A stretch of DNA of 64,000 bases, taken from Acidobacteriaceae bacterium. Lineage in GTDB: Bacteria; Acidobacteriota; Terriglobia; Terriglobales; Acidobacteriaceae. The stretch is from positions 3,508 through 67,507 of the forward strand of contig PMHV01000017.1 in assembly GCA_003156805.1 (NCBI GenBank). The letters are read 5' to 3'. Each line of letters begins with the position of its first letter. Position 1 is the stretch's first letter. A program made the position numbers and the translations under genes. Below the pieces are notes generated by a model. It was not told the origin of the DNA and made no database searches. It saw only the letters and a program-made list of their open reading frames with translations. Positions 1 to 64,000 of this stretch are shown here, piece by piece.

Positions 1-2618
1 TGCAGATTGAGCAGGTGACGTTGATCAAAAGTGGAAAGCGAACGCTCGGCATGCAAATCGAGCCAGTTCTGCGCGATGGCCGGTGTTGGCGCGGCCGGGC
101 TCTGAGTCGGCGCGCCGGCGGATGTAGAATCAGTCGAGCCTTGCGTGCTGGCGGTGACGTGACCCAGTCCACCTAGTTGAGCATCGTCGTCGATCGATTT
201 CGAGAATGTGTAGAGGAGCGATGCGGTAAAACCGTTGCGCAGCCTGCGGCGCAGTTGGACCTGGCCCGCTTGACGCGTGGAGTCGCCACCCGAAGTTTGA
301 TAGACGAAACCCGAGGGGCACGTGGGACAAGGGTTCGCTGCGCCGATCGGGTAAGTGTTAGGAAGAAATTGCTGAACGCCCCGCTCGCCTTTGACACCGA
401 GGTAAGTCGCAGTGAGCTGGACCGCCGACGGCAAATCGCGCTGCACCGACAACTGCCAAGCCTGTGCGTAACCTACCCTGAAGTTAGGATCGACTGCAAA
501 GGTGTCGGGCGTGATGGACGAACATGGATTGAAACCGTTTGCTAGCGTGAGTGGACACGCGGCACCGTTCTGCACGCTCAGACTCTTCGAAAACGGGGCT
601 TGCTGGGCAAGATCAAGCGCGGTCGTCTGGTAGACAGACGTATCGTGATAGACGCCGTAGCCGGCACGGACAACGATGGTTGACGCCGGAATCGGCCGCC
701 ACGAGACGCCAACGCGTGGTTCAAAGCCGAGCCTGTCCGGGCGAATGAGCGAACTGGGATAGTGGTTGCCGGTGAGCGGGCCCACTGGATCGGTGCCGAG
801 GACGGGAGCGACGGCGGTGAAATCAGGAGCGACGTCAAGGTTGACGAGCCGGCCGTGGATCTCAGTGATCGGCGCGCCGTACTCCCAACGCATGCCAGCA
901 TTGATCGTGAGCGTCGACAGGATGCGCCAGTCATCTGCGGCGTAGGCATCGTAGACGAGCTCGCGGAGATATTTGTTCGCATTGCCAAAGGCGACGGAGC
1001 TCGTGTCTGGCACGCCGATCAGGAAGTCGGCCAGGTCGGAGCCGCCAGTCGTTACGCTGTTGGCCGTGCCCTGGGTTGCTGCGCCGGTGAATGTGAAAAT
1101 GCCGCGCGGGTTCTGCTGGAAGAAATCGTTGAACTGTTGCTTGCGAAAGTCGCCACCGATAGTGATGTTGTGTCGGCCGCGATACAGGGCTGTCGACCCC
1201 GAAAAGCCGTCGGTGCGGGCGCGATTGAATGAGCTCAGCCCGTCGCTGAGGGCGGCGATGCCACTTGAAAAGTTCAGCGTGGGCGGCCCCCAGTTGGATG
1301 GGTCCTGATCGTTGCCGAGAATGCCCGCTGCGCCCGAGATGTTTTCGCGGTTTTCAAAATAGGGCACGATGTTGGTTCTGAGCCGGCTGAAGCGATAGCT
1401 GGCGTAGACGAACAAATGCTGACTGAAGCGGTGCGCCCAATTGACGTTGGCGTTGATGCCGAGGGTATCGGTGGTATCCGTGAAACCGAACAGGTTGGAG
1501 TTGCCCGCCCTCGTACTCTGAAAGTTGAAGCTCCCATAGAGTTCGTCTTTGCGGCCAAGCGTTTTATCCAGGCGCGACTGCAGCGCATCCTGATGGGTGC
1601 TGTTGAGAACGGGTACCTGGTAGTTATAGAGCGAATCACCAACAATATTTGGCAACGGATAAAGCTGCAACAGGGCCTGCGCCTGCGGGCTGACAGGAAC
1701 GACATTGCCAGGGAACGGTAGGCCGGTTGCGGGGTTGAAGACGACGACCGGTTGACCGAGAGGGTTGAGAAGGCCTGCGAGATTGCCCATCCTTTCTTCC
1801 GGGGTAGGTACGAGGCCAGACTCAGTCGCGGCGACGTGGTCACGCGTCCACTGGTAGGCAACGAAGAAAATGGGACCGTGCGGCAGCAGATGCGGGATCT
1901 TGATCGGTCCTCCAAGGGTAAAGGCGCCGGTGATGCGATTGTAGAAAGCCTTGGGAGTTTCAAGCCCGCTGAGCGAGTAGGGACGTGCGTCAAGCGCGGA
2001 GTTGTCGAAGATGGCGGCAAGCCCGCCATTGTAGAGACTCTTGCTATTCGCTCTTCTGTTCCCGAAGGCCTGGTCAAGCGAGAATCTTGAGGTCGCCGCG
2101 TTGTTGACGCTCCCGTTGACTAGGAATCCGTCCGATGCCTGTTCGTTCGCTTCCTCCTGCGGCTTCGGGATCTCGGAAAGATTTGAAGCATCGGCTGCGG
2201 CAGGCTTCTTCGTTGCCACTGCGGAACTCACGGTTAGCGGGGAATTAGGCGCTAGTTTCGTGCGCGCCATCATCTGGTTAAGATCGAGCAATGTCAATTC
2301 AAACTTCCCCGCAGGAGTATTCGGGGTGATGGTCACTTCGGCTGCGAGCGTCGAGAAGCCCTGCATCTCGATCTCGACCCTCGCAGGTCCATCTACCAGG
2401 TCGGTGAAGGTGAACAGACCTCCCTGGTCAGAGACAGTAGTGACGCTCTTCTTCCCTTGCGTCACCGTGACCGTGGCTCCGGGCACAGGCCAGCCATGGA
2501 AGGTGACTTGGCCGTGATATGGCGAAGCGGAAGCTAGCGCGGGAAGTGCGAGCGCTGCTAGCGTGCAAAGCAGGGCGCAAGCCAGTTGGAAGGTTCGATG
2601 CACTCGCCGCTGTGACAC
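1..2618 (-). CDS. Oar-like TonB-dependent receptor with carboxypeptidase-like regulatory domain (partial, C-terminus beyond window)
   Basis: Outer-membrane transporter of the Oar-like TonB-dependent kind, expanded in Acidobacteriota. The frame stays open from a GTG at 2618 to the window edge (872 codons), so the end of the beta-barrel is missing. Residues about 1-30 form a signal peptide ending near LPALASAS. Residues about 32-110 form a carboxypeptidase-type regulatory beta-sandwich (GATVTVTQGKKSVTTVSDQG). Plug and barrel follow, with IFFVAYQWTR, FNRARTDGFSG and STFDQRH segments typical of this group. GGGGAG lies 11 bases before the GTG; a second in-frame GTG at 2603 is an alternative start. 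The gene starts 32 bases after the TIGR03435 gene on the same strand, so the two are probably co-transcribed. The substrate cannot be read from the sequence. Confidence 0.9.
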   Translation of the reverse strand, partial: MSQRRVHRTFQLACALLCTLAALALPALASASPYHGQVTFHGWPVPGATVTVTQGKKSVTTVSDQGGLFTFTDLVDGPARVEIEMQGFSTLAAEVTITPNTPAGKFELTLLDLNQMMARTKLAPNSPLTVSSAVATKKPAAADASNLSEIPKPQEEANEQASDGFLVNGSVNNAATSRFSLDQAFGNRRANSKSLYNGGLAAIFDNSALDARPYSLSGLETPKAFYNRITGAFTLGGPIKIPHLLPHGPIFFVAYQWTRDHVAATESGLVPTPEERMGNLAGLLNPLGQPVVVFNPATGLPFPGNVVPVSPQAQALLQLYPLPNIVGDSLYNYQVPVLNSTHQDALQSRLDKTLGRKDELYGSFNFQSTRAGNSNLFGFTDTTDTLGINANVNWAHRFSQHLFVYASYRFSRLRTNIVPYFENRENISGAAGILGNDQDPSNWGPPTLNFSSGIAALSDGLSSFNRARTDGFSGSTALYRGRHNITIGGDFRKQQFNDFFQQNPRGIFTFTGAATQGTANSVTTGGSDLADFLIGVPDTSSVAFGNANKYLRELVYDAYAADDWRILSTLTINAGMRWEYGAPITEIHGRLVNLDVAPDFTAVAPVLGTDPVGPLTGNHYPSSLIRPDRLGFEPRVGVSWRPIPASTIVVRAGYGVYHDTSVYQTTALDLAQQAPFSKSLSVQNGAACPLTLANGFNPCSSITPDTFAVDPNFRVGYAQAWQLSVQRDLPSAVQLTATYLGVKGERGVQQFLPNTYPIGAANPCPTCPSGFVYQTSGGDSTRQAGQVQLRRRLRNGFTASLLYTFSKSIDDDAQLGGLGHVTASTQGSTDSTSAGAPTQSPAAPTPAIAQNWLDLHAERSLSTFDQRHLLNL

Positions 2619-2650
2619 CGCTTTCGCTTCTCCCCAAGTTTCATTCCGCG

Positions 2651-3865
2651 TCAGTTTTCCGAAGGCTTCTCGACATGGTCGATGACGAGAACCTCGGCGG
2701 GTGCCTTGGTGGCGTCAAGCTTAAGCCCTATCTGCTCCTGGATCGCGGTATACAGCCCCGGCGGCGCCGTGGCGCTGTCCGTTGGCGGAGGAATCTTGGC
2801 TCCCATGCCGCCGAACTGCGAATCGTCGGGCGTCCACCTGAGGGTGAAGTCGAACCTTCCGTTTAGTCCGGTCTGATCGAGGACCGGGCGGTCAAGCACG
2901 GCCTCCTGCATCAAGCCGGCGAAGTCAGCCATATTTGCATTGGTAACATGCAGATCACCTAGCGCATGGAAGAAAAGCCCCGGAAGCCCATTCGGATCCC
3001 CTTCACTCTTGGTCAACTTTTGCCCGGTCTTCGCGACGGACAGCACATAGACCGAAAGCTCTTTCTTGTCGCGGTGAAAAGTGAGTTTGAAGCGCTCGAC
3101 AATCAGCTTCTGCAACATGCCTTTCCATTGCTTGTCGCTCGGTGCGCCTTCACCATCGGGCTGCGCATCGATATCGAATTTATCCGTCTCTGCCCAACTC
3201 GGGGCACCCATGACTTGTTTGGCATGGACTCCGTAGGCAAACGAGATCATCTCATTGAGTGAGACGTTGATCGTCTGGAAACGACGCCCCCTGACGAGGA
3301 ACGCTTTGCGCTGCTCGTCCGGTTTGGTCGGCTTGATGGTGGCGACCTCGAAGCTGGGTGAAACATTCGCATCCATCGGCGGCAGTTTCGGCGGCGGCGC
3401 CGGAATGGTCCATTCCGTTTCGGGCGTAGCACGCGTCAGATTAAGGGGCAGAGGGTTTGGCCCTTGACTCCAGTTGCCAGTAATCGACTTGCCGTCCGCG
3501 CTCAGCTTGCCTTCGTACGTGCCGCCGATTGCCGTGAGCGACATCTTCACCGTCGTACCCTCCAGCGTAATTTTGGTTACTGGAAGGGGAGCGCCACCCT
3601 GGTCGATGCTGTAGAAAACCGCTTTGTATCCGCCACCGTCCGCCTTTGAGATCTTGACCACCGTTCGCAGATCTTGGCCGGCGTGGAGAGTGCCCTGCCA
3701 GGTGTCGGCGATGCTCGTTGTCGGATTTTCCGCCGTGGATTGGGCACGGACCTGCGTGATGTGTACCAGGCCAAGAAAGACTGGCGCGGCAATCGCGGCA
3801 ACTGCGGCCATGGTGAGCAACAGTTTTCTGCTGAAATCGAGCTTGCGTGCAACCTGTTCCGTCAT
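2651..3865 (-). CDS. TIGR03435 family protein fused to the C-terminal membrane tail of an M56/BlaR1 protein
   Basis: The C-terminal half, about residues 175-404 from SFEVATIKPTKP to the end, is the TIGR03435 domain, an uncharacterised family abundant in soil Acidobacteriota. The N-terminal stretch MTEQVARKLDFSRKLLL plus a hydrophobic segment (AAVAAIAAPVFLGLV) looks like the last transmembrane region of an M56/BlaR1 sensor peptidase; no HExxH zinc motif remains. A middle region (ADTWQGTLHAGQ to LPLNLTRA) is a small beta domain often seen in such proteins. The same frame is open upstream to 4099 and includes BlaI-like residues, so the present gene looks like the product of a deletion joining blaI and the M56 gene. 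Start chosen at ATG 3865; GTG 3874 with AGGAGG six bases upstream is equally possible. Function unknown. Confidence 0.75.
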   Translation of the reverse strand: MTEQVARKLDFSRKLLLTMAAVAAIAAPVFLGLVHITQVRAQSTAENPTTSIADTWQGTLHAGQDLRTVVKISKADGGGYKAVFYSIDQGGAPLPVTKITLEGTTVKMSLTAIGGTYEGKLSADGKSITGNWSQGPNPLPLNLTRATPETEWTIPAPPPKLPPMDANVSPSFEVATIKPTKPDEQRKAFLVRGRRFQTINVSLNEMISFAYGVHAKQVMGAPSWAETDKFDIDAQPDGEGAPSDKQWKGMLQKLIVERFKLTFHRDKKELSVYVLSVAKTGQKLTKSEGDPNGLPGLFFHALGDLHVTNANMADFAGLMQEAVLDRPVLDQTGLNGRFDFTLRWTPDDSQFGGMGAKIPPPTDSATAPPGLYTAIQEQIGLKLDATKAPAEVLVIDHVEKPSEN

Positions 3866-3889
3866 GATGCGCACAATCCTCCTCCTCTT

Positions 3890-4046
3890 AGCTTCCAATC
3901 GATACACGGTCGTTTGGATCGTCGTATAGGCCGGCCTTTGCTTCGACGGAAAGGCTTCTTGGATTTCACGAATCGAGCACTCTCCTTGTCCAAAGCGCCT
4001 CCATAATCTGAAATTCCAGTTTCGACAACTTTCTGGGCCGTGCCAC
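3890..4046 (-). pseudogene. Frameshifted and truncated BlaI/MecI repressor remnant
   Basis: A GTG at 4046 with AGGAGG five bases upstream starts ARPRKLSKLEFQIMEALWTR, a standard BlaI/MecI N-terminus, but this frame then stops. In the neighbouring frame the family continues as ECSIREIQEAFPSKQRPAY and TTIQTTVYRLEAK, the winged-helix recognition region, and then jumps straight into M56 tail residues. So the repressor carries a small indel near codon 22 and has lost its C-terminal dimerisation half. BlaI normally represses the adjacent blaR1/M56 gene; here neither partner is intact. Confidence 0.8.
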
Positions 4047-4072
4047 GTCCGCCTCCTATGGCTGTTCGATTG

Positions 4073-4093
4073 TTTACTACACCTGTTTGTAAA
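4073..4093. promoter_or_regulatory. Possible BlaI-type operator upstream of the blaI remnant
   Basis: Positions 4073-4093 hold an imperfect inverted repeat with TTTAC at one end and GTAAA at the other, enclosing ACTACA and TGTTTGTA, resembling TACA/TGTA-type BlaI operators. It lies just upstream of the blaI ribosome-binding site, where a self-regulating operator would sit. The symmetry is weak, so this is suggestive only. Confidence 0.3.
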
Positions 4094-4363
4094 GATCAAG
4101 AGCGTCTGTTAAACTCGCCAAGAAATGGGGATACCTCTACTTCAAACTCTTAGTCCCATTGCTAGGTCAAGGGTCAAGGAAGGAACAGTTGCCTTCCTGG
4201 TCTCTTGATCTTCGTGTAGGCAGCAACCCGGAAACGGGCTTCGCGGAGATTGGAGCATTTCCTCGAAGCCGACTTCCGAGCGGAATAATTTCCCGTTAGC
4301 TACGTAATCCCCAGAATCGGACGCCAATAGGGTCCAGCTGCCAGGAACAGATTTCCGGCTAGT

Positions 4364-6349
4364 TCACTGACTCGGTTGTTGCTGGGGTGCTGGGGTCTTT
4401 CCCATGAGATATTGATCGAACCAGGCGATGGTGCGCCGGATGGAGTCAATCTGGTTCTCGCGTTTCACGAAGCCGTGACCTTCATTCGGGTAATAGTGAA
4501 CATCCACGACCCGGCCTTCTTTCTTGAGGATATCGACAACCTGTTGCGCCTCCTCCTTCGGCACGCGCGGATCATTGTCTCCCTGCAGAACCAGTAAAGG
4601 CGCCTTCTCGCTGCGAATGTACGTGATCGGTGAGTCCTCTTCATAGACCTTGCGGTTCTGTTCAGGATCGCCCAAAAGCGCCTTCAGGTACTCGTTCAAC
4701 GAGGGGTCGGAGCTCTTCAGCATAGTGGACCAGCTGATGATGCCGTACTCGTCTACGGCGCCTGCCCAGATTTCGGGCGTCTTACCGATGGCCATCAGCG
4801 TCATGAAGCCGCCATAAGAGCCGCCGTAGATACCGATTTTTTTGGGATCAACGTAACCCGTGGCTTTGAGGAAGTCTACGCCGGCAAGCTCGTCTTTGAG
4901 GTCGCCGCCGCCCAAGTCCTGAAAGTTAGCCTTTTGGAAATCCAGGCCGTAACCTGTGGACCCGCGAGGGTTAGGTGCGATACAGACATATCCGCGCGAG
5001 GCCAGCGCTGCCACATCCGTGTTCCAGTAGTCGACCATCTGGCCGGTGGGTCCGCCGTGCGGCAGTACGATCGCGGGATTGCTCCCGTCGCGCTTCAGAT
5101 TGAACGGCACCCAGAGCAACGCCGTGATGATTTTTCCGTCGAAACTTTTGTAGTGGACAATCTGGGACGGCGGCAGTGGGGTCGCACGCAAGCTGGCAAT
5201 TGCGGAAAAAGTCAGTTGGTCGGCATGGCGGGTGCGGAGATTGTAGACCCAAAGGTCGGCGGGCTGATTGGAGGCCTCGTGGGAAACGATCACGCGGTCG
5301 CTCTGCGGCGCGAACTCGTTGGGATTGCCGGAGAAAGCATTCAGGCCGTGCGGCAGATCTACCTTATCCGCATGGCTGGTTGAGCGATCAACGAGATATG
5401 CGTCGATCACACCGTCCTCATTGACGATGTAGGTGTAGCGTTGGCCGTCGGGCGAAAAATTCCCGGCGAAGGTTTCCCATTTGAGGTCGGTGACCCAAGT
5501 GACCTTCCTGGTGGCAACGTCGAGCAGGGCGACATTCATGTAACCGCCCTTGGCATCCGAACTCAGCAGCAGAGTCTTGTCGTCGGCCGAAAGCGATGAG
5601 CCAAGATAGCGAATGGTGCCCTGATGAGCGGTGAGATTCTCCATCTTTCCGGTCGCCACATCGATGCGGTAGACGTCCGCGTCGGTGAAGGGAGGATTCA
5701 CGCGGCCGGCGTAGATGGTCTTATCGTCGCTGCTCCACGCCACCACGTTCCAGGCGTATCCGGGTTGCTGTTCATGGGTCAACAGCTGGACCTTGCGAGT
5801 GCTCCAGTTGAGCAGAGCGATGTCATATTGGGAACCATCCTTCGGCTTATAGGCGAAAGCGATCGTGCTGCCATCGTGGGACCAGCGCGGATTCTCCTCG
5901 CGAATCGCAGGCGTATTAGTCAGGTTCATGATCTCGCCGCCGCCGCTCGGGACAGCGTAGAGATCCCAGAGTTCATCGCCCGCGTGGTCCTGCTGGTAGA
6001 CGATCCACCTGCCGTCGGGTGACCAGGCAGCGTTGTACTGCCGATCGTCGGACTGGGTAAGTTGAATCGGCCATCCGCCGGAGGCGCTCACCTTCCAGAG
6101 ATTGAAGCGCCCGGCAATGTCACTGGTGAACGCGACCTGCTGCCCGTCAGGCGACCAGGCGGCGCCAAATACACTCTTTGTGTAGTAAAGGTCGTCGATG
6201 GGCGCCGGCCGGGCGGCTGACGTTGACGACGAGACCACCGACTTCGGATCGGAGACGGGGCGGTCATCGGGTCCGGTGGAGGCGGCTAAGGGCGTGCACA
6301 GGGTGCAGCAAACGACAACCAACAGTGCCAATAATTCGCGGCTTCGCAT
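4364..6349 (-). CDS. Secreted S9-family prolyl oligopeptidase-like peptidase
   Basis: Serine peptidase of family S9 (acylaminoacyl-peptidase/DPP-like), 661 residues, probably exported to hydrolyse short peptides. A signal peptide (MRSRELLALLVVVCCTLC) starts at ATG 6349, preceded by AGAGG; the frame is open further upstream to 6556 but that part lacks family similarity. A seven-bladed TolB-like beta-propeller fills about residues 50-390, with repeated WSPDGQ/WSPDGR/WSHDGS motifs. The C-terminal alpha/beta-hydrolase holds Ser511 in GGSYGGF, Asp593 in QGDNDPRV and His625 in EGHGF, a complete catalytic triad. The gene stands alone on the minus strand, separated by a 600-base divergent region from secG. 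Confidence 0.92.
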   Translation of the reverse strand: MRSRELLALLVVVCCTLCTPLAASTGPDDRPVSDPKSVVSSSTSAARPAPIDDLYYTKSVFGAAWSPDGQQVAFTSDIAGRFNLWKVSASGGWPIQLTQSDDRQYNAAWSPDGRWIVYQQDHAGDELWDLYAVPSGGGEIMNLTNTPAIREENPRWSHDGSTIAFAYKPKDGSQYDIALLNWSTRKVQLLTHEQQPGYAWNVVAWSSDDKTIYAGRVNPPFTDADVYRIDVATGKMENLTAHQGTIRYLGSSLSADDKTLLLSSDAKGGYMNVALLDVATRKVTWVTDLKWETFAGNFSPDGQRYTYIVNEDGVIDAYLVDRSTSHADKVDLPHGLNAFSGNPNEFAPQSDRVIVSHEASNQPADLWVYNLRTRHADQLTFSAIASLRATPLPPSQIVHYKSFDGKIITALLWVPFNLKRDGSNPAIVLPHGGPTGQMVDYWNTDVAALASRGYVCIAPNPRGSTGYGLDFQKANFQDLGGGDLKDELAGVDFLKATGYVDPKKIGIYGGSYGGFMTLMAIGKTPEIWAGAVDEYGIISWSTMLKSSDPSLNEYLKALLGDPEQNRKVYEEDSPITYIRSEKAPLLVLQGDNDPRVPKEEAQQVVDILKKEGRVVDVHYYPNEGHGFVKRENQIDSIRRTIAWFDQYLMGKTPAPQQQPSQ

Positions 6350-6964
6350 ATTAACCTCTTTCCGATGATGTTCTGACCCTGCGAGTTGGGAATGTGGCCC
6401 GCGAGGTGGCGCCATCGAATTCTCGGCGCTTATTCGAGCCATTGATATATCACGGATTTTCCGATCTTGAAAGGCCGTCGGCGGGCAAGTTGTCCAATCG
6501 CATTGCAGTGCCCGAGATTGCCCGCGAAACACGACACATCGAGTGAAGCTGCACAACTCATGGATCGTTGTGCCAACCAGAGTTATCCAAAAACGGCCTT
6601 GTGGTCATTGACCGATCGACTTCGCGGATTGTAAAGAAGTAATCGCAGGAACCCAGCACCATTCAAGCGTTCTCTAAGTGTCGCGGCGGTGGCCTTGACC
6701 GATGGCAGGGGCGGATGTCAAACTGTGGTTGGGAAAGAAAAGAATCTCGATTGTTCCGATCTTTCCGCAGGTGCGTTCGCCGTACAATAAACGTACAATG
6801 GAAGCGGGATCGTGGGGCATTTGGGCCTTTAGGCCGGATGCAAAATCAATAAGTTACGTGTTATCAATGTGATGGAGTAGTTTCAAATCCCCCTTCCGCC
6901 GGCAAGTTAGTCACTAGTGTCATCAAGTTTCAAAGGAAGGTAAGTTAAGGACCGTTTCAATTTC
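6350..6964. other. Divergent intergenic region between S9 peptidase and secG
   Basis: About 615 bases with no supported gene; it must carry the promoters of both flanking genes. A GTACAAT heptamer occurs twice four bases apart (6782-6799). TAAGGA lies shortly before the secG start. A stretch near 6885-6905 superficially resembles a tRNA T-arm but has no partner acceptor strand. No convincing riboswitch seen. Confidence 0.5.
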
Positions 6965-7306
6965 ATGATTCACACACTGGTCGTCATCGTTCACGTTATC
7001 GTCTGTTTCTTCCTTATTGTCGTGGTGCTGCTGCAAAGCGGTAAGGCCGGCGACATCTCAGCCGCGTTCGGTGGACAAGGCAGCCAAGCCGCCTTCGGTC
7101 CACGAGGCGCAGCTACTGCGCTCTCTAAAGCCACCACCATCTCCGCTGTGCTGTTCATGCTGACGTCGATCACGCTTTCCATTTACGCGCTCCAGCACGG
7201 TGGATCTGGATCAGGGTCGGTGTTGCAGGGCGAGAAGTCGGCTCCGGCTAAGACTCAGCCTGCGGTGCCAGCTTCAAAACCGCCAGCACCGCCAGCCCAG
7301 AAGTAG
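6965..7306 (+). CDS. secG: Preprotein translocase subunit SecG
   Basis: Small inner-membrane subunit of the SecYEG translocon that assists SecA-driven protein export. The 113-residue sequence has two transmembrane helices (about residues 2-22 and 55-75) joined by the conserved SecG loop with [16 protein letters not shown] and [12 protein letters not shown] Pro/Ala/Lys-rich tail after residue 80 ([15 protein letters not shown]) is longer than in E. coli and is common in Acidobacteriota. The ATG at 6965 gives the canonical N-terminal helix. It stands alone: the next DNA downstream is gene debris. Confidence 0.95.
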
Positions 7307-7311
7307 GACCC

Positions 7312-7434
7312 GGAAATAACCCCAACGGCACCAGCACGCATGGCGACGGGATCAACGACAGCGGCCTGGTGGTTGGGCGTTTCCTGCAAGGCACCAGCAC
7401 AACCGACTACGACAGCTTCAAAGGAGTGCTGTAG
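7312..7434 (+). pseudogene. C-terminal fragment of a HAF-repeat extracellular protein
   Basis: In one frame the sequence reads THGDGINDSGLVVGRFL then TTDYDSFKGVL and a TAG at 7432. The GINDSGxVVG pattern is the signature of HAF-type repeats found in large secreted proteins. No start codon or signal peptide precedes it; secG ends directly upstream. It is therefore the 3-prime scrap of a lost gene. Confidence 0.55.
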
Positions 7435-7464
7435 CCCGAATCGAGAAACTGCCGGCCGTCTCCT

Positions 7465-7509
7465 GGAGTGCGTGACAATGGAGTGCGGGACAGAAGAGTG
7501 CGGGACAGA
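7465..7509. repeat. Three tandem copies of a 15-base unit
   Basis: Units at 7465-7479, 7480-7494 and 7495-7509 share the pattern GGAGTGCGGGACAGA with two to three substitutions. The array lies in decayed DNA after the HAF fragment. No function can be inferred. Confidence 0.7.
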
Positions 7510-7621
7510 ACGGGTTCGCCCTAGGAGCGGCCGGCGGAGATTCTGCTCGAATCAGCCTCTCGCACCTTCCCGCGGGGCGACGTATGAGGCCCCACCCTAG
7601 CTTTTGCCACTCACTGTGAGC

Positions 7622-7812
7622 TCATGACTTGCCTGCGTGATCGCCATATTCCCAGTCGTAGGGCACGCCGGTGTCGCCAAGAATGAACCTGACCAGATCG
7701 GCGAAGCCGGCCTCGGAGCGAACATCGTTCGACAGTCTCGGTTACGCTCCGCCCATCAGCCGCGCGTCTCCGGTGGGTACAACGTCTTGATAGATCACAG
7801 CTGCCCCACCCT
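7622..7812 (-). pseudogene. Remnant of an unidentified protein with an internal stop
   Basis: One minus-strand frame reads AAVIYQDVVPTGDARLMGGA, an in-frame TAA, then RLSNDVRSEAGFADLVRFIL and GVPYDWEYGDHAGKS before a TGA ending at 7622. The composition looks like real protein on both sides of the stop. The TAA could be a CAA-to-TAA mutation. No upstream start or further homologous sequence is visible. I do not recognise the family. Confidence 0.4.
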
Positions 7813-7942
7813 TGATTCTTGGTTGCTTGCACTATCACGACCGAGGCTGCCGATACCGCCATCTTCCCAATTCGGCACGTGCCCAATGAAATCACCGATT
7901 CCTCCCTTGCCATCTTCAACGCCATCACAGAAACTCCGCTCA

Positions 7943-8014
7943 GGGCCCGTGGTGTAACGGCAACACAGCACTCTGTCCAAGTCGCAGATGCGGGTTCGAA
8001 TCCCGCCGGGTCCA
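7943..8014 (+). tRNA. tRNA-like gene with degenerate anticodon arm (anticodon reads GTC by position)
   Basis: A 72-base cloverleaf: acceptor GGGCCCG pairs with CGGGTCC (one G-T), D-stem GTGT/ACAC, and a perfect T-arm GCGGG-TTCGAAT-CCCGC. The spacing between D-arm and T-arm is exactly 23, so the anticodon arm must be GCACT-CTGTCCA-AGTCG. Its outer two pairs are mismatched (G-G and C-C), and base 37 is C where a purine is expected. By position the anticodon is GTC (Asp), but the D-arm resembles Gln or Gly tRNAs and the discriminator is A. No CCA is encoded. It may be a decayed tRNA; isotype uncertain. Confidence 0.6.
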
Positions 8015-8155
8015 TTCTCCCGTCTGTGGAGAAGAAGTTTCTTTTGGGGAGAAAACGCAGAGATAATCTCCCCAAGTAACTTGACTTCTCAATATGCCTC
8101 ACCAATACTTAAGACTGGACAGAGTGCCGCGCACCACGTTTTAGCGTTAGTGCAT

Positions 8156-8174
8156 GGCTCCGGATATCGGAGCC
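8156..8174. terminator. Perfect 7-bp hairpin, possible terminator
   Basis: GGCTCCG and CGGAGCC form a perfect stem around GATAT, followed by ATTCTTATTT. The T-tract is interrupted, so intrinsic termination would be weak. It lies 140 bases after the tRNA-like gene and may end its transcript. Confidence 0.4.
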
Positions 8175-8308
8175 ATTCTTATTTGTGGGTCGGCGGGCGC
8201 GGTGGCGGGTGGCCAACCCTTTGCGTCCTTTGCAAAGGGTGGGCAATTCCAAACCGCAAAGGGCCTAAGATTTTCGTCGAAGCTTTCCTCTCGCAGCACC
8301 CGCACCAA

Positions 8309-8547
8309 ATATCCACAGCCCTCATGTGACATCTAACCTTGCGCTCCACTTCCGATTCATTCATCATTGCCCCAGCAAGAGCAGTACAGGTAGCCCGAGC
8401 AGCACGAGCAACAATCGTGGCCTAACTCCTTTGTTTCAAAGACTTTGATGTCTAAGTTCTTTAGACCTTCGGATTTACGGGGAATTTCGCGCTAACTCGA
8501 TGATTCTAGAGATTATGCAAAAAAGGGGGGGGAGGGGGCTACCCCGT
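8309..8547 (+). repeat. Dispersed intergenic repeat, copy A (about 240 bp)
   Basis: Shares blocks with two other places in the window. Block 1 is TGTGACATCTAACCTTG at 8325-8341, preceded by ATCCACA. Block 2 is TAACTCCTTTGTTTC at 8423-8437. Block 3 is TCTAAGTTCTTT at 8451-8462. Block 4 is CGCTAACTCGATGATTCTA at 8490-8508. Block 5 is a G-run with GGGGAGGGGG and CTACCCC ending at 8547. Copy B (17899-18030 plus 18805-18907) shares blocks 1, 2, 3 and 5; copy C (43543-43730, reverse) shares 1, 2 and 4. No conserved reading frame runs through the copies. Confidence 0.75.
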
Positions 8548-8687
8548 TTTCAAGCTCGGGCAAACCCAAACGTTCCACGTCACCGGAGGCCGCCGCAAAC
8601 TTTATTTCCATGCGAATTCCACAATGGGCGAAAGTCGAAAGCCCCACCCTCGCATCGGAAATCCGCGATCCGAAGCTCGATGTCTGA

Positions 8688-8858
8688 ATGCAATACAAGA
8701 AGCTGAAACTCGATCCGCATCCCGAAGGCGGTTACTATCGGCAGACTTGTCGCGCAGACCTGGAGTTGGTGCGGACCGCGATTCCCCGCAGCCTTACAGG
8801 CTCCCCACGCCTCGACTACAGTCTTGCCATAATTGTATTTCCCTCACCTGAGTGCTAG
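8688..8858 (+). pseudogene. N-terminal fragment of a DUF985/cupin_5 family protein
   Basis: ATG at 8688 opens MQYKKLKLDPHPEGGYYRQT, the hallmark N-terminus of the cupin_5 (DUF985) family, continuing to RTAIPRSLTGSPRL and stopping after 56 residues. Intact members are about 150-170 residues and have a beta-barrel that is absent here. The last 15 residues no longer match the family. It is a truncated relic directly upstream of the next operon. Confidence 0.65.
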
Positions 8859-8898
8859 CATCAATTCATCGGCACTTGTGGCCTCGGAGGTACGACTT

Positions 8899-9207
8899 AT
8901 GGCGGAGCGTGAGAGCAATAGTTTCGTTTGGTTTTTGGCAGGCTTGGGATTAGGAGCGCTCGTGGGCGTGTTGTATGCGCCGCGATCGGGCAGCGAGACT
9001 CGCGATGTCCTGCGCGCTCGCGCCGAAGATGGCAGCGACTATGTCCGCAACCGGGCGCGCGAGGCGCGCGAGCAAGCCTCGGATTGGGTGGATCGTGGTC
9101 GCGAAGTGGTGGGTCAGCAAAAGGAGCAGTTCCGCGCCGCCTACGAGGCCGGCAGACAGGCATATCGTGAGGCTACGTCGGAGACCGGCGCTCCCAAGAA
9201 TCTGTAG
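8899..9207 (+). CDS. YtxH domain small envelope protein
   Basis: A 102-residue protein with one N-terminal hydrophobic segment (FVWFLAGLGLGALVGVLYAP) followed by the YtxH-type APRSGSETRD motif and a long charged, probably helical tail (VRNRAREAREQASDWVDRGR). YtxH proteins are small membrane-anchored proteins linked to general stress in Bacillus; the molecular role is unknown. The ATG at 8899 has GGAGG eight bases upstream, which favours it over an in-frame ATG at 8833. The next gene, another membrane-anchored helical protein, follows after 66 bases, so the pair may work together. Confidence 0.8.
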   Translation: MAERESNSFVWFLAGLGLGALVGVLYAPRSGSETRDVLRARAEDGSDYVRNRAREAREQASDWVDRGREVVGQQKEQFRAAYEAGRQAYREATSETGAPKNL

Positions 9208-9273
9208 CGCGTCTTCGGGTTCTGCCCGTCCTCGCCGGATGTCTGTGCTGGCGCTATGACGGAGTCACCTCTT

Positions 9274-9795
9274 ATGGATAACCTCACTCCCATATTCATC
9301 GCCTTGACGGGCGCGGCCGTTCTTCTGCAGGCGGGACTTCTTGCGGCCATGTATCTGTCTCTGCGCAAGAGCAGCTCGCGAATCGAAACGTTAGCCACCG
9401 AGGTCAAGACCAAGGTGCTGCCCACGGTGGAAACCGCGCAGGCCATGCTGGCGGAGTTGCGCCCCAAACTACAGGTGATCGCCGACAATTTGGCCGATTC
9501 GACCGATGCCATCCGCGATCAAGTGCAGAGAGTGGATACGACGGTAAGCGATGTGGTGGATCGTGCACGCTTGCAGGTCATTCGCGCCGACGAGTTGCTC
9601 AGCCGCACGCTCGACCGCGTGGAACAGACTTCCGATATGGTGCACAAGACCGTCATCTCACCGGTGCGGCAGATTTCCGGGTTGATGCAGGGAATCACCG
9701 CCGGCATCGAGTTCCTGCTGGGCAATCGCGTTCGCCGCAACGGCGGCGGTCCGGAAGTTCGGCGCCCCGTGCCGCAAGACGAGATGTTCATCTAG
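9274..9795 (+). CDS. Membrane-anchored coiled-coil protein (DUF948-like)
   Basis: A 173-residue protein with one N-terminal transmembrane helix (about residues 5-28) and a long heptad-rich region (about 30-140) containing repeated hydrophobic spacing such as LATEVKTKVLPTVETAQAML and VDTTVSDVVDRARLQV. This architecture resembles DUF948 proteins, which often sit beside YtxH genes. The C-terminus is charged and rich in Arg and Pro. Start chosen at ATG 9274, which has GGAG eight bases upstream; an ATG at 9256 is in frame but lacks a site. Function is not known. Confidence 0.75.
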   Translation: MDNLTPIFIALTGAAVLLQAGLLAAMYLSLRKSSSRIETLATEVKTKVLPTVETAQAMLAELRPKLQVIADNLADSTDAIRDQVQRVDTTVSDVVDRARLQVIRADELLSRTLDRVEQTSDMVHKTVISPVRQISGLMQGITAGIEFLLGNRVRRNGGGPEVRRPVPQDEMFI

Positions 9796-9865
9796 TCCGC
9801 GGTGTTTTGGGGCGATGCAATTTGCTCCGTGGAAAACTTTGCCAGGCGTGATGTAAGCTTTTGGC

Positions 9866-10021
9866 ATGAGTCTCGCTTTCTCCAGGTTGCGCTTTCTCAC
9901 CGTTCTCCTCTCTTGTCTAAGCATTGGGTTGGTTGGCACATTGACTCTCGGAACCCGTCCGCTCGCCGCTCAGGAAAAAACCATCGTCTGGAGCGATTAG
10001 GAGAAACCCATCGTCGATGAC
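9866..10021 (+). pseudogene. Signal-peptide-encoding 5-prime part of the TlpA-like gene, ended by in-frame TAG
   Basis: ATG 9866 encodes MSLAFSRLRFLTVLLSCLS with a hydrophobic core and a likely cleavage near RPLAAQ, then EKTIVWSD and a TAG at 9998-10000. Translation in the same frame continues without another stop through EKPIVDDLRGL into the thioredoxin domain downstream. A CAG-to-TAG change would explain it. This segment is the export signal of the following gene. Confidence 0.7.
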
Positions 10022-10771
10022 TTGCGTGGACTGCGCAAGCTTCCTGACGATGTGCGCGCACGCACCACAAAAGATCTTGCAGTGCAGATTCGCGAGCTTC
10101 CCGCGACCGCCAACAAGCTGCGACTGGCAGGCGGACTCGCCAATCTCTCGACCGAAGGCGATTTCGGCCATGACACTCTGCAGGAAGTTGCCAACACGCT
10201 TGGCGCTGCGCTGCGGGAACAGCCACAGACCGGCAAGAACGGCGAACCAGATCCTCTTTACGTTGAACTAGCCGGACTGGTGCGCTACGAGCATGTCCAG
10301 GCGAGCCTGGACACCCCCCAGTTTTTGGCAGCCATAGCCAAGCTGGAAGCGGACGACGCTAAGCGCCAGCGGGTTGACTTTACCCTCATCGATTTGCAGG
10401 GAAAGGCGTGGCGATGGCAGGATCTGCGGGGCAAAGTTGTGCTGGTGAATTTCTGGGCCACGTGGTGTCCGCCGTGCCGCAAGGAAATGCCCGACCTGGA
10501 ATCGCTCTATCTCAAGTTCCGAGAGAAAGGTTTCGTGGTGCTGGCCATTTCCGACGAAGAGACGGCAAAAGTAAGCCCATTTATTGCGGAGCGAAGCATT
10601 ACTTACCCGGTGCTGCTCGACCCGGGACGGAAAGTGAACGAGCAATTCCGGATTGAAGGGATTCCCAAGAGCTTCGTCTACGACCGCAGTGGCAAACTGG
10701 TGGCCCAGTCCATCGACATGCGCACACAGAAGCAGTTTCTGGAGATGCTTGGGAACGCGGGACTGCAATAA
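10022..10771 (+). CDS. TlpA/ResA-like thioredoxin-fold protein, detached from its signal peptide
   Basis: Thiol-disulfide oxidoreductase domain of the TlpA/ResA type, which normally reduces disulfides outside the membrane. The C-terminal 140 residues form a thioredoxin fold with VLVNFWATWCPPCRKEMPDL (active site WCPPC) and the cis-proline segment IEGIPKSFVYD. The N-terminal 110 residues are helical and unassigned. The only starts after the TAG at 9998 are non-ATG (TTG 10022) with poor ribosome-binding context. Without the upstream signal peptide the product would stay in the cytoplasm, so the gene is probably broken, or the stop is a sequence error. The next gene starts 17 bases downstream. 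Confidence 0.8.
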   Translation: MRGLRKLPDDVRARTTKDLAVQIRELPATANKLRLAGGLANLSTEGDFGHDTLQEVANTLGAALREQPQTGKNGEPDPLYVELAGLVRYEHVQASLDTPQFLAAIAKLEADDAKRQRVDFTLIDLQGKAWRWQDLRGKVVLVNFWATWCPPCRKEMPDLESLYLKFREKGFVVLAISDEETAKVSPFIAERSITYPVLLDPGRKVNEQFRIEGIPKSFVYDRSGKLVAQSIDMRTQKQFLEMLGNAGLQ

Positions 10772-10788
10772 ACGAGTGAGGGATTGCG

Positions 10789-11205
10789 ATGCGTTATCTG
10801 GTTCGAGCCCGCGTGAAACCTGGCCGCGAAAGCGATCTTCTGAAAGCCATTGAAGAGGAAACTCTTGGCGAGGGATCGGTCGCCGAGGGCGAATACCTGC
10901 GCAACATGCAGGAAGCGCGTCTGTGTGCGGACCAGACCGCGCGCTGGGTGGAAGTCTGCTATTGTCCAGACCCGCTGCAGGAAGAGCGGCCCTATTGGGA
11001 AGGGTATTTTGAGTTGACGCGCGTGCAGGACGCCCACGACCGCCGGAAATGCCGCGATGAAAATGGTTCCCAGCAGTGGGCCTGCGGCGATTGCGACTGC
11101 ACGGCTCGACTGGAAGCGAAACTTAAGGATTCCGGAACTCTCTTCCTCAACTCGCTCCGTGCCGACAAATCTGCGAGCGGGCGCGCGACAAAGAAAACCG
11201 GCTAA
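10789..11205 (+). CDS. Conserved hypothetical protein
   Basis: A 138-residue soluble protein beginning MRYLVRARVKPGRESDLLKA, which suggests a ferredoxin-like alpha-beta fold at the N-terminus. The C-terminal half has a cysteine group (RKCRDENGSQQWACGDCDC) that could bind a metal. It follows the TlpA-like gene by 17 bases and is likely co-transcribed with it. No family is recognised. Confidence concerns the gene being real, given the start with GAGGG upstream and codon use like its neighbours. Confidence 0.7.
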   Translation: MRYLVRARVKPGRESDLLKAIEEETLGEGSVAEGEYLRNMQEARLCADQTARWVEVCYCPDPLQEERPYWEGYFELTRVQDAHDRRKCRDENGSQQWACGDCDCTARLEAKLKDSGTLFLNSLRADKSASGRATKKTG

Positions 11206-11251
11206 CCGCAACAGTCTAGCGAAGACCGCAAAGAAGCGCGGCCGTTGCCGC

Positions 11252-12397
11252 TCACACGATCCAGCCGCCGCCGACCACAATATCGCCGTCGTAGAACACC
11301 GCAGCTTGCCCGGGCGTGATGGCACGCTGCGGCTGATCAAAGGTCACAAGAATTTCTGCATCGCCAGACTCGCCGGAGTGAGTCGTTACCGCAGAGTCAA
11401 TCTTTTCGATTACCGCCGCGGCCGGTTCGTGGCGATGGCGGATCTTGACGCTCACCCGCATGGGCTCGCGCAGCTCATCCACGGCAATCAAATTCACGCG
11501 GCTCACCCGCAAAGTGCGCGAGTAGAGGCTCTCTTCGCCGCCAACGATCACCTGCTTGTCCGCGCCGCTGATCTGAATCACGTAGAGAGGTGAGCCCGTG
11601 GCTACGCCGAGTCCCTTGCGCTGTCCGACCGTAAAGTTGTGAATGCCGCCATGTTCGCCGATGACTTCACCGCTCGTGGTCACGAGTTCGCCGGCGGTAT
11701 CCGGTAGCGCGTCGCCGCGATCCGCGAGATAGGCGTCAATGAAGCGCTTGTAGTCGCCCCCGGGGACAAAGCAAATCTCCTGCGAATCGGGTTTCTCGGC
11801 CAGAGCCAGACCATGCTGGCGCGCAAGTTCGCGGACTTCAGGCTTGGTCATGTTGCCCAGCGGGAATAGCGTATAGCTGAGCTGTTCCTGCGTGAGGCCA
11901 AAGAGGAAATAGGTTTGGTCCTTGCGGCGATCGGCGGGGCGCATGAGCAGCCAGCGGCCTCGCGCTTCGTCAAACTCCACGCGGGCATAGTGGCCGGTTG
12001 CAACCTGCTCGGCGCCGATCTGCCGGGCCACGATCAACAACTGATCGAACTTCAGATGGTTGTTGCAGAGGCTGCACGGGATGGGCGTGCGTCCCGAGAG
12101 ATATTCCTGGACGAACGGGCGCACCACCTCGCGCTCGAAGCGCTCCTCATGATTGACCACGTAATACGGAATGCCGATGTGCTCGGCCACGCGCCGGGCA
12201 TCGTAGACATCGTCGAGCGAGCAGCAACGCCCGTGCACAGACTCCGGCATACCCTCGTGGCCGGCGAGACGCCGCTGGTTCCAGAGCTGCATGGTCAGGC
12301 CGATGACGTTGTGTCCCTCAGCGCGCAGCATGGCCGCGACGGTGGAAGAATCGACACCACCCGACATGGCTACGGCGAGAGTTCTAGGATTTGGCAT
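11252..12397 (-). CDS. mnmA: tRNA-specific 2-thiouridylase MnmA
   Basis: Cytoplasmic enzyme that uses ATP and persulfide sulfur to form 2-thiouridine at the wobble position of tRNA(Lys), tRNA(Glu) and tRNA(Gln). The 381 residues include the PP-loop [12 protein letters not shown] near residue 10, the catalytic cysteine pair in [11 protein letters not shown] and [13 protein letters not shown], and the [11 protein letters not shown] segment, all in the usual order and at the usual length. It lies 34 bases downstream of a cysteine desulfurase gene on the same strand; that enzyme is the natural sulfur donor, so the two form a functional pair. Confidence 0.96.
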
Positions 12398-12430
12398 GCT
12401 TTCACTGGAGCAGTAGCAACTGTCAATTAG

Positions 12431-13597
12431 CTAATTGCTAATTGCCGCTTTCTTGTACAGGGGCGACAATTCTCGAAGCCGCGCCACCGCTTCCACCACC
12501 AGCGCCAGCGCGAAGTCGACATCTTCCACCGTGCTCTGCTTGCCCATGCTGAATCGGATGCTGGCGCGAGCGCGGTCGGCGCGCAGGCCCATCGCGGTAA
12601 GCACGTGCGACGGCTCGATGGCTCCCGAAGAACAGGCTGAGCCCGTGGAAATTGCCAAGCCTTTCAGGTCGAGCGCAATCACCAAGGCTTCGCCGTCGAT
12701 GTGATCGAAATAGACGCTTGTTGTGTTCGGAACGCGCGGAGCACCATCGCCGTTGACTCCGGCTTCGTCAACCTGGGCGAGAATTCCGCTCTCCACCCGA
12801 TCACGCAGCGCGGCCGTGTTCTTGTCGTCGCCATGTTCGAAGCCCTGCACCGCCAGGTCGGCAGCCTTGCCGAGAGCGACGATTCCAGGAACATTCTCGG
12901 TTCCCGCGCGCCGTGAGCGTTCGTGGCGGCCACCGTAAAGCAGAGGCTGAATTCGAGTTCCCTGTCGCACATGCAGCGCGCCAATACCTTGCGGTGCGTG
13001 CATTTTATGTCCCGAGATCGAAAGCAGATCGCAGCCGATACGAGTCACATCGATCGGAACCTTGCCCGCGGCCTGCACCGCGTCGGTATGGAAAAAGACG
13101 TCGGCCTCCGCGGCGACCTTTCCAACCTCTTCGACAGGCTGCAGCACGCCGGTTTCGTTGTTGGCCATCATCATCGAGATCAATTTTGTGTTGGGCCGCA
13201 ATGCCCGCCGCACATCGTCGGGGTCCACCAGACCCCGGCCATCGACCGGCACATAGGTCACGTCGCAACCGGCTTCTTCCAGATGCCTGCCAGTATTCAG
13301 CACGGCATGATGCTCGATGCTGGAAGTGATGACGTGATCTCCAGCAGTAACCAACCCCGCGAGCGCCAGATTGTCGGCTTCGGTGCCGCCGCTGGTAAAA
13401 ACAATTTCCGACGCGCGGCTGCCCAGCAACGCCGCCACCGATTCGCGCGCCCGCTCCACAGCCGCCCGCGATTCCTGCCCATGATGGTGAATCGACGAAG
13501 CGTTGCCGAAACGCTCGCCAAAATAGGGGCGCATGGCTTCGAACACCTCCGGCAGAACCGGCGTGGTAGCGTTATTGTCGAGGTAAACGCGGCGCAT
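12431..13597 (-). CDS. Cysteine desulfurase (NifS/IscS class V aminotransferase)
   Basis: PLP enzyme that takes sulfur from L-cysteine, leaving an enzyme persulfide for Fe-S cluster assembly and tRNA thiolation. Features: N-terminal VYLDNNATTPVLPEV, the PLP-lysine motif ISGHKMHAPQG, and the active-site cysteine in STGSACSSGAIEPSH. The length (388) is normal for group I enzymes. ATG 13597 begins MRRVYLDNNAT as in homologues; a GTG three codons upstream (13606) is possible. It precedes mnmA by 34 bases, which points to a sulfur-transfer operon for tRNA modification. Confidence 0.94.
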   Translation of the reverse strand: MRRVYLDNNATTPVLPEVFEAMRPYFGERFGNASSIHHHGQESRAAVERARESVAALLGSRASEIVFTSGGTEADNLALAGLVTAGDHVITSSIEHHAVLNTGRHLEEAGCDVTYVPVDGRGLVDPDDVRRALRPNTKLISMMMANNETGVLQPVEEVGKVAAEADVFFHTDAVQAAGKVPIDVTRIGCDLLSISGHKMHAPQGIGALHVRQGTRIQPLLYGGRHERSRRAGTENVPGIVALGKAADLAVQGFEHGDDKNTAALRDRVESGILAQVDEAGVNGDGAPRVPNTTSVYFDHIDGEALVIALDLKGLAISTGSACSSGAIEPSHVLTAMGLRADRARASIRFSMGKQSTVEDVDFALALVVEAVARLRELSPLYKKAAISN

Positions 13598-13673
13598 GAA
13601 ACTCACAGGTTTATTCTACGCTGGGAGCGCTTGGGAGGGTTTCGGGGCGCAGGCTTCGGCGCCCAAAGCGCAA

Positions 13674-13883
13674 CTAGGAGACGGTCACTACTTCAGCGGA
13701 CGCACTCGGTTGGGGGATCGGCAGATTGTCCTCGCGCAAGCCTTCAAGATGAAACTCTATCGCCTCGCGGATGAGCTGTTGCGCCATTGCCTTGGTTGGG
13801 CCTGTCGTTACAACGCCCGGCAAGTCGGGCACATACGCCGCCCAACCGGTGGATGATTTTTCGTAAACGACCACGTAGTTCAT
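13674..13883 (-). CDS. hicB: HicB-like antitoxin
   Basis: Antitoxin of a HicAB toxin-antitoxin pair. The 69 residues begin MNYVVVYEKSSTGWAAYVPD, the degenerate RNase H-like fold of the HicB N-terminal domain, with the family motif YVPDLPGVVTTGPT and the helix EAIEFHLEGL. No separate DNA-binding domain is visible, so this is the short HicB form; autorepression may need the complex. It overlaps the end of hicA by four bases (ATGA), so both are translated from one message with the toxin first. Confidence 0.88.
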   Translation of the reverse strand: MNYVVVYEKSSTGWAAYVPDLPGVVTTGPTKAMAQQLIREAIEFHLEGLREDNLPIPQPSASAEVVTVS

Positions 13884-14068
13884 CGCTTCAACCCTGCCTG
13901 TTTCAGAACACTGTTCAAGGTGCCCGGAGGGAGGTCGTCGCTCGGATGACCGGGCAATGTAACTCGCCCCACCCTCGCTGGATGCTTGTATTGGCGATGG
14001 CTTCCCTTGGTTCTCTTGAGCACCCAGCCATCCTGCTCCAGCATTCTAATGATATCGCGGACCTTCAT
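13880..14068 (-). CDS. hicA: HicA-like mRNA interferase toxin
   Basis: Small dsRBD-fold toxin that cleaves mRNA when free of HicB. The 62 residues match the family at the usual length: MKVRDIIRMLEQDGW, then the catalytic-histidine region KGSHRQYKHP (His24), then RVTLPGHPSDDLPPGTL and a terminal helix. The key histidine is present, so the toxin looks functional. It is first in a two-gene operon with hicB overlapping it by four bases, and sits between citrate synthase and a cysteine desulfurase. Confidence 0.9.
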   Translation of the reverse strand: MKVRDIIRMLEQDGWVLKRTKGSHRQYKHPARVGRVTLPGHPSDDLPPGTLNSVLKQAGLKR

Positions 14069-14117
14069 CGGGGTCCAAATTACGTTCGCCGCGCAAAAAG
14101 CCGACCGATCAAAATCG

Positions 14118-15260
14118 CTATCGCTGGTCGATCGGCACGTAACGATTCGGATACTCCGGCCCCAGGTATTCGGCCCGGGGGCGAATCAGGCGATTGTCGT
14201 CGAGTTGCTCGATGACGTGAGCGGCCCATCCGCTGATGCGCGAGATGGCGAAGATTGGCGTGAACAGATCCTCATCGATTCCCAGCGTGTGATAGGTGGA
14301 TGCGGAATAGAAATCCACGTTGGCGTTCAGCTTCTTTTCCGCCTTCACGAATCGCTCGATTTTTTCGGACATTTCGTACCACTGGGGCTGGCCGCTGGAT
14401 TGGCCCAAATCCTTCGACATCACGCGCAAGTGAGTCGCCCGTGGGTCTTCGGTGTGGTAGACGCGATGGCCGAAGCCGGGAATTTTTTTCTTTTGCGCCA
14501 GCAGGTCGCGGACGTATTCGACGGGATCGGCTTTCTCGCGTTCAATCGATTCGAGGATTCGGAAAACCGCCTCATTCGCGCCGCCGTGCAAAGGTCCCTT
14601 CAAAGTCCCGATCGCCGAAGTGATCGCGGAATGCATGTCGGACAAAGTCGCTGCAGTCACACGCGCGGCAAAGGTGGAGGCATTCAGTTCGTGGTCGGCG
14701 TGCAGAATGAGAGCGATATCGAGCGCCCGTTCTGCGGTATGGGATGGTTTCTTGCCACTGAGCTGCCAAAGAAAATTGGCCGAATGAGAAAGAGATTGGT
14801 CTGGCTCAACGACACTCTTGCCTTTGCGGATGCGGTCGTAGGCCGCGATGATCATCGCGATCTGCGAAGTCAGCCGGATCGCCTTCCGGATATTGGCATC
14901 GTGGTCATTGTTCGTCTGATCCGGATCGTAGAATGCCAGCGCAGAAACCGCCGTGCGCAAAACATCCATGGGAAGAGCGGTTTTCGGGGCACTCCGCAAG
15001 AGCGTAATGATCGCCGGATCCAGGTGACGCTCTTCCGCAAGACGCTTCTGCAAGCCCGCAAGCTCAGCTCGCTTGGGCAAGTGCCCGTACCAGAGCAGGT
15101 AGCAGGTCTCTTCAAAGTTGGAATGGTCGGCGAGTTCGTGGATGTCGATACCGCGGTAGGCGAGAACACCGCGCTCTCCGTCGATGTAGCAAATGCTGGA
15201 ATTCGTGGCGACGATGCCTTCCAGGCCTTTGGCGGCGTGAGTTGTAATCGCGCTGGACAT
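14118..15260 (-). CDS. gltA: Citrate synthase (possibly 2-methylcitrate synthase)
   Basis: Condenses acetyl-CoA and oxaloacetate to citrate in the TCA cycle. The 380-residue protein has the short dimeric form of the family. Catalytic residues are visible: His in ILHADHELNAS, His in PGFGHRVYHTEDPRA and Asp in NVDFYSAST. The N-terminus MSSAITTHAAKGLEGIVATN matches homologues from ATG 15260; the frame is open to 15353 but that extension is Arg-rich and unlikely. Sequence alone does not separate citrate from 2-methylcitrate synthase; no propionate genes lie nearby, which favours the former. Confidence 0.93.
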   Translation of the reverse strand: MSSAITTHAAKGLEGIVATNSSICYIDGERGVLAYRGIDIHELADHSNFEETCYLLWYGHLPKRAELAGLQKRLAEERHLDPAIITLLRSAPKTALPMDVLRTAVSALAFYDPDQTNNDHDANIRKAIRLTSQIAMIIAAYDRIRKGKSVVEPDQSLSHSANFLWQLSGKKPSHTAERALDIALILHADHELNASTFAARVTAATLSDMHSAITSAIGTLKGPLHGGANEAVFRILESIEREKADPVEYVRDLLAQKKKIPGFGHRVYHTEDPRATHLRVMSKDLGQSSGQPQWYEMSEKIERFVKAEKKLNANVDFYSASTYHTLGIDEDLFTPIFAISRISGWAAHVIEQLDDNRLIRPRAEYLGPEYPNRYVPIDQR

Positions 15261-15452
15261 GGTCGCTCGCTCAGTGGTTTTTCGTTGCCGAACCGCGCGG
15301 GGACGCGGGGAATGCAACCTTTGTTTATACGCCAAACGCGGCGAAGTTTCCAACTACCCGCGGGTAACTTCAGTACTTGGCCGGACAAGCGCCGCACCGA
15401 ATACCGAGCCCGGAGGAACGCTCCTCCCGCCCGTCGATACTTCGCATCAGGG

Positions 15453-15458
15453 TATAAT
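15453..15458 (+). promoter_or_regulatory. Possible -10 box for the S46 peptidase gene
   Basis: TATAAT at 15453-15458 lies 80 bases upstream of the S46 start codon. The -35 region is poor, so this is a weak call based only on the perfect hexamer and its position. Confidence 0.3.
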
Positions 15459-15537
15459 TATTCGGTTTGCCGTAGGCTCGCGACGAATCGCGCCGCATCC
15501 TTGATTCTCAGATCCTTATGGAGGAATTTTCCCTACA

Positions 15538-17634
15538 ATGAAGCGCTGCTCATCCGTCCTGCTCGCCTTTACTTTTCTTTTTTCGACCCTGGCCTCAGCC
15601 GACGAGGGCATGTGGCTGTACAACGAACCCCCAAAAGACCAGATTAAGGCGAAGTACGGCTTCGAGCTCACCCAAGCTTGGCTCGACCATGTTCGGTTGT
15701 CGTCCGTACGTTTCAACAACGGAGGATCGGGATCTTTCGTCTCCGCCGACGGCCTCACCTTCACCAATCACCACGTTGGGGCGGCATGTGTGCAGCAACT
15801 TTCCAGCCAGGGCCGCGACTACATCAAAACCGGCTTTTACGCGAAAACCCAGGCTGACGAGGTGAAGTGCCCGAGCCTTGAACTCAACCAACTCGTCGGC
15901 ATCGACGACGTAACCGACAAGGTGAACGCGGGCGTCAAGGCGGGCATGTCTGCGGCCGAGGCTGGACAGGCTCAGCGCGCAGCGATGTCGAGGATCGAAC
16001 AAGCATGCGCGACATCCACGGGCCTGCGTTGCGATGTGGTGACGTTTTATTCGGGGCAGGTTTACGACTTGTACCGATACAAGAAGTACACGGACGTTCG
16101 TCTGGTGTTCGCGCCGGAGTTTGGCGTCGCTTTCTTCGGTGGCGATCCCGACAATTTCACCTATCCCCGCTACGACCTCGATATCACTTTCTTCCGGGTG
16201 TATGAGAACGGCAAGCCGGCGCTCCTCGACAACTATCTGCAGTGGTCCCGCAACGGTGTCAGCGACGGCGACTTGGTTTTCGTCTCCGGACATCCCGGCA
16301 GCACTGGACGTCTGCTGACCATGGCGCAACTCGATTTTTCCCGGGATGTGGCGTTCCCCGCTTCGCTGCGGCTTTTCAAGCGCCGCATTGCTCTGCTGCA
16401 GGAGTTCAGCCGCCAGTCGGAAGAGAACGCGCGCATCGCCAAAGAAGATATTTTCGGCCTGCAGAATTCGCAAAAAGCGGTCATCGGTTATGAATCCGGC
16501 CTGCGCGATACATCGATCATGGACGCGAAGGCCGCCGATGAAACCAAATTACAGGCGGCGTACAAAGCAGATCCAAAGAATGCTCGCGCGCCCGATCCCT
16601 GGAATGAGATCGCCCAGGCCATCGCGCTGCAGCGCGACATCTACCTGCCGCTCACTTATCTGGAACGCCTGCGGGGCTTTGCTTCCGGCCTGCCGCAGAC
16701 TGCTCGCGTTCTGGTCCGCGCAGCGGAGGAAAAACCCAAGCCCAACGAGCAACGCATGCGCGAGTTTCGCGATTCGGCGCTGCCGTCGCTGGAACAACAA
16801 TTATTCTCGACCGCGCCCGTCTACAAGAATCTCGACACCGCACTGCTGGCCGATTCTCTCGCCGAGATGCAAGAGGCGCTGGGCAGCGACAATCCTGATG
16901 TGAAGAAAGTCCTGAACGGAAAAACGCCAGCCGATACGGCCAGGGACCTGATCGCCAACACCAAACTTGACGAGGTAGCAGTGCGCAAACAGCTCTATGA
17001 AGGCGGAGAAGCGGCGATCGAAGCCAGCACTGACCCGCTGATCGTAGCCATGCGAGCCATCGAACCCGATGCCCGCGCCGTGCGCAAGACATTCGATGAC
17101 AAAATAGATTCGGTGATCCGCCGCGACGGCACACGCATCGCTAAAGCCCGCTTCGCCCAAAGCGGATTCACCCAGCCGCCCGATGCAACCTTCACGCTGC
17201 GCCTGAGTTATGGCGCAGTGAAGGGCTACGAAGAAAACGGAAAGTCGATTCCTTATTTCACCACCATCGGCGGGGCCTATGAACATGCGGCGGAACATGG
17301 CGGCCAGCCCCCTTACGATCTTCCCGAAAGTTGGATTAACGCGAAGCCGAACCTTGACTTGAAGACCCCGCTCAACTTCGTTTCCACCGCCGACATCATC
17401 GGCGGCAACTCCGGCTCTCCCACGGTGAACAAGAAAGGTGAAGTCGTTGGCATTATTTTCGACGGGAACATCCAATCATTGCCCTGGAACTTCGCCTATA
17501 GCGACGCGCAAGGCCGCGCGGTTTCCGTGGACTCGCGCGGCATTCAGGAGGCCTTGCGGAAGGTCTACGGCGCTACCGCGCTCGCCGACGAACTGACAGG
17601 CGCGAAGGGAGAACCAGCCAAGGCAGGAAAGTAG
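15538..17634 (+). CDS. S46-family dipeptidyl-peptidase (DPP7/DPP11-like), secreted
   Basis: Exported serine exopeptidase of family S46 that removes dipeptides from peptide N-termini, so it supports growth on proteins. The 698 residues have a signal peptide (MKRCSSVLLAFTFLFSTLAS), then EGMWLYNEPP, and the split chymotrypsin-like catalytic domain: His in TNHHVGA near residue 79 and Ser near residue 625 in GGNSGSPTV, with a helical domain between. The residue after FD in IIFDGNIQ is Gly, as in DPP7 (hydrophobic P1), rather than the Arg of DPP11; this specificity call is an inference. GGAGG lies 13 bases before the ATG. Monocistronic. Confidence 0.94.
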   Translation: MKRCSSVLLAFTFLFSTLASADEGMWLYNEPPKDQIKAKYGFELTQAWLDHVRLSSVRFNNGGSGSFVSADGLTFTNHHVGAACVQQLSSQGRDYIKTGFYAKTQADEVKCPSLELNQLVGIDDVTDKVNAGVKAGMSAAEAGQAQRAAMSRIEQACATSTGLRCDVVTFYSGQVYDLYRYKKYTDVRLVFAPEFGVAFFGGDPDNFTYPRYDLDITFFRVYENGKPALLDNYLQWSRNGVSDGDLVFVSGHPGSTGRLLTMAQLDFSRDVAFPASLRLFKRRIALLQEFSRQSEENARIAKEDIFGLQNSQKAVIGYESGLRDTSIMDAKAADETKLQAAYKADPKNARAPDPWNEIAQAIALQRDIYLPLTYLERLRGFASGLPQTARVLVRAAEEKPKPNEQRMREFRDSALPSLEQQLFSTAPVYKNLDTALLADSLAEMQEALGSDNPDVKKVLNGKTPADTARDLIANTKLDEVAVRKQLYEGGEAAIEASTDPLIVAMRAIEPDARAVRKTFDDKIDSVIRRDGTRIAKARFAQSGFTQPPDATFTLRLSYGAVKGYEENGKSIPYFTTIGGAYEHAAEHGGQPPYDLPESWINAKPNLDLKTPLNFVSTADIIGGNSGSPTVNKKGEVVGIIFDGNIQSLPWNFAYSDAQGRAVSVDSRGIQEALRKVYGATALADELTGAKGEPAKAGK

Positions 17635-17760
17635 AACCGATCCGACGCTGGGCTCGTGTGGAGCGGTCACTCTTGTCCGCTGCCTTCGCTTTTGACTTTG
17701 ACTCGCTTTCCCCTATCTCCCGCCGCCGTCTCCCGACACGCCCCCGCGACAATTGGGCAG

Positions 17761-17817
17761 GGCACGGCTTCAGCCGTGCCGCTGCAAGTTCCATGATGAG
17801 ATGCGGGCTTTTAGCCC
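17761..17817. repeat. REP-like palindrome pair
   Basis: GGCACGGCT-TC-AGCCGTGCC at 17761-17780 is a perfect 9-bp stem. A second hairpin, GGGCT-TTT-AGCCC, lies at 17805-17817, 24 bases on. Paired GC-rich palindromes of this look are common in intergenic DNA of Acidobacteriota. They follow the S46 gene and may also end its transcript, although there is no T-tract. Confidence 0.65.
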
Positions 17818-17898
17818 CGGGGAATCGGTGCCGGGAGCTCCATCCGTTTCGCTCTTTTCAGCGAACCTCGGCACCCGTGAGGCGGTATCATTCTCCCG

Positions 17899-18030
17899 AA
17901 ATCCACACCCCCGCTGTGACATCCAACCTTGCCCTCCATTCGCAGTTAGCCCATTATTGTCAAGGCGGAGGCGGTAGATCCAGCTGGAACAAAATCGGAC
18001 GTAAGTCCTTTGTTCTCTAGATTTTGACCT
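17899..18030 (+). repeat. Dispersed intergenic repeat, copy B, left part
   Basis: Contains AAATCCACA, then TGTGACATCCAACCTTG at 17915-17931 (one mismatch to copy A), then TAAGTCCTTTGTTCTC from 18002 and TAGATTTTGACCT. It is cut at 18030 by the IS1595 element and resumes at 18805. If the insertion and one target copy are removed, the order of blocks equals that of copy A. Confidence 0.75.
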
Positions 18031-18804
18031 GGTAATTATCCCTTGACATCAAGTAGACGATATGGCATATTGTTTATGCCATGAAAGTTAAACAGAGCAT
18101 TCCCAAGCATTTGCGGCTCACCATCGAGGATTTTTTGAAGCGGTTTCCCGATGACGAATCTTGCCTTGAGTATCTGAAAGAAAAGCGCTACCCGAATGGC
18201 ATGGCACACTGCGCGAAGTGCAATCAAGAACGCAAGCACCATCGCGTGACCGGGCGTCCCGCATACGCTTGCGATTATTGCGGCTCGATGATCTCTCCGA
18301 TGGCCGGAACCATCTTTGAGCACTCCAGCACTTCGCTCAAGAAATGGTTCTACGCGATGTACCTCATGGGCAGCACTCGCTGTGGCATCTCCGCGAAACA
18401 GATTCAACGCGAAGTGGGAGTTACTTACAAAACCGCGTGGCGCATGTTTAAGCAGATTCGCTCGTTGCTGTCCGAACCTGACATGCAACTGGAGGGATCG
18501 ACGGTGGAGATGGACGAAACCTACGTGGGCGGAAAGCGGAAGAACAAACATGGCAATCGCGGCATCCAGCGTGGACGCGACAACGATGGCAAGACTCCCG
18601 TATTCGGCATGGTGGAGCGTGGCGGAAAAGTAATCGCTTGCGTGACTGCCCGATGTGAAGGCCGCGACTATCTTCCCGATCATTGCCGAACGCGCCCCAG
18701 CTCAAGGAAATATTTGACTTCGGCTGTCACTGCCTAGAATCCTAGCACTAGGTGGCCCTGTCACGGCTCACTAAGTATATACTTGATTTCAAGGGATACT
18801 TACC
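18031..18804 (+). mobile_element. IS1595-family insertion element with terminal inverted repeats and 8-bp target duplication
   Basis: Left end GGTAATTATCCCTTGACATC plus AAGTA and right end (complement) GGTAAGTATCCCTTGAAATC plus AAGTA match at 23 of 25 positions. Both ends are flanked by TTTGACCT (18023-18030 and 18805-18812), an 8-bp target duplication as expected for IS1595. The element is only 774 bp; its transposase has lost the C-terminal part, so it cannot move by itself but could be mobilised in trans. It split a copy of the dispersed intergenic repeat. Confidence 0.92.
18081..18737 (+). pseudogene. IS1595-family transposase, truncated
   Basis: DDE-type transposase of the ISXO2-like kind. 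Present: an N-terminal zinc-ribbon domain with CAKCNQ and CDYCGS pairs (about residues 44-75), a helix-turn-helix-like region (STRCGISAKQIQREVGVTYK), and the first catalytic Asp in VEMDETYVGGKRKNK. After VTARCEGRDYL the family sequence continues in another frame (PIIAERAPA) and soon stops; the second Asp and the Glu, with about 100 residues, are missing. The ORF ends as an unrelated tail at 18737. So it is a frameshifted and deleted copy. Confidence 0.88.
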
Positions 18805-18907
18805 TTTGACCTCTAAGTTCTTTGCCATCCAGATTTTGCGCGCTCTTTTTGTGAACCCCGCGCCCAGCAAGCCATTCAGAGGGGTGGGGGAGGGGGGGTA
18901 TACCCAA
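18805..18907 (+). repeat. Dispersed intergenic repeat, copy B, right part
   Basis: Starts with the second TTTGACCT target copy, then CTAAGTTCTTTGCC as in copy A, and ends with a G-run containing GGGGGAGGGGGGG and a TATACCC stretch, comparable to the G-run and CTACCCC that close copy A. Confidence 0.65.
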
Positions 18908-19042
18908 TTTTCCCAAATAAGTACCGGAAAACGAGCCAGGAAGCTGCCGTCGTAGCCGGAGCAAACGAAATATATTTGCGGTCGAAATCCACAGGCCAGG
19001 GATGGCAACACCATTGGATTGTGGAAACCGAGTAGGCACAGA

Positions 19043-19247
19043 TCAAGCGGGCCAAATGCCTAGCGCCGTCTTGCTAAGAATTTGCCGCCTTAGTCCAGGG
19101 CTCAGCGGCGGCGCCTGGAAGTCCTCGAGATTCTTCCTGACATCCGGCAGACCGGGACCGGGCCAGTCCGTGCCGAATAGCGTTTTGTCGGAGGATTTCT
19201 TCAAGACGGAGGAAACATTTGAGCAGAGTCCTCGGATTCGAACAGGG
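19043..19247 (-). pseudogene. C-terminal fragment of an amidohydrolase_2-type protein
   Basis: A minus-strand frame reads KSSDKTLFGTDWPGPGLPDV, then RKNLEDFQAPPLSPGLRRQI and LSKTALGIWPA before TGA at 19045-19043. The FGTDWPGPG motif carries the metal-ligand Asp found near the end of amidohydrolase_2 family TIM barrels. Only about 60 codons remain, there is no start, and the preceding DNA belongs to the xanthine dehydrogenase-like operon, which ends at 19248. Members of this family include aromatic-acid decarboxylases and lactonases, so the lost gene may once have belonged to that operon. Confidence 0.65.
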
Positions 19248-20231
19248 TCATGGTCTCGCCGCAGCCAGCACCGCCCGCTTGGTGAACACTCGGATCATCT
19301 CCCGACGATATTCGGGCGTGAGCGCCGAGGTGGTCAGTGGCTTTGCCGTGCGCGCAGCAAGATCGCCTACAGCGTCCGCCAGAGCTTCGTCAATGATCTT
19401 TCCGATCAGCATTTCCCCAGCTCGCTGCACCAGCAACGGCGCGGGGTTCACCGCCGTGATTGCCAGGCGCGCGTCGGCAACATGTCCGTTCAACCGCTTC
19501 ACCACGACCGCGACGCCAGCCAGGGGATAATCGATGGATCCGCGAACCCGCAGCTTGCGGTAAATACCTCGGTAATCCGCGGACGCCTCGGGCAGAAATA
19601 CGCGCGTGACCAGTTCGTTCGCCTCCAGCTTGCGGTAATTCTCTCCGTCCCCAGTGTAGAATTCGCGCAAAGCGATGCGCCGCGCACCATTTGGACCAGC
19701 GATTTCAACTTCCGCATTCAGACAAAGCAACGCGGGCGGCGTGTCTCCGGAAAATGCGGCCCAGCATTTGCTGCCACCCGGAGCCACGTGGCAAAGATTG
19801 CCATCCTTCTTGATGCAGAACCCGCAACCCTTGCGCCAGGTGAGCGACTGGTTGTACCAGAGGCAGCGCGTATCGAGGCAGATGTTGCCGCCGATTGTGC
19901 CCATATTGCGCAGCACCGGCGAAGCGACGGTTGCTGCCCCTTCGGTGAGCACCGGGAAGTGCTGCCTCAAGTACGCTGATCTCTCAATCGCGCTGAGTGT
20001 GGTCAGCGCGCCGATTTCCACCGCGCCGCTTGCCAGTGGACGGATTCCGCGCAATTCGGTAATGCCGCGCAGATCCAGCACAGACTCCGGCTCAAAGAGT
20101 TTTTGCCGCATCGACGGAATCAGATCGGTTCCGCCCGCAAGTATGCGGACGTTGCCTGCGTGCTTCGCCAAGAAGCTCACCGCTTCATCCGTGGCACGCG
20201 GCCGGAGCAGTTTGAATTGCGGAAGGCTCAA
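19248..20231 (-). CDS. FAD-binding subunit of a xanthine dehydrogenase-family enzyme, 4-hydroxybenzoyl-CoA reductase beta-like
   Basis: Medium (FAD) subunit of a molybdenum hydroxylase. It has the vanillyl-alcohol-oxidase-type FAD fold with ILAGGTDLIPSMRQ and the TIGGNICLDTRC segment. Between about residues 118 and 160 lies a cysteine-rich loop (CLWYNQSLTW, CGFCIKK, LCHVAPGG, KCWAAF) that ordinary xanthine dehydrogenase medium subunits lack; 4-hydroxybenzoyl-CoA reductase beta subunits carry such a loop and bind an extra 4Fe-4S cluster. The TTG start at 20231 overlaps the TGA of the large-subunit gene and has GAGG six bases upstream, so translation is coupled. Length 327 is normal. Confidence 0.85.
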   Translation of the reverse strand: MSLPQFKLLRPRATDEAVSFLAKHAGNVRILAGGTDLIPSMRQKLFEPESVLDLRGITELRGIRPLASGAVEIGALTTLSAIERSAYLRQHFPVLTEGAATVASPVLRNMGTIGGNICLDTRCLWYNQSLTWRKGCGFCIKKDGNLCHVAPGGSKCWAAFSGDTPPALLCLNAEVEIAGPNGARRIALREFYTGDGENYRKLEANELVTRVFLPEASADYRGIYRKLRVRGSIDYPLAGVAVVVKRLNGHVADARLAITAVNPAPLLVQRAGEMLIGKIIDEALADAVGDLAARTAKPLTTSALTPEYRREMIRVFTKRAVLAAARP

Positions 20232-22816
20232 TCCGCACCTCGCGCCGCTGCTGGCGCTTCTCGGCGCGCCGGATCCAGCGCATGCCGCTCCGGTCCCTTG
20301 CCCTTGAAGCAAAGTGATCCGCCGTGTTCCCGAAAGCGTGCAGGGGCAGTCGGATCGACGCCTTCCGTCAAGTTCAGACGCTTGGAGTTGTTCTTCGCTC
20401 GCAACGCTGCCAGCACGCGCTCGGGCGTGAAGGGCGATTCGTGCAGGCGAACGCCCACAGCGTCGTAAATCGCATTCGCAATCGCAGGGATCGTTGCGGC
20501 CAGCGATCCCTCGCTGCACTCCTTGGCGCCAAACGGACCTTCGGGATCGATGCTTTCCACGATAATCGGTTCGATCTCGGGCGACTCCACCGATGACGGG
20601 CTGCGGTATTCGAGCATTCCCGGATTCATCAGCATGCCGTCTTTCCAGACCATTTCTTCGGTGAGCGCCTGCCCCATGCCCATCCACACGGAGCCGATGA
20701 TCTGCCCTTCCACAGAAACCGGATTCAGCGCGCGCCCGCAATCGTGGGCCGCCCAAACTTTGTGAACCGTTACTTCGCCGGTTTCTTCATCCAAGCTCAC
20801 TTCGGCAACCTGCGCGGAGTAAGAGTATGCGGGCGATGGCCCCACACCAGCGCCTTTGTGTTTGCCGCCGCGCGCTTCCTGCGGAGGAGCATAAGAACCG
20901 GTCCCGGTGAGCGCGCCGTGAAAATCGATGGCGGCGACAACGGCTTCCTCGAACGTCATCCACTCCTTCGGACCTTCATCTTTTCGCTTTTGCTGCAGCG
21001 ATCCGCGCAGGATCTGGCCTTCGACACGACCGCTGACCGAAGCGCCCGCCTGCGTCACTTCCACCTCTTCAGCTTGATCCTTCTTTACGACGGGCGGGAC
21101 GCTTCCCTTCTTGAAGACGAGATCGTCGCGGAATACCAGCTCCTCCGCGGGACAGTTCATCTTCTTTGCCGCCGCGGCGGCAATCCGCTTCTTCACGTCT
21201 TCCGCCGCACGCAGCGTCGCATTGCCTGCCATGAAGGTGACGCGGCTGGAGTACGATCCGATATCGATCGGCGTCAGGTCTGTGTCGGCGGCAATCACTC
21301 GCACGCGAGAGAGGGAACATCCCAGCATTTCTGCGGCAACCTGAGCCGTCATTGTGTCCGATCCCTGGCCGATCTCGGAGGCTCCGGTATAAACCACGAC
21401 TCCTCCATCGCGGTCGATCTTGATGTTCACCGTGGAGTGCGGCATGTCGGAGCGGATAATCGAATTTGCCGCGCCGCTCACGTAGTGACTGCAGGCGATG
21501 CCCAGTCCGCGTCCCTTCGGCAGTTTGCCTTTGCGTCGCTTCCAGCCGGAGCGCTCGACGGTTTTCTCGATGCACTCCGGCAAACCGTAACTCTGCACGC
21601 GCAGTCCGTTCACCGTGATACACGGGGGCATAAGCAGATTACGCTGACGAATTTCCGCGGAATCAATCCCGGCTTTCGCGGCCAGTTCGTCCAGTTGCGA
21701 TTCGAAGGCGAAGCGCACGTTCACGGTGCCGTGGCCACGCATGGCGCCGCAGGCCGGTTTGTTGGTCAGAACCCGGTAGCCGTCGTATTGAATGTTGGGT
21801 ATATCGTAGAGCGCGCCCAGCAGCGCTCCGGAGTAAAGAATCGTGACCACGCCGTAGGAGCAGTAGGCGCCACCATCCTGCACCACACGCGCTTTCACAG
21901 AGGTAATGCGGCCGTCGCTCTTGATGCCAGTTTTCAGATCGATGATGGTGCGCGGACGCCCGCGATGCGCCCAAAATACTTCCTCGCGTGTATAGGTGAT
22001 CTTCACCGGAGCCTGCGCCTTGCGCGCCGCAACCGCGGCGATGATCTCCAGCGGAATCACTTCGCTCTTGCCACCGAAGCCACCTCCTACCAGCGGCTTA
22101 ATCACCCGGATCTGCGACATCGGCATTTCCAGCACCAGCGACAGCTTGTGCTGTAAGTAATACGGAACCTGGGTGGAAGACCACACCGTCAAACGACCCA
22201 GCTTTCCGGTATGCGGATCGAGTTCGAAGGAGGCGAGAGTCGAATGCGGCTCCATCGCCGCGTGCGTGACTTCATTCGCGATAAATCGCGCCTCGGCAAC
22301 GTGGACCGCTTCGGCAAAACCCTTATCCGGATCGCCGAATGCGTGGTGATAATCTTTTTCGAGGTTGCCCGGCTTGTTGTCGTGAATGAGATCACTCTGC
22401 GCCTTCATGGACTCTTCGGGATCGAAATAGGCGGGCAACACTTCATACTCCACGTCGACCAGTTCCATCGCCTTCTCGGCGATGGCCTCGGAAACCGCAA
22501 CCACGCACGCAACGTTATCGCCGACATAACGCACCTTGTCGAACGCGAGCGCATGCTCATCATGACCGACGGGAAGGATTCCGTAAGGATTCGGCGCGTC
22601 TTTGCCGACGACCACGGCAACAACGCCTTCGAGCTTTTCGGCGCGGCTGGTATCGATACGCTTGATCCGGGCATGGGGATACGGCGAATGCAGAATCTTC
22701 CCGGCCAGCATGCCTGGCACGCTCAGATCGTCGGTATACTTGCCGGCACCCGTAGTCTTTTCCGCCGCGTCGATCATTGCGGTGGGCTTGCCGATGATGG
22801 AGAAGTTGTTGTTCAC
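20228..22816 (-). CDS. Molybdenum-cofactor subunit of a xanthine dehydrogenase-family enzyme, 4-hydroxybenzoyl-CoA reductase alpha-like
   Basis: Large catalytic subunit (862 residues) binding the molybdopterin cofactor. Seen in order: N-terminal AEKTTGAGKYTDDLSVPGML, the Moco-binding VGGGFGGKSE, the AMRGHG loop, EIGQGSD, and near the C-terminus GPFGAKECSEG with the catalytic Glu. The family includes xanthine dehydrogenases, CO dehydrogenases, aldehyde oxidoreductases and 4-hydroxybenzoyl-CoA reductase; the neighbouring FAD subunit with its Cys loop and the aromatic-CoA genes favour the last or a relative. It is translated from a GTG at 22816. The 45-residue tail after RLNLTEGVDP is unusual and poorly conserved-looking. 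Confidence 0.87.
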   Translation of the reverse strand: MNNNFSIIGKPTAMIDAAEKTTGAGKYTDDLSVPGMLAGKILHSPYPHARIKRIDTSRAEKLEGVVAVVVGKDAPNPYGILPVGHDEHALAFDKVRYVGDNVACVVAVSEAIAEKAMELVDVEYEVLPAYFDPEESMKAQSDLIHDNKPGNLEKDYHHAFGDPDKGFAEAVHVAEARFIANEVTHAAMEPHSTLASFELDPHTGKLGRLTVWSSTQVPYYLQHKLSLVLEMPMSQIRVIKPLVGGGFGGKSEVIPLEIIAAVAARKAQAPVKITYTREEVFWAHRGRPRTIIDLKTGIKSDGRITSVKARVVQDGGAYCSYGVVTILYSGALLGALYDIPNIQYDGYRVLTNKPACGAMRGHGTVNVRFAFESQLDELAAKAGIDSAEIRQRNLLMPPCITVNGLRVQSYGLPECIEKTVERSGWKRRKGKLPKGRGLGIACSHYVSGAANSIIRSDMPHSTVNIKIDRDGGVVVYTGASEIGQGSDTMTAQVAAEMLGCSLSRVRVIAADTDLTPIDIGSYSSRVTFMAGNATLRAAEDVKKRIAAAAAKKMNCPAEELVFRDDLVFKKGSVPPVVKKDQAEEVEVTQAGASVSGRVEGQILRGSLQQKRKDEGPKEWMTFEEAVVAAIDFHGALTGTGSYAPPQEARGGKHKGAGVGPSPAYSYSAQVAEVSLDEETGEVTVHKVWAAHDCGRALNPVSVEGQIIGSVWMGMGQALTEEMVWKDGMLMNPGMLEYRSPSSVESPEIEPIIVESIDPEGPFGAKECSEGSLAATIPAIANAIYDAVGVRLHESPFTPERVLAALRAKNNSKRLNLTEGVDPTAPARFREHGGSLCFKGKGPERHALDPARREAPAAARGAD

Positions 22817-22899
22817 TGTGTAAACGAAACTCGCGTCGTCGCTACCATTGTTGTCATTCCGAGCAAAGGGAAGAATCTGCTTCTGCGTGGAGCGTAACC

Positions 22900-23391
22900 T
22901 TACTTAGCGGCAGCCAAACCTTGACGCTCCGCTTCAATCGCGGACTTGATCGCTTCATACATCTGGCTGTATCCAGTGCAGCGGCAGAGATTGCCGCTCA
23001 ATGCGCTCCGAACCTCGGCCTCCGAGGGATTGGGATTCTCCGCCAGCAGCGACTTCACCGTCATCATGAATCCTGGCGTGCAAAAACCGCATTGCGCACC
23101 GCCCCAGTCACCGTAAGCTTTCTGAATCGCAGCCAGGCTACCGTGCTCGCTCACGCCCTCGACGGTCGTAATGTCCTGCTCCTGACAACTCGCGGCCAGC
23201 AGCGTGCAGGACATCATGGCAACGCCGTCAACCAGTACGGTGCACGCTCCGCAGGACGACTCATCGCAGCCGCGCTTCGAGCCGGTGAGGCTCAGATCCT
23301 GACGCAGGACATCGAGCAACAGCGCGCTCGGCTCGACGGCAAGCTCGTGGGCGCGACCGTTGATTTTGAGTTCGATGAGCTCTTTTTTCAC
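22900..23391 (-). CDS. 2Fe-2S subunit of the xanthine dehydrogenase-family enzyme
   Basis: Small electron-transfer subunit with two 2Fe-2S clusters: a plant-ferredoxin-like domain with RGCDESSCGACTVLVDG and a later Cys in SCTLL, then a four-helix domain with QCGFCTPGF and NLCRCTGY. Length about 163 is typical. The start is placed at GTG 23391 (VKKELIELKING); the frame is open to a TTG at 23430. The gene leads the small-large-FAD set (gap 83 bases to the large-subunit gene), the order usual for hydroxybenzoyl-CoA reductase-type operons in several bacteria. The gap contains TGTCATTCCGAGCAAAGG, a short intergenic motif seen in many genomes. Confidence 0.9.
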   Translation of the reverse strand: MKKELIELKINGRAHELAVEPSALLLDVLRQDLSLTGSKRGCDESSCGACTVLVDGVAMMSCTLLAASCQEQDITTVEGVSEHGSLAAIQKAYGDWGGAQCGFCTPGFMMTVKSLLAENPNPSEAEVRSALSGNLCRCTGYSQMYEAIKSAIEAERQGLAAAK

Positions 23392-23457
23392 GATTCCAGC
23401 TTCGAGCGGCGAGCTGCGAGCTGCGACCAAGCGCGGTTGGCTCGGAGCTCACAACTT

Positions 23458-23778
23458 TCAGTACACTGGCACTTTCCCGTCCACCTGCCGCGACCAGGCG
23501 TCGATGCCGCCGCGCATGGACTGGGCTTTCTCGAATCCCTGCTGCCGCAGCCACGCGGTCACATTCATCGAGCGCACGCCGTGATGGCAGATGACAACGA
23601 TGTGATCTTCCGGATCGAGTTCCTGATGCGCCCGCGACGGCACGTCTCCCATCGGGATCAACCGCGCTCCCGCCATGTGCGCGGTTTCAAACTCCCACGG
23701 CTCGCGCACATCGAGCAGCGTGAGCTCGCACGCATCGAGCTTCGTCTTCACTTCCTCGGGTGTGATCTCGTAGTCCAT
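23458..23778 (-). CDS. Single-domain rhodanese sulfurtransferase
   Basis: A 106-residue rhodanese domain: LLDVREPWEFETAHMAGARL, then the active-site loop IVVICHHGVRSMN with the catalytic Cys, and GFEKAQSMRGGIDAWS. Such proteins carry persulfide sulfur. It sits inside the aromatic-CoA operon, between the hydratase gene (31 bases) and the Fe-S subunit gene. Enzymes of the xanthine dehydrogenase family need a terminal sulfur on molybdenum, so a sulfur-delivery role for the neighbouring enzyme is a reasonable guess, not shown. Confidence 0.88.
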   Translation of the reverse strand: MDYEITPEEVKTKLDACELTLLDVREPWEFETAHMAGARLIPMGDVPSRAHQELDPEDHIVVICHHGVRSMNVTAWLRQQGFEKAQSMRGGIDAWSRQVDGKVPVY

Positions 23779-23808
23779 GTGCGTTAATTATGTGTGCAGG
23801 CTGCGCGG

Positions 23809-24597
23809 CTACTTCCCTATCCACCTTGGCTGACGTTTTTCCGTGAAGGCCCTGATGCCTTCCTGCGCGTCTGCCGTTTTCATCAACTCTTCGAGATAGA
23901 TTTTCTCCGCCCGCGCCAGGCCTTTGTCGAAGTGCATCGCATCCCAGGCATAGATGGCTTTCTTGGCGACAGCGAGCGCCGCCGGGCTGAGATTCAGCAA
24001 ATGTCCAACGCAATCATCCACTGTTTCGGTCAGCTTCTCATCCGGCACGGCGCGATTCGCCAACCCCATGGTGGCGGCCTCGCTGCCAGTGATCGTCCGT
24101 CCTGTCAGAATCAATTCCGCAGCGCGTTTCTGCCCCACGAGCGCCGCCAGAGCCGTACACGCCACCGGCGGATAACAACCCAGTTTGATCTCCGGAAATC
24201 CCCATTGTGCTGGCGCCGTTGTATATGCCACGTCGCAAACCATGGCCAGCTCCGCGCCGCCACCCAGGCAATGCCCTTGCACGGCTGTGATCGTTACTTT
24301 CTTGCTGGCGATCAGCGCACGGATCACGGCGTGAAACTTCGCCAGCATCCCCTCGACCTTGTCAGGAGTGTGCGCCGGCACATCGACGCCCGCGGAGAAC
24401 GCCCTGCCTTCGCCGCTCAGCACGACCACAGAAACATCCGAACGTGCCTCGATCTCTCCCAGCGCCTGCGCCAACTCGTCCATCATGGCAATGTCGATAA
24501 TGTTGAGCGGTGGATGGCATAGCACAATTCGCGCCACCGGAGTGCCGATATCGACCGAGAGCCGAACAAGTTTTGATTCCGCGAATGTGGAGACCAT
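23809..24597 (-). CDS. Enoyl-CoA hydratase-family protein, cyclohexa-1,5-dienecarbonyl-CoA hydratase-like
   Basis: Crotonase-fold enzyme, 262 residues from ATG 24597 with AGAGG upstream. Seen: LCHPPLNIIDIAMMDELAQA, the oxyanion segment EGRAFSAGVDVPAHTPDKV, QGHCLGGGAELAMVCDV and FPEIKLGCYPPVA. The SAGVDV-HTPD pattern and the PEIxLGxxPP motif are like those of dienoyl-CoA hydratases of benzoyl-CoA degradation (Dch/BadK group) as I recall them; ordinary enoyl-CoA hydratases have GAD(I/L) there. So it probably hydrates a cyclic dienoyl-CoA. Sits between the BoxB-like and rhodanese genes in the operon. Confidence 0.8.
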   Translation of the reverse strand: MVSTFAESKLVRLSVDIGTPVARIVLCHPPLNIIDIAMMDELAQALGEIEARSDVSVVVLSGEGRAFSAGVDVPAHTPDKVEGMLAKFHAVIRALIASKKVTITAVQGHCLGGGAELAMVCDVAYTTAPAQWGFPEIKLGCYPPVACTALAALVGQKRAAELILTGRTITGSEAATMGLANRAVPDEKLTETVDDCVGHLLNLSPAALAVAKKAIYAWDAMHFDKGLARAEKIYLEELMKTADAQEGIRAFTEKRQPRWIGK

Positions 24598-24643
24598 GAT
24601 TTTCTCTGTGCCTCTGCGCCTCTGTGGCGAAAGGACTCTCAGT

Positions 24644-25819
24644 TTACAAATTGATCGCCGACTTTCTGACCTCGCCGATGCTCGCCAGCGGATCGCGCGC
24701 GCCGGTCTTCTCGGCAATCCATTTCTTCTCCGTCTCGATGATCTCGAGCAGCAACTTCTTGTCTGCCGCAGACGGCATGTACTCTTTCAGGTGTTCTTCA
24801 TAGGCGCGGTCGTCGAGTGGTTCGCCGGTCTGCGCGTGGAGCTTCTGTCCCGCCCAGCGCCCGATCTCGCGGTTGAACTTGATGTGCGGCGCGTACAGCT
24901 TCGGCTGGCCTGGCTTCAAGGCGCCGTTGAAACGTTCAATCAAACCCGCCACCTCGTCGCGGTACAGGTTTCGGTTGTAGTCGTTCAAATCGTCGAGGTC
25001 GGGCGCGTGCTCGTTCTTAGGCTCATCGTAACGGCCTTTGACGCCCCACACGTAAGCCCAGTGCGCCGACGAAGAATGGTCCGTGCCGAAAAGGTCGTAG
25101 GAACTTGAAATCCACTTGTTGAGATATTTCTGAATCAGCCAACCAGGGATCACGCCCGCTTCCACGATGCGCCGCAAGCCGTCGTTGCCCGTTCCCATGT
25201 GAAAGGCCTCTTCGCGCAGCATATACGACATCGACCGGCCCAGCGGAGCGAAGGCGGAGTACTTCAGCATCTGCAACTGGAATTTTCCGTCGCGATCGAC
25301 AAAGTCCGTGTAGGTGAAAAAATCCATCCAGTTGTCGACCTCGACGTTGAAAGCGCCCAGCAGCCGCTTGTTCTCGAAGGCGCGGCGCTCCAACATTTTC
25401 TGCGCCTCGACCTTGCCCGAATAGCCGAAGTGATCCATCAGCAGCGCGCACATTTGCCAGCCGTGACGCATTTCTTCAATCATCACGCGGGTGATGGCGC
25501 GGCGGTCCCAGTCGGTGGGCGCATTCTCGAGAAGGTTGCGCTGTTGCTCGACGCTGGCAAATTCGGTGTCGCCCTGGTAAACGATCATATTCATCAGCGC
25601 GTCGCGCATCTGCTGCGTAGGAATCTGGCGCAGGTTCTCCCACTTGCGGCGGCCTTTGTACGAGCCGAATTCGATCTCGTCGGTATCGATCGCGCCATAG
25701 AGCGTGTCGAAGTGGAAGGAATCGATGTCCTTGGTGTTGACGCCGATGTCTTTGCGCCAGTCGTTGAACATTCCGATCCAATCACTGAAGGTTCCAATTT
25801 TTGCTACTTTGCCCGGCAT
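24644..25819 (-). CDS. BoxB-like (benzoyl-CoA 2,3-epoxidase component B-like) di-iron protein
   Basis: Ferritin-fold di-iron monooxygenase of the BoxB/PaaA group, 391 residues. Iron-ligand motifs are complete: Glu in YQGDTEFASVEQQR, ExxH in VMIEEMRHGWQ, Glu/Asp region LGAFNVEVDNW, and ExxH in MLREEAFHMG. The strings GDTExASVEQQR and DRDGKFQLQ match BoxB, which epoxidises benzoyl-CoA with electrons from reductase BoxA. BoxB is usually about 470 residues, so this is a shorter form. No BoxA or BoxC gene lies in the window; electrons must come from elsewhere. Flanked on both sides by enoyl-CoA hydratase-family genes. Confidence 0.8.
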   Translation of the reverse strand: MPGKVAKIGTFSDWIGMFNDWRKDIGVNTKDIDSFHFDTLYGAIDTDEIEFGSYKGRRKWENLRQIPTQQMRDALMNMIVYQGDTEFASVEQQRNLLENAPTDWDRRAITRVMIEEMRHGWQMCALLMDHFGYSGKVEAQKMLERRAFENKRLLGAFNVEVDNWMDFFTYTDFVDRDGKFQLQMLKYSAFAPLGRSMSYMLREEAFHMGTGNDGLRRIVEAGVIPGWLIQKYLNKWISSSYDLFGTDHSSSAHWAYVWGVKGRYDEPKNEHAPDLDDLNDYNRNLYRDEVAGLIERFNGALKPGQPKLYAPHIKFNREIGRWAGQKLHAQTGEPLDDRAYEEHLKEYMPSAADKKLLLEIIETEKKWIAEKTGARDPLASIGEVRKSAINL

Positions 25820-25890
25820 AAGCTCATCTCATTCCTTATCCCTTCGACATCTAGTCGAGGCAATCGGTACTCGGTACCAAGTACGCGGTA

Positions 25891-26712
25891 CTACTTCGCC
25901 TTGAAGACTGCCGGCCGCTTCTCCACGTACGCAGCCAGGCCTTCTTTCGCGTCTTCGCTCTGGAAGAGCAGTTGCTGGTTCTCGCGCTCGACCGCGAGCG
26001 CCGACTCCATAGGAATCTCCCAACCGGTCTGCACCGCGCGCTTGATGCGTCCCACGGCCTTAGCGGCTTTGTTCGGAGGACAGAACTGCTTGGCATACTC
26101 CATGATGTTCTCCATGAAGCCGTCGCGCTCGTAGATGTCGTTGATGATGCCAAGCTCCTGCGCTTCTTCAAACGAGAAGGTGTTGCCCGTAACCATCAGT
26201 TCAATCGCCTTGCTCTTGCCCACCAGCCGCGAGAGCCGCTGTGTGCCGCCGGTGCCGGGGAGCACGCCCAGATTCACTTCCGGCAGACCGATCTTGCCCG
26301 CGTCTTTCCGCGCGATGCGAATGTCGGCAGCCATGGCGATTTCCAGGCCGCCGCCCACGCAGTGGCCGTTAATCGCGGCAATCACCAGCTTGGGCGTGTG
26401 CTCCAGCCGCAGCAGCATTTCATTGGCATGCAGACAAAAGTAATATTTGAACGTGGGATCGACGCTGGAAAGCATCTTGATGTTGGCGCCCGCGGAGAAA
26501 AACTTGTCGCCGGCGCCGGTGAGCAGAATCACGTACGCATCGTTATCCATGCGGGCACGGAGGATTGCCTCGTCGAGTTGCCGGTTCATTTCATAGGTGT
26601 AGGTATTGGCCGGCGGATCGCACATTTCGATCACCGCCACGCCGCCGTCCCTGCGGTAGTTAACAAGCTGCTTGGTGGTTTCGCCGGTCGTCGGCTGCAT
26701 TGTGGTCGCCAT
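25891..26712 (-). CDS. Enoyl-CoA hydratase/isomerase family protein
   Basis: Crotonase-fold protein of 273 residues starting at ATG 26712, which has AAGGAG eight bases upstream. Motifs: CDPPANTYTYEMNRQLDEAI, the oxyanion loops KFFSAGANIKML and NGHCVGGGLEIAMAADIRI, and the catalytic-Glu segments GLPEVNLGVLPGTGGTQRL. This is a standard hydratase pattern (GANIK, PEVxLGxxPGxGGTQ) and so differs from the second hydratase of the operon. It is the first metabolic gene after the TetR regulator (gap 84 bases) and precedes the BoxB-like gene. Substrate unknown. Confidence 0.9.
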   Translation of the reverse strand: MATTMQPTTGETTKQLVNYRRDGGVAVIEMCDPPANTYTYEMNRQLDEAILRARMDNDAYVILLTGAGDKFFSAGANIKMLSSVDPTFKYYFCLHANEMLLRLEHTPKLVIAAINGHCVGGGLEIAMAADIRIARKDAGKIGLPEVNLGVLPGTGGTQRLSRLVGKSKAIELMVTGNTFSFEEAQELGIINDIYERDGFMENIMEYAKQFCPPNKAAKAVGRIKRAVQTGWEIPMESALAVERENQQLLFQSEDAKEGLAAYVEKRPAVFKAK

Positions 26713-26796
26713 GTCTGTGACTCCTTCTCTTTGGTAAAGATTAATCTCTGTCAAAACCCATTCCTGATCTTAGTCTCGAATCTTCCCGAAAACCTC

Positions 26797-27486
26797 TCAC
26801 CGCTCGCTTCTGAAGTCTTGCTTGGCCCATCTGCGGCCCTTGCCAGGTCTCATTACTCCTCGCAGAAAAATGTCGCTCATCTCGCACGCCAGTTGCTCGG
26901 CATTGGCATCGACCCGAGAGTTGTGCCAGGTGTAGATCCAGTTCATCATGCCAAACAGGCTGAGCACAGCGATGCGCGTGGAGAACTGCAATCCCCGGTC
27001 GCACTTCAACTCGTCCAGCAGACCCACGCAGATACGGTAGTATTCGCGCTTGATCGCCGCTAGGTCCGCGGCGAAGCCATTCTTGAGCGCCTCGGCCTCG
27101 TGCGACAACACTTTCATCGCCGCCTGATTGGCGAGGAAATACTCCAAATGATTGAGAATGAAGACGCGGATTTGCTGTTCCGGATCGCTCACGCCGTCCA
27201 GTCGCGCTTTGAGCCGCTGCACAATGGTTGTGAACGTATGCTTCTGGATCAGGAAGAGCAGCCGCTCTTTGGACTCGAAGTAGTAATACATCCCGGCCAG
27301 CGACATGCCGCTGGCGCGCGAAAGATCGCGCATCGAAGCGCCTTCGTACCCTTTCTTGCAGAAGACTTCAGTCGCGTGGATGAGGATCTCCGCTAGTCGG
27401 CGGTCAAAGCGCGTGGCGGGCGCAGGCGCAAGCACCGAACGATGCCGCCGCGGCGAAATTCGGGATGCGGTTGACGGACTTCCCAT
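26797..27486 (-). CDS. TetR-family transcriptional regulator
   Basis: N-terminal helix-turn-helix DNA-binding domain (about residues 28-75: LIHATEVFCKKGYEGASMRDL then SGMSLAGMYYYFESKERLL) and a C-terminal ligand-binding helical domain, 229 residues from ATG 27486. The start is placed there because the promoter and operator lie at 27507-27556, upstream of it. TetR proteins of this kind that sit at the head of acyl-CoA operons usually sense a CoA thioester and derepress; here the natural guess is an aromatic-CoA intermediate. First gene of the eight-gene minus-strand cluster, so it should regulate itself and the pathway. Confidence 0.9.
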   Translation of the reverse strand: MGSPSTASRISPRRHRSVLAPAPATRFDRRLAEILIHATEVFCKKGYEGASMRDLSRASGMSLAGMYYYFESKERLLFLIQKHTFTTIVQRLKARLDGVSDPEQQIRVFILNHLEYFLANQAAMKVLSHEAEALKNGFAADLAAIKREYYRICVGLLDELKCDRGLQFSTRIAVLSLFGMMNWIYTWHNSRVDANAEQLACEMSDIFLRGVMRPGKGRRWAKQDFRSER

Positions 27487-27506
27487 AGACTGACGATTCG
27501 TTAATT

Positions 27507-27520
27507 CGAACGTTCGTTCG
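27507..27520. promoter_or_regulatory. Palindromic operator for the TetR regulator
   Basis: CGAACGTTCGTTCG reads as CGAACG-NN-CGTTCG, a perfect 6-2-6 palindrome. It lies just downstream of the -10 box and 21 bases before the tetR start codon, a classic autorepression position. From memory it fits the form CNAACGNNCGTTNG described for the PaaR repressor of phenylacetate genes in Thermus. Confidence 0.75.
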
Positions 27521-27526
27521 AACGAT

Positions 27527-27556
27527 AGTATACTCCCGGGGTAGTCCTGATCACAA
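27527..27556 (-). promoter_or_regulatory. Sigma70-like promoter of the tetR and aromatic-CoA operon
   Basis: On the minus strand TTGTGA (27556-27551), an 18-base spacer and TATACT (27532-27527) form a good promoter. The operator overlaps the start region immediately downstream. It drives tetR and probably the whole cluster down to 19248. Confidence 0.65.
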
Positions 27557-27578
27557 GTCTTTGAATTCTTATCGAGAA

Positions 27579-27974
27579 TCAACTCCACTTTTTACTCTTT
27601 CCCGCTGCTTCGTGGGCGCGCCCCACCCAATCGAGGGCGTCGTGCAAGTCAGCGGACGAGGCCAGTTCGAAGGTGAACCAGCGCGCTTTCTGCATCTGGG
27701 TTGATCCAATCCTAGGATCTTTCTTTAGCCGCGCAAGGAGTCGTGGCGCCGGCGATTCCAACTTGAAAGCCAGCGCGTTTGCCGTTTCCATCGCGCGAGT
27801 GCGCGGGAGCAAAGCGAAGATTCTGTCATGCCGGTAGAGGGCGGTAAAGCCAAAGAACGCGCGCGAGGCGACCTGTGGCCAGCTTGCGGTCTCCCCAGCG
27901 AGAGCGGCCGACCAAGCCTTCATCTCCTCGGAAACTTTTGGAAGCTCCGGACGCGAAGACTTTCCTCGCTTCAT
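27579..27974 (-). CDS. Hypothetical protein, luciferase/DUF5519-like
   Basis: A 131-residue cytoplasmic protein without membrane segments. It contains FGFTALYRHDRIFALLPRTR and DPRIGSTQMQKARWFTFELA, a pattern I associate loosely with short luciferase-family/DUF5519 proteins that pair a Pro/Arg-rich strand with a C-terminal helix (DLHDALDWVGRAHEAA). The assignment is weak. It overlaps the upstream PEGA-domain gene by four bases (ATGA), so the two are translationally coupled. Confidence 0.65.
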   Translation of the reverse strand: MKRGKSSRPELPKVSEEMKAWSAALAGETASWPQVASRAFFGFTALYRHDRIFALLPRTRAMETANALAFKLESPAPRLLARLKKDPRIGSTQMQKARWFTFELASSADLHDALDWVGRAHEAAGKSKKWS

Positions 27975-28804
27975 GGATGCGGCTGCGCGTCTGCTGGCTG
28001 CGTCACCGGTGCCTGCTGGATCGCTTCTCTTTCGACCATCACGATTCTCTTGACCTGATTCCGGTCGTACGACAGGTCCTTGCCACCTGCGCGGACTACT
28101 ACTTCTGTGGCCGAGACAGACTCCAGGTCCCCGGTCAACACCGTGCCATCGCGGAGTTCGATCGTGTCGTGCGCCGACGCTCCAAGTTCATAGCTCACGC
28201 TGCCGCCCGACGTATCATCAGGGCTGATTTCCAGGGGAAATCTTCCCGCGTTAAAACCTTCCTTGCTGAACTCCAGCAGATGTTTGCCAACGCCTAATTG
28301 CACAATCTTAGGAGTCGCGCCTGCTCCGGTCCCGTCCACTTTGAGAAGGGCTCCTTGGGGAACTGAGTTGACAGTCATTGAGATCGTCTTGGCTGGCAGA
28401 AACGATTGCAGTTCGACGGGCAGCGAGCGCGGCGCGAGTGCAATAGAGACCGGCGTGCCCGAGGTGTTGACGCTGGTTTGGAATTTCACCATCTCTCCAC
28501 GGCCAACGTTGCTTACGGAAATCCATCCCTCACCGATTCTGATCCGGTTCTTATCAAACAGGTAAAGGGAAAAATTTGCTGTGTTAATTGATTTCGTCCA
28601 AAGGTTTTCAGCGGTTGTGTCGCTCACGTAGCTGTGCTGGCTTCCTGACGAGCCAACCTCCTTGAACTTGCCGAAGCTGAACCGCAAAACTGGCGTACCG
28701 GACTCCGGCCAAATAACGACTTGGGCCGGCGGATCCTTTGCATAAGCAGCGGAGGCCAGCAGGAGAACCACGGGAAAGAAGCAAAAAAAACTACCTCGCA
28801 ACAT
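27971..28804 (-). CDS. Secreted PEGA-domain protein
   Basis: A 277-residue exported protein: signal peptide MLRGSFFCFFPVVLLLASAAYA, a beta-rich middle domain, then a PEGA domain (about residues 143-205: ISMTVNSVPQGALLKVDGTG to LEFSKEGFNAGRFPLEIS), a surface-layer-like beta module, and a short C-terminal beta barrel-like stretch (ELRDGTVLTGDLESVSATEV to YDRNQVKRIVMVERE) resembling a Sm-like fold. It probably sits in the periplasm or on the surface. It overlaps the next gene by four bases; role unknown. Confidence 0.85.
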   Translation of the reverse strand: MLRGSFFCFFPVVLLLASAAYAKDPPAQVVIWPESGTPVLRFSFGKFKEVGSSGSQHSYVSDTTAENLWTKSINTANFSLYLFDKNRIRIGEGWISVSNVGRGEMVKFQTSVNTSGTPVSIALAPRSLPVELQSFLPAKTISMTVNSVPQGALLKVDGTGAGATPKIVQLGVGKHLLEFSKEGFNAGRFPLEISPDDTSGGSVSYELGASAHDTIELRDGTVLTGDLESVSATEVVVRAGGKDLSYDRNQVKRIVMVEREAIQQAPVTQPADAQPHP

Positions 28805-28895
28805 AATGACTGCGTAATGTAAGACAGAAGGATGGCGAATGCAAGCGGCTTCATTTGCATCGCAGGATCAGGAACAAGAACTTATGTCTGTGAAT

Positions 28896-30044
28896 CTAGT
28901 TCCTTATATCCGCCAGCAGCCGCTCCACTTCGCCCTTGACTTCGCCCGTGAGAGGCAGTAGCGGCAGGCGCGCCTGGCCGCCAAAATAGCCGTTGAAGTC
29001 CATCCCGTATTTCAAGCCCGGGATGCCGAGATCGCCCACAATGCGCTGCGCGGCTGCGGCGATGCGCTCTTGCTTCAACTTCGCTAGATCAGTGTCTCCT
29101 TCCTTCCACGCCGCGTAAATCTCGTAACAAGCGGTCGGCGACAGGCAAGCGAAGGCCAGAATCGCTCCCACCGCGCCGGCATCGAGCGAAGGATGCAGCT
29201 TGTTGGCCGCGCCCACCAGCACCTGGAACCCAACTTCTTTCTGCCGCGTCCTCAAATTGCCCACGACGTTCACGCTCGCCGAAGATGGCTTTGCGGCAGA
29301 TAAGCTTGCCTCTGGACTCTCTGCGCGCCCCGTCTTCGCGTCTCTTGCAAAAGCGGGATCAGTCTCCGAACCCGCGCCCGCCAGCACCGCAATCGGGACG
29401 AGCGTCGCCCTGTCGCCATTTGCGCTCGACGAGGCCGCTGTAATCGCGCGCGGCGTAACCGCATCGAAAGTCTCAGTCACGGTAGCGCTGCGTTTGACGT
29501 GGCGCGTGCCCTCCACCATGTTGCGGATTTTTTCCACGTCGCCGCTCGACTCCTTGATGCCGATCAGGTTCGGATGATCGGCCAGTTCGATCACCAACTC
29601 TGCGGGAATGTCGAAGCCAGTCGCCTGCGGAAAGTTGTAAATGATCACCGGCAGCGGCGAACGATCGGCCACGGTACGGTAAAACGCAAGCATATTGGCT
29701 GGCTGCATCTGCCTTTTGTAGTAGTGCGGCGTGCGGACCATGGCAACGTCGTAACCAAGCTCGGCCGCATATTCAGTGAGCCGCAGCGTCTCGACGGCCG
29801 ACTCGAGCCCCGTGCCCGCAATGAGCACTTTATTGGGTGCGGTGGCTTCGCGCGCGGTTTTCAGAACGTCGCGCCGCTCCTGATCGGAAAGCATAACGGC
29901 CTCGCCAGTCGATCCAAGCACGACAATACCAGCCACCGGCGTGCGCGAATAGCGCTCAACGTTGCTCTCAAGCTTTTTGAAATACACGTTGCCGTCGGGA
30001 TAGAACGGCGTGGTGATGGGAGGAAAAATACCCTGCAGGAACAT
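28896..30044 (-). CDS. DapA/HOGA-like aldolase family lyase with a large insertion
   Basis: Class I aldolase of the dihydrodipicolinate synthase family. The Schiff-base Lys164 is in IGIKESSGDVEK, Tyr136 in IIYNFPQATG, and GSTGEAV (44-50) marks the carboxylate-binding loop. Ordinary members are about 300 residues; this is 382 because of roughly 85 extra residues between about 183 and 268, low in complexity and rich in Ala, Ser and Thr (AASSSANGDRATLVPIAVLA, SPEASLSAAKPSSASVNVVG). The C-terminus (GMDFNGYFGGQARLPLLPLT) looks more like 4-hydroxy-2-oxoglutarate aldolase or related lyases than like lysine-pathway DapA. Start ATG 30044; sequence upstream in frame is not family-like. Confidence 0.85.
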   Translation of the reverse strand: MFLQGIFPPITTPFYPDGNVYFKKLESNVERYSRTPVAGIVVLGSTGEAVMLSDQERRDVLKTAREATAPNKVLIAGTGLESAVETLRLTEYAAELGYDVAMVRTPHYYKRQMQPANMLAFYRTVADRSPLPVIIYNFPQATGFDIPAELVIELADHPNLIGIKESSGDVEKIRNMVEGTRHVKRSATVTETFDAVTPRAITAASSSANGDRATLVPIAVLAGAGSETDPAFARDAKTGRAESPEASLSAAKPSSASVNVVGNLRTRQKEVGFQVLVGAANKLHPSLDAGAVGAILAFACLSPTACYEIYAAWKEGDTDLAKLKQERIAAAAQRIVGDLGIPGLKYGMDFNGYFGGQARLPLLPLTGEVKGEVERLLADIRN

Positions 30045-30100
30045 GTTGGCCCTCGCGCATCCAGTATCGCACGCGATCTGGGGCTGGGATATCCCTCTAC

Positions 30101-33397
<3,297 letters not shown>

Positions 33398-34123
33398 CTA
33401 TTGGGTCTTCTTCCAGGCGATTGCCTTCGCGATCAGCGACGAGATAAAGTTTGTGAAGTTGAGCTCTGGTACTGGCTCCGAATATTGCCCTTTAAGACCA
33501 TCCGTGCTGGAAGACATTAGAAAGCACGTGGCGTCGTATAGCCTCTCGCGAACTAATTTCGTCAGAAGAATTTCGTAACGCCTGGCGTAGGATGCAGAGC
33601 TAAATTCCTCGAAGACTTTGAAGTGGGGCTCCTGCGCCCTTACTGGTCGCGTTGAAGCAGGGGCATCCTCCAGCAACATCAAATAGCCCAGCCAGGGCCG
33701 CGCCGAGGGTTTGAAGGCCCCCTCCCGGTATGCTGCCCACAAATCCGCTGCGCTCCCGAGTGCTTCCTCAGTTCGGTTATTGAAATTGTTCCCAAAAGAA
33801 CCAACCTGCGACTTGAATTCAATGGCCGCAATCAGGCAGCCCTCGACTACCACGAGCAGATCCCATTTCTTCTCAGGCCGAAACCACCCCGGAAGCTCGA
33901 CACGCCTCTCGCAATAGACGACGGGCCGGTCCACACCCGACTCCTCTAAGAGGTCTCGAACCAACGCCACGAACCCGTCCATCTGACTTCCGCCGGTTAC
34001 GGCCGTTCTAGCGCCAGCATCCCGAACCCCCGACTTAGTCCCCTGCTTCTGGGCCTGAGTTTCCCGGCTCGACCAGAACTGGACGACAGCGCTCCTGAGT
34101 TTGAGATCTATTTCGGAATTCAC
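33398..34123 (-). CDS. Type II restriction endonuclease, XhoI/PaeR7I family (predicted CTCGAG)
   Basis: Cuts unmodified double-stranded DNA; by family the target should be CTCGAG. The 241 residues match PaeR7I along their length: AVTGGSQMDGFVALVRDLLE, the catalytic-core pattern EKKWDLLVVVEGCLIAAIEF followed by KSQVGSFGNNFNNRTEEALG, then PWLGYLMLLEDAPAS and EPHFKVFEEFSSASYARRYE. The D...E-F-K arrangement is intact, so it looks active. GTG start at 34123, four bases after the methyltransferase stop. The local GC is lower than in carA/carB (45% in a 60-base sample at 33481). At least ten CTCGAG sites remain in this window, so modification would be needed. Confidence 0.9.
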   Translation of the reverse strand: MNSEIDLKLRSAVVQFWSSRETQAQKQGTKSGVRDAGARTAVTGGSQMDGFVALVRDLLEESGVDRPVVYCERRVELPGWFRPEKKWDLLVVVEGCLIAAIEFKSQVGSFGNNFNNRTEEALGSAADLWAAYREGAFKPSARPWLGYLMLLEDAPASTRPVRAQEPHFKVFEEFSSASYARRYEILLTKLVRERLYDATCFLMSSSTDGLKGQYSEPVPELNFTNFISSLIAKAIAWKKTQ

Positions 34124-34127
34124 TCGC

Positions 34128-35126
34128 TTACTCTTGCTCCATAACTAACACAGTATTCGCAAATAGCGACGAGAGCTCCCCTTCTAGTCTCTTAGCCGCA
34201 AAGGCCAAATAGTCGGCGTCGATCTCGAAATTGATGCTATTCCTCCCCCACTTCGAGGCCGCAAGGGCTGTTGTGCCTGTACCCATAAAAGGATCCAACA
34301 CGATATCTCCGACAAAACTGAACATCCGGATAAGGCGCTCCGCGAGCTCCACCGGATACGGGGCAGGATGGTCTTTGGTCGAGGCACCCGTCACTCCATC
34401 CCATATCTGCTGAAACCATCTCTGATAGTCCTTCGCCGAGATGACGCTGAGAATCCTCGCACTGTCCTCAGGTGTCCGGTAGCCGCCGGGTTTTCGCTGC
34501 ATCAGAATAAACTCAACATCATTCTTGATGACGGCATTCGGCTCGTAAGGTTTTCCCAGAAAGCCTCCACCGTTCTCTACCTCGTAGGCGGCATTGGCAA
34601 TTTTGTGCCAGATGATTGGAGACAAGTTATCGAAGCCGATCTTCCTGCAATGCTCTTGGATAGTGGCGTGGAGCGGCACAACAGTATGCCGCCCTTCGTT
34701 CTTGCGCCGCGAGAGGCAAACGTCCCCAACCACGCACACAAGCCTGCCGCCCACCACGAGCGAGTCGAAACATCTCTGCCAAACCCGATCCAGCTCTTCG
34801 ATGAAGTCATCGTAGTCGCCGATGTGACCGAGTTGACCAGGGCTGTCGCGATACTTCTTCAGCGTCCAATAGGGCGGGGACGTCAAGATCAGGTGTGCTT
34901 TAGCGACCTTCTCTTTCGACATCCTCCTCGCATCGCCGTGAACGAGGACATGCCTCGTTGGAATCTCCTTCACCGCCCGTTCAATAAGGTTCAGGAAAAC
35001 ATCGTTTTTCGCAACCTCCGGGATAGCGCTCTGGAGGTCTCCAAGACGGCGTAATTCCTCTGGAACGAACTTTGCCAGGTCAACATGGCCGGGAAAATCT
35101 ACCTTCGGAATGGCTCGCGCACTCAC
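34128..35126 (-). CDS. DNA methyltransferase of the XhoI/PaeR7I-like restriction-modification pair
   Basis: SAM-dependent methyltransferase protecting the site cut by the neighbouring endonuclease. The catalytic motif IV LTSPPYW comes first (about residue 83) and the SAM-binding motif I DPFMGTGTTALAA last (about residue 285), the beta order. SPPYW occurs in N4-cytosine and some N6-adenine enzymes, so the base cannot be told. The start is placed at GTG 35126, whose GTGA overlaps the carA stop and which has GGAGG at good spacing; a GTG at 35135 is too close to that site. Expression is therefore coupled to carA. A sample at 34501 is 42% GC, well below neighbours. Confidence 0.9.
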   Translation of the reverse strand: MSARAIPKVDFPGHVDLAKFVPEELRRLGDLQSAIPEVAKNDVFLNLIERAVKEIPTRHVLVHGDARRMSKEKVAKAHLILTSPPYWTLKKYRDSPGQLGHIGDYDDFIEELDRVWQRCFDSLVVGGRLVCVVGDVCLSRRKNEGRHTVVPLHATIQEHCRKIGFDNLSPIIWHKIANAAYEVENGGGFLGKPYEPNAVIKNDVEFILMQRKPGGYRTPEDSARILSVISAKDYQRWFQQIWDGVTGASTKDHPAPYPVELAERLIRMFSFVGDIVLDPFMGTGTTALAASKWGRNSINFEIDADYLAFAAKRLEGELSSLFANTVLVMEQE

Positions 35127-36253
35127 CCTTTCCACTCCTCCATCATCTTGGTGAATTCTTTGAACAGATAATGCGAATCATGCGGCCCCGGCGCGGCTTC
35201 GGGGTGATACTGCACGCTGAACAGCGGCAGGTTCCTGTGCCGCAAACCTTCTAAAGTCGAATCGTTCAAATCCATGTGCGTCAGTTCGACTTCGCTCTGC
35301 GCCAGCGAATCCGGATCCACGGCAAAGTTATGGTTGTGCGCCGTGATCTCAATCTTGCCCGTCTTCAACTGCTTTACCGGATGATTTCCGCCGTGATGGC
35401 CAAACTTCAGCTTGAAAGTTTTTCCGCCCAGTGCGATCCCAGTGAGTTGATGCCCCAGACAAATTCCAAAAATCGGTTGCCGCCCCATCAATCGCCGGAT
35501 CGCATCCACCGCATAGGTACACGGTTCGGGATCGCCCGGCCCATTCGAAAGAAACACTCCATCCGGTTTCAACGCCAGCACATCTTCCGGCTGGGTCTGC
35601 GCCGGAACCACCGTCACCCTGCAGCCCTCGCCGCGCAACTTGCGCAAAATGTTCTGCTTGATGCCGAAGTCGTAGGCGACCACGTGAAACCGCGCCGGCT
35701 CGTCTTTCACCCCTACTACCGCAGTCGGCTCGTGCGAGCGCTCACCCACCTCCCACACATAAGGACGCTTCGTGCTCACCTGTTTGGCCAGATCCGTGCC
35801 GTCCATCTTCGGAATCGAGCGCGCTTTCGCGACCAGCTTTTCCGCATCGTTTTCCATGGTTGAGATCACGCCGCGCATCACGCCGTGATCGCGCAAATGC
35901 CGCACCAGCGCCCGCGTGTCAATCTCTGCGAGCACCGGCACCTTGAACTGTTCCAAGTATTCTTCGGCCACTTGTTGCGAACGCCAGTTCGAACTCACCT
36001 TCGAGAACTCGCGTACGATCAGCCCTTCGATCCACGGGCGGGTCGCTTCGTTGTCTTCCTGGTTGGTGCCGTAGTTGCCGATTTCTGGATTGGTCAGGAC
36101 AACAATCTGCCCCGAATAGGATGGGTCGGTAAAAATTTCCTGATAGCCGGTGATGCAAGTATTAAAAACGACTTCGCCGTAGCATTCGCCTTTGGCGCCG
36201 TAGCCTTTGCCTCGGAAGACTCGCCCGTCTTCCAGCGCAAGGATTGCTTGCAT
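35123..36253 (-). CDS. carA: Carbamoyl-phosphate synthase small (glutaminase) subunit
   Basis: Hydrolyses glutamine and channels ammonia to CarB. 376 residues: an N-terminal CarA-specific domain (AILALEDGRVFRGKGYGAKG) and a C-terminal class I glutamine amidotransferase domain with the nucleophile in FGICLGHQLTG and the His/Glu pair in QYHPEAAPGPHD. The elements are complete. ATG 36253. Its stop overlaps the start of the methyltransferase gene (GTGA), the first of two inserted restriction-modification genes that separate it from carB. The operon upstream region (36254-36372) is short and shows no obvious PyrR or attenuator structure. Confidence 0.96.
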   Translation of the reverse strand: MQAILALEDGRVFRGKGYGAKGECYGEVVFNTCITGYQEIFTDPSYSGQIVVLTNPEIGNYGTNQEDNEATRPWIEGLIVREFSKVSSNWRSQQVAEEYLEQFKVPVLAEIDTRALVRHLRDHGVMRGVISTMENDAEKLVAKARSIPKMDGTDLAKQVSTKRPYVWEVGERSHEPTAVVGVKDEPARFHVVAYDFGIKQNILRKLRGEGCRVTVVPAQTQPEDVLALKPDGVFLSNGPGDPEPCTYAVDAIRRLMGRQPIFGICLGHQLTGIALGGKTFKLKFGHHGGNHPVKQLKTGKIEITAHNHNFAVDPDSLAQSEVELTHMDLNDSTLEGLRHRNLPLFSVQYHPEAAPGPHDSHYLFKEFTKMMEEWKG

Positions 36254-36372
36254 TCTCGCTCCGGAGAGTGGATTTTCAGAATCTTATCAGGGAACGTCGC
36301 AGCGGCCAAGCGAGAACAGGGCTTCAGCCAAGAAAATTCGCGGAACAGAAATCCTCAGGTTTGCAGAGGCGA

Positions 36373-37506
36373 TTACTGACCCACCGCCGCCAGAATGTAA
36401 TCCGTCAGCAGCTTTTCTGTTTGCTCGTGCATGCCACGGGTGCCGTAGTTGGTGCTGGTGATGACAACGGCCATGTCCAGACCCGGAAATACCGCGATCT
36501 TGTTCCCGCCGTTGCCGCTCATGAAAAAAGCCTGATAACTCTTCCCGCCAGACTTGAACGCCTTGAGCCACCACAAATAACCATATTCTGTCTCGCCGTC
36601 GATGCGGGCGTGAGGCTGGGTCGAGGCCTTTACCCAAGCTTCATCCACGATGCGGTGACCCTGCCAGTTCCCGCCGTCCAAGTAAAGCTGGCCAATCTTC
36701 AGCAGATCGCGGCTCGTCAGGCGCAGTCCGCCTCCGGTCTGGGGAATATTCATTGGCGAGTAGACCCATTGCGCGTCGGCGATTCCCAGAGGCCCGAAGA
36801 GTTTCTCCTGCGCGTAGCGATCAGCGCGCACACCCGTGGCCTTTTGCAAGATTTCACTTAGGGTGAAGGCTCCGCCCATGCAATAGCTGAAATATCTTCC
36901 ATATGGCGGAGGTTCGTCCTGCTCGCCGACGCGCATCCGGCCGCGAATCGGCAGGTCGAGGATGAACTGTGCCCAGTCCTCCACCAGATACATGCGCTCC
37001 TCGTTGCCCCGCGACGCATCATTCCAGTCGTCACACTCGAGCGCGGATGACATCGTGAGGAAGTCTTCTACAGTGATTCTGTCCTTCCGCGGATCGGGAT
37101 TTTGCAACTTGCGAGCGTGCTCGGGTAACAAAGCCAACACTCGCGCATCTACTCCGCTCAGCTTCTTCTCGCCAATAGCAATGCCAACCAGCACATCCGT
37201 GATGCTCTTCGTAGCCGAGCGCGTATCGCGTAGCGTGCCGGCATCGCCGTCGAAGTAGGCCTCATAAACCAACTTTCCATGCCGCGCGATCGCGACGCTG
37301 CCAATCTTCTTGAAGTCTCCCGAACGAATTCCCTTTTCCATCTCGCGCAGCGGTTCTGGCGACAATCCCTCAGACTCCAGTTTCGCCGTGACCCAGATAT
37401 CGGACTGGCTCTCCGATGCAGAAACGCGGTTCGTTTGTGCCGCCCCGCAAGGGCAGCAGCCTACCGCAATCATTACTCCCAAGAAAACGACGAGCCTTTG
37501 TTTCAT
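36373..37506 (-). CDS. Secreted serine hydrolase, class C beta-lactamase/penicillin-binding protein-like
   Basis: Beta-lactamase-superfamily hydrolase exported by a signal peptide (MKQRLVVFLGVMIAVGCC). 377 residues from ATG 37506, with GAGGA upstream. The SxxK nucleophile motif is SATK (Ser97-Lys100). The second motif, normally YxN, reads YCM in RYFSYCMGGAFTL, and the third appears as SGNGGNK in place of HxG/KTG; these changes point to an esterase or peptidase of the EstB/6-aminohexanoate-dimer-hydrolase type and not to a real beta-lactamase. Substrate unknown. It stands between carA and lepB. Confidence 0.85.
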   Translation of the reverse strand: MKQRLVVFLGVMIAVGCCPCGAAQTNRVSASESQSDIWVTAKLESEGLSPEPLREMEKGIRSGDFKKIGSVAIARHGKLVYEAYFDGDAGTLRDTRSATKSITDVLVGIAIGEKKLSGVDARVLALLPEHARKLQNPDPRKDRITVEDFLTMSSALECDDWNDASRGNEERMYLVEDWAQFILDLPIRGRMRVGEQDEPPPYGRYFSYCMGGAFTLSEILQKATGVRADRYAQEKLFGPLGIADAQWVYSPMNIPQTGGGLRLTSRDLLKIGQLYLDGGNWQGHRIVDEAWVKASTQPHARIDGETEYGYLWWLKAFKSGGKSYQAFFMSGNGGNKIAVFPGLDMAVVITSTNYGTRGMHEQTEKLLTDYILAAVGQ

Positions 37507-37585
37507 GTGGAGACAGTCCTCTGCCGGCTTCAGACGGTTGGGAATCAGAGAGGTGAGCGCCCGGGTGGAATAGTTCTGAAACGAT

Positions 37586-38200
37586 CTACCGTACCCGCCC
37601 CAGCTTATCCATCGGCCAATAGCCAAAGACGGCCTTCCCGTAGATATAGCTCTGGTTCACCGGCCCGAAATCGCGGCTGTCGTTCGACATGGACCGGTGA
37701 TCGCCCAGCACGAAATAGCACTGTGGGGGCACGAGCGTCTCCGGATATGATCGCGCATCGGTGTAAGCCGGCGGAACATAATCTTCGTCCAGCGCCTCGC
37801 CGTTCACATACACCTGCCCGCCGTCGATGCGGATGCGGTCTCCTGCCACGCCGATCACCCGCTTGATATAGCTCTTGGAAGGATCCCGCGGGTAGCGGAA
37901 CACGACTACGTCGTCGCGCGCAATTGAGTCTAGCCGGTAGACGAATTTATTGACGAAGATTCGTTCCTGGTCTGAGAGCAGCGGCATCATGCTGGTGCCT
38001 TCCACCTTCATCGGCTGATAAATGAAAACGATGATAAAAGCCGAGATGGCCACCGAGATCGCCAGGTCGCGCAGCCATGTTCCCATAGCTCGCCAGCGGC
38101 AAATTGGGCGTCGCGCCAGAACCGGTGCGCCAGCTGCGGCCGGTGGCATTAGCCCCGCGCCCGGTTGGGTTCCGGGTTCGCTGCTGGGAGACTCTGGCAT
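37586..38200 (-). CDS. lepB: Signal peptidase I
   Basis: Inner-membrane Ser/Lys protease that removes signal peptides from exported preproteins. The 204 residues have an N-terminal Pro/Ala-rich cytoplasmic region, one transmembrane helix (about 44-62, LAISVAISAFIIVFIYQ), catalytic Ser70 in VEGTSMMP and general-base Lys113 in KSYIKRVIGVAGD, then box E GDHRSMSNDSRDFG. All conserved boxes are present. It reads away from the PCYCGC gene, with the divergent promoter region at 38201-38324. Confidence 0.95.
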   Translation of the reverse strand: MPESPSSEPGTQPGAGLMPPAAAGAPVLARRPICRWRAMGTWLRDLAISVAISAFIIVFIYQPMKVEGTSMMPLLSDQERIFVNKFVYRLDSIARDDVVVFRYPRDPSKSYIKRVIGVAGDRIRIDGGQVYVNGEALDEDYVPPAYTDARSYPETLVPPQCYFVLGDHRSMSNDSRDFGPVNQSYIYGKAVFGYWPMDKLGRVR

Positions 38201-38324
38201 CAGACTTTTCTATTGTATACAGATCGGGCGCGGGCATTGTGGCGTTTTTCGCCGATGCACCAGGCCATCGGCACTTCCGATTCGCATCCAAACCGAGTTA
38301 GAATATGACGTTCGAGGTTTACCC

Positions 38325-38810
38325 ATGACTCTGAGCCGCTGCCTGCAAAACCGAATCGCTTGCCGTGTCCTGACCGTCGTCTTTCTTTTTCTGGTCACTT
38401 TGACCATGTCGGCGCAATGGACCGCTCCCGACGAAGAAGGTGAAGTTCCTGCCTTCAACGCTGGACCGCCGCCCAAGGGCGTCACCCTGCCAGCTATTCT
38501 TACCAAAGCGGACCTCTGGGGCGCCGACGCGCAAAACTCCTACCAGACCCACGCTTACGAATTGGCAGCGAAGATTCAGACGGTCATCCACCAGCAGCCC
38601 TGCTATTGCTATTGCGACCGCATGGGCCATAACAGCCTGCACAGTTGCTTCGAGAACACACACGGCGCGCGCTGCTCCACCTGCCTGAAAGAGCTGTATT
38701 ACTCCTATCAACAGCACAAAAAAGGAAAGACCCCCGCGCAGATTCGTGCGGGCATCATCAAAGGCGAGTGGAAACAGATCGATCTGCAATCGGCGGCCAG
38801 CATCAATTAG
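38325..38810 (+). CDS. Secreted PCYCGC-motif protein
   Basis: A 161-residue exported protein. Signal peptide residues 1-31 (VLTVVFLFLVTLTMSAQ). The core holds QQPCYCYCDRMGHNSLHSCF and GARCSTCLKEL, seven cysteines in the arrangement of PCYCGC-motif proteins, which probably bind a metal or form disulfides. ATG 38325 has GAGG seven bases upstream. The terminal helix IRAGIIKGEWKQIDL is conserved in such proteins. It is transcribed divergently from lepB. Confidence 0.85.
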   Translation: MTLSRCLQNRIACRVLTVVFLFLVTLTMSAQWTAPDEEGEVPAFNAGPPPKGVTLPAILTKADLWGADAQNSYQTHAYELAAKIQTVIHQQPCYCYCDRMGHNSLHSCFENTHGARCSTCLKELYYSYQQHKKGKTPAQIRAGIIKGEWKQIDLQSAASIN

Positions 38811-38997
38811 GGCCGAGGCTGCTGAATACCAGGTGAAAGCACCCGTGAACCGCTCGCCCGAGCGGGACCCTAGACTCGGTACCGCGCAGCCCACGGAATT
38901 GCCCTTCACCCTCCCTTTAGGTGATACTTTACTGTGGGCTCTAGAAGCCTCCAATTAAGGAGCTCCAATTAAGACGACCTCAGGAAGAATCTTGCAC

Positions 38998-39576
38998 ATG
39001 GCTCAGAAAGCTACCGCGAAGAAATCATCCCTGGCGGACGATCCGCGTGTCACCCAGGCCTTGCAAAGTTATGAAGCCGGGTTGCGCGCTCTGCAGGAAC
39101 ACAAGTTCGAGAAGGCCAAGCCGCTGTTCCAGAAAGTGATCGGCAGCGCCAGCCGGGAACTCGCGGACCGGGCCGCGGTTCATCTCAATACTTGCAACCA
39201 GCATCTGGAGCGCTCGGCCACAACTCAGTTCAAGAGCGTGGAAGAGCACTTCGACTATACGGTCTCCCTGATGAACGTGGGCGACTACGTAACCGCTCGT
39301 GAGCATCTCGATAAGCTCCTCAAGCAGTCGCCGCAAACCGATTTCGTCGTCTACGGGCTGGCCGCGCTCGACTGCCTCACCGGCCATGTCGAAGATTCAC
39401 TCAAGCGCTTGGACGAGGCCCTTCGCATGAACCCGAGTCTGCGCTTTCAGGCTCGCAACGATTCTGACTTTCAGAATCTGGCCGAGGATCCGCGTTTCAC
39501 CGAATTGTTGTACCCGGACCCCGCAGCCGATGGAAGTTCGCCCGAGGGCTCTTTCCGCGAAGACGAGTCTTACTGA
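38998..39576 (+). CDS. Tetratricopeptide-repeat protein
   Basis: A 192-residue soluble protein of helical TPR-like repeats (about residues 20-150): LQSYEAGLRALQEHKFEKAK, VSLMNVGDYVTAREHLDKLL, YGLAALDCLTGHVEDSLKRL, DEALRMNPSLRFQARND. No signal peptide, no catalytic domain; it probably acts as a scaffold. ATG 38998 has AGGAAG ten bases upstream; a TTG two codons earlier is possible. The upstream region has an 11-base direct repeat (CTCCAATTAAG at 38949 and 38963). Next gene yvcK starts 25 bases after it, so both may share a message. Confidence 0.85.
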   Translation: MAQKATAKKSSLADDPRVTQALQSYEAGLRALQEHKFEKAKPLFQKVIGSASRELADRAAVHLNTCNQHLERSATTQFKSVEEHFDYTVSLMNVGDYVTAREHLDKLLKQSPQTDFVVYGLAALDCLTGHVEDSLKRLDEALRMNPSLRFQARNDSDFQNLAEDPRFTELLYPDPAADGSSPEGSFREDESY

Positions 39577-39601
39577 GAGCTCGAAAACGAGACGCAGTCG
39601 G

Positions 39602-40702
39602 ATGGAAAAAACCGCTGAGTTCACCTCTCGTGAAAGAGCGTCGCGCGAGCGCGGTCTGCGCGTGGTCGCTATTGGCGGAGGCACCGGCCTTTCCACTTTG
39701 CTCAAGGGGTTGAAGCGCTTCGTCCTGTCGCCCGCGGAAATTGCCCTGGCGCAAGCCGATGTGCCCGTCATTCGCGATCTTTGCGCCGTAGTCACGGTCA
39801 GCGACGACGGCGGTTCCAGCGGACGCCTCCGCAAAGAGCTCAACATGCTTCCGCCCGGCGACATTCGCAACTGCATCGTCGCTCTCAGCGAAGATGAAGC
39901 TCTTCTATCCCAGCTCTTCCGCCACCGCTTCGACAAAGGCTCGGGGCTTGAAGGCCACAGCTTCGGCAATCTGTTTCTCGCCGCCCTGACTTCCATCACT
40001 CACGATTTCTCCGAGGCCGTGCGGTTGTCTTCGGAGATTTTGCTCACTCGCGGCCACATCCATCCCGCCACTACTTCCAACATCGAACTGGAAGCCCTCA
40101 TGGAAGACGGCACGCGCGTCCGCGGGGAAACCAAGATCACCGCCAGCAAGGGCCGCATTCAGGAACTCTTTCTTGTTCCCGCCGACGTCGAGCCAATTCC
40201 GCAAACCCTCGAAGCCATCGCCCGCGCCGACGTCATCAGCATCGGCCCCGGATCTCTGTTTACCAGCCTCATTCCCAACCTGCTGGTGCGGGGCATCGCC
40301 GAAGCCATCGTCAACTCACCCGCCACCAAGGTTTACATCTGCAACCTTATGACCCAGGCCAATGAGAGCCTCGGCCTCACTGCCGCCGACCACATTCGCG
40401 CCCTCAATCGCCACGCTGGCAAACAGATCTTCGACTACGCCCTCATCAACCGCAGTCCGGTTTCCGTCGAACTCAAAGCCAAGTACGCGCTCGAGGGTGG
40501 TTCCCAGATCGCGGCCGATCTCGACGCCATCGAGGCGCTGGGCGTGGTTCCCGTTCTCGGCGACTACCTGGAAGAAGGCAGCGTCGCACGCCACAATACC
40601 GCACGGGTGGCTGCCGATGTGCTGCAACTGGCCGCGCAGTCTCCGGTCGCTAGGCCAAAAACGGAGGCAAAGACAAAGGCCAGGTCCGCGGACCAAGTTT
40701 AG
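39602..40702 (+). CDS. yvcK: YvcK-type gluconeogenesis factor (CofD-like family)
   Basis: Cytoplasmic protein of the YvcK/CofD-like family needed in Bacillus for growth on gluconeogenic carbon sources and for cell-wall shape; it binds UDP-sugars. 366 residues from ATG 39602. The Rossmann core begins VVAIGGGTGLSTLLKGLK, followed by VVTVSDDGGSSGRLRKEL and LPPGDIRNC, and later GHSFGNLFLAALT and ADVISIGPGSLFTSL, all family hallmarks. The N-terminal 18 residues are charged and the last 20 are Lys/Ala-rich. Co-directional with the TPR gene. Confidence 0.93.
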   Translation: MEKTAEFTSRERASRERGLRVVAIGGGTGLSTLLKGLKRFVLSPAEIALAQADVPVIRDLCAVVTVSDDGGSSGRLRKELNMLPPGDIRNCIVALSEDEALLSQLFRHRFDKGSGLEGHSFGNLFLAALTSITHDFSEAVRLSSEILLTRGHIHPATTSNIELEALMEDGTRVRGETKITASKGRIQELFLVPADVEPIPQTLEAIARADVISIGPGSLFTSLIPNLLVRGIAEAIVNSPATKVYICNLMTQANESLGLTAADHIRALNRHAGKQIFDYALINRSPVSVELKAKYALEGGSQIAADLDAIEALGVVPVLGDYLEEGSVARHNTARVAADVLQLAAQSPVARPKTEAKTKARSADQV

Positions 40703-40793
40703 CGGACTAGGTTTAACAGGCCAGGGTTAGCTCCATGTTTAGATTTTCGCCGAGCCGCTTCTCGCTTCCCTTGCGTCCTCAGCGCCCGGTAGA

Positions 40794-41261
40794 ATGTCTC
40801 CCGAGATGAATCTGCCCTCAAGAAAGACCATAACGTGCCTTCTGATTGCGCTGGCAATATTGGTGGCGCCGGCAGCGGCCCAGAAGGACAAAGACACCGA
40901 CGATGAACCCTCCGCCAAGTTGAGTTTTCTGATTTTGAAGGAAGACAACGGCAAGCCGGTACGCAACGCCGCGGTGATCATGCACGCGGTGAATTCGCGC
41001 GGCAAGCAAGAACGTGGCGGCATCGAACTCAAAACCGACGTCGACGGCAAAGCCAGCTTCGACGGCATCCCCTACGGCAAGTTGCGCGTGCAGGTGCTGG
41101 CGTCCGGCTTTCAGACTTTTGGAGACGACTACGACATAACCAAAGGTGCCATGGACTTCACCATCAAGCTGAAACGCCCGCAAGGGCAGTTCTCGGTTTA
41201 CGACGACCCGAAGAAAACCGACAAGACTCCGCCGCCTGATCCAAACGCCAAGCCGCAATAG
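40794..41261 (+). CDS. Secreted protein with carboxypeptidase-like regulatory domain
   Basis: A 155-residue exported protein: signal peptide with TITCLLIALAILVAPAAAQ, an acidic linker, then one beta-sandwich domain (about 45-130) with VDGKASFDGIPYGKLRVQVL and FQTFGDDYDI that resembles carboxypeptidase regulatory/CNA-B folds. The C-terminus is Pro/Lys-rich and disordered-looking. Starts possible at ATG 40794 or 40806; both keep the signal peptide. Function unknown. Confidence 0.8.
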   Translation: MSPEMNLPSRKTITCLLIALAILVAPAAAQKDKDTDDEPSAKLSFLILKEDNGKPVRNAAVIMHAVNSRGKQERGGIELKTDVDGKASFDGIPYGKLRVQVLASGFQTFGDDYDITKGAMDFTIKLKRPQGQFSVYDDPKKTDKTPPPDPNAKPQ

Positions 41262-41316
41262 GTGGCGATGTTTAGCGCGCGTCAGTAGTTGAATCGCTAC
41301 ATAACCGGGGTGAGAT

Positions 41317-41697
41317 GTGAACTACCTGCTAAAAAGCGAGCCCACCGTATATTCTTTCGCCGATCTCCAGCGTGACCAAGCCACCACATGGGACGGCGTT
41401 TCCAATCCCGTCGCGCTCAAACATCTGCGCGGCATGAAGCCGGGCGAACGGCTAGTCATCTATCACACCGGAGATGAGAAAAGCGCAATCGGACGCGCGA
41501 CAGTTGTCTCCGTCGATGCCGCCGACCCCAAGGTGCCGCAAGTAGAGATCAAGGCAGGCAAGCCTCTGGCCGTGCCGGTGACGCTGGCCGAAATCAAGGC
41601 GAATGAGCTGTTCGCCGATTCTCCCCTCGTACGCCAGGGACGCCTGAGTGTCGTGCCCTTGACCGACGCTCAATACAGGTTTCTCACCGGAAACTGA
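41317..41697 (+). CDS. EVE-domain protein
   Basis: A 126-residue PUA/YTH-like EVE domain, thought to read modified bases in RNA or DNA. Seen: MNYLLKSEPTVYSFADLQRD, TWDGVSNPVALKHLRGMKPG, ERLVIYHTGDEKSAIGRATV and the C-terminal RQGRLSVVPLTDAQY. The aromatic pocket residues near W and Y positions are kept. GTG start at 41317 with GGGGTGAG upstream. EVE genes often lie near metabolic or defence loci; nothing here fixes its job. Confidence 0.92.
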   Translation: MNYLLKSEPTVYSFADLQRDQATTWDGVSNPVALKHLRGMKPGERLVIYHTGDEKSAIGRATVVSVDAADPKVPQVEIKAGKPLAVPVTLAEIKANELFADSPLVRQGRLSVVPLTDAQYRFLTGN

Positions 41698-41955
41698 ACC
41701 CGCGCTGGCGTAAAGACATAGCCCACAACGCCCCGCCACTGCCCGGGCGCAAGCAAGTTTTCAAGCTCGCTTACAAATCTTTGCAAAACTCCGCCAGGCA
41801 GTTAGCAACCCCGGCTCTGCGTCCACCCTCCTATACTGTTGGCGGTCGCGGGCAGATTGTGGCTCGTCTCCGGTTGGCGGAAGTTGCCTCAGGCACGCTG
41901 ATCCAAGGAACGCACGGGAAGGCTCTCAATCAATGTCGATCTCCTGGAGATAGCA

Positions 41956-43074
41956 ATGAAGCCTCGTCTCAAATGCTGGGCCGAATCGGCGTGGGTATTC
42001 GCCGTCTGTCTTGCCGGGTTGCTGCCCATGACTCCTCTGAGGGCACAAGACGCACGTGAGAAGATCGACATTGACGACGTTACCCGCACCTTTGTGGTGC
42101 ATCTTCCGAAAGGCTACGACTCGCAACAGCACTATCCCGTCGTGATTCTGCTGCACGGTCAAGGCCTGGACGCCGACGACATGGCGCGGCTCACCCGCTT
42201 CAACGAGCTCGCCGATAAGGACGGCATTATTGCCGTTTATCCTAACGCCACGCGCGGGCGCTGGAACATCGGAGTACGGCCGCAGACGCAATCGGCTCCC
42301 ATGGGACGCCGCGGAGGCGGGCGACGAGGAGGAGGTTACCCCGGCGGCGGTGGAGGTTATCCGGGTGGCGGCGGTGGTGGTTATCCCGGTGGCGGTGGAG
42401 GCGGATATCCTGGCGGCGGCAACAGCGGCGGGCAACAGCAGCCGGACGAATCGTCCAACCGACCCGCGCCCGCCGACGACGTTGACTTCCTCAATCAGAT
42501 GCTGGACCAACTCGCCACCAAGTATTCCGTCGATGCGCACCGCATCTACGCCAGCGGCTTGGGCGACGGTGGTTTCATGGCCATGCGTGCCGGCTGCAAC
42601 CTGGCCGACCGCATCGCAGCCATCGCCCCGGTCGGCGCCGCCATGCCCAAAACGATGATCTGCCTGCCTTCGCGTCCCGTGCCCGCAGCGTTGATCAATG
42701 GCACCGACGACCCCATCGTTCATTACAACGGAGGCGAATACAAACCGGGACAGTTCTCCGTGCTCTCGGCTGAAGACAGCGCCAAGACCTGGGCGCGCTT
42801 CGACCACTGCAACGAAAAACCCGCGCAGGACAAACTGCCGCCAGTGCAAAAGAATGGAAAAGAGACCAGGACATACACCTACAGCGGTTGCGGGCAAAAT
42901 GCTCAGGTAATGCTTTATAGCGTCAAGGGCGGCGGTAACACCTGGCCCGGCGGCGAGCCATTCATGGCAGAGAACGAGGTCGGAAAAACCAGCGATGCTC
43001 TCAACGCCAACGAAACCATCTGGAGCTTCCTGGTAACGCGCAAGATCAGCGTCGACAGCGGCGCGGCGCATTAG
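41956..43074 (+). CDS. Secreted PHB-depolymerase/feruloyl-esterase-fold protein lacking catalytic Ser and His
   Basis: Alpha/beta-hydrolase of the LpqC/polyhydroxybutyrate depolymerase type, 372 residues with a signal peptide (residues 1-30). The fold is visible: YPVVILLHGQGLDADDM, RIYASGLGDGGFMAMRAG, LINGTDDPIVHYNGG and VKGGGNTWPGG. Family members have Ser in G-x-S-x-G and His in GGGHTWPG; here the Ser position is Gly203 and the His position is Asn328, while Asp251/252 remains. So hydrolysis by the usual triad is not possible. Residues about 117-157 are a Gly-rich insertion of YPGGGG repeats. It may bind a polymer or glycan instead. Confidence 0.85.
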   Translation: MKPRLKCWAESAWVFAVCLAGLLPMTPLRAQDAREKIDIDDVTRTFVVHLPKGYDSQQHYPVVILLHGQGLDADDMARLTRFNELADKDGIIAVYPNATRGRWNIGVRPQTQSAPMGRRGGGRRGGGYPGGGGGYPGGGGGGYPGGGGGGYPGGGNSGGQQQPDESSNRPAPADDVDFLNQMLDQLATKYSVDAHRIYASGLGDGGFMAMRAGCNLADRIAAIAPVGAAMPKTMICLPSRPVPAALINGTDDPIVHYNGGEYKPGQFSVLSAEDSAKTWARFDHCNEKPAQDKLPPVQKNGKETRTYTYSGCGQNAQVMLYSVKGGGNTWPGGEPFMAENEVGKTSDALNANETIWSFLVTRKISVDSGAAH

Positions 43075-43174
43075 AGTTGGCAGATCGCCCGCTGCGCACT
43101 CTTTGTCCAGCTCTAAAGCCATCACTCTAACTTCGAGTGCGACGCCGGATAATACTTGGCACTCATCCGCCGGG

Positions 43175-43345
43175 TCATGATTCCACCTCGTACTCCGGAA
43201 CGATCACCTCATCCGCCCCTGAATTGCGCATGGCCTGGGCGTAACGTGACTGCCCGGCGCGGGTAATGATGCGCGCCTTGGGGTTGAGCGCCTTCGCGGT
43301 CACCGTGATGTACAGGTTATCGGCATCGTTATCGATCACAATGCA
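43175..43345 (-). pseudogene. C-terminal part of a TrkA-N (RCK) domain
   Basis: A minus-strand frame reads CIVIDNDADNLYITVTAKAL, NPKARIITRAGQSRYAQAMR and NSGADEVIVPEYEVES, the second half of a TrkA-N NAD-binding domain as found in K+ channels and transporters. There is no start, the GxGxxG first half is missing, and the upstream DNA is unrelated. So it is a remnant of a potassium channel or Trk regulator. Confidence 0.7.
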
Positions 43346-43542
43346 AACTCCGCGTCTGACGCAGCAACCACAATTCACCACGGAGGCACGGAGAAAACCG
43401 GGCGTCGGGTGTGGAACTGCGCTTGCCCCGAACGGCTGTGGATTTCTTGATCGCAATAATTCTTCGGGCTACCGACTCCCTCTACGGGGCGATTGTCATG
43501 CGCGCACGCCGGTATCTGATTAAATTTTTTGTCCCGATCCAT

Positions 43543-43730
43543 TAGAATCATCGAGTTAGCGGGAGTGGCTTTGCGAAATTTGATTTCAAAGACCTTATAT
43601 CCCAAAATATAGAAAACAAAGGCTTTCGGCCCGCTGAGGGCCACGCCGTTCATGCCTCTCGGCTTCGATTATGATCGGCTCATTGCATTCTTAAAACAAG
43701 GTTAGATGTCACATGATTTCGGTGGATTTC
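43543..43730 (-). repeat. Dispersed intergenic repeat, copy C (reverse orientation)
   Basis: On the minus strand it starts AAATCCACC, then TGTGACATCTAACCTTG (complement of 43697-43713), then CCTTTGTTTTCTATATTTTG, and ends CGCTAACTCGATGATTCTA (complement of 43543-43561), identical to copy A over 17 and 19 bases. The final G-run of copies A and B is missing. Block order and spacing are like copy A. Confidence 0.75.
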
Positions 43731-44217
43731 CTTTGGACGCGAACACGGACGGTAGAAGCGTCGTTCCGTTCGGCGGATGGGGTCGGCCCCGCCAAGTACG
43801 CGCGAGATCCCCTTCGGCTGCGCTCAGGGCAGGCTCTCACCCGGGTGAACTGCGCCGGGTTTCGGGCCGGAGCCTCCAGAGGAGATTCGCAGTTTTTCCC
43901 CGCCGCGTTGACCGGGTACGGGGTTTGACCATGCCGAAGGCGACGTGTTATAAATGCCCGTTTTGCGCTGGGCGGCGGAGATGAGGTTTTTATCCTCTGG
44001 TCGGCTTTCTTCCGGTCGCTACTGGCGCAAAGTCCGACGCGGCCAAGCTCCAACACTCATGGTCTTGCGGTGGAAGCGTGTTCGGAATTCCGAAGCAGTT
44101 TCCCGACGCGGCGCGGGATGGTTTCGTCAGCGCGCTAGTCGTGGATGCAGCTTTCGGAAGGCAGTGCCTAAACACGTTCAAACTTTCCAAACTCGACTTA
44201 TTATTGGAGGAACTCTT
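43731..44217. other. Leader region of hppA without a supported gene
   Basis: About 490 bases between copy C and hppA. It contains CCCTTCGGCTGCGCTCAGGG (43812-43831), a palindromic motif of the kind scattered in many genomes. Frames open here have poor protein character. GGAGG seven bases before 44218 is the hppA ribosome-binding site; the promoter was not identified. Confidence 0.5.
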
Positions 44218-46707
44218 ATGCACACCTGGCTCGCTAGCGTTGCGTTTCGAGGACGCCGTGTGGCAGCGGCATCGCTAAGAAAGATTTCGACCATCGCCGT
44301 ACTGCTTACCGCTTGCGCCACCACTGCCATGGCTCAACCTGCCGGTGAAAGCGCCGGCGGCGAAGCTTCGCTGAAACTGCCGGACCTTTCTTCGGTCAGC
44401 TTTCTGAACGGAGCTATTGACGGGCACAAGCTGCTGCTGATCGGAATCCTGTTCTGCATTTTCGGGTTGGGCTTTGGCATGGTGATTTTCATCCGGCTGA
44501 AGAACCTGCCGGTGCATCGCTCGATGCGCGAAATCTCGGAGCTGATTTACGAGACCTGTAAGACGTATCTGCTGACGCAGGGACGGTTCATCCTGCTGCT
44601 GTGGGTATTTATCGCGGTCATCATTGTGCTTTACTTCGGCGTGCTCGAGCATATGGAAGCGATGCGCGTCGCGATCATTCTGGCCTTCAGCCTGGTGGGA
44701 ATCGCAGGCAGTTACGGCGTGGCGTGGTTTGGAATCCGGGTGAACACGTTCGCGAATTCGCGCACGGCGTTCGCTTCCCTACCGGGAAAACCGTATCCCG
44801 TGTACCAAATTCCGCTGGAAGCGGGCATGAGCATCGGCATGATGCTGATCAGCGTAGAGCTGCTGATCATGCTCTTTATTTTGCTGTTCGTTCCCGGCGA
44901 TTATGCCGGACCGTGTTTCATTGGATTCGCGATTGGCGAGTCGCTGGGCGCGGCGGCGCTGCGCATTGCGGGCGGCATCTTCACCAAGATTGCCGATATC
45001 GGGTCTGACTTGATGAAGATCGTCTTCAAGATCAAAGAAGACGACGCGCGCAACCCTGGCGTGATCGCCGACTGCACGGGCGACAATGCGGGCGATTCGG
45101 TGGGGCCGTCGGCGGACGGGTTCGAAACTTACGGCGTGACCGGCGTGGCGCTGATTACTTTTATTCTGCTGGGCGTGAAGCCTCCCACGGTGCAGGTGCA
45201 ATTGCTGGTGTGGATCTTCGTGATGCGCGTGATGATGCTGGTGGCGAGCGCGATTTCTTACTTCCTGAACGCGGCGATTGCCAAGGCGCGCTACGGCAAT
45301 GCGAATGAGATGAATTTCGAAACGCCTCTGACTTCGCTGGTATGGATCACGTCGCTAGTGTCGATCGCACTGACGTATCTGGTGTCTTTCTTTATTATTC
45401 CGGAACTGGGCGGAGACACCTCGCAGTGGTGGAAGCTGGCCACGATCATCTCCTGCGGAACTTTGGCGGGGGCGGTGATTCCGGAATTGGTGAAAGTGTT
45501 CACTTCGACGGAATCGAGGCACGTGAAAGAAGTAGTGACTTCGGCGGAAGAAGGCGGGGCGTCGCTGGGAATTCTTTCCGGGTTCGTGGCCGGAAACTTC
45601 TCGGGCTACTATCTGGGCTTGTCAATGGTGATATTGATGTCGATCGCCTATTACGTAAGCACGATGGGCTTGGCGATTGCAGCGACGATGCTGGCTCCGG
45701 CGGTGTTCGCGTTTGGGTTGGTGGCCTTTGGATTTCTGGGCATGGGACCGGTGACGATTGCCGTCGATTCGTATGGGCCGGTCACCGATAATGCGCAGTC
45801 GGTGTACGAACTCTCGCTGATCGAACAGGTTCCGAACGTGCAGGCTGAGATCAAGAAGGATTTCAACCTCCCGGTGAACTTCGAACGCGCCAAGTATCTG
45901 CTCGAAGCCAATGACGGCGCGGGCAATACGTTCAAAGCGACGGCGAAACCTGTGCTGATCGGCACGGCCGTGGTGGGCGCGACCACGATGATTTTTTCGA
46001 TCATCATGGCGCTCACCAGCGGACTCACCGAGAACGTAGACAAACTCTCGCTGCTGCACGCGCCTTTCTTCCTCGGCTTGATCACGGGCGGCGCGATGAT
46101 TTACTGGTTCACGGGCGCGTCGACGCAGGCCGTGACCACCGGGGCTTATCGCGCGGTTGAATTCATCAAGGCCAACATCAAGCTGGAAGGCGTGGAGAAG
46201 GCTTCCGTCGCCGACAGCAAGAAGGTGGTGGAGATCTGCACGAAATATGCGCAGAAGGGCATGTTGAACATTTTCATCGCGGTATTCTTTGGTACGCTGG
46301 CCTTCGCTTTCGTGGAACCGTTCTTCTTCGTCGGCTATCTCATCTCGATTGCCGTGTTCGGGCTGTATCAGGCGATCTTTATGGCCAACGCCGGAGCGGC
46401 GTGGGATAACGCGAAGAAAATTGTGGAAGTGGAGATGAAGCAGAAAGGCACGCCGCTGCACGACGCGACGGTGATTGGCGATACGGTGGGCGATCCGTTC
46501 AAGGATACGTCGTCGGTGGCGCTGAATCCGGTGATCAAGTTCACGACTTTGTTTGGGTTGCTGGCGGTGGAGCTGGCGGTCACGCTGTCGCGAGATCAGG
46601 GCGCAACGATCACGAACGTGCTGGCGCTGGCGTTCTTCCTGGTTTCGTTCTTGTTCGTCTACCGCTCGTTTTACTCGATGCGCATTCGGAGCGGAAGCGC
46701 GGAGTAG
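44218..46707 (+). CDS. hppA: Membrane-bound ion-translocating pyrophosphatase
   Basis: Integral membrane enzyme that couples PPi hydrolysis to H+ or Na+ pumping. 829 residues with about 16 transmembrane helices. The pyrophosphate-binding motif reads KEDDARNPGVIADCTGDNAG, followed by DSVGPSADGFETYGVTG, and the second acidic cluster is GDTVGDPFKDTSSVALNP. At the position that sets potassium dependence (GNTFKATAK) there is Lys, as in K+-independent enzymes; the ion pumped is not certain. The N-terminus has an extra signal-peptide-like stretch ending ATTAMAQP. ATG 44218 with GGAGG upstream was preferred over upstream in-frame starts. Confidence 0.94.
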   Translation: MHTWLASVAFRGRRVAAASLRKISTIAVLLTACATTAMAQPAGESAGGEASLKLPDLSSVSFLNGAIDGHKLLLIGILFCIFGLGFGMVIFIRLKNLPVHRSMREISELIYETCKTYLLTQGRFILLLWVFIAVIIVLYFGVLEHMEAMRVAIILAFSLVGIAGSYGVAWFGIRVNTFANSRTAFASLPGKPYPVYQIPLEAGMSIGMMLISVELLIMLFILLFVPGDYAGPCFIGFAIGESLGAAALRIAGGIFTKIADIGSDLMKIVFKIKEDDARNPGVIADCTGDNAGDSVGPSADGFETYGVTGVALITFILLGVKPPTVQVQLLVWIFVMRVMMLVASAISYFLNAAIAKARYGNANEMNFETPLTSLVWITSLVSIALTYLVSFFIIPELGGDTSQWWKLATIISCGTLAGAVIPELVKVFTSTESRHVKEVVTSAEEGGASLGILSGFVAGNFSGYYLGLSMVILMSIAYYVSTMGLAIAATMLAPAVFAFGLVAFGFLGMGPVTIAVDSYGPVTDNAQSVYELSLIEQVPNVQAEIKKDFNLPVNFERAKYLLEANDGAGNTFKATAKPVLIGTAVVGATTMIFSIIMALTSGLTENVDKLSLLHAPFFLGLITGGAMIYWFTGASTQAVTTGAYRAVEFIKANIKLEGVEKASVADSKKVVEICTKYAQKGMLNIFIAVFFGTLAFAFVEPFFFVGYLISIAVFGLYQAIFMANAGAAWDNAKKIVEVEMKQKGTPLHDATVIGDTVGDPFKDTSSVALNPVIKFTTLFGLLAVELAVTLSRDQGATITNVLALAFFLVSFLFVYRSFYSMRIRSGSAE

Positions 46708-46731
46708 GGCGACAACGGCTCTGCAAAACAA

Positions 46732-46761
46732 AACGCCATCTGGCCTGGGCCGGATGGCGTT
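46732..46761 (+). terminator. Terminator-like hairpin after hppA
   Basis: AACGCCATC and GATGGCGTT form a perfect 9-bp stem with an inner GGCC/GGCC pairing, 25 bases after the hppA stop. Only a short CTT follows, so termination may need help from Rho. Confidence 0.6.
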
Positions 46762-46957
46762 CTTACCGCGGGCAATCTTTCGGAATCACTCAGCGCCAAT
46801 TCGGATCCAACCGGCGATGTGCAAGATCTTTCACTCTTGACGGGTATTGCCAGTTCGCTCACTATCAGGCCTGCGCCGATCCCTAGGGACGGGTGCCTAT
46901 CGTTCCGGCACCAGCGTGATCTGGAACCCCGATTCAACTCGACGCATAGTTCAAATT

Positions 46958-48403
46958 ATGAGAATTGCGTCCGGACTGCGGTTATTTTTCGCGGGGCTGA
47001 TGGCGGTGACGGCCCAAGCCCAGATTTCGAGCTTTAACCACGTCGTGGTCATCGTGCAGGAAAACCGCACTCCGGACAATCTTTTTCAAGGGCTGTGCGC
47101 CGCTCCCTATGGGGCATGTGCCGTACCTCCGACCGCCCTCGCGCCATACGACGTTCAGACTTCGAACTGGAAGACCTTGACCGGGACGATTCAGCCCGCG
47201 CCCACGCCGCTGGCTGGCACCTACGGTCTGAACCACACGCACAACTCGTTCAACAGCATGTGCAACATTGTCGCCGGCAATCCTCCAACCTGCCAGATGA
47301 ACGGCGCTGCCGGCATTGTTTGCACTCCGAATACAGGCTACAAATGCCCTGCTAACCCGCAGTTCAAGTTTGTAGACAATTCGACGGGGATTCTGAACCC
47401 GTATCTCGCTCTGGCGACCCAGTACGGCTGGGCAAACTACATGTTTCAAACCAATCAGGGGCCGAGCTTCCCCGCCCATCAGTTTATTTTCGGCGGAACT
47501 TCGGCGCCCAGCGCGTCGCAAGACGCCAGTGGCGTTTTCGCAGCGGAAAATGTGATTCCGCAGGAGGCCGCAGCAGGGTGCATCGCCGAGCCCACGACCA
47601 AGGCCGAACTCATCTTCCCCAATAAAACTCCGCCCCCTTACGGCGTCGAACATTCGCCGACCTACCCGTGTTACGAACATCAGACCATGGCGGACCTGGT
47701 GACCGACTGGATGTACTACGCGGTAGCCCCAGATTCCATCTGGAACGCTCCGAACGCGATTAACCACATCTGTGTACCAAGCGGCGGAGCGTGCACGGGC
47801 TGGGGCACGCACGTGGTTACCAACCCGTCGCAGGTGCTGGCCGATCTCCGGCATTGCGATTTTCACGATCTGACTTGGGTCACACCGACCGGGGCGAACT
47901 CCGACCACGCCGCGTTGAACGACGGCGGGGGACCTTCATGGGTGGCTTCCATTGTCAATACCATCGGCAACAGCACTTGCACAGACACCGTGAACGGCAA
48001 AAGTCTTACTTATTGGCAGGACACGGCGATCTTCATCACGTGGGACGATTGGGGCGGATGGTACGACCATGAACCGCCAACGATCCTGGCGGGTGTGCAA
48101 GGTGATTATCAGTACGGGTTTCGGGTTCCCCTGATTGCCGTTTCCGCATATACAAACCCAGGCTACGTGGATAACAGCCGGTACGATTTTGGCAGCATTC
48201 TGCGCTTCATCGAGCACAATTTTGCCAGTCTAGGCCTCACTGAAGGAGAACTCGGCTTTGCGGATAGCCGCGCCACCACCGACCTCACAGCGTTTTTCCT
48301 TCTATCGCAAGCGCCTCGGAAGTTTACGACCATCGCCGCTCCCAAGAGCGCGGACTTCTTCATCAATGACCCCAGGCCGCCGGAACCGCCCGACGACGAT
48401 TAG
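46958..48403 (+). CDS. Secreted phosphoesterase (phospholipase C/acid phosphatase family)
   Basis: Exported member of the phosphoesterase family that includes bacterial phospholipases C and AcpA-type acid phosphatases. 481 residues from ATG 46958; signal peptide MRIASGLRLFFAGLMAVTAQ. The N-terminal metal and nucleophile region is FNHVVVIVQENRTPDNLFQG; further conserved motifs are PSFPAHQFIFGG, FITWDDWGGWYDHEPP and YGFRVPLIAVSAY. ENRT is followed by PDN where phospholipases often have FD. The C-terminal tail is acidic and proline-rich. It could scavenge phosphate from organic esters. Confidence 0.9.
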   Translation: MRIASGLRLFFAGLMAVTAQAQISSFNHVVVIVQENRTPDNLFQGLCAAPYGACAVPPTALAPYDVQTSNWKTLTGTIQPAPTPLAGTYGLNHTHNSFNSMCNIVAGNPPTCQMNGAAGIVCTPNTGYKCPANPQFKFVDNSTGILNPYLALATQYGWANYMFQTNQGPSFPAHQFIFGGTSAPSASQDASGVFAAENVIPQEAAAGCIAEPTTKAELIFPNKTPPPYGVEHSPTYPCYEHQTMADLVTDWMYYAVAPDSIWNAPNAINHICVPSGGACTGWGTHVVTNPSQVLADLRHCDFHDLTWVTPTGANSDHAALNDGGGPSWVASIVNTIGNSTCTDTVNGKSLTYWQDTAIFITWDDWGGWYDHEPPTILAGVQGDYQYGFRVPLIAVSAYTNPGYVDNSRYDFGSILRFIEHNFASLGLTEGELGFADSRATTDLTAFFLLSQAPRKFTTIAAPKSADFFINDPRPPEPPDDD

Positions 48404-48573
48404 GGTGGGCCATTTAAGAAAAAGAACAATTCAATTATCCTCGTTCCTGGTTCCGTTCTTCTTCGTGTGCCCATCCTTGCTATGGGATGCGCAGTCGGAG
48501 CGGAAGCGGGAGTGGGAAAGAATCGGCACGGCGAACAAACGCTAGGCTGCCGGTTTCCTTTCGAGGGGGCCTG

Positions 48574-49422
48574 ATGAACAAGAAGCAAGCGAAAGTCGAT
48601 CTACCCTCAGGTGAAGGAACCATCTCGACTCGGGTGGAGAAGAAACAAGTCGAGGAACGGCTGGCAATTGGCGCGAATGTCGTTTACGAGACCATTCGAC
48701 GCGAGGGCGAAGAGGAACTGCATCGGCCGGCGGAGGCATTGGCGTGGTCGGCGCTGGCTGCAGGACTCTCGATGGGCTTTTCGTTTATGGCGGAAGGGTT
48801 GCTGACGGCCCGCCTGCCCGATCTGCCGTGGCGGCCATTAATCACGCGTGCCGGATACTGCGTGGGATTTCTCATCGTCATCCTGGGACGCCAGCAACTG
48901 TTCACGGAAAACACACTGACCGTAGTCTTGCCTCTCCTGTTGCGGAAGGACTTGCCCACCTTGCTGCGTATGCTTCGTTTGTGGGCCGTCGTGCTGGGTG
49001 GCAACCTTGTGGGAACGTTCTTGTTCGCTCTGTGCGTCGGGAAAATCAACCTCTTCGATGCGCAGACGCAACAGAGTTTGACGGAAATTGGCGCCGCCCA
49101 CCTGGGGGCAAGTTTCGGGACCGTGCTGGTGCGCGCGATTTTCGCAGGTTGGTTGATCGCATTGATGGTATGGCTGCTTCCAGGCGCGGAATCGGCGCGA
49201 GTCAGCATTGTTATCATCGTGACGTACCTGATCGGAATCAGTGGGTTTAACCACATCATCGCAGGCTCGACCACGATGTTTTTTCTGATTGTCACGAAAT
49301 TCATCTCATGGCGAACCTATGTCATGCAATTTTTCTTTCCGACCTTGTTGGGCAATGTCATCGGGGGACTGTCTCTGGTGGCGGCACTGGGTCATGCGCA
49401 GGTGGTTGGGGGTAAGGAATAG
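48574..49422 (+). CDS. Formate/nitrite transporter family channel
   Basis: Integral membrane FNT-family channel (FocA/NirC/YfdC type), 282 residues from ATG 48574 with GAGGGGG upstream. About six transmembrane helices follow an N-terminal cytoplasmic arm (EERLAIGANVVYETIRREG). The pore motifs are GQQ-type: IVILGRQQLFTENTLTVVLP and the ISGFNHIIAGSTTMFF segment in the last third. YfdC-like sequences of this form lack tested substrates; formate, nitrite or another small anion is possible. A single gene downstream of the phosphoesterase. Confidence 0.9.
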   Translation: MNKKQAKVDLPSGEGTISTRVEKKQVEERLAIGANVVYETIRREGEEELHRPAEALAWSALAAGLSMGFSFMAEGLLTARLPDLPWRPLITRAGYCVGFLIVILGRQQLFTENTLTVVLPLLLRKDLPTLLRMLRLWAVVLGGNLVGTFLFALCVGKINLFDAQTQQSLTEIGAAHLGASFGTVLVRAIFAGWLIALMVWLLPGAESARVSIVIIVTYLIGISGFNHIIAGSTTMFFLIVTKFISWRTYVMQFFFPTLLGNVIGGLSLVAALGHAQVVGGKE

Positions 49423-49557
49423 CAGGAGATGGTGCAGTGAGGCAGATGCTTTCCGCGAAAGTTGCTGTGGTAAGCCGATGGCCGGAGTTTCTCGGCAGCC
49501 TGCCGGGGAACATTAGCATCCAACACAGATGACAAAAAGGCCCTTAAGGAGGGCGCG
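49423..49557. other. Short spacer before the DUF6893 gene
   Basis: 135 bases after the FNT gene; holds CTTAAGGAGGGCGCG, a near-perfect ribosome-binding site at its end. No other feature is evident. Confidence 0.4.
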
Positions 49558-49677
49558 ATGCGTACAGTGAGATTTGCTCGAAATGTAGTGGGAACAGCGG
49601 GGCTGCTTTTCGCGGGTTATGTATTTCTCATGTCGGTCAAAGATTCCTGGCGATATATCAAGATCAGCAGGATGTAA
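49558..49677 (+). CDS. DUF6893-like single-pass micro-protein (39 aa)
   Basis: A 39-residue membrane micro-protein with a strong AAGGAGG seven bases before ATG 49558. One hydrophobic helix (VVGTAGLLFAGYVFLM, about 10-25) is followed by DSWRYIKISRM. The ending YIKISRM is the mark of a small-protein family (DUF6893) common in Acidobacteriota, where the C-terminus is RRYxxIxxM. Function unknown. It follows FNT by 135 bases. Confidence 0.75.
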   Translation: MRTVRFARNVVGTAGLLFAGYVFLMSVKDSWRYIKISRM

Positions 49678-49773
49678 TGCCGGCGTATTTTGGGTCTGGA
49701 GCCGTTCGGCGGCACTTGGCTGGCTGAGAACTGAAGCCGAGCCTCACCCCCGAAACGATTTACGGGATAGGTT

Positions 49774-50139
49774 TCAGTTCGGACCTTTCATTTTGTCCTT
49801 CACGCTGTGGGCTAGCTTCTCGATTTCTTCCGCCTTCTTGATTACGTCGAGAGAGAGGACATTCTCGTTTGACTTGTCGACGTAGCCCTTCAATTCGACC
49901 GCCATCTTGAGCAGTTTGTCGGCGTCGCTTTTGAGCGCGGCGTGGCGCTCCTGGTTGGCCTTCTTGGCCATTTCGCGGGAGAGTTGATCGCGCGCTTCAT
50001 CCCCATCGGCGGGCGGCAGGGATTCTTGCGGGTTGGCAATGTGAACGGGCGGTGGTGGCGCACTGCGGGCCTGCGCGCGGCCCAACGATGGAAGCAGCAG
50101 GCAAAGCAGCAGCAGGCAGAGAATTCGTTTTGTGGGCAC
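49774..50139 (-). CDS. Small secreted helical protein
   Basis: A 121-residue exported protein. GTG 50139 has GAGG five bases upstream and opens a signal peptide (LCLLLLCLLLPSLGRAQ). The mature part is charged and probably helical: ANPQESLPPADGDEARDQLS then ANQERHAALKSDADKLLKMA and LSLDVIKKAEEIEKLAHSVK. Similar short proteins are frequent in Acidobacteriota, but I know of no function. Confidence 0.75.
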   Translation of the reverse strand: MPTKRILCLLLLCLLLPSLGRAQARSAPPPPVHIANPQESLPPADGDEARDQLSREMAKKANQERHAALKSDADKLLKMAVELKGYVDKSNENVLSLDVIKKAEEIEKLAHSVKDKMKGPN

Positions 50140-50275
50140 GGTATCCTCGGGAACTGACCTGGCGGGCAAGGCCCGTAGTTAAAGTATGACACTTTCGCTG
50201 GACGAGATCGCGGGAAATGCGCGCAAAAAAACGAGGCGGGGGGACGGCGAGAGTAGACGCTGCCAGTCTTTCGTT

Positions 50276-50470
50276 TCAATCGAGCGTTTCGATCCGGGCA
50301 GCTAAATCTTTGTGGGCGGCGATCACTTCGCGCAGCCGCACGAAAGCGTGCATGATGGCGATGTTCATCTGAACCGCGCGCTTGCTGCGCAGGACAGATG
50401 AGAGCATTGCGACGCCTTCTTGTGTAAAGGCAAACGGGAGAGAACCGCCGAAGCTTCGGCGCGAAGGTAT
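50276..50470 (-). pseudogene. ORF6N-domain fragment
   Basis: Minus-strand sequence LPFAFTQEGVAMLSSVLRSK and RAVQMNIAIMHAFVRLREVI, AAHKDLAARIETLD is the C-terminal part of an ORF6N DNA-binding protein (phage and toxin-related regulators). The N-terminal half is missing and the reading frame ends where the family continues with ERK; the next bases read as family sequence only after a frame change. It is a relic, perhaps of a prophage or toxin cassette. Confidence 0.7.
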
Positions 50471-50506
50471 AACGGGGCATGCCCGAAGCAGCTTCACCGC
50501 CGCGTC

Positions 50507-50989
50507 TCACCGCAGGATTTCGACCAACAGCACCCACGCGTTTACGACGGAAAGAATGAACGCTGCGATGGTTCCCCGCGCGACCCAGTAGAAGCCGGCC
50601 TCGTGGCCCGCGTGCAGATGGATTCCGCCCACTATAAACGGCAGCGTCTCGACTTGACCGGCCACCGCGCCAATCATCCATTCGAAGCGCGGCCGGTGCA
50701 ATTCCCTCCGGGCAATGAGTGCCTTCCGCACGGTCCACGCCTCGAGCAACCACTGGAAGGCGCCGAAGATCAGAATTTCGATTCCCAGCGTCTCCGTCCG
50801 CTGCCCTTGGATCAGCGCCGCCATACTGGTCACCAGGATCAACATAAGCGCACCGATGGTTGACGCCGAGCGCGAGGGCAGGTTGGAGAACAGCAGGATG
50901 CGATTAATGTTTACGGAAAGAGAGACGAACACCAAGCCCGCAAGCGCCGCCGACGCGCCTGCGGCCGCAATGAAGAAGTCTGTCCACAT
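50507..50989 (-). CDS. Hypothetical membrane protein, four predicted helices
   Basis: A 160-residue integral membrane protein: helices at about FIAAAGASAALAGLVFVSLS, STIGALMLILVTSMAALIQG, LGIEILIFGAFQWLLEAW and GTIAAFILSVVNAWVLLVEI. No motif of a known transporter or enzyme. ATG 50989 is preferred over a TTG four codons earlier. It lies 27 bases downstream of rho on the same strand and may share its message. Confidence 0.75.
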   Translation of the reverse strand: MWTDFFIAAAGASAALAGLVFVSLSVNINRILLFSNLPSRSASTIGALMLILVTSMAALIQGQRTETLGIEILIFGAFQWLLEAWTVRKALIARRELHRPRFEWMIGAVAGQVETLPFIVGGIHLHAGHEAGFYWVARGTIAAFILSVVNAWVLLVEILR

Positions 50990-51016
50990 AAATTCAAACA
51001 ATAGCCGGCAGCTTCC

Positions 51017-52267
51017 TTACAGCGAGCTCATATTGGCCAGGAACTCGCCGTTGGACTTGGCTTTGCTGAGTTTGTCGATCAGCAACTCCATCGCTTCCAC
51101 GGGAGATAGCGGATTGAGCACCCGGCGCAGCACCCAGATGCGTTGTAGGTCTTCCTTGGGGATGAGCAGTTCTTCTTTTCGCGTGCCCGAGCGCTGAATG
51201 TCAATGGCCGGGAATACGCGCTTATCCACCAGTTTGCGCTCCAGAATGATTTCGGAGTTGCCCGTGCCTTTGAACTCTTCGAAGATCACGTCGTCCATGC
51301 GGGAACCGGTGTCGATGAGGGCGGTCGCGATAATGGTCAGAGAGCCGCCTTCCTCAATGTTGCGGGCGGCGCCGAAAAAGCGCTTGGGCCGCTGCAAGGC
51401 GTTGGAGTCGACGCCGCCGGAAAGCACCTTGCCCGAGGGTGGAACAATCGTGTTGTAGGCGCGGGCGAGACGAGTGATCGAATCGAGCAGGATCACCACA
51501 TCGCGCTTGTGCTCGACTAATCGCTTGGCCTTCTCGATGACCATTTCGGCGACCTGCACGTGGCGGGCAGCGGGCTCATCGAAGGTCGAGGAAATGACTT
51601 CGCCCTTGACCGAGCGCTGCATGTCGGTAACTTCTTCCGGCCGTTCGTCGATCAGCAGCACCATCAGCACGACTTCGGGATGATTGGTGGTGATGGAGTT
51701 GGCGACGTTCTGCAGCAGCATGGTCTTGCCGGCGCGGGGTGGCGAAACAATCAGTCCGCGCTGGCCTTTGCCGAGAGGAGTGAGCAAGTCCATAACCCGG
51801 GCGCTGGCGTTCTCGCGGGTGGTCTCCAGCTTGAGGCGCTCCTGCGGATACAACGGCGTGAGGTTGTCGAACAGAATCTTGTTGCGCGCCTCATCGGGCG
51901 ACTCGAAATTGACGGCCTCGATTTTCACCAGCGCGAAATACTTCTCGCCCTCGTGCGGCGGACGCACCTGGCCGCTGATGGTGTCGCCGGTCTTGAGGTC
52001 GAACTTGCGGATTTGGGACGGGGAGACGTAAATGTCATCCGGGCCGGGCAGGTAGTTGTAATCCGGCGAGCGCAGGAAACCATAGCCATCGGGCAGGATT
52101 TCCAACACGCCTTCGGCGAAGATGTGGCCTTCCTTTTCGCTCTGCGCCTGCAGGATCTTAAAGATGAGGTCCTGCTTGCGCAGTCCGCTGGCCCCGGGCA
52201 GATCCAAGGTCCGGGCGATCTTGGTCAGCTCGGTAATGTTCTTTTCTTTCAGTTCAGCGATGGTCAT
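51017..52267 (-). CDS. rho: Transcription termination factor Rho
   Basis: Hexameric RNA-dependent ATPase that ends transcription at C-rich untranslated RNA. 416 residues: N-terminal Rho-N domain ([20 protein letters not shown]), cold-shock-like RNA-binding domain ([20 protein letters not shown]), Walker [16 protein letters not shown], Walker [19 protein letters not shown]-loop and R-loop regions ([35 protein letters not shown]). Length and motifs are normal. It follows the omega-like gene with a 115-base gap. Confidence 0.98.
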
Positions 52268-52382
52268 GATTCACCTAAACCCGGTCACTCAAACGTATAC
52301 GTTTCAGCGCTTTCGGGAGATTTTCAAAGGAGGGTACTCTAGGGAAGACAGAACAACCGCGGGGGCAAAAGGGCGGGACTGA

Positions 52383-52598
52383 CTATGCAGCCCGCCTTTG
52401 TGCCTCAGCAAAATTTTCCGGCTCCGACAAAACCTCTTGCCGCTCCGCGCCTGCGATCCGGTCCAATACCCCGTTCATCGTTTCCTGGATTCTGGTGCTG
52501 GGCCGGTGGAACTTCCGCGTGGCCTTGGAGGCGAGCTGGCACAGCATATAACGATTGCGCAACGTTTGTAAAGCATCAAACACACGATCCGAACGCAT
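52383..52598 (-). CDS. Small protein, RNA polymerase omega-like (uncertain)
   Basis: A 71-residue protein with AAGGAG five bases before ATG 52598. The segment FDALQTLRNRYMLCQLASKA recalls the NRYxLVxxAAKRAR core helix of the RNA polymerase omega subunit (RpoZ/Rpb6), but the following TRKFHRPSTRIQETMNGVL is different, so I call it only omega-like. It sits just upstream of rho, which suits a transcription-related role. It could instead be an unrelated lineage-specific small protein. Confidence 0.65.
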   Translation of the reverse strand: MRSDRVFDALQTLRNRYMLCQLASKATRKFHRPSTRIQETMNGVLDRIAGAERQEVLSEPENFAEAQRRAA

Positions 52599-53082
52599 GT
52601 GTACTCCTTAGACTTGCTGGTAATGGTGGTTCATTCTCGCTCCCTCGGGCCCGGAAACACGGTGCAGCATGAACTGCAAACCCATGATTTCACAGAAGTT
52701 GCAAGGGGTTGAGTGCTACTTCCTAAACGAATAGATGCATAACCACACCCGGAAGATGCTCGATTTATCTGGTAGGGCTTGGCTGCTGGGTGCGTTAGAA
52801 AACTGACCCACAGATTCCGGATGTCCCTGAAAAAAGGTAATGTAGCTGTAATCCTAATTCTGGTCAAGGTAATTCTTGGCCAAGAAGCGGCCCGCACCAA
52901 CTGTATTAACGTCGTTTTGGGAATCGAGCCGACGAATGAACGGCCGGCAGACAGGGCAAACGATTGGCCGGCAAGCAGAAGATATGCTTAGCGTTCCTCT
53001 TACTGGAGAAACCGGTACTGGAGAAACCGGACCATCCGTTCAGCTTGTCTGGAAGACACGAAACTCATTGGAATTGAACAAC
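52599..53082. other. Intergenic region between the omega-like gene and the pilT-like gene
   Basis: About 480 bases, lower in GC than the genes. It contains a 15-base tandem duplication (ACTGGAGAAACCGG plus one base) at 53002-53031. If the pilT-like gene began at ATG 52984, the repeat would encode two TGE/TG units of its N-terminus. Promoters for both divergent genes must lie here; none was clear. Confidence 0.5.
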
Positions 53083-54225
53083 ATGGCTAGCAAATCCAAC
53101 AAAGACACCGAACTTGCTTCGACGGTTACTTCTGCGCTTGCTTCTGCGCCACCGCGAGAACGGGCGGCGCTCAATAGTTGGCTGGAAAAGCTGGTTTCGG
53201 TGGCGGGCAGCGATCTGCTGCTGGTGCCCGGCGGTCCCGCATCCATCCGCGCTCAAGGGACGCTGCAAACTATTGATACGCGGCCACTAACCGGCCTGGA
53301 GATCGAGGCTGCCGTGCTTCCGGCGCTGCCTCCTCATGCGCTGGAGGAATATAACCGCACGCATATTGCGGACTGCTCTTATCGGGTGGCGGGGATGGGC
53401 CGATTTCGCATCAACCTGCATCAGCAGCGCTGAAGCGCCGCGGCGGCGGTTCGGGCACTGCCCTCCAAAGTGCCCTCTTTGCAGGAGTTACATCTGCCGC
53501 CGGGAGTTGCAGGCTTGGCGCAGTTGGGGCGCGGCCTAGTGATCATTGGCGGAGCGACCGGTTCGGGCAAGACCACAACGCTCGCCGCGCTCATTCACCA
53601 GATCAACCAGCATGAGGCGCGGCACATTGTGACTATCGAAGATCCCATCGAATACGAGCATACTCATCAACGAAGTCTGATCGAGCAGGTGGAAATCGGC
53701 TCCGATGCTCGAGATTTTCCTACGGCTTTGCGGGCGGCGCTGAGGCAGGCGCCCGATGTGATTGTGGTGGGCGAGATGCGCGATCCTGAAACCGCCCGCA
53801 TAGCCCTGTCCGCCGCCGAAACCGGACATCTGGTCTTCACTACCCTGCACACAACGGATGCCGCATCCACGGTTTCGAGGATTGCCGACTCATTCCCCCA
53901 AGAGCGGCAGCACTCCATCCGCGCGGAGATGGCAATGGCCCTGGCGGCCATGCTTACTCAGACCTTGCTGCCGCGCCGCTCGGGGGGAAGAATTCCCGCA
54001 GCGGAGCTGCTGATAGTCGGTTACGGCGCGCGCCAGCACATTCGCAAAAATGCGCTGCAGCACCTGCATCAGGAAATCACCATTACGCGAAAGAACGGCT
54101 CGTTTACTCTGGAAGAATCTCTCGCCCAACTGGTAGTACAAGGCGATCTGAGCCGCGAAGATGCGATCTTGCGATCCATTCATCCCGAGGATCTGGATAT
54201 TCTGCTAAAGACGAAGGGATTTTGA
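53083..54225 (+). pseudogene. pilT: PilT-like twitching-motility ATPase interrupted by in-frame TGA
   Basis: Type IV pilus retraction ATPase of the PilT/PilU type, 381 codons. The first part (codons 1-116) has the N-terminal PAS-like region with SDLLLVPGGPASIRAQGTLQ and MGRFRINLHQQR. Codon 117 is TGA; the same frame continues SAAAAVRALPSKVPSLQELH, Walker A GGATGSGKTTTLAAL, Asp box EDPIEYEHTHQRS, Walker B VIVVGEMRDPETA and the His box HLVFTTLHTT. Gly is common at the TGA position in relatives, so GGA-to-TGA is likely. The break separates the ATPase core from its N-domain. Confidence 0.85.
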
Positions 54226-54507
54226 ATTGGAGATTTGCTCCATGCAGATCTTCTCTCTGAGGATCTGCCCCAGACGGATCTTTCGCGCGTGAGTGGCGGC
54301 TGTGGAGGTGAGAAGTAGGCAAGTTCTTGCAACTATGAGAGCCCTGATCGCGTGAAAGGCTTGCCCAGCGCCGCGTTCCACAGGCTTAGGTACTTTTGTC
54401 TCCATTGCATTCCCGAGTGACGTGCAATACACTCCTCGGGCGGTTCTGTGCAATGCAAAACCGATTCGTGTTCTATAGGTAAAAGAAAAACCCAGAGGAG
54501 GAATATA

Positions 54508-55272
54508 GTGAAAACAACGCTTCCCGCAGTAGCGTTCGTGGTGGCGCTTTCCCTCACCGCGGTAGCAGCGGACTCCAAAGTACCTGCGTCGCAACATAGC
54601 GCCGGCAATCCGTCCGTGATCGTAAAGGGGTTCAAGGACAGCCCGTCTCCGCTGCCCCCAGCCCTGTGCAACCCATGCTTGTTCTATAGCGGCGACCTGA
54701 ACCCGACCGACCCTAATGCGGCCGGCATGTCGGACGAAAACACTCTGCTCATCATCGGCGGCTCCAGCACCTACGGGGCTGTCAATATCCCGGTAGCGGC
54801 AACGGTTTATGGAATTGTCTATAACGTTCAAGCCTCTGCCGCTTTCGATCCTTTGCAGGCCAGCTATGACGTTCGCACTGGTGTCAGCGAGGGTAACGGC
54901 GGAGCCAGCATCGCCTCGGGCACCGGTAGCATTCAGGTGTCCGCGACTGGCCGGAACTTCCTGGGCCTCTACGAGTACACAATAGCGGTTTCGTTGTCCG
55001 CACCGCTGGCACTTGGACCCGGGGAATACTGGTTCAATGCCACTCCGGAATGCCTGAACACGCTGGACGGCAGCTGCAACGTATTTCGGCAATTCGCCTC
55101 CAATACCACGCAGGAAGCTAACAACCTCCACGGCAGCTGGCAGCCCGTGCATGAGATGTTTTTGAATTCCAGTTTCTTCGGGTTCACCTGGGCCAATTGG
55201 TGCGACTCAAGTCTGGGCTTCAACAACGCTCAGTGCGCTGGCCTGTCGTTTGGGCTGCGTGGTCAAGAATAA
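54508..55272 (+). CDS. Secreted cysteine-containing protein, tandem copy 1
   Basis: A 254-residue exported protein with GTG start and AGGAGGAATATA in front. Signal peptide VKTTLPAVAFVVALSLTAVA. Motifs shared with the next gene: PPALCNPCLFYSGDLNPTDP, AGMSDENTLLIIGGSSTYGA, ATGRNFLGLYEYTIAV, ASNTTQEANNLHGSWQP and SSFFGFTWANWCDSSLGFNN. Conserved cysteines in CNPC, PEC, SC, WCDSS and QC suggest two or three disulfides. No known domain recognised; the beta-rich pattern suggests an extracellular or surface protein. Confidence 0.8.
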   Translation: MKTTLPAVAFVVALSLTAVAADSKVPASQHSAGNPSVIVKGFKDSPSPLPPALCNPCLFYSGDLNPTDPNAAGMSDENTLLIIGGSSTYGAVNIPVAATVYGIVYNVQASAAFDPLQASYDVRTGVSEGNGGASIASGTGSIQVSATGRNFLGLYEYTIAVSLSAPLALGPGEYWFNATPECLNTLDGSCNVFRQFASNTTQEANNLHGSWQPVHEMFLNSSFFGFTWANWCDSSLGFNNAQCAGLSFGLRGQE

Positions 55273-55384
55273 GCAAGCCGATGTCGGCAGGATCTAAGAC
55301 ATCGCGAGCAGCGGTTGCCGCGCGGAACGCGGAACCGTTGATCCGGAAAAAAGAGAGCGAAAAAACCGAAATAGGAGGAATCGA

Positions 55385-56143
55385 GTGAAAACGACGCTTT
55401 TCGCAGCAACCTTGGTGGTAGCGCTTACTCTCTCAGCAGCGGCGGCACAAAAGCCAGCCGTATCGCAGCATCTGGCCGGCAGCACCGAGCCGATCAAGCT
55501 GGCTGGCCCGGGCATTCCGCCGGCGCTGTGCAACCCGTGCTTGTTCTACGGCGGCGACCTCAACCCGGCCGACGCCAATGCGGCCGGCTTGTCCGATGAA
55601 AATACCCTGCTCATCGTAGGCGGCAGCTCCACCTACGGTTCTTTTACGGCCACCGGAGTGTCGGCGACCGTAACGGGAATCCTGTTCAACGTCCAAGCGA
55701 GCACGAACTTCGACCCGGCGACGGCATCCTATGACGTGCGCACGGGCGTTTCCGACGGTAACGGCGGAAACAGTGTGGCAAGCGGTACTGCAAGCATCGC
55801 CGTTGCGGCGACGGGCCGGAACTTCATCGGCTTGAACGAGTACACGGTTGCGGTTCACATTCCGGCGCTCACGCTGACGGCTGGCGTGGAGTACTGGTTT
55901 AACGTGACTCCGCAGTGCACGAACGGAGCCACGGACGGCAGTTGCTACGAAGGTAGAATCTTCGCCTCCAATACGACGCAGGAAACCAACAACGTTCGAG
56001 GCAGCGCACAGTCGCCGCACTCGATGTACCTCAACTCGTCGTTCTTCGGTTTCACTTTCGCCAACTGGTGCGATTCGTCTCTGGGCCTCAACAGCAATCA
56101 ATGCCTGGGACTGTCGTACGGTCTGATCGGATCGGAGAATTAG
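55385..56143 (+). CDS. Secreted cysteine-containing protein, tandem copy 2
   Basis: Paralogue of the preceding gene, 252 residues, same GTG start and AGGAGG leader (TAGGAGGAATCGA). Signal peptide VKTTLFAATLVVALTLSAAA. Keeps PPALCNPCLFYGGDLNPADA, AGLSDENTLLIVGGSSTYGS, SATGRNFIGLNEYTVAV-type segment, ASNTTQETNNVRGSAQSP and SSFFGFTFANWCDSSLGLNS. Cysteine positions match. The two genes lie 112 bases apart in the same direction, a tandem duplication. A terminator hairpin follows. Function unknown. Confidence 0.8.
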   Translation: MKTTLFAATLVVALTLSAAAAQKPAVSQHLAGSTEPIKLAGPGIPPALCNPCLFYGGDLNPADANAAGLSDENTLLIVGGSSTYGSFTATGVSATVTGILFNVQASTNFDPATASYDVRTGVSDGNGGNSVASGTASIAVAATGRNFIGLNEYTVAVHIPALTLTAGVEYWFNVTPQCTNGATDGSCYEGRIFASNTTQETNNVRGSAQSPHSMYLNSSFFGFTFANWCDSSLGLNSNQCLGLSYGLIGSEN

Positions 56144-56181
56144 CATAGTTGATTGACTGCGTGTTCTCGCTGTAACAACGG

Positions 56182-56225
56182 GAGAGAAGCTGAAGGCGGT
56201 ATTCTTCAGCCTCTCTCTTTTATTT
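56182..56225 (+). terminator. Intrinsic terminator after the tandem secreted genes
   Basis: GAGAAGCTGAAG and CTTCAGCCTCTC form a long stem around GCGGTATT, followed by TCTTTTATTT. It ends the pair of secreted-protein genes. Confidence 0.75.
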
Positions 56226-56476
56226 GGTCTCTGAACTCATGAGCCGGACGGGCGTTTCGGCCGCGCTTGTGTGTACCCGGCACAGCCAAGGACCGGCAGG
56301 CGAGGATATTTCTGGAAATGCGAGTCCGAGGCAGCGAGCTGGCAGAGAAAAAAAATTGAGCCTCGGTCGGACTCGATCTGGTGGGCGTGGGTGCAATCGG
56401 CGCAGAGTCCGGCGCGCAGCCGAGCGCCGTCCGAAGTGTTTTCCATATTCAGGCAGGATAGCAAAGACCCCGGCCG

Positions 56477-58024
56477 CTAGGCCCAGTACGTCCGGTCGAG
56501 GGAACGATACTGAATGGCTTCGGCGATGTGTTTGGGCTCGATCTGGGGGACATTTTCCAGGTCGGCGACGGTGCGGGCCACTTTGAGAATGCGATCATGA
56601 GCCCGGGCGCTAAGCCCCTGCTGGGTCATGGCGCGCTCCAGCAGGCGTTCGCAGTCGACCGAGAGTTCGCAGAAAGCGCGAATGTGGCGTGACGACATCT
56701 GGGCGTTGCAGTAGAGCTTCTCGCGCGAGGAAGAGAAGCGTTCGAGCTGTTTCTGGCGGGTGCGGATCACGCGCTCGCGAATTTTGGCGGAACCCTCAGG
56801 CTCGCTGCCGGAGCGCATCTCTTTGTAGTTCACCGCAGGCACGTCGATATGGATGTCGATGCGGTCCATCAGCGGACCGGAGATTTTCGAGATGTAGCGC
56901 TGAATCATGGGGGTCGTACACCGGCATTCGCGCGAGCGGTCGTTGTGAAAACCGCAGGGGCACGGGTTCATCGCAGCAGCCAGCATGAAACGCGCGGGAA
57001 AAGTCAGTGACATGGAGGCGCGGGCGATGCTGACCGTGCCATCCTCCAGGGGTTGACGCAAGACTTCGAGCACATTGCGAGGGAACTCCGGAACTTCGTC
57101 GAGAAACAGCAATCCGTTGTGCGCCAGCGAAACTTCGCCCGGACGCGGAATCACCCCTCCGCCAATCAGACCCGCGTCTGAGATAGTGTGGTGCGGTGAG
57201 CGGTAGGGACGCGTTCCTACCAGCCCGCTTCCCGGTTCCAGCACGCCGGCAACGCTGTGAATCTTAGTGGTCTCCAGCGCTTCCTCAAAGGTGAGCGGAG
57301 GCAAGATGGTTGGCATGCGCTTGGCCAACATGGTTTTTCCGGAGCCTGGCGGCCCGATCATCAGAATGTTATGGCCTCCGGCGCAAGCGATCTCGAGGGC
57401 GCGTTTGGCCGTCAGTTGCCCACGAACATCTTTGAAATCCACGAGAGAATGTTGCGACTCGCGCAGCAGGGCGTCTCCGTCGGCTCTGACGGGAACGATT
57501 CCGTTGCCGGAGTTCACAAAATGAATGACATCCAAAAGTGACCGCACCGGATAGACATCGACTCCCCCGACCATGGCGGCTTCGCGGGCATTGGCTTCGG
57601 GAACGATCAGCCGAGAGATTTTTCTGATGCGAGCCTCGAGCGCAATCGGGAGCGTACCGCGGATGCCGCGCACGCCGCCGTCGAGCGAGAGCTCTCCCAC
57701 AAAGAGACAATCGGATATCTCTTTCTTGTTAAGGCCACCATAGGCGCCAACGATACCCAGCGCCATAGGCAGATCGAACCCCGATCCTTCCTTCTTGATA
57801 TCTGCAGGCGCCAGGTTGATGGTGATGTGGGTGGGAGGGATATCAAAGCCACAGTTTTTCAGCGCCGCACGCACGCGGTCGCGGCTCTCCCGCACCGCCG
57901 CGTCCGGCAAACCGACGGTGTGAAAGTGGTCCTGATCGGTCTTGATGCCGGAGCAATCCACCTCCACTTCAATGATGCTGGCGTCGATGCCGTAGACCGC
58001 AGCGCTGAGCGTCTTGTAGAGCAT
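56477..58024 (-). CDS. comM: ComM/YifB-like Mg-chelatase-family AAA+ ATPase
   Basis: AAA+ helicase-type protein of the ComM/YifB group, which promotes branch migration in natural transformation. 515 residues from ATG 58024. Seen: N-terminal ChlI-like domain ([40 protein letters not shown]), Walker [17 protein letters not shown], Walker [15 protein letters not shown], and ChlI C-terminal domain ([32 protein letters not shown]). There is no strong ribosome-binding site at 58024; the frame runs further upstream without family similarity. Its presence hints at DNA uptake competence, but no other competence gene lies here. Confidence 0.93.
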
Positions 58025-58337
58025 GGCAGTTCGATTCGAATGAGGAGCGTGCCAACAGCCAACGCAGAGACACCCCTGACTCTCGAAATAACTTACATTA
58101 CTCGCTGTCACTGAACTCTGGATGTGACGGATGTCACAGAGTCTTGTGCTGAAAATGAGGAAAACTCGGCAGGTATTGCAGGATGCGACGAGATTCTGCG
58201 GATTCCTGGCAGTTGAAACCATGGAGTGAGGTACCACATTCTCCAACAAGGGCCGTTGTTCAGCGGGTTCCGGAGAATTACGATGGGGAAGTTGTCGGTT
58301 GGTTTGCCTAGCCGAACAGGCAGACGAGGCGGTTCCT

Positions 58338-60458
58338 ATGGCGCAAAGCTCTCCCCGCACCTCTCGCCCATCCCGACCCGGGGCAACCCTGGAGCGGGAA
58401 GAATCGAAGCTTTGGCGATGGCTGCTTCTGTTCATGATTCTGCTGGCTGCGGGCTTTGCCGCGCTGGCATGGGAGCGGTTGGAAGACCTTCCCTATCACC
58501 TGGGACCCTTGGCGCTGGGAGTGCTCGTGTTGTCGGTTCTTCTGGCTGCATATGCCTATGGACGGAGGCGCGAAGTAGCCGAGCTCAAGGTGCTGCTGCA
58601 GGATTTGCAGGAGCACGTGGGAGCTGCGCCATCGGAAGATCAGCTCGATCAACTCAGCCAGGTCATCATGCGATCGCAGCGCAACTTCAAGGAGCTGATT
58701 GATTCCTTCGACGATGCGGCCTGCGCGGTCGCCCTCGACGGCACGCTGCGGACCGTGAACCGGCCGATCGCGGAGATGGTCGGGCTGCCCTACACGGCAT
58801 TGGTAGGCCAGAAGTTTTTTGACTTTATCGAAGAGCCCACCCGCGCCGACTTTGAAGCCGGGATCGGCCGCTTTTTGGAGAGGAGACACTGGACAGGCAC
58901 GGTCCGCGTGCGCCTGAAGAACAGCACCCGGAACCTCTTCTTCGATTGTGTGCTCAACGCCATCGTCAAAGGCGACGACGTGGTGGGAGTGAGCGTGCTG
59001 GGACGCGACGTCACGGAACAGCGCGAGAAGGAACTGCGTTTTACCGAGCTTTTCGAGACCCTGCAGGAGGGCGTGTACTTCAGTACTCCAGAGGGCAAGC
59101 TGCTGGATGCGAATCCTGCTCTGGTGAGAATCCTTGGATACCAGAAGAAGGAAGAGCTGCTCGGGCTCGATGCTGGGGCACTGAATCTTGACCCCGGCCA
59201 GCCGTCGGTGCTGGGACGCGCACCGGACGATCGGGGCGGCGTGCGCACGCGGGAGATCCGGCTGCGGCGCAAAGACGGAAGTGCCGCCATCGCCGTCGAC
59301 TCTTCGCGCGCGGTATGGGACGCTTCCGGCAATGTGATTCGCTACCAAGGCACGCTCGTCGATGTCAGCGAAAAACGCGAGATGGAGCGGCAACTTCTGC
59401 AGCAGGAAGAATTCCGCCGGCGTCTGCTGGAGAGCTTCCCGGACCTGATTCTGGTAGTGGACCTGGAAGAGGGTTATACGTTTGTGAGTTCGCGGGTTCA
59501 CGATCTGCTGGGCTACCAACCGGAAGATATTGTGGGAAAGAAAATTTCTGAAATTGAGGATCACTCTCCAGAACTGGTAACGCTTTATCGCGACGTCGCG
59601 CGCGAGAATAAGGTCTTCGCTTCTGCGGAATATCGAGCCCGCCATCGCGACGGAAGCTGGCGGACGATGCGGGCCTCGGCCAGTCCGTTGTTCGACGCTG
59701 AATCCAAACTCAGCGGCGTAATCATCTCGGTCCGCGACATTACGACGGAGAAGAAGATGGAGCAGCAGATTGTCCAGGGTGAACGGTTGGCGGCCATGGG
59801 CGCGATGATCGGAGGCGTTGCGCACGAACTCAACAACCCACTGACGAGTATTCTGGGCGTTGGCGAGTTATTGCAGGACAGCGTTACCACCGACACGGGG
59901 CGCAAGCAGATCGCCATGCTGCAGCAGCAGGCGCGCCGCGCGGCCGACATTGTGCACAATCTTACTTATTTTGCCCGGCCGCCGGCGCCTGGCAAAACTC
60001 GGGTGAATCTCACAGAGGTGATCGAACGTACGCTGAATCTACACGCTTATTCTTTGCGCAAGAACAACATTACGGTGGACTTTCTGCGCGACCCGGCGCC
60101 GCCTTTTGTCGAAGGCGACCCCCACCAGCTTATGCAGATTTTCCTGAACCTGGTGCTGAACGCCGAGCAGGCCATCCGCGAAGTTCGCGACCGCGGTACG
60201 TTGAGGATTCGTTTGGGCAACAAGGGCAAGTCTGCATGGGCCAGCTTTCAGGATGACGGCCCGGGAATCCCGCCGGAGATTCTGCCGAATATCTTCGATC
60301 CTTTCTACACCACCAAGCGTCCGGGACGAGGGACCGGCCTTGGACTCAGCATCTGCAAATCGGTGGTGAAGGAACACAATGGCACGGTCGAGGCCGCCAA
60401 CGCGCCGGGCGGCGGAGCGGTCTTCACCATCACCCTGCCGGTGGCTACATCGAATTAA
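58338..60458 (+). CDS. Membrane-bound multi-PAS sensor histidine kinase
   Basis: Inner-membrane two-component sensor, 706 residues from ATG 58338, with GAGG eight bases upstream. Two N-terminal transmembrane helices (about 25-46 and 55-77) are followed by three PAS domains (about 118-225, 235-345, 360-475), a HisKA dimerisation domain with His496 in [13 protein letters not shown], and a HATPase_c domain with [10 protein letters not shown] (N box), DDGPGIPPE (G1), [19 protein letters not shown] (F/G2). All kinase boxes are present. No response regulator lies next to it, so its partner is encoded elsewhere. The PAS domains suggest sensing of redox, light or small molecules. Confidence 0.93.
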
Positions 60459-60528
60459 TCCCGCCGATTCAGAGGCTGGCCGGAGGATGTTCGCGGATGT
60501 TCGTCCTGAGTGCGGTCGTTCTTGACGC

Positions 60529-61722
60529 TTATCTCTCTACGGCCATAGCCACGGCGTTGCCTCCGCCCAGGCATAACGCGGCAATTCCACGCTTCACATC
60601 GCGGCGAATCATTTCATAGATCAGCGTCACCAGCACACGCGCGCCACTGGCTCCGATGGGATGCCCGATGGCAACCGCTCCGCCATTCACATTTACTTTG
60701 CCAGTATCGAGGCCAAGCTCGCGCATTACCCCCAGCGCTTGCACCGAGAAAGCTTCGTTGAGTTCGTAGAGGTCCACGTCTTCGTTCTTCCAGCCCGTCT
60801 TCTCCCAGATTTTCTTGACCGCGTCGACCGGGGCCATCATGACCCACTGCGGTTCGACGCCGCTGGTGGCCTGGGCCACAATCCTCACCATCGTTGACGC
60901 GCCAAGTTCTTTCGCGCGATGTGCGCTGGTCACAACCACGGCTGCGGCTCCGTCATTTACTCCCGGAGCGTTGCCGGCCGTGACGGTGCCATCTTTCTTG
61001 AAGGCCGGCTTCAGTGCGCGCAGAACCTCGATGGTGGTGTCTTCGCGTGGAGACTCATCTTTCGCGAACCAGGCCGGAGGTTCGCCTTTCTTCTTCGCCG
61101 GAATCTCCATCGGGACAATCTGCGATTTGAACCGGCACTCCTTGATTGCGGCCACAGCTTTGCGGTGAGAGTTGACGGCGAACTCATCCTGCTCTTGCCG
61201 GGTAATGCCGTACTTCTCAGCGACGTTCTCGCCGGTGATGCCCATGTGATAGTCGTTGTAGATATCCCAGAGGCCGTCGTTCACCATGGAGTCGACAACC
61301 TGCGCGTTGCCCAGGCGATATCCCTTGCGAGCTTGCGGCAAAAGATAAGGCGCGTTGGTCATCGATTCCATGCCGCCGGCGACGACGATGGAACTGTTGC
61401 CGGTTTGGATTGCTTGCGCGGCGAGCGCGACTGCTTTCAGTCCGGAGCCACAAACCTTGTTGATTGTCATGGCACCTGTCGCCGGAGACAATCCCCCGAA
61501 GATTGCCGCCTGCCGCGCCGGATTTTGGCCGAGCCCGGCAGAGATGACGTTGCCCATGATGCACTCATCGACCTGCTCCGCGGTCAATCCCGCGCGCTTC
61601 ACCGCCTCGCGCACCACCACCGCACCCAACTGCGGGGCGCTGAAGTCAGAGAGACTTCCCTGAAATTTTCCTACCGGCGTACGACAACCGGAAATGATGA
61701 CAACATCATCGAAACCCGCCAT
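60529..61722 (-). CDS. Acetyl-CoA acetyltransferase (thiolase)
   Basis: Degradative or biosynthetic type II thiolase, 397 residues. Catalytic residues: nucleophile Cys in [14 protein letters not shown] (near 90), His in [14 protein letters not shown], and acid/base Cys in [15 protein letters not shown]-terminal [20 protein letters not shown] is standard. It converts two acetyl-CoA to acetoacetyl-CoA or the reverse. Single gene in a minus-strand setting; no PHB or beta-oxidation neighbours. Confidence 0.95.
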
Positions 61723-62002
61723 ATATCAAGCTCCCGCAAAGAATTTGCGTCTCTGATTCATTCCTGATTATAGATGCGCGGCAGGAAGAAAAGGCTGAAA
61801 CTTGTGCAGTGAATCGGTGGCCGCTTGCAGTCGGGCCGGCTCTCGCGCTCCGCGCTCACGGCGCGGAGATAAACTGTTTGCCGGTGTTCGCAAGTCGCTG
61901 CAATCGATTTTCTCAGCGCGACAATGCTCAGAATCGTTCTTCACCGAACGTCTTCGGTGACTTTGGTACAACACCGCATGCATCTTCGCATTCATTTTTT
62001 TC
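61723..62002. other. Intergenic region upstream of the short promoter-terminator unit
   Basis: About 280 bases between the thiolase start and the promoter at 62003. Nothing convincing is encoded. A stretch of eight T bases lies just before the -35 box and may act as an upstream (UP) element. Confidence 0.4.
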
Positions 62003-62031
62003 TTGACATCAATTTTCATTGACTCTATACA
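62003..62031 (+). promoter_or_regulatory. Near-consensus sigma70 promoter
   Basis: TTGACA (62003-62008), a 17-base spacer and TATACA (62026-62031), followed by AT; an A/T-rich stretch lies directly upstream. This is the best promoter in the window and would start transcription near 62038. Confidence 0.8.
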
Positions 62032-62097
62032 ATCAATCAGTTGCAACAAAAGACCGTTGCAGATTTTCCATGAAGAATGGAAGGGAGAATAGAACCA

Positions 62098-62139
62098 ATG
62101 GCAACGAAGAAAAAGGCAAAAAAGAAAAAGAAGCACTAA
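62098..62139 (+). CDS. Candidate lysine-rich micro-protein (13 aa)
   Basis: ATG 62098 encodes MATKKKAKKKKKH, preceded by GGAAGGGAG 10 bases away. Nine of the 13 residues are Lys or His. It lies between a strong promoter and a strong terminator. Such a basic peptide could bind nucleic acid or the ribosome. Translation is not proven. Confidence 0.5.
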   Translation: MATKKKAKKKKKH

Positions 62140-62163
62140 GTGAAGTTCAGTACGAAGTCAGAA

Positions 62164-62194
62164 GGGGACGCAGAATGCGTCCCCTAAGTTTTTT
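62164..62194 (+). terminator. Strong intrinsic terminator
   Basis: GGGGACGCA and TGCGTCCCC form a perfect 9-bp stem with loop GAA, followed by TAAGTTTTTT. It ends the short unit begun at 62003. Confidence 0.9.
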
Positions 62195-62224
62195 GGGCGG
62201 AGAAACTTCTTCAGAGGTTCTGGA

Positions 62225-64000
62225 TCAGTTGTGCGTTGTTTTTCCACGCTTGACGGGATTCGGAATGCGCTTTTCTTGGGCCGGGCATAATCCACGGAAT
62301 GCACAGAAATTGCAGTGGTAGTTCACGTTCGGCTCAAAGTTTCCCTCCGCGATGCCGCGCGCCGCAGATTCCACTCGCTTCCGCGCCTCGGCCAGTTGAA
62401 ACTCGGTGCGTTTCGTGAACACGGGCACGTTCTCTTCCAGGTTGTGAAATGCCAGCGCCCCCACGCGATATCCCCACTTCTCCAGCGCCGCTATCGCATA
62501 AATAGAAAGCTGCAGGCTTTCGTCGGCGTCTTCCTGGGATCTCGCCTTGCCGGTCTTGTAGTCGACGATCACAACGCTGCCGTCGGCGGCGCGGTCAATT
62601 CGGTCGATTCGCCCGGACACTTTGGTGCCGGCAATCTGCACGTCAAACCATTCCTCGGTGTGCAAAACCTCTGGCACCGGAACTGAGCGCACCGCAGCCA
62701 GGAAGTCCTGCAACTGAGCGAGGCCTTGCTCCTCATACAACTCGAACTGATAGCGATCCTGAATCCCTGCCGCGCCCAGGTCTGCGCGAAATAATTCCAG
62801 TAACTCAGCATCGGTTTTCGGCCGCCCCTGCCGTACTGAGTCGTAATACGTGCGCAGCACGCGGTGCATGGCGGCGCCGTACTGCATCGCTGCAGGAACT
62901 TCGCGTGACATCTTCCACTCGCGTTCGAGCTTGAATTGCAAAGGGCAGCGCTCATAGGTATCGACCGCGGACGCGCTCAAACGCGCACTCAATCCCTCGA
63001 CTGGCGGAAGCGCGAGCCACTCGGCCGTGCGGGATTCCGGCGGATGCGCCGGATCGGCTGCGGCTGCAAGCTCGATGAGTTCGGGCTGCGAGGGAAGCGC
63101 CAGCCGCGACCTCAACCAAGGCTGCAGGCTGGAATCCTTCATCAGTTCGCGCATCAGGCCGGGCGGCGTTTTGTCCTTGCCTATTCCCTGCTTGCCATAG
63201 AGATGGAGTGAATCTTTGGCGCGGGTCATGGCCACGTAGAAAAGCCGGCGCTCCTCCTGTTCATACAAGGTCTTGTCGTCAATGGCCGCCGCGGAGTCGG
63301 GATCGCGCAACTCCATGGGAAATTCCACAAGTGTCTCTCGATAACCAACCGGGAAGGAACCGCTGGTCGCGCGCAAGATGAAAACATGATCAAACTCGAG
63401 CCCCTTGGCCGTGTGTACCGTCATCAAGCGGACCGCGTCTTGACTCTCGCCGGCAGTCATCGGAATCACACCCCCCGCTTCGCGAAAATAGCCGAGGTAT
63501 TCAACCAACTCGTTCATCTCGCCGGTCCGGGTGATGGCTTTATCTTTGTCCGCCCATTCGCCCACAAACTTCAGAGCGGCCCGCACAATGGCCGAGGTTG
63601 TGTCGAGCGCAAACTCTTTGGCGATGGTCTCCAGGGCTTTGCGCCCTTTGGCCTTCTTTCTGTCGATCTCTTCTCGCGCCTTGATCACAGTCTGGAGAAC
63701 TTCGTGGCCACCATCGACGCCGTCAAGCACCGAGGCGAGAGGAATAACCTGGCCGTCTCGTGAATCCTTCGCAATGGTGCGGAGCGCCGTGCGAAGCTGC
63801 TCGCCGTCTACGTTGAAGTTTGGTAACGCAGCCGCCCGAAACAGGCTCGCATCGTCGCCCATGTCCACCACTACGGCAAGGCACGCGAACAAGTCGCGCA
63901 CCTCCGGGGTGTCGCTCACATCCATGCTCTCGATCGAGAAGGGGATTTTTTCTTTCGCCAGTTCCTGGACCACATCGTCCCGATGACCATGCAAGCGATA
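62225..64000 (-). CDS. UvrD-like helicase/PD-(D/E)XK Fe-S nuclease (AddA/RecB-like), C-terminal part
   Basis: Minus-strand gene entering the window at 64000, frame open, so the N-terminal helicase motifs are outside. Visible are the UvrD C-terminal motifs: MTVHTAKGLEFDHVFILRAT (motif V) and YEQEERRLFYVAMTRAKDSL (motif VI), then a RecB-type nuclease domain with VSGRIDRIDRAADGSVVIVD and YKTGK. Cysteines ERCPLQFKLEREW and HCNFCAFRGLCP fit the Fe-S staple of AddB/RecB-type nucleases. The protein takes part in double-strand-break processing. About 591 residues are in the window. Confidence 0.9.
   Translation of the reverse strand, partial: YRLHGHRDDVVQELAKEKIPFSIESMDVSDTPEVRDLFACLAVVVDMGDDASLFRAAALPNFNVDGEQLRTALRTIAKDSRDGQVIPLASVLDGVDGGHEVLQTVIKAREEIDRKKAKGRKALETIAKEFALDTTSAIVRAALKFVGEWADKDKAITRTGEMNELVEYLGYFREAGGVIPMTAGESQDAVRLMTVHTAKGLEFDHVFILRATSGSFPVGYRETLVEFPMELRDPDSAAAIDDKTLYEQEERRLFYVAMTRAKDSLHLYGKQGIGKDKTPPGLMRELMKDSSLQPWLRSRLALPSQPELIELAAAADPAHPPESRTAEWLALPPVEGLSARLSASAVDTYERCPLQFKLEREWKMSREVPAAMQYGAAMHRVLRTYYDSVRQGRPKTDAELLELFRADLGAAGIQDRYQFELYEEQGLAQLQDFLAAVRSVPVPEVLHTEEWFDVQIAGTKVSGRIDRIDRAADGSVVIVDYKTGKARSQEDADESLQLSIYAIAALEKWGYRVGALAFHNLEENVPVFTKRTEFQLAEARKRVESAARGIAEGNFEPNVNYHCNFCAFRGLCPAQEKRIPNPVKRGKTTHN

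Follow-up and report, generated by a model that had tools for sequence, protein, structure and literature searches.

Several bacterial proteins carry lysine-rich stretches resembling histone H1. The C-terminal tails of AlgP and PhaF from Pseudomonas consist of KPAA repeats and are rich in lysine, alanine and proline; the tail of AlgP is disordered and has been compared to histone H1, and DNA binding is reported for fragments of it (PMC9239181). AlgP itself comprises a 124-residue N-terminal domain and a 195-residue tail. Chlamydial Hc2 (PF07382) and the DUF6496 proteins (PF20106) have lysine/alanine repeats within chains of 100–240 residues. Small size and high basicity are also found in the ribosomal proteins bS22, bL37, bTHX and eL41, which are often unannotated, use much arginine and keep their residue positions. 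Finally, dual-function small RNAs with a short open reading frame (ORF), of the SgrS and RNAIII type, place a structured RNA and a small ORF between a promoter and a terminator within a short unit.

The locus described here lies in a 64,000-nucleotide stretch of an Acidobacteriaceae genome (contig PMHV01000017.1, hereafter the window). Positions 61994–62195 hold a complete small gene with a promoter, two 5′ hairpins, a ribosome-binding site, an ORF and an intrinsic terminator. Its product, like the 118 distinct related peptides considered below, has the H1/AlgP type of composition (rich in lysine, alanine and proline, almost without acidic residues) and resembles Hc2 and DUF6496 in its lysine and alanine, but the ORFs hold nothing except the tail, at 11–30 residues and in a gene of its own. 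The extra domain of the H1/AlgP type is absent, as is the C-terminal GKKVTSRKQAIAIGLSEARKAGKK-type domain of the longer DUF6496 proteins. By the profiles of the H1-like families themselves the microprotein falls outside them; it would work like their tail alone. It shares with the small ribosomal proteins its size, basicity and lack of annotation, but not their arginine, and it has no profile match. The candidate RNA differs from the SgrS and RNAIII type in having no known target or pairing site, and most lineages keep the ORF together with the RNA. DUF6496 H1-like proteins of 104–131 residues, found in several family members (L354–L362), start with MATKKA-KK as the microprotein does.

Searches with five longer relatives gave no match in Pfam at E-values up to 10, the HC2-type H1 profile included; relatives of 21–30 residues did not match COX24_C (PF08213), and the microprotein had no match in NCBIfam. 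In Rfam nothing reached the gathering score, the two far-below-threshold matches (E-values up to 5) being to unrelated eukaryotic or viral families. No earlier description of the unit was found in the open literature, a scope that leaves out most subscription journals. The unit is real, conserved and absent from the family libraries searched (Pfam, NCBIfam and Rfam). Because gene callers usually pass over ORFs this short, a gene that much of a major class of soil bacteria has kept can stay unseen.

Architecture of the locus

The features of the region are as follows.

60529–61722, minus strand: flanking gene of presumed thiolase (acetyl-CoA acetyltransferase type), divergent, outside the unit; from ORF and translation
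61958–61969, no strand assigned: conserved element TGACTTTGGTAC, some 34 bases upstream of the −35 hexamer; kept across the genus and in many of the family's genera
61994–62008, plus strand: T-tract and −35 hexamer (ATTTTTTTCTTGACA); CTTGAC invariant in 66 family units
62026–62031, plus strand: −10 element TATACA after a 17-base spacer; TATA invariant in 66 units
62042–62061, plus strand: 5′ leader hairpin 1 (TGCAAC...GTTGCA); compensatory changes, covariation above 500 of 500 shuffles and all slid versions
62068–62080, plus strand: 5′ leader hairpin 2 (CCAT...ATGG); 98% of cells paired, double changes
62081–62092, plus strand: ribosome-binding site AAGGGAGAATAG; run AGGGAGAAT invariant in 67 units
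62098–62139, plus strand: microprotein ORF (MATKKKAKKKKKH); seven of seven variable sites synonymous in 29 genus members, 118 related peptides
62163–62195, plus strand: intrinsic terminator GGGGACGC...GCGTCCCCTAAGTTTTTT; from a scan; the stem sequence persists throughout the family and shows paired changes
62225–63994, minus strand: flanking gene of presumed UvrD/AddA-type helicase-nuclease, convergent, outside the unit; from ORF and translation

Read directly from the window, the −35 hexamer is TTGACA at 62003–62008. The −10 element matches TATAAT at four of six positions, and for this reason the promoter is absent from a scan for the sigma-70 consensus. We regard this miss as an artefact of how the consensus is defined and give conservation precedence, given that TTGAC and TATA are both invariant among 66 aligned relatives of the unit. 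The transcript is predicted to start near 62038 and to be about 157 nt long, with the AAGGGAG motif of the ribosome-binding site at 62081–62087. The ORF runs from ATG at 62098 to TAA at 62139 (13 codons and a stop) and encodes the 13-residue MATKKKAKKKKKH. A second in-frame ATG lies upstream in the window at 62077; as it is out of frame in some relatives, the longer ORF was rejected and 62098 was taken as the start. The terminator stem (62163–62185) has 10 pairs, of which 7 are GC, and leads into six consecutive T. The sequence-only reading of this DNA had already proposed a 157-base unit bounded by a promoter with a 17-base spacer and by a strong terminator, with a lysine-rich peptide of 13 residues encoded by its only ORF, and each of these elements was recovered.

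The flanking products were named from sequence: we take the upstream one to be a thiolase of the acetyl-CoA acetyltransferase type and the downstream one, whose gene may continue past the window, to be a UvrD/AddA-type helicase-nuclease. The arrangement with thiolase upstream and UvrD/AddA-type gene downstream recurs beside most family units with long enough flanks; the thiolase is a neighbour of most family units and the UvrD/AddA-type gene of many. A mobile-element or plasmid gene was rejected on the conserved locus and the lack of a plasmid match.

Distribution in the genus, family and class

When 61 genomes were searched at the DNA level, 36 of the 37 from the genus contained the unit at 83–92% identity, and the matches broke off close to the unit's two ends. 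This conservation excludes a chance origin. The sequence-only reading had judged the unit too well formed for chance and had named close relatives as the place to check, and conservation extends beyond them to family and class.

Matches by blastn, some of them partial, were obtained across the family in 123 of 150 genomes and in 70 of 79 genera. A covariance model was built from promoter and leader and applied to two overlapping samples of family genomes; it matched 35 of 35 in the first and 57 of 58 in the second, and some of the family members searched were themselves in the model. Members with the unit include Edaphobacter, Granulicella, Terracidiphilus and Acidobacterium. In a sample of the class, the model also matched 73 genomes from other families at E-values up to 0.5, more weakly and in most cases once per genome. 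All 34 of the other-family loci inspected, which come from at least eight families, hold a lysine-rich short ORF preceded by a TTGAC promoter and a purine-rich ribosome-binding site. Examples of the class peptides are MAAKKKAKKKR, MKNATKKAAKKKAAPKKKKK, MPTKKAPAKKKPAAKKKK, MAKKPAKKAAKKKK and MKKSATKKAPKKKAAKKKKR. The sequences show the lysine-rich gene to be old; it has mostly been inherited vertically, and family and class have kept it very widely.

An exact-peptide pattern search of the phylum returned the genus only, because the peptides of other genera differ in sequence; the covariance model was used instead. Weak model matches in other classes of the phylum (L157, L159 and L162) and a second match in one genome (L337 in G053) have no related lysine ORF and were taken as chance.

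Selection on the peptide

Seven positions of the ORF vary among the 29 genus members with the 13-codon form, and all seven changes are synonymous. The rough probability of this by chance is 2 × 10⁻⁵ when variable sites are treated as independent single changes. One genus member lacks exactly one lysine codon. The 118 distinct peptides gathered across the class contain 53% lysine, 30% alanine, 7% threonine and 3% proline, with arginine almost absent. They mostly end in KK[K/H/R], whereas length and spacing vary freely; lengths as scanned are 11–39 residues, the longest including alternative upstream starts, and otherwise 11–30. In the window's genus the peptide has a net charge of about +8 and no large hydrophobic residue beyond the start.

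The same peptide is encoded a second time. An unlinked gene for MATKKKAKKKK(K)H is present in all 20 genus genomes whose second locus was fetched, and its promoter, leader, GGAGG ribosome-binding site and terminator are all unrelated to those of the first gene. Its different leader is conserved, and it has its own terminator before the next gene. In most genomes it sits between a MerR-type gene and a hydantoinase-B-type gene; at L002 (1501–1539, minus strand), as in L032–L050, the hydantoinase-B-type gene on one side is divergent and the MerR-type regulator gene lies on the other. That two unrelated frames surround the same peptide argues that the peptide itself matters. Together, the synonymous-only change, the second gene and the constant composition of the 118 peptides show, at the level of sequence, that selection acts on the peptide, which in most lineages is the selected product. 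The earlier suggestion of a micro-protein is thus strongly supported.

The leader RNA and units without the ORF

Across 67 aligned leaders, 10 of the 14 pairs of hairpins 1 and 2 show double changes, including a C-G to G-C change in hairpin 2 in 17 of the 67 sequences. The covariation score, the number of paired cells and the double-change counts are above those of all 500 shuffles and of every slid version. Judged by this covariation, the leader RNA is also under selection. In the minimum-energy fold the GTTGC arm of hairpin 1 can pair with GCAAC of the ORF start; this alternative pairing is not kept where the hairpin has changed to GCAGC/GCTGC, and we therefore claim no switch.

In two genera (g22 and g24) and one further genome (of g20) the ATG-lysine ORF is gone, while the promoter, hairpin 1, the GGGAG motif and the terminator are kept (loci L148, L149, L152–L156, L158 and L321–L325). 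Hairpin 1 forms in these units as GTTGC/GCAAC, GCTGC/GCAGC or GTCGC/GCGGC, and in g24 both arms of the terminator have changed together. In several of the ORF-less RNAs a paired state is predicted even for the GGGAG motif, as would be expected once translation has been lost. Non-exhaustive pattern searches recognised no compensating microprotein in these genomes. Loss of the ORF with retention of promoter, covarying hairpin, GGGAG motif and terminator suggests that the unit has a second, RNA-level role, and these units, from few lineages, are the best hint of it. The small RNA that the sequence-only reading had offered as an alternative to a micro-protein may stand as an additional role of the unit rather than in place of the peptide.

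In the Granulicella/Edaphobacter-type clade a GGCAA motif recurs between stop codon and terminator (3′ UTRs of L086, L088, L089, L091–L094, L096, L111 and L112), and it also occurs in ORF-less units.

Possible functions of the peptide and the RNA

The most likely function of the microprotein, by analogy, is that of an H1-tail-like polycation. The presumed housekeeping sigma-factor promoter with its T-tract, the two 5′ hairpins, the ribosome-binding site and the strong terminator would give high constitutive synthesis, an expression anatomy that can be likened to that of E. coli lpp. By its composition the peptide would stay unfolded and bind polyanions by charge, chiefly the DNA of the nucleoid, acting much as the tail of a bacterial histone-H1-like protein would if it were detached from any folded domain. 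That the locus is a one-gene unit for an abundant, unfolded polycation acting chiefly on nucleoid DNA seems to us about evenly balanced between right and wrong. Binding to nucleic acids or ribosomes is something we infer from composition only, and charge alone cannot tell DNA from rRNA, polyphosphate or membrane lipid, which counts against a DNA-binding reading. The peptide is also far shorter than known H1-like proteins, and it is dispensable in the two genera and the one further genome where the ORF has been lost.

A main rival is an unannotated ribosome-associated protein like bS22, bL37, bTHX or eukaryotic eL41, which would fill an rRNA pocket and be synthesised in parallel with ribosomes. 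In other phyla, very basic ribosomal proteins of tiny size came to light only through cryo-EM, and bS22 of Borrelia, with 61% lysine plus arginine, had been unannotated (PMC10618245). The lysine-rich gene looks strongly and constitutively expressed, and no COX24_C (bS22-type) match was obtained in 12 Terriglobia genomes, so the bS22 slot may be free, although this search is weak, as only one of 14 control genomes gave a match. Against the ribosomal reading, it is only composition that is kept here, with length and spacing free to vary and hardly any arginine, and ribosomal genes are linked to neither locus; we consider it unlikely. Neutralising or tethering polyphosphate granules, a role reported for AlgP, is less probable still: AlgP, with a tail of like composition, localises to such granules (PMC9239181), but no polyphosphate or granule genes were seen beside either locus. 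Hardly tenable is a leader peptide of an attenuator, whether lysine-sensing or ribosome-stalling, for a downstream gene. Lysine runs can slow ribosomes, and the hairpin and terminator look attenuator-like, but the next gene is convergent rather than co-directional and is kept so in relatives, and the second gene has a different leader and its own terminator ahead of the next gene. The attenuator was rejected on gene order.

A regulatory function of the transcript through its hairpins, the AGGGAGAAT motif and, in some genera, the GGCAA repeats is compatible with the nucleoid polycation, and we entertain it tentatively. In its favour are the ORF-less units with their compensated hairpin, jointly changed terminator arms and predicted pairing of GGGAG, and the GGCAA motifs in ORF-less RNAs and in 3′ UTRs of related genera. 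However, the 3′ region of the window's own genus has no GGCAA repeats, the leader hairpins may only stabilise the mRNA, lineages with ORF-less units are few, and no Rfam family matches. Combining the two roles, the unit might be a class-wide housekeeping locus of the Terriglobia in which a stand-alone, domain-free H1-like tail peptide is made from an RNA that also has a role independent of the peptide; some genera would therefore have been able to drop the peptide while retaining the RNA. This combined picture we hold to be doubtful.

Were a free lysine-alanine peptide produced in large amounts, it would count as a chromatin or ribosome protein of an unusually minimal kind, and the role of a bare H1-type tail in the cell would become directly testable. 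The lineages that keep the RNA without the ORF offer a natural experiment separating peptide from RNA function.

The TGACTTTGGTAC element upstream of the promoter could be part of the divergent thiolase gene. Across the genus and in many of the family's genera, the stretch between this element and the promoter is variable in sequence. In much of the genus, TGACTTTGGTAC (61958–61969) and GTACGAAGTCA (62150–62160, after the ORF) form an imperfect inverted pair.
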